Shown one piece after another: positions 1 to 9,276 of a DNA stretch of 9,276 bases (the stretch's first letter is position 1; each line of letters opens with the position of its first letter). This DNA is from an uncultured Arenimonas sp. GTDB lineage: Bacteria > Pseudomonadota > Gammaproteobacteria > Xanthomonadales > Xanthomonadaceae. The notes beneath the pieces are model-generated. The model saw only the letters and a program-made list of their open reading frames with translations, made no database searches and was not told the origin of the DNA. The stretch covers positions 1-9,276 of the forward strand of contig CAMLKR010000084.1 of NCBI GenBank assembly GCA_946480565.1, in the 5' to 3' direction. The position numbers and the translations under genes were made by a program.

Positions 1-60
1 AGCCGAGGGTCTCTTTCTGCGAAATAATAGGCTTCACTGAGCAGAAAGAGACCCTCGGCT
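1..60. repeat. Perfect 20-bp inverted repeat (large stem-loop), origin unknown
   Basis: Bases 1-20 and 41-60 are exact reverse complements, separated by a 20-base loop (21-40) that is markedly richer in A/T than the surrounding genome. A 20-bp uninterrupted stem is far longer than a usual intrinsic terminator stem, and no T-run follows it on the plus strand (the next bases are CCCCGGTG). On the minus strand any T-run would lie outside the window. The repeat may extend leftward beyond base 1. It could be a terminator for minus-strand transcription coming from aspS and the acetyltransferase gene, a member of a dispersed palindromic repeat family, a mobile-element end, or an assembly-edge artefact. 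The sequence alone does not decide. The palindrome itself is certain; its meaning is not. Confidence 0.9.
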
Positions 61-63
61 CCC

Positions 64-123
64 CGGTGATGATGGCGCCATCTCCAGGCACAAGCCTTCG
101 CTCCCGCGGTGATGCCGGCGCCA
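64..123. repeat. Two imperfect 17-nt direct repeats in the intergenic gap
   Basis: Bases 64-80 (CGGTGATGATGGCGCCA) and 107-123 (CGGTGATGCCGGCGCCA) match at 15 of 17 positions, with a 43-base period. The first copy overlaps the 12-base palindrome GATGGCGCCATC (71-82). Together with the inverted repeat at 1-60 they fill the gap left of the acetyltransferase gene. No convincing gene was seen in 1-163. These may be pieces of a dispersed repeat family or chance in GC-rich DNA. Confidence 0.45.
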
Positions 124-142
124 AGACCGACCAGAAGACTTC

Positions 143-159
143 GCTTCCGCAACGGAAGC
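143..159 (-). terminator. Candidate weak terminator hairpin after the acetyltransferase gene
   Basis: Read on the minus strand, GCTTCCG-TTG-CGGAAGC forms a 7-bp stem with a 3-base loop starting 5 bases past the TGA of the acetyltransferase gene. It is followed by GAAGTCTTCTGG, which contains only scattered T residues rather than a proper T-run. Alternative pairings with the neighbouring GGAAGCTTCC palindrome (167-176) are possible. Position favours a terminator; the weak T tract argues against an efficient one. Confidence 0.35.
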
Positions 160-163
160 CGCG

Positions 164-676
164 TCAGGAAGCTTCCCGCCGCAGGGTGAACTCGCGGTCC
201 ACCACGCGGCCGACCGGGAAGGTATGCTCGCCGACCTTGACGAAACCGTGGCGGGCGTAGAAACGCTGCGCGCCGAGGTTGTTCTCCCAGACGCCGATCC
301 ACAGCGTGCGCGGGCCGTCCGCCAACAGCCAGTCCATCGCCGCCTGGAACAGGCGCCCGCCCCAGCCGCCGTTCTGGAACGCGCTCAGCACGTACAGGCG
401 CTTGAGCTCGCCGTCGCCCGGCTGCACCGCCGGATTGGGCAGGCCGCAGGGGCCGGCCGCGGCGTGGCCGACGACCTCGCCCTCGTGCTCCAGGAACCAG
501 ACCGCATAACCCGGCGTCTCCAGGATCACGCGCTGGCGCTCGACCGCATAGGACTCGTCCAGGAAGGCCTGCAGGTCCTCGGCCGGGTACAGGTGGCCGA
601 AGGCCTCGACGAAGGTCTGCTCGGCGATGCGCGAAAGCGCCTCGGCGTCGGCGGGCGTGGCGCGGCGGATCTGCAC
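164..676 (-). CDS. GNAT-family N-acetyltransferase, PaiA-like
   Basis: A 170-residue single-domain GNAT acetyltransferase that would transfer acetyl from acetyl-CoA to an amine. Acetyl-CoA-binding motif A is visible at residues 91-110: strand LKRLYVL, then Q101-N-G-G104-W-G106, fitting Q/R-x-x-G-x-G/A. Motif B holds ENN (131-133) and the FY pair whose Tyr140 is the usual general acid. The N-terminal QTF..AF segment and C-terminal LWIGVWENN...FYARHGF..VGEHTF resemble Bacillus PaiA, a spermidine/spermine N1-acetyltransferase, so a polyamine substrate is a reasonable guess but unproven. The start is GTG at 676-674, 4 bp after the aspS stop, with only a weak upstream GAAGG about 12 bases away, so it is probably translated from the aspS message by coupling. 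The stop is TGA. The family is very likely; the substrate is uncertain. Confidence 0.88.
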   Translation of the reverse strand: MQIRRATPADAEALSRIAEQTFVEAFGHLYPAEDLQAFLDESYAVERQRVILETPGYAVWFLEHEGEVVGHAAAGPCGLPNPAVQPGDGELKRLYVLSAFQNGGWGGRLFQAAMDWLLADGPRTLWIGVWENNLGAQRFYARHGFVKVGEHTFPVGRVVDREFTLRREAS

Positions 677-680
677 CGGC

Positions 681-2444
681 TTATCCGGCCTTCGGCCGCA
701 CCATCACGTGCACCTCGGCCAGCTGCGCGTCCGGCACCGGCGAGGGCGCGCCGGTCATCAGGCACTGCGCGGTGGTGGTCTTCGGGAAGGCGATGACGTC
801 GCGGATGGACTCGGTGCCGGCCATCAGCGCGGCGATGCGGTCGATGCCGAAGGCGATGCCGCCGTGCGGCGGCGCGCCGAAACGCAGCGCATCGAGCAGG
901 AAGCCGAACTTCGCCTCGGCCTCCTCGGCGCCGATGCCCAGCAGCTCGAACACCGCGCTCTGCATGTCGCTGCGGTGGATGCGGATGGAGCCGCCGCCGA
1001 TCTCGTTGCCGTTGAGCACCATGTCGTAACCGCGCGAGACGGCCGTCTTCGCGTTGGCCTTCAGCTCGGCAATGTCGTCCACGGCCGGCGCGGTGAAGGG
1101 GTGGTGCAGCGCGACGTAGCGCTGCTCTTCCTCGTCCCAGTCGAACATCGGGAAATCGGTCACCCACAGCGGGCGCCAGCCCTCGGCGACCAGGTTGAAA
1201 TCCTTGCCGGCCTTCAGCCGCACCGCGCCCATGAAATCGCTGGTCCTGTTGTAGCCGCCGGCGCCGAAGAAGACGATGTCGCCCTTCTGCGCACCGGTCG
1301 CGGCCAGCAGCGCCGCGAAGGCGTCTTCGGCGAAGAACTTGGCCACCGGCGAATTCACCGCGCCGCTCTCGTCGATCTTGGCGTAGGCCAGGCCCTTGGC
1401 GCCGTACTTGGCGGCATGCGCGGCGTACTCGTCGATCTGCTTGCGGCTGAGCGCGGCGCCGCCCGGGATGCGCAGCGCGGCGACGCGGCCGTCCGGATCG
1501 TTGGCGGCGTCGGCGAAGACCTTGAAATCGCAGCCCTTCACGAGCTCGGCCACGTCCACCAATTCCAGCGGGTTGCGCAGGTCGGGCTTGTCGGAACCGA
1601 AGCGGCGCATCGCCTCCGCCCAGGTCAGGCGCGGGAACTGAGCGTCCAGCTCGACGCCGACCACTTCCTTGAAGATGGCGCGGATCATGCCTTCGACTTC
1701 GTCCTGCACGTCGCGCTCGCGCACCCAGGCGAACTCCATGTCCAGCTGGGTGAACTCGAGCTGGCGGTCGGCGCGCAGGGCCTCGTCGCGGAAGCAGCGG
1801 GCGATCTGGTAGTAGCGGTCGAAGCCGGCCACCATCAGGATCTGCTTGAACAGCTGCGGCGACTGCGGCAACGCGTAGAACTCGCCCGGATGCATGCGCG
1901 CCGGCACCAGGAAGTCGCGCGCGCCCTCCGGCGTGGCCTTGGTCAGGATCGGCGTCTCGATGTCCTGGAAGCCGCGCGCGTCGAGGAAACGGCGCAGCGC
2001 CTGCACCAGCTTGATGCGGGTGCGCATCATCTTCTGCATCTCGGGGCGGCGCAGGTCGAGGTAGCGGTATTTCAGGCGCACGTCCTCGCCGGCGTTCTCG
2101 TGGGCGTGGAAGGGCAGCGGCTCGGCCTTGTTCAGGACCTCGATCTGCGTCGCCAGCACCTCGACCCTGCCGGTGCGGATCTTGTCGTTCACCGAATGAC
2201 GGGCGCGCACGATGCCGGTGATGCGCAGGCAGTCCTCGTAACCCACCTTCGCGGCGGCGGCGACCACCGCGGCGTTGCCGGCGGCATCGGAGGGCTCGGC
2301 CACGACCTGGACGATGCCCTCGTGGTCGCGCAGGTCGATGAAGCACAGGCCGCCCAGATCGCGGGCGACATCGGCCCAGCCGCAAAGGGTGACGGTCTGG
2401 CCGATCATCGACTCGTCGACGAGGCCGCAGAAGTGGCTGCGCAT
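681..2444 (-). CDS. aspS: Aspartyl-tRNA synthetase (class II)
   Basis: This essential cytosolic enzyme charges tRNA-Asp with aspartate using ATP. The 587 residues match the usual bacterial AspRS length of about 590. Domain order is an N-terminal OB-fold anticodon-binding domain (about 1-105; VTLCGW and [14 protein letters not shown]), the class II core with motif 1 around [12 protein letters not shown], the flipping-loop region ending in [19 protein letters not shown], motif 2 with F218-R-D-E and [16 protein letters not shown], the bacterial GAD insertion, and motif 3 near the C-terminus (GGIAFGIDR, Arg536). The protein resembles Xanthomonas/Stenotrophomonas AspRS along its length. Residue 30 is Leu, as in E. 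coli, rather than the His of the non-discriminating Pseudomonas enzyme. The ATG start has GGAG five bases upstream and a good promoter about 50 bp away. The acetyltransferase gene follows after 4 bp, suggesting cotranscription. Confidence 0.98.
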
Positions 2445-2496
2445 GTTGACTCCGGAGGGGAAACGCCGGGCCCGGACGGGCGGCGGAAAGCGTTGG

Positions 2497-2526
2497 ATTT
2501 TAGGGCCCGGGCCGCCTGCGCCGCAA
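2497..2526 (-). promoter_or_regulatory. Candidate sigma70 promoter of aspS
   Basis: On the minus strand, TTGCGG (2526-2521) and TAAAAT (2502-2497) are separated by 18 bp and lie about 52 bases before the aspS ATG. This is the only AT-rich hexamer between the divergent genes reading toward aspS. The leader between this promoter and the GGAG ribosome-binding site is GC-rich and could fold, but no specific regulatory element was recognised in it. Confidence 0.55.
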
Positions 2527-2562
2527 ATCAGCCGCGGTCACGCCGGGTTGGCGCGGCGGCGC

Positions 2563-2568
2563 TATAGT
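2563..2568 (+). promoter_or_regulatory. Candidate -10 box of the DUF3011 gene
   Basis: TATAGT at 2563-2568, within GCTATAGTCGG, lies about 45 bases before the ATG at 2614 and stands out in a very GC-rich background. No good -35 element sits at the expected distance, so the promoter may be weak or activator-dependent. It is divergent from the aspS promoter. Confidence 0.4.
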
Positions 2569-2613
2569 CGGCCGGCGTCCGGTCCCAACCCCTTGCGGAA
2601 GAGGAGATTCGAG

Positions 2614-3345
2614 ATGTCCAGATCCTGGCTTGCGGCTTTGCTCACCCTGGGCCTGATGCTGGCGGCTCCCGCCGCGCCGGCCCAGGTCTCGCCCCGCTCC
2701 TATGCCCCCGAGGACCTGCGCCAGCTCTCGGTGCCGGACCGGATCCGGGTGCTCGAGGTCGAATACCGGGAAATTTCCGGCGGCCGCCCGCTGCCGCGCG
2801 ACCAGCGCGACTTCTACCTGGCCCAGATCGACTCGGGCTGGACCTTCAGCCGCATCAAGGCGGACATGGCGCAGTCCCTGGGCGGCAACCGCCCCGGCGG
2901 CGGCTGGGACGACGGCAACGCCTGGGGCGGCGGCAAGATCCGCTGCGACAGCAACGACCGCAAGTACCAGCAGTGCCCCACCAATTTCCGCGGCCGGGCC
3001 CGCGTATCGCGGCAGTTCTCCCGCGCCTCCTGCATCGAAGGCCGGCAGTGGGGCCAGCGCCCGGGCCTGATCTGGGTGAAGGACGGCTGCCGGGCCGAGT
3101 TCGTGGACACCGGCGGCAGCTGGGGCGGCGACTGGAACCGGCCGCCGCCGAACGACTACAGCGTCACCTGCAGCAGCGTGCACCAGGCCTACACCACCTG
3201 CGCCTGGAACAGCCGCTACGGCCGGCCGGTGCTGATCCAGCAGCTTTCCCGGGGCAATTGCATCGAGAACCGCACCTGGGGCTACCGCGGCAACCTGATC
3301 TGGGTGGACCGCGGCTGCCGGGCGCGTTTCGGCGTCCGTCGCTGA
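2614..3345 (+). CDS. Secreted protein with two DUF3011 repeats
   Basis: A 243-residue exported protein of unknown function. Residues 1-23 form a signal peptide: basic MSRSW, a Leu/Ala core, and cleavage probably after APA (21-23). Residues 28-90 form a charged, probably helical N-terminal region, followed by a Gly/Trp-rich linker. Two homologous units of about 55 residues follow, at 109-163 and 184-238, each with four cysteines at near-identical spacing (C111, C121, C140, C159; C186, C196, C215, C235). They share the pattern RxSCIExRxWGxRxGLIWVxxGCRAxF, which I recognise as DUF3011, a domain common in Xanthomonadaceae. Paired cysteines suggest disulfides in the periplasm or outside the cell. 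The ATG at 2614 was chosen because GAGGAG lies seven bases upstream and the signal peptide begins there. The frame is open further upstream but has no signal. Confidence 0.9.
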   Translation: MSRSWLAALLTLGLMLAAPAAPAQVSPRSYAPEDLRQLSVPDRIRVLEVEYREISGGRPLPRDQRDFYLAQIDSGWTFSRIKADMAQSLGGNRPGGGWDDGNAWGGGKIRCDSNDRKYQQCPTNFRGRARVSRQFSRASCIEGRQWGQRPGLIWVKDGCRAEFVDTGGSWGGDWNRPPPNDYSVTCSSVHQAYTTCAWNSRYGRPVLIQQLSRGNCIENRTWGYRGNLIWVDRGCRARFGVRR

Positions 3346-3366
3346 GAAGGGGGAACCGCCGAAAAC

Positions 3367-3392
3367 AGAAGGCCACCCGCGGGTGGCCTTCT
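3367..3392. terminator. Bidirectional intrinsic terminator between convergent genes
   Basis: A perfect 12-bp inverted repeat (3367-3378 AGAAGGCCACCC and 3381-3392) is separated by only two bases. On the plus strand the stem ends in CTTCTTTC, and on the minus strand it runs into CTTCTGTTTTC, giving T-rich tails in both directions. It lies 21 bases after the DUF3011 stop and 20 bases after the stop of the convergent lipoprotein gene, so it should end both transcripts. Confidence 0.88.
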
Positions 3393-3412
3393 TTCGGATG
3401 AGGCGGTAGCAC

Positions 3413-4102
3413 CTAAGGCTTGGCCGCTTCGCGGCCCCAGGCCGGCGGCGGCAGCGGCACCGGCCGGCCGAGGTCGAACTCGACCTGGAACAGGCGGCCG
3501 CCCGGCCGCGAAAGCTCGTAGAGGAAACGTTTCCCGGGCTCGATTTCCATCGCCCAGGTGTTGGTGACCGAGGCCGTCAGGCCCTCTCGCCCGAACATCG
3601 CCACCGACTCGGCGTCCACCGGAAAGGCCTGGCGGACCCGCGTGCCGGCATCGGCGGTGTCGCCGCCGTACATCGTCACCGCATCGGCGCTGCCATCGGC
3701 GTGGCGATGGTCGTGCTTCAGGCGCAGGCCGGTCGCCGTGCGGGTCAGCACCCAGGTGCGGGAGCGGTCGTCGCCGACGTGGAAGGGGATGCGGACCTGG
3801 TCGGCGCCGCAGTCGCGCACGTGCATCACCAGGGCCTTGCCGGCGAACGGATTGTCGGCGCTGGCCGGCTCGTCCACCACCACCCGGCCGGCGAAGGCCT
3901 GGCCACAGTGGCGAGACAAGGCCGCGAGGAAGGCGTCGGCGGGCGCCGGTGGATTGCCGGCGTCGTCCAGGCCGGGCGGTGGCAGCGGCTCGGCCAGGCC
4001 GGGGATGGTCGCGGGGGAAGACGAGGCCGGCGGCGCGCCGGCGCAGGCCGACAGCCCCAGGGCGATGACAAGCAGGATCGCGCGGAACGGGTGGGTTTGC
4101 AT
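3413..4102 (-). CDS. Lipoprotein of unknown function
   Basis: A 229-residue predicted lipoprotein. The signal peptide (Arg7, hydrophobic 8-18) ends in the lipobox L17-S-A-C20. Ala at +2 gives no inner-membrane retention signal, so the outer membrane is the likely destination. A Pro/Ala-rich tether (21-56) precedes a compact domain (about 57-215). This contains two further cysteines (C66, C98) that could form a disulfide, the stretch IPFHVGDDRSRTWVLTRT, a small histidine cluster (H130, H132, H134, in LKHDHRHADG) and a C-terminal LFQVEFDLGRP strand. I do not recognise a named family. Homologous hypothetical proteins probably occur in relatives, and the histidines and Asp residues do not form a motif I can assign. 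It starts 41 bp after fmdB on the same strand, probably in one transcript that ends at the hairpin at 3367-3392. The ATG has only an imperfect GGTAGGG-like ribosome site. Confidence 0.8.
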   Translation of the reverse strand: MQTHPFRAILLVIALGLSACAGAPPASSSPATIPGLAEPLPPPGLDDAGNPPAPADAFLAALSRHCGQAFAGRVVVDEPASADNPFAGKALVMHVRDCGADQVRIPFHVGDDRSRTWVLTRTATGLRLKHDHRHADGSADAVTMYGGDTADAGTRVRQAFPVDAESVAMFGREGLTASVTNTWAMEIEPGKRFLYELSRPGGRLFQVEFDLGRPVPLPPPAWGREAAKP

Positions 4103-4143
4103 GGACCGACCCTACCCCGCCCGGTCCGGGCGCGGCAACCGGA

Positions 4144-4440
4144 TCAGCCCGCAGGCTTGGGGTCCGCGGATTTGGCCGCAGGCGCCGATGCGGAGGCGGC
4201 GGGCGCGGCCTCGGTCTTGCCGCTGCCGCCGTCGGCGAGGTTGCGCTTCTTGTCGCCGTCCTTCTTGAAGTCGGTTTCGTACCAGCCGGCGCCGGCCAGC
4301 CGGAAGCTGGGGGCGGTCAGCTGACGGCCCACCGCCTCCGCGCCGCAGGACGGGCAGGTCGTCGGGTCGGGGTCGGACATCTTCTGCAGGCGGTCGAAGG
4401 TGTGCCCGCACTGGGAACATTCAAAGGCGTAGATGGGCAT
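4144..4440 (-). CDS. FmdB-family zinc-ribbon regulatory protein
   Basis: A 98-residue protein starting MPIYAFECSQCGHTFD, the hallmark of the FmdB/CxxC_CxxC_SSSS family. The zinc ribbon uses C8-x2-C11 and C29-x2-C32 and would bind one zinc ion. The conserved GAGWYETDFKK segment (50-60) follows. Beyond residue 70 the protein becomes a low-complexity Ala/Ser/Pro/Lys tail, which varies between species. FmdB was named as a putative regulator of formamidase genes in Methylophilus, but the family is widespread and its real role is unsettled. Small FmdB genes beside aspS are, from memory, common in Proteobacteria. Here the lipoprotein gene and the divergent DUF3011 gene lie between the two. The ATG at 4440 gives the canonical N-terminus, although no strong ribosome site is visible upstream. 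Confidence 0.92.
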   Translation of the reverse strand: MPIYAFECSQCGHTFDRLQKMSDPDPTTCPSCGAEAVGRQLTAPSFRLAGAGWYETDFKKDGDKKRNLADGGSGKTEAAPAASASAPAAKSADPKPAG

Positions 4441-4479
4441 GGGTCGCTTGGACGTCTGGGCGGCCGGGGCCGAGTGCGC

Positions 4480-4510
4480 GCATTAGTGGGTATGGCCCTT
4501 GCGAGTTCAA
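4480..4510 (-). promoter_or_regulatory. Weak candidate promoter for fmdB
   Basis: On the minus strand, TTGAAC (4510-4505) and TAATGC (4485-4480) are spaced by 19 bp and lie 40 bases before the fmdB ATG. The spacing is longer than ideal and the -10 match is partial. It is the best pair seen in this half of the 173-base gap between fmdB and the MFS gene. Confidence 0.3.
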
Positions 4511-4576
4511 GCCCGGAGTCCGGCGCGGTGGCCGGCAAGTGACTGAATTTAGGTGGATTTTTCAATAAGATCAATG

Positions 4577-4585
4577 TGTTACAAT
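4577..4585 (+). promoter_or_regulatory. Extended -10 promoter of the MFS-ggpPS operon
   Basis: TGTTACAAT (4577-4585) is an extended -10 element, TGn directly followed by TACAAT. Transcription would start near 4592 and give a leader of about 20 bases. No good -35 hexamer lies at 16-18 bp; the T-rich run at 4558-4562 is the nearest candidate. The surrounding 4541-4600 is conspicuously AT-rich for this genome. The S. rhizophila ggpPS gene is salt-induced, so this region is where a salt-responsive control would be expected, but I recognise no specific operator. Confidence 0.55.
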
Positions 4586-4613
4586 TTGCGGCCTGGAAAA
4601 AGCAGGACTTCTG

Positions 4614-5861
4614 ATGATCGCCGTGGTGCTGCCCCTGACCGCCCTGCTGGCGGGCGTGGCGCTGCTCCTCGCGGGCAGCGGCCTCCTGGGAACCCTGCTG
4701 GCCGTGCGCGGCGGGCTGGAGGGGTTCGACGAACAGACCCTGGGCCTGGTGATGTCCGGGTATTTCGCCGGGTTCTTCCTGGGCACCTATGCCGCGCCGC
4801 CGCTGATCCGCCGGATCGGCCACATCCGGGCGTTCGCCTTCTGCACGGGTCTTTGCGCCATTGCGGTGCTGCTGCATCCGCTGTGGGTGGATCCCTGGGC
4901 CTGGTTCTTCCTGCGCCTGGTCACCGGGGTGGGCCTGGTAGGGCTGTACACCGTGATCGAAAGCTGGCTCAACGCCCAGCCCGAGCGCGAACACCGCAGC
5001 CGCATCTTCGCGGTCTACATGGCGGTGAACCTGACGGCGCTGGCCGGCGGCCAGCTGCTGCTGGGCCTGGGCGTGGACCGGGGCTTCGCGCTGTTCAGCC
5101 TGGTCGCGATCCTGATCTGCGCGGCGGCGCTGCCGGTGACGCTGACCCGGTTGGCGCAGCCGAGTTTTCCGCCGACACCCCGGCTGGGCCTGGTGCGGCT
5201 GTACCGCACGGCTCCGGCCGCCGCGGCCAGCGCCGGGCTGTCCGGATTGGCGATGGGCGCGTTCTGGGGCCTGGCCCCGATCTATGCCGGACAACTTGGC
5301 CTGGACCGCAGCGGCATCGCCTGGTTCATGGTCGCCACCATCATGGGCGGCGCCCTGCTGCAGTGGCCGCTGGGCCGGCTGTCGGACCGGGTGGACCGGC
5401 GCATCGGGCTCGCCTTGGCCTGCGGGCTCGCGGGCGCGGTGGCGCTGGCCGCCGGTTCGGTCACGACCTGGTCGCCGCCGCTGCTGTTCGCGGCGTTTTT
5501 CGTCTACGGCGGCCTGGCGTTTTCGATCTATCCGATGAGCGTCGCGCACATGCTCGACACCCTGCCCACCGAGGACCTGCTGGCGGGCTGCAGCAGCCTG
5601 CTGCTGGTGCACGGCATCGGCGCGATGCTGGGCCCGGCGGTGGCGGGCCAGGCCATGAGCCGGTTCGGACCGCCGGCCCTGCCGCTCTATTTCGCCGCCG
5701 TGCTGGGCCTGTTGACGCTCTACCTGCTGCTGCGGCTGTCGGCGCACCGACGCGTCCGGCCGCATCCGGCCCAGTTCCACCCGATGCTGCGCACCACGCC
5801 GGGCGCGCTCGAGCTGCTGCCGGAAACCGGATCCGACCCACCCCGCAAGGAAGACCCTTGA
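4614..5861 (+). CDS. MFS transporter, YcaD-like, linked to glucosylglycerol synthesis
   Basis: A 415-residue inner-membrane carrier of the major facilitator superfamily with about twelve hydrophobic segments from residue 2 to 375 and a hydrophilic tail of 40 residues (376-415). Family marks include the loop 2-3 segment PLIRRIGHIRAF (63-74), the ESWLN segment after TM4 (116-120), YMAVNLTALAGGQLLLGL (135-152) and the loop 8-9 motif QWPLGRLSDRVDRR (250-263). These align with E. coli YcaD, itself without a firm substrate. The gene is the first of a coupled pair with ggpPS (stop TGA overlaps the next start). MFS genes are often linked to ggpPS in relatives, so transport or release of glucosylglycerol is a plausible inference, not shown. 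The ATG at 4614 is chosen because AGGA lies six bases upstream and TM1 begins immediately. Confidence 0.9.
   Translation: MIAVVLPLTALLAGVALLLAGSGLLGTLLAVRGGLEGFDEQTLGLVMSGYFAGFFLGTYAAPPLIRRIGHIRAFAFCTGLCAIAVLLHPLWVDPWAWFFLRLVTGVGLVGLYTVIESWLNAQPEREHRSRIFAVYMAVNLTALAGGQLLLGLGVDRGFALFSLVAILICAAALPVTLTRLAQPSFPPTPRLGLVRLYRTAPAAAASAGLSGLAMGAFWGLAPIYAGQLGLDRSGIAWFMVATIMGGALLQWPLGRLSDRVDRRIGLALACGLAGAVALAAGSVTTWSPPLLFAAFFVYGGLAFSIYPMSVAHMLDTLPTEDLLAGCSSLLLVHGIGAMLGPAVAGQAMSRFGPPALPLYFAAVLGLLTLYLLLRLSAHRRVRPHPAQFHPMLRTTPGALELLPETGSDPPRKEDP
5847..5860 (+). promoter_or_regulatory. Ribosome-binding site and TTG start that set the ggpPS N-terminus
   Basis: AAGGAAG begins at 5847, and its AAGGA core ends six bases before TTG at 5858-5860. 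The TTG overlaps the TGA of the MFS gene (5859-5861) as TTGA, a typical translational-coupling arrangement. The first in-frame ATG is at 6044 (codon 63), beyond the phosphatase nucleophile motif D23-x-D25-G-T, so an ATG-only start would remove the catalytic aspartate. Confidence 0.88.
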
Positions 5862-8149
5862 GCACCCAGAAAACAACGCTTCCCGTTGAACACGAAGACA
5901 CTCCCCGCCTGATCCTGGCCACCGACCTGGACGGCACCTTCCTGGCAGGCGACCCGCTGGCGCGCCAGCGCCTCTACCGCCTGGTGGACGAACACCCGCA
6001 GATCCGCCTGGCCTGGATCACCGGCCGCGGCCTGGAAGCGGTGATGCCCCTGCTGTCCGACCCCGCCCTGCCGCGACCGGACTATCTGATCTGCGACGTC
6101 GGCGCGACCGTCGTCGACGGCCGCAGCCTGCAGCCGCTGCAGCCCCTGCAGTCGACGATCGACGCCCGCTGGCCCGGCGAGCGCCCGGTCGCCGAAGCCA
6201 TGCGCGGGTTCCCCGCGCTCCTGCGCCAGGACGTGCCGCAGGAACGCCGTTGTTCCTACTTCTGCGAACCCGGGGCGCTGGAACCGCAGCGCGCCGGCAT
6301 CGAGCAGGCCGCCCGCGACCTCGGGTGCTCGGTGCTCTACTCGGCCGACCGCTACCTCGACATCCTGCCGCCGCGCACCGACAAGGGCCGCACGCTTTCC
6401 GAGCTGGCGGCCCAGCTGCGACTGCCGCGCGACCGCATACTCGTGGCGGGCGACACCCTTAACGACCTGTCCATGTACGAAGCCGGCTTCCGCGGCGTCT
6501 GCGTCGGGCACTCCGAACCGGCCCTGCTGGCGGCGACGGAACGGTTCGAGCACGTGCTGCACGCCGAAGCCCCTGGCTGCGGCGGCATCCTCGAGGCGAT
6601 CGAGCACTTCGGCCTGCTCGCCGGCGACGATCCGATGCGCCCGGCCGCCGCCGGCATGGCGCACGGCCAGGCGGGCCTGGTGATGGTCTACCACCGACTG
6701 CCGTACGAGGAGGCCGTCGAGGACGGCGTGCGTGTGCGCCGGCGCCCGCGCTCGCCCAACGGCATCATTCCCAGCCTGCTCAGTTTCTTCGGCAAGGGCC
6801 AGGCCGGCTCCTGGGTGGCCTGGAGCATCGACGACGGCAAGCAGGGCGCCTTCGAAACCCGCACGTCGGTGGACGCCGACGCCTACCCGCAGCTCACCGC
6901 CGTGCGTGTGCCGCTGGGAAAGGCCGAGGTCGACGCGTTCTACAAGCGCTTTTCGAAAGAGGCCTTCTGGCCGATGTTGCACACCTTCTGGGAGCGCGCG
7001 CGCTTCCGCGAGGAGGACTGGAAGATCTTCCTGCGGGTGAACCGGCGCTTCGCCGAAGCCGCCGCCGCCGAGGCCGCACCCGGCGCCACCGTCTGGCTGC
7101 ACGACTACAACCTGTGGATGGTGCCCGGCCGACTGCGCGAGCTGCGCCCGGACGTCAAGATCGCCTTCTTCCACCACACCTATTTCCCTTCCGCCGACAT
7201 CTTCAACGTCGTGCCCTGGCGGCGCGAGATCCTGGGCAGCCTGCTCAGCTGCGACTACATCGGCTTCCATATCCCGCGCCAGGTCGAGAACTTCGTCGAC
7301 GTCGTGCGCGGCGCGATGCCGGCCGAGGTGCTGGCGCGCGAATCCTGCGCGCCGCGCTTCCTGACCTACGGCTGCGCAGTGGGGCTGGACGCCATGACCA
7401 CGCGCCTGCGCATCCACGGCCGCGAGATCGGCCTGGGCGCGCATCCGGTCGGCACCGACCTGGGCCGCGTGCGTTCGGTGCTGGCCCAGCCCGCGGTGCG
7501 CAAGAGCCTGGAGAAACTGCGGCGCGAGATCAGCCCGCGCAAGCTGGTGCTTTCGATCGAGCGCCTGGACTACACCAAGGGCACGCTGGAGAAGCTCGAG
7601 GCCTTCGACCGGCTGCTCGAGGCGCAGCCGCAGCTGCAGGGCAAGGTCACCCTGGTGGTGATCTGCGTGCCGGCGGCGAAGGAGATGACCGTCTACCGCC
7701 AGCTGCAGACCCAGATCGAACAGGCCGTCGGCCGCATCAACGGCCGGCATTCACGCCTGGACTGGACGCCGGTGCGCTTCTTCGCCCGGCCGCTGCCTTT
7801 CGAGGAGGTGGTCGCGCACTACGCGGCGGCCGACGTCATGTGGATCACGCCGCTGCGCGACGGCCTGAACCTGGTGGCCAAGGAATTCGTCGCCACCCAG
7901 GGCATCGAAGGCGGACGCGGCGTGCTGGTGCTGTCGGAGTTCGCCGGCGCCGCGGCCGAACTCAAGGGCGCGCTGCTGACCAACCCGCACGACCCGGCCG
8001 ACCTGAGCGCGGCGCTGGCGCAGGCGCTGGCCATGCATCCGGACGAGGCGGAGGGCCGGCTGCGGCAGCTCTACGGCATCGTCGAGGAGTACGACGTGGA
8101 CCGCTGGGGCCGCGACTTCCTGGCGGCCGTGGCAGCCTCGCCGGGCTGA
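5858..8149 (+). CDS. ggpPS: Bifunctional glucosylglycerol-phosphate phosphatase/synthase (GgpPS)
   Basis: A 763-residue fusion that makes the compatible solute glucosylglycerol in the cytosol. The C-terminal half joins ADP-glucose and glycerol 3-phosphate to glucosylglycerol phosphate, and the N-terminal half removes the phosphate. Residues 17-255 are a HAD phosphatase of the sucrose-phosphatase type: D23-L-D25-G-T, T55-G-R, K176 and G198-D199-TLN-D203. Residues 272-760 are a GT20 glucosyltransferase with SPNGIIPSLLSFF, HDYNLW (H415), FFHHTYFPSADIFN (H439), RLDYTKGT (R569, K574) and PLRDGLNLVAKEF (D668, E676), the positions of donor-binding residues in OtsA. Wording across this half follows cyanobacterial GgpS closely and OtsA only distantly, so trehalose synthesis is the less likely reading. 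The architecture equals GgpPS of Stenotrophomonas rhizophila, which is salt-induced. It is coupled to the upstream MFS gene. Confidence 0.93.
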   Translation: MSTQKTTLPVEHEDTPRLILATDLDGTFLAGDPLARQRLYRLVDEHPQIRLAWITGRGLEAVMPLLSDPALPRPDYLICDVGATVVDGRSLQPLQPLQSTIDARWPGERPVAEAMRGFPALLRQDVPQERRCSYFCEPGALEPQRAGIEQAARDLGCSVLYSADRYLDILPPRTDKGRTLSELAAQLRLPRDRILVAGDTLNDLSMYEAGFRGVCVGHSEPALLAATERFEHVLHAEAPGCGGILEAIEHFGLLAGDDPMRPAAAGMAHGQAGLVMVYHRLPYEEAVEDGVRVRRRPRSPNGIIPSLLSFFGKGQAGSWVAWSIDDGKQGAFETRTSVDADAYPQLTAVRVPLGKAEVDAFYKRFSKEAFWPMLHTFWERARFREEDWKIFLRVNRRFAEAAAAEAAPGATVWLHDYNLWMVPGRLRELRPDVKIAFFHHTYFPSADIFNVVPWRREILGSLLSCDYIGFHIPRQVENFVDVVRGAMPAEVLARESCAPRFLTYGCAVGLDAMTTRLRIHGREIGLGAHPVGTDLGRVRSVLAQPAVRKSLEKLRREISPRKLVLSIERLDYTKGTLEKLEAFDRLLEAQPQLQGKVTLVVICVPAAKEMTVYRQLQTQIEQAVGRINGRHSRLDWTPVRFFARPLPFEEVVAHYAAADVMWITPLRDGLNLVAKEFVATQGIEGGRGVLVLSEFAGAAAELKGALLTNPHDPADLSAALAQALAMHPDEAEGRLRQLYGIVEEYDVDRWGRDFLAAVAASPG
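6128..6151 (+). repeat. In-gene tandem CTGCAG-N3 repeat in ggpPS
   Basis: CTGCAG occurs three times at a strict 9-base period (6128, 6137, 6146), giving LQPLQPLQ at residues 91-98 of GgpPS. It lies between the HAD core segment GATVVDG and the cap region, so it probably forms a flexible or short extended stretch. The repeat is short and in frame, and could change copy number without breaking the gene. Confidence 0.7.
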
Positions 8150-8157
8150 CGCCCGGC
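8140..8157. terminator. Small hairpin over the ggpPS stop codon, possible shared terminator
   Basis: GCCGGGC (8140-8146) and GCCCGGC (8151-8157) form a perfect 7-bp stem whose 4-base loop TGAC contains the ggpPS stop codon. A competing 5-bp stem GCCCG/CGGGC (8151-8163) fills the rest of the 14-base gap to the convergent ABC-F gene. There is no T-run on either strand, so intrinsic termination is doubtful. It is the only structure between the two convergent genes. Confidence 0.35.
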
Positions 8158-8163
8158 GCGGGC

Positions 8164-9276
<1,113 letters not shown>

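Follow-up and report, generated by a model that had tools for sequence, protein, structure and literature searches.

Glucosylglycerol gene systems in related bacteria

The described systems closest to the locus include: (i) the ggpS-ycaD pair of Stenotrophomonas rhizophila DSM14405T (DX03_04600/DX03_04605), in which a fusion with a neighboring MFS gene is found in a member of the Lysobacteraceae, as here (PMC4101175), (ii) the ggpPS-ggp pair of Marinobacter, which encodes a fused GgpPS with the domain order of the present enzyme (PMC10873239), and (iii) the GgpS and GgpP of cyanobacteria, which by family carry the same two activities.

The fused GgpP-GgpS of S. rhizophila (PMC10873239) and its MFS neighbor ycaD (PMC4101175) are published, as a first-pass annotation of this DNA had stated. 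No report of the fusion in Pseudomonas sp. OA146, which that annotation also named, turned up in the literature searched. The ggpS and ycaD genes of S. rhizophila are salt-induced 8.3-fold and 7.7-fold, respectively (PMC3653106). Stationary cells are reported to excrete glucosylglycerol (PMC4390839), ycaD is put forward as a candidate for the export (PMC4390839, PMC6753628), and characterization of the carrier was described as pending in 2019 (PMC6753628). The ggpPS-MFS arrangement is, thus, already known from related bacteria.

The Marinobacter locus in our comparison (L066) differs in that the neighbor of ggpPS is a phosphorylase-type gene and not an MFS gene, and the MFS relatives of that genome are only 34-37% identical. 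Cyanobacterial GgpS and GgpP are two proteins, whereas the Arenimonas enzyme is one, although the synthase domains group together. The earlier statement that the cyanobacterial activities reside on separate proteins holds apart from Nostoc ellipsosporum NOK, a cyanobacterium reported to carry a fused gene (PMC10873239).

The Arenimonas gene pair

The window (the whole 9,276-nucleotide stretch of DNA analyzed) carries an MFS gene and a ggpPS gene on the same strand (Table 1), which very probably form a salt-response operon for glucosylglycerol in an Arenimonas-type host; this confidence applies to the enzyme and the operon and not to the direction of the carrier. The sequence itself establishes the enzyme family, the order of the domains, the motifs, the overlap of the genes and their conservation; the product, salt control, translational coupling, and the substrate and direction of the carrier are inferred. 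The synthase half would join glucose from ADP- or UDP-glucose to glycerol 3-phosphate, and the phosphatase fused to it would strip the phosphate to yield the compatible solute glucosylglycerol. The upstream gene, predicted to be translationally coupled through the TTGA overlap, would provide an MFS carrier for glucosylglycerol. The host is, thus, predicted to produce glucosylglycerol under salt.

Table 1. Features of the MFS-ggpPS locus (window positions)
Feature	Position	Strand	Basis or remark
Promoter-like element ATCAATGTGTTACAAT	4570..4585	+	Reads as extended -10; 44 nt before MFS start
MFS carrier gene	4614..5861	+	415 aa; MFS_1 by Pfam; relative of PRK03633
AAGGA, probable ribosome-binding site of ggpPS	5847..5851	+	Sequence; AAGGA/AGGA in other Arenimonas-type loci
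TTGA junction	5858..5861	+	ggpPS start TTG (5858-5860) overlaps MFS stop TGA (5859-5861)
ggpPS, fused glucosylglycerol-phosphate phosphatase/synthase	5858..8149	+	763 aa; TTG start
Phosphatase domain, S6PP, HAD-IIB	5906..6616	+	Pfam, residues 17-253
Synthase domain, GT20, GgpS type	6680..8131	+	Pfam, residues 275-758; Ala607 at OtsA Arg300 position

The two genes lie where the first-pass annotation had placed them and overlap by 4 nt. The TTGA junction is present in all six other Arenimonas-type loci compared, and is preceded in the window, at a distance of 6 nt, by an AAGGA that recurs in five of the six and is AGGA in the remaining one (L001). As the ggpPS reading frame continues without a stop beyond this site, with a GTG at 4553, and a 793-aa protein is on record from A. 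terrae, the TTG start is a probable assignment. The closest relatives are from Arenimonas: the fusion is 91% identical to A. terrae and 93% to A. daejeonensis (best segment), and two long DNA matches to A. terrae are 87.5% and 92.7% identical. The surroundings are likewise common to the window and Arenimonas loci, with aspS and further genes upstream and an ABC-F gene downstream. The S. rhizophila strains compared (L009, L011, L022 and L027) show 77-79% identity, and have gaps of 30-45 nt between the genes where those of the window overlap by 4 nt.

The comparative set includes 80 loci out of 443 relatives, with 45 of the 80 genomes from Lysobacteraceae. An MFS gene adjoins ggpPS in 55 of these loci, upstream and in the same orientation in 53 and downstream and convergent in two, and is not beside it in 25, a count that includes one locus (L053) with only ~0.5 kb of upstream coverage; thus, the pair is not a chance association.

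The element ATCAATGTGTTACAAT is within a block that aligns as conserved across the window and six Arenimonas-type loci. The pattern ATCAAYRTGTTASAAT has nine exact matches in 1,545,274 bases (from partly overlapping loci), one of which is a duplicate locus, and all nine are 43-50 nt before an MFS start. Looser forms are noted in several Luteimonas, Lysobacter and Pseudoxanthomonas loci. The exact element of the window was not found in S. rhizophila, and in Stenotrophomonas loci it is absent or has five mismatches. A simple sigma-70 scan called no promoter at this position. ATCAATGTGTTACAAT is most simply interpreted as an extended -10 promoter. Salt control of the pair is proposed by analogy to the induction in S. 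rhizophila (PMC3653106).

The fused phosphatase/synthase

The domain order identified by Pfam, an N-terminal S6PP phosphatase followed by a C-terminal GT20 synthase on one chain, is that of a fused GgpPS, and bears out the single-chain enzyme annotated at first. The phosphatase half has intact HAD motifs I-IV (DLDGT 23, TGR 55, DKG 175 and GDTLND 198). Simple patterns for these motifs match the window and the 80 loci in 80 of 81 cases for motif I, 72 of 81 for motif III and 81 of 81 for the other two; the misses may be variants or limits of the patterns.

The synthase half scores 733.9 bits against the GgpS model TIGR02398, above the curated equivalog cut-off of 569, while the scores for the OtsA models TIGR02400 (430.3 bits, cut-off 564.85) and PRK10117 (247.8 bits, cut-off 759) do not reach the thresholds. 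In a tree of 38 rows (21 ggpPS, of which one is the window and the others are from 20 of the 80 loci, plus 10 of 120 listed proteins and seven further rows), the window and the GgpS rows are split from OtsA/TPS with support of 100/100. The GgpS side includes the window, the 20 other ggpPS loci, seven unfused GgpS, four cyanobacterial GgpS, L130 and a Kitasatospora fusion, and the other side includes E. coli OtsA, a Deinococcus TPS and two TPS-like rows; the labels are source names or family scores and not assays, and one unfused row (P0151) is without a source name. Two rows carry no group label: L130, which exceeds the GgpS cut-off, and the Kitasatospora fusion, which is on a long branch. Residues 270-763, thus, cluster with GgpS and not OtsA, in agreement with the curated models.

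The residues on the acceptor side follow the same division. The position of OtsA Arg300 is Ala in 32 of 33 GgpS-type rows and Asn in one, but Arg in all four TPS-like rows; this substitution agrees with the GgpS-like rather than OtsA-like motifs claimed in the first-pass annotation. In all 33 GgpS-type rows, OtsA Asn81 is replaced by Lys, His132 by Asn, and the Asn preceding Arg9 by His, while positions 9, 76, 85, 130, 154, 262, 267, 361 and 369 of OtsA are held in common. The Kitasatospora row, which is outside the 33-row count, has Glu at the Arg300 position. The window synthase, thus, shares the GT20 family and these common residues with OtsA/TPS but differs in acceptor-side residues and family scores. 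The residue evidence suggests that glycerol 3-phosphate is the acceptor of the synthase half, and by family the enzymology appears to be ordinary.

A bifunctional trehalose-phosphate synthase/phosphatase is highly improbable: while the GT20 membership and the top sequence match among solved structures (a TPS, 5jij, 312.6 bits) suit this reading, the protein clears the GgpS cut-off but not those of the OtsA and OtsA-OtsB models, its tree placement and lost Arg300 position are those of GgpS, its phosphatase is of the S6PP type, and the sole model with a trehalose-phosphatase part (NF011071) is matched only at residues 273-758 by its synthase part.

Distribution of the MFS carrier

The MFS protein was initially described as YcaD-like. 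It is a relative of PRK03633, which we take to be YcaD, but not a member, as its score of 153.2 bits is below the NCBIfam cut-off of 361. The predicted structure is all-helical and of the MFS type (mean pLDDT 87.3); its fold is that of MFS proteins in general and matches importers and exporters equally.

An MFS copy of at least 41% identity is found in 65 of the 80 ggpPS genomes, in 10 of which it is not next to ggpPS; one further genome has no MFS relatives above 34-37% identity. A genome-wide search finds the close carrier missing from 15 of the 80, and in P. kalamensis (L007) ggpPS is at the aspS locus of a genome without an MFS match. The carrier is, thus, not needed for synthesis: its link to ggpPS is strong, and it is dispensable.

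A close carrier, at E up to 1e-75, is present in 34 of 369 Gammaproteobacteria genomes sampled, three of which have a GgpS over the cut-off and 31 of which have none; a phosphorylase homolog is present in one. Since most of the carrier-bearing genomes have no GgpS over the cut-off, the carrier family is not dedicated to glucosylglycerol and likely has other substrates. GgpS over the cut-off is found in four of the 369 genomes, and the association with the carrier is positive (3/4 vs 31/365, p = 0.0027; 2/3 and p = 0.022 without the center genome), with kinship uncorrected in both values.

A midpoint-rooted MFS tree of 85 rows is divided (SH-aLRT 98) into a side of 61 rows (51 beside ggpPS, six from ggpPS genomes, one from a GgpS genome and three others) and a side of 24 rows (23 without GgpS and one with). 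The tree leaves out six rows that are partial or have an internal stop (L013, L025, L037, L038, L050 and L110), the duplicate loci L097, L099 and L129, weaker second copies, four of the 34 Gammaproteobacteria matches that are without a locus, and the unlinked copies from four of the 10 ggpPS genomes with the MFS elsewhere.

Substrate and direction of transport

The first-pass annotation named several possible roles for the carrier, which was described as uncharacterized in 2019 (PMC6753628); no later test was recognized among the papers listed in the literature search. Recapture of leaked or external glucosylglycerol is our first choice, ahead of export and of another substrate, and has about an even chance of being correct. 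The comparative data slightly favor recapture. In Dechloromonas G017 (locus L061), the MFS gene is directly downstream of a phosphorylase homolog, 66-67% identical to that of Marinobacter, and ggpPS is elsewhere; this pair leans toward uptake. It is the only one of 12 phosphorylase loci (short flanks) with an MFS gene alongside, and a 13th (L134) has none, which counts against this reading. A more specific proposal, plausible but somewhat short of even, is that the carrier serves recapture or salvage and not export, paired with the synthase in Lysobacteraceae, Zoogloeaceae and Pseudomonas or with the phosphorylase in Dechloromonas G017. The solute would be kept where the carrier pairs with the synthase and eaten where it pairs with the phosphorylase. 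We know of no earlier MFS-type glucosylglycerol importer, and the carrier, if it recaptures the solute, would be the first.

Export of glucosylglycerol, whether by stationary cells or after a shift back to low salt, is a possible alternative of lower probability. The excretion by stationary S. rhizophila (PMC4390839) and the proposal of ycaD by reviewers (PMC4390839, PMC6753628) suit an exporter, as does the distribution of the phosphorylase: a homolog (E up to 1e-60) is found in 15 of the 80 ggpPS genomes but in none of the 45 from Lysobacteraceae, so that an imported solute would have no breakdown route there that we know of. However, co-production of an exporter with the synthase under salt would be expected to oppose accumulation, and the G017 pair suits uptake better.

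It is unlikely that the MFS substrate is unrelated and the linkage a neighbor effect. The occurrence of the wider family mostly in genomes without a GgpS over the cut-off would fit such a carrier, as would the tied match to importers and exporters and the examined neighbors of the unlinked copies, among which a shared partner was seen only in three Pseudoxanthomonas loci. Against this reading, the adjacency extends over several families with the genes overlapping in Arenimonas, the glucosylglycerol-linked copies group on the 61-row side of the MFS tree, where 58 rows are from ggpPS or GgpS genomes, and the two genes are co-induced in S. rhizophila (PMC3653106).

An exporter has been suggested as a means to help cyanobacteria produce glucosylglycerol (PMC6753628); if the carrier instead imports, as in the recapture reading, the plan would fail with this MFS protein. 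The question can now be tested with the lists of paired loci, the ggpPS genomes without a close carrier and the one phosphorylase-linked genome. The locus also points to glucosylglycerol synthesis in Arenimonas, a genus that in the literature searched is co-mentioned with this solute in one paper, where each word occurs once.

The Marinobacter homolog (L066) is scored by NCBIfam as a sucrose phosphorylase, and genes for such phosphorylases had been annotated in this way (PMC10873239). Given its location next to ggpPS and the account in PMC10873239, it is a putative glucosylglycerol phosphorylase.

Genes flanking the probable glucosylglycerol operon

Between aspS and the operon of the MFS carrier gene and ggpPS lie two open reading frames, homologues of which are present in many of the Lysobacteraceae loci compared. 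On the other side of the operon is an ABC-F gene that is probably truncated by the right end of the window.

Genes of the window flanking the operon
Feature	Position	Strand	Remarks
DUF3011 protein	2614-3345	+	between aspS and operon
ORF, 229 aa	3413-4102	-	between aspS and operon; no family match found
ABC-F gene	8164-9276	-	closest to PRK10636, the match beginning at position 292 of 638

Related loci in other genomes

A fusion of HAD-IIB and GT20 domains (39% identity) is encoded by a plasmid of Kitasatospora sp. NBC_00039 (L152:4941-7175), and there are matches on Streptomyces plasmids as well. The Kitasatospora fusion is annotated solely as a HAD-IIB hydrolase and has a profile score of 323.7 bits against the GgpS model, far under the cut-off; its residues are GgpS-like except at the OtsA Arg300 position, which is Glu. 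These plasmid fusions possibly form a separate actinobacterial family.

On plasmid pDSHI02 of Dinoroseobacter shibae (L151:4868-8285), glycerol-3-phosphate dehydrogenase, a HAD phosphatase and ggpS are encoded consecutively, possibly as an operon that supplies the acceptor too. In genome G105 (L139:4643-13749), unfused genes for the phosphatase and ggpS overlap by 4 nt, and a phosphorylase homologue lies ~5 kb away, adjoining a sodium/solute symporter.

In Arenimonas daejeonensis KACC 14631, the MFS and ggpPS matches are each in two pieces, a split attributed to gene decay or assembly errors. An aspS-MFS-ggpPS locus of the Stenotrophomonas type occurs on a contig titled Bacillus subtilis SK7B5, which is explained by contamination or a wrong label.
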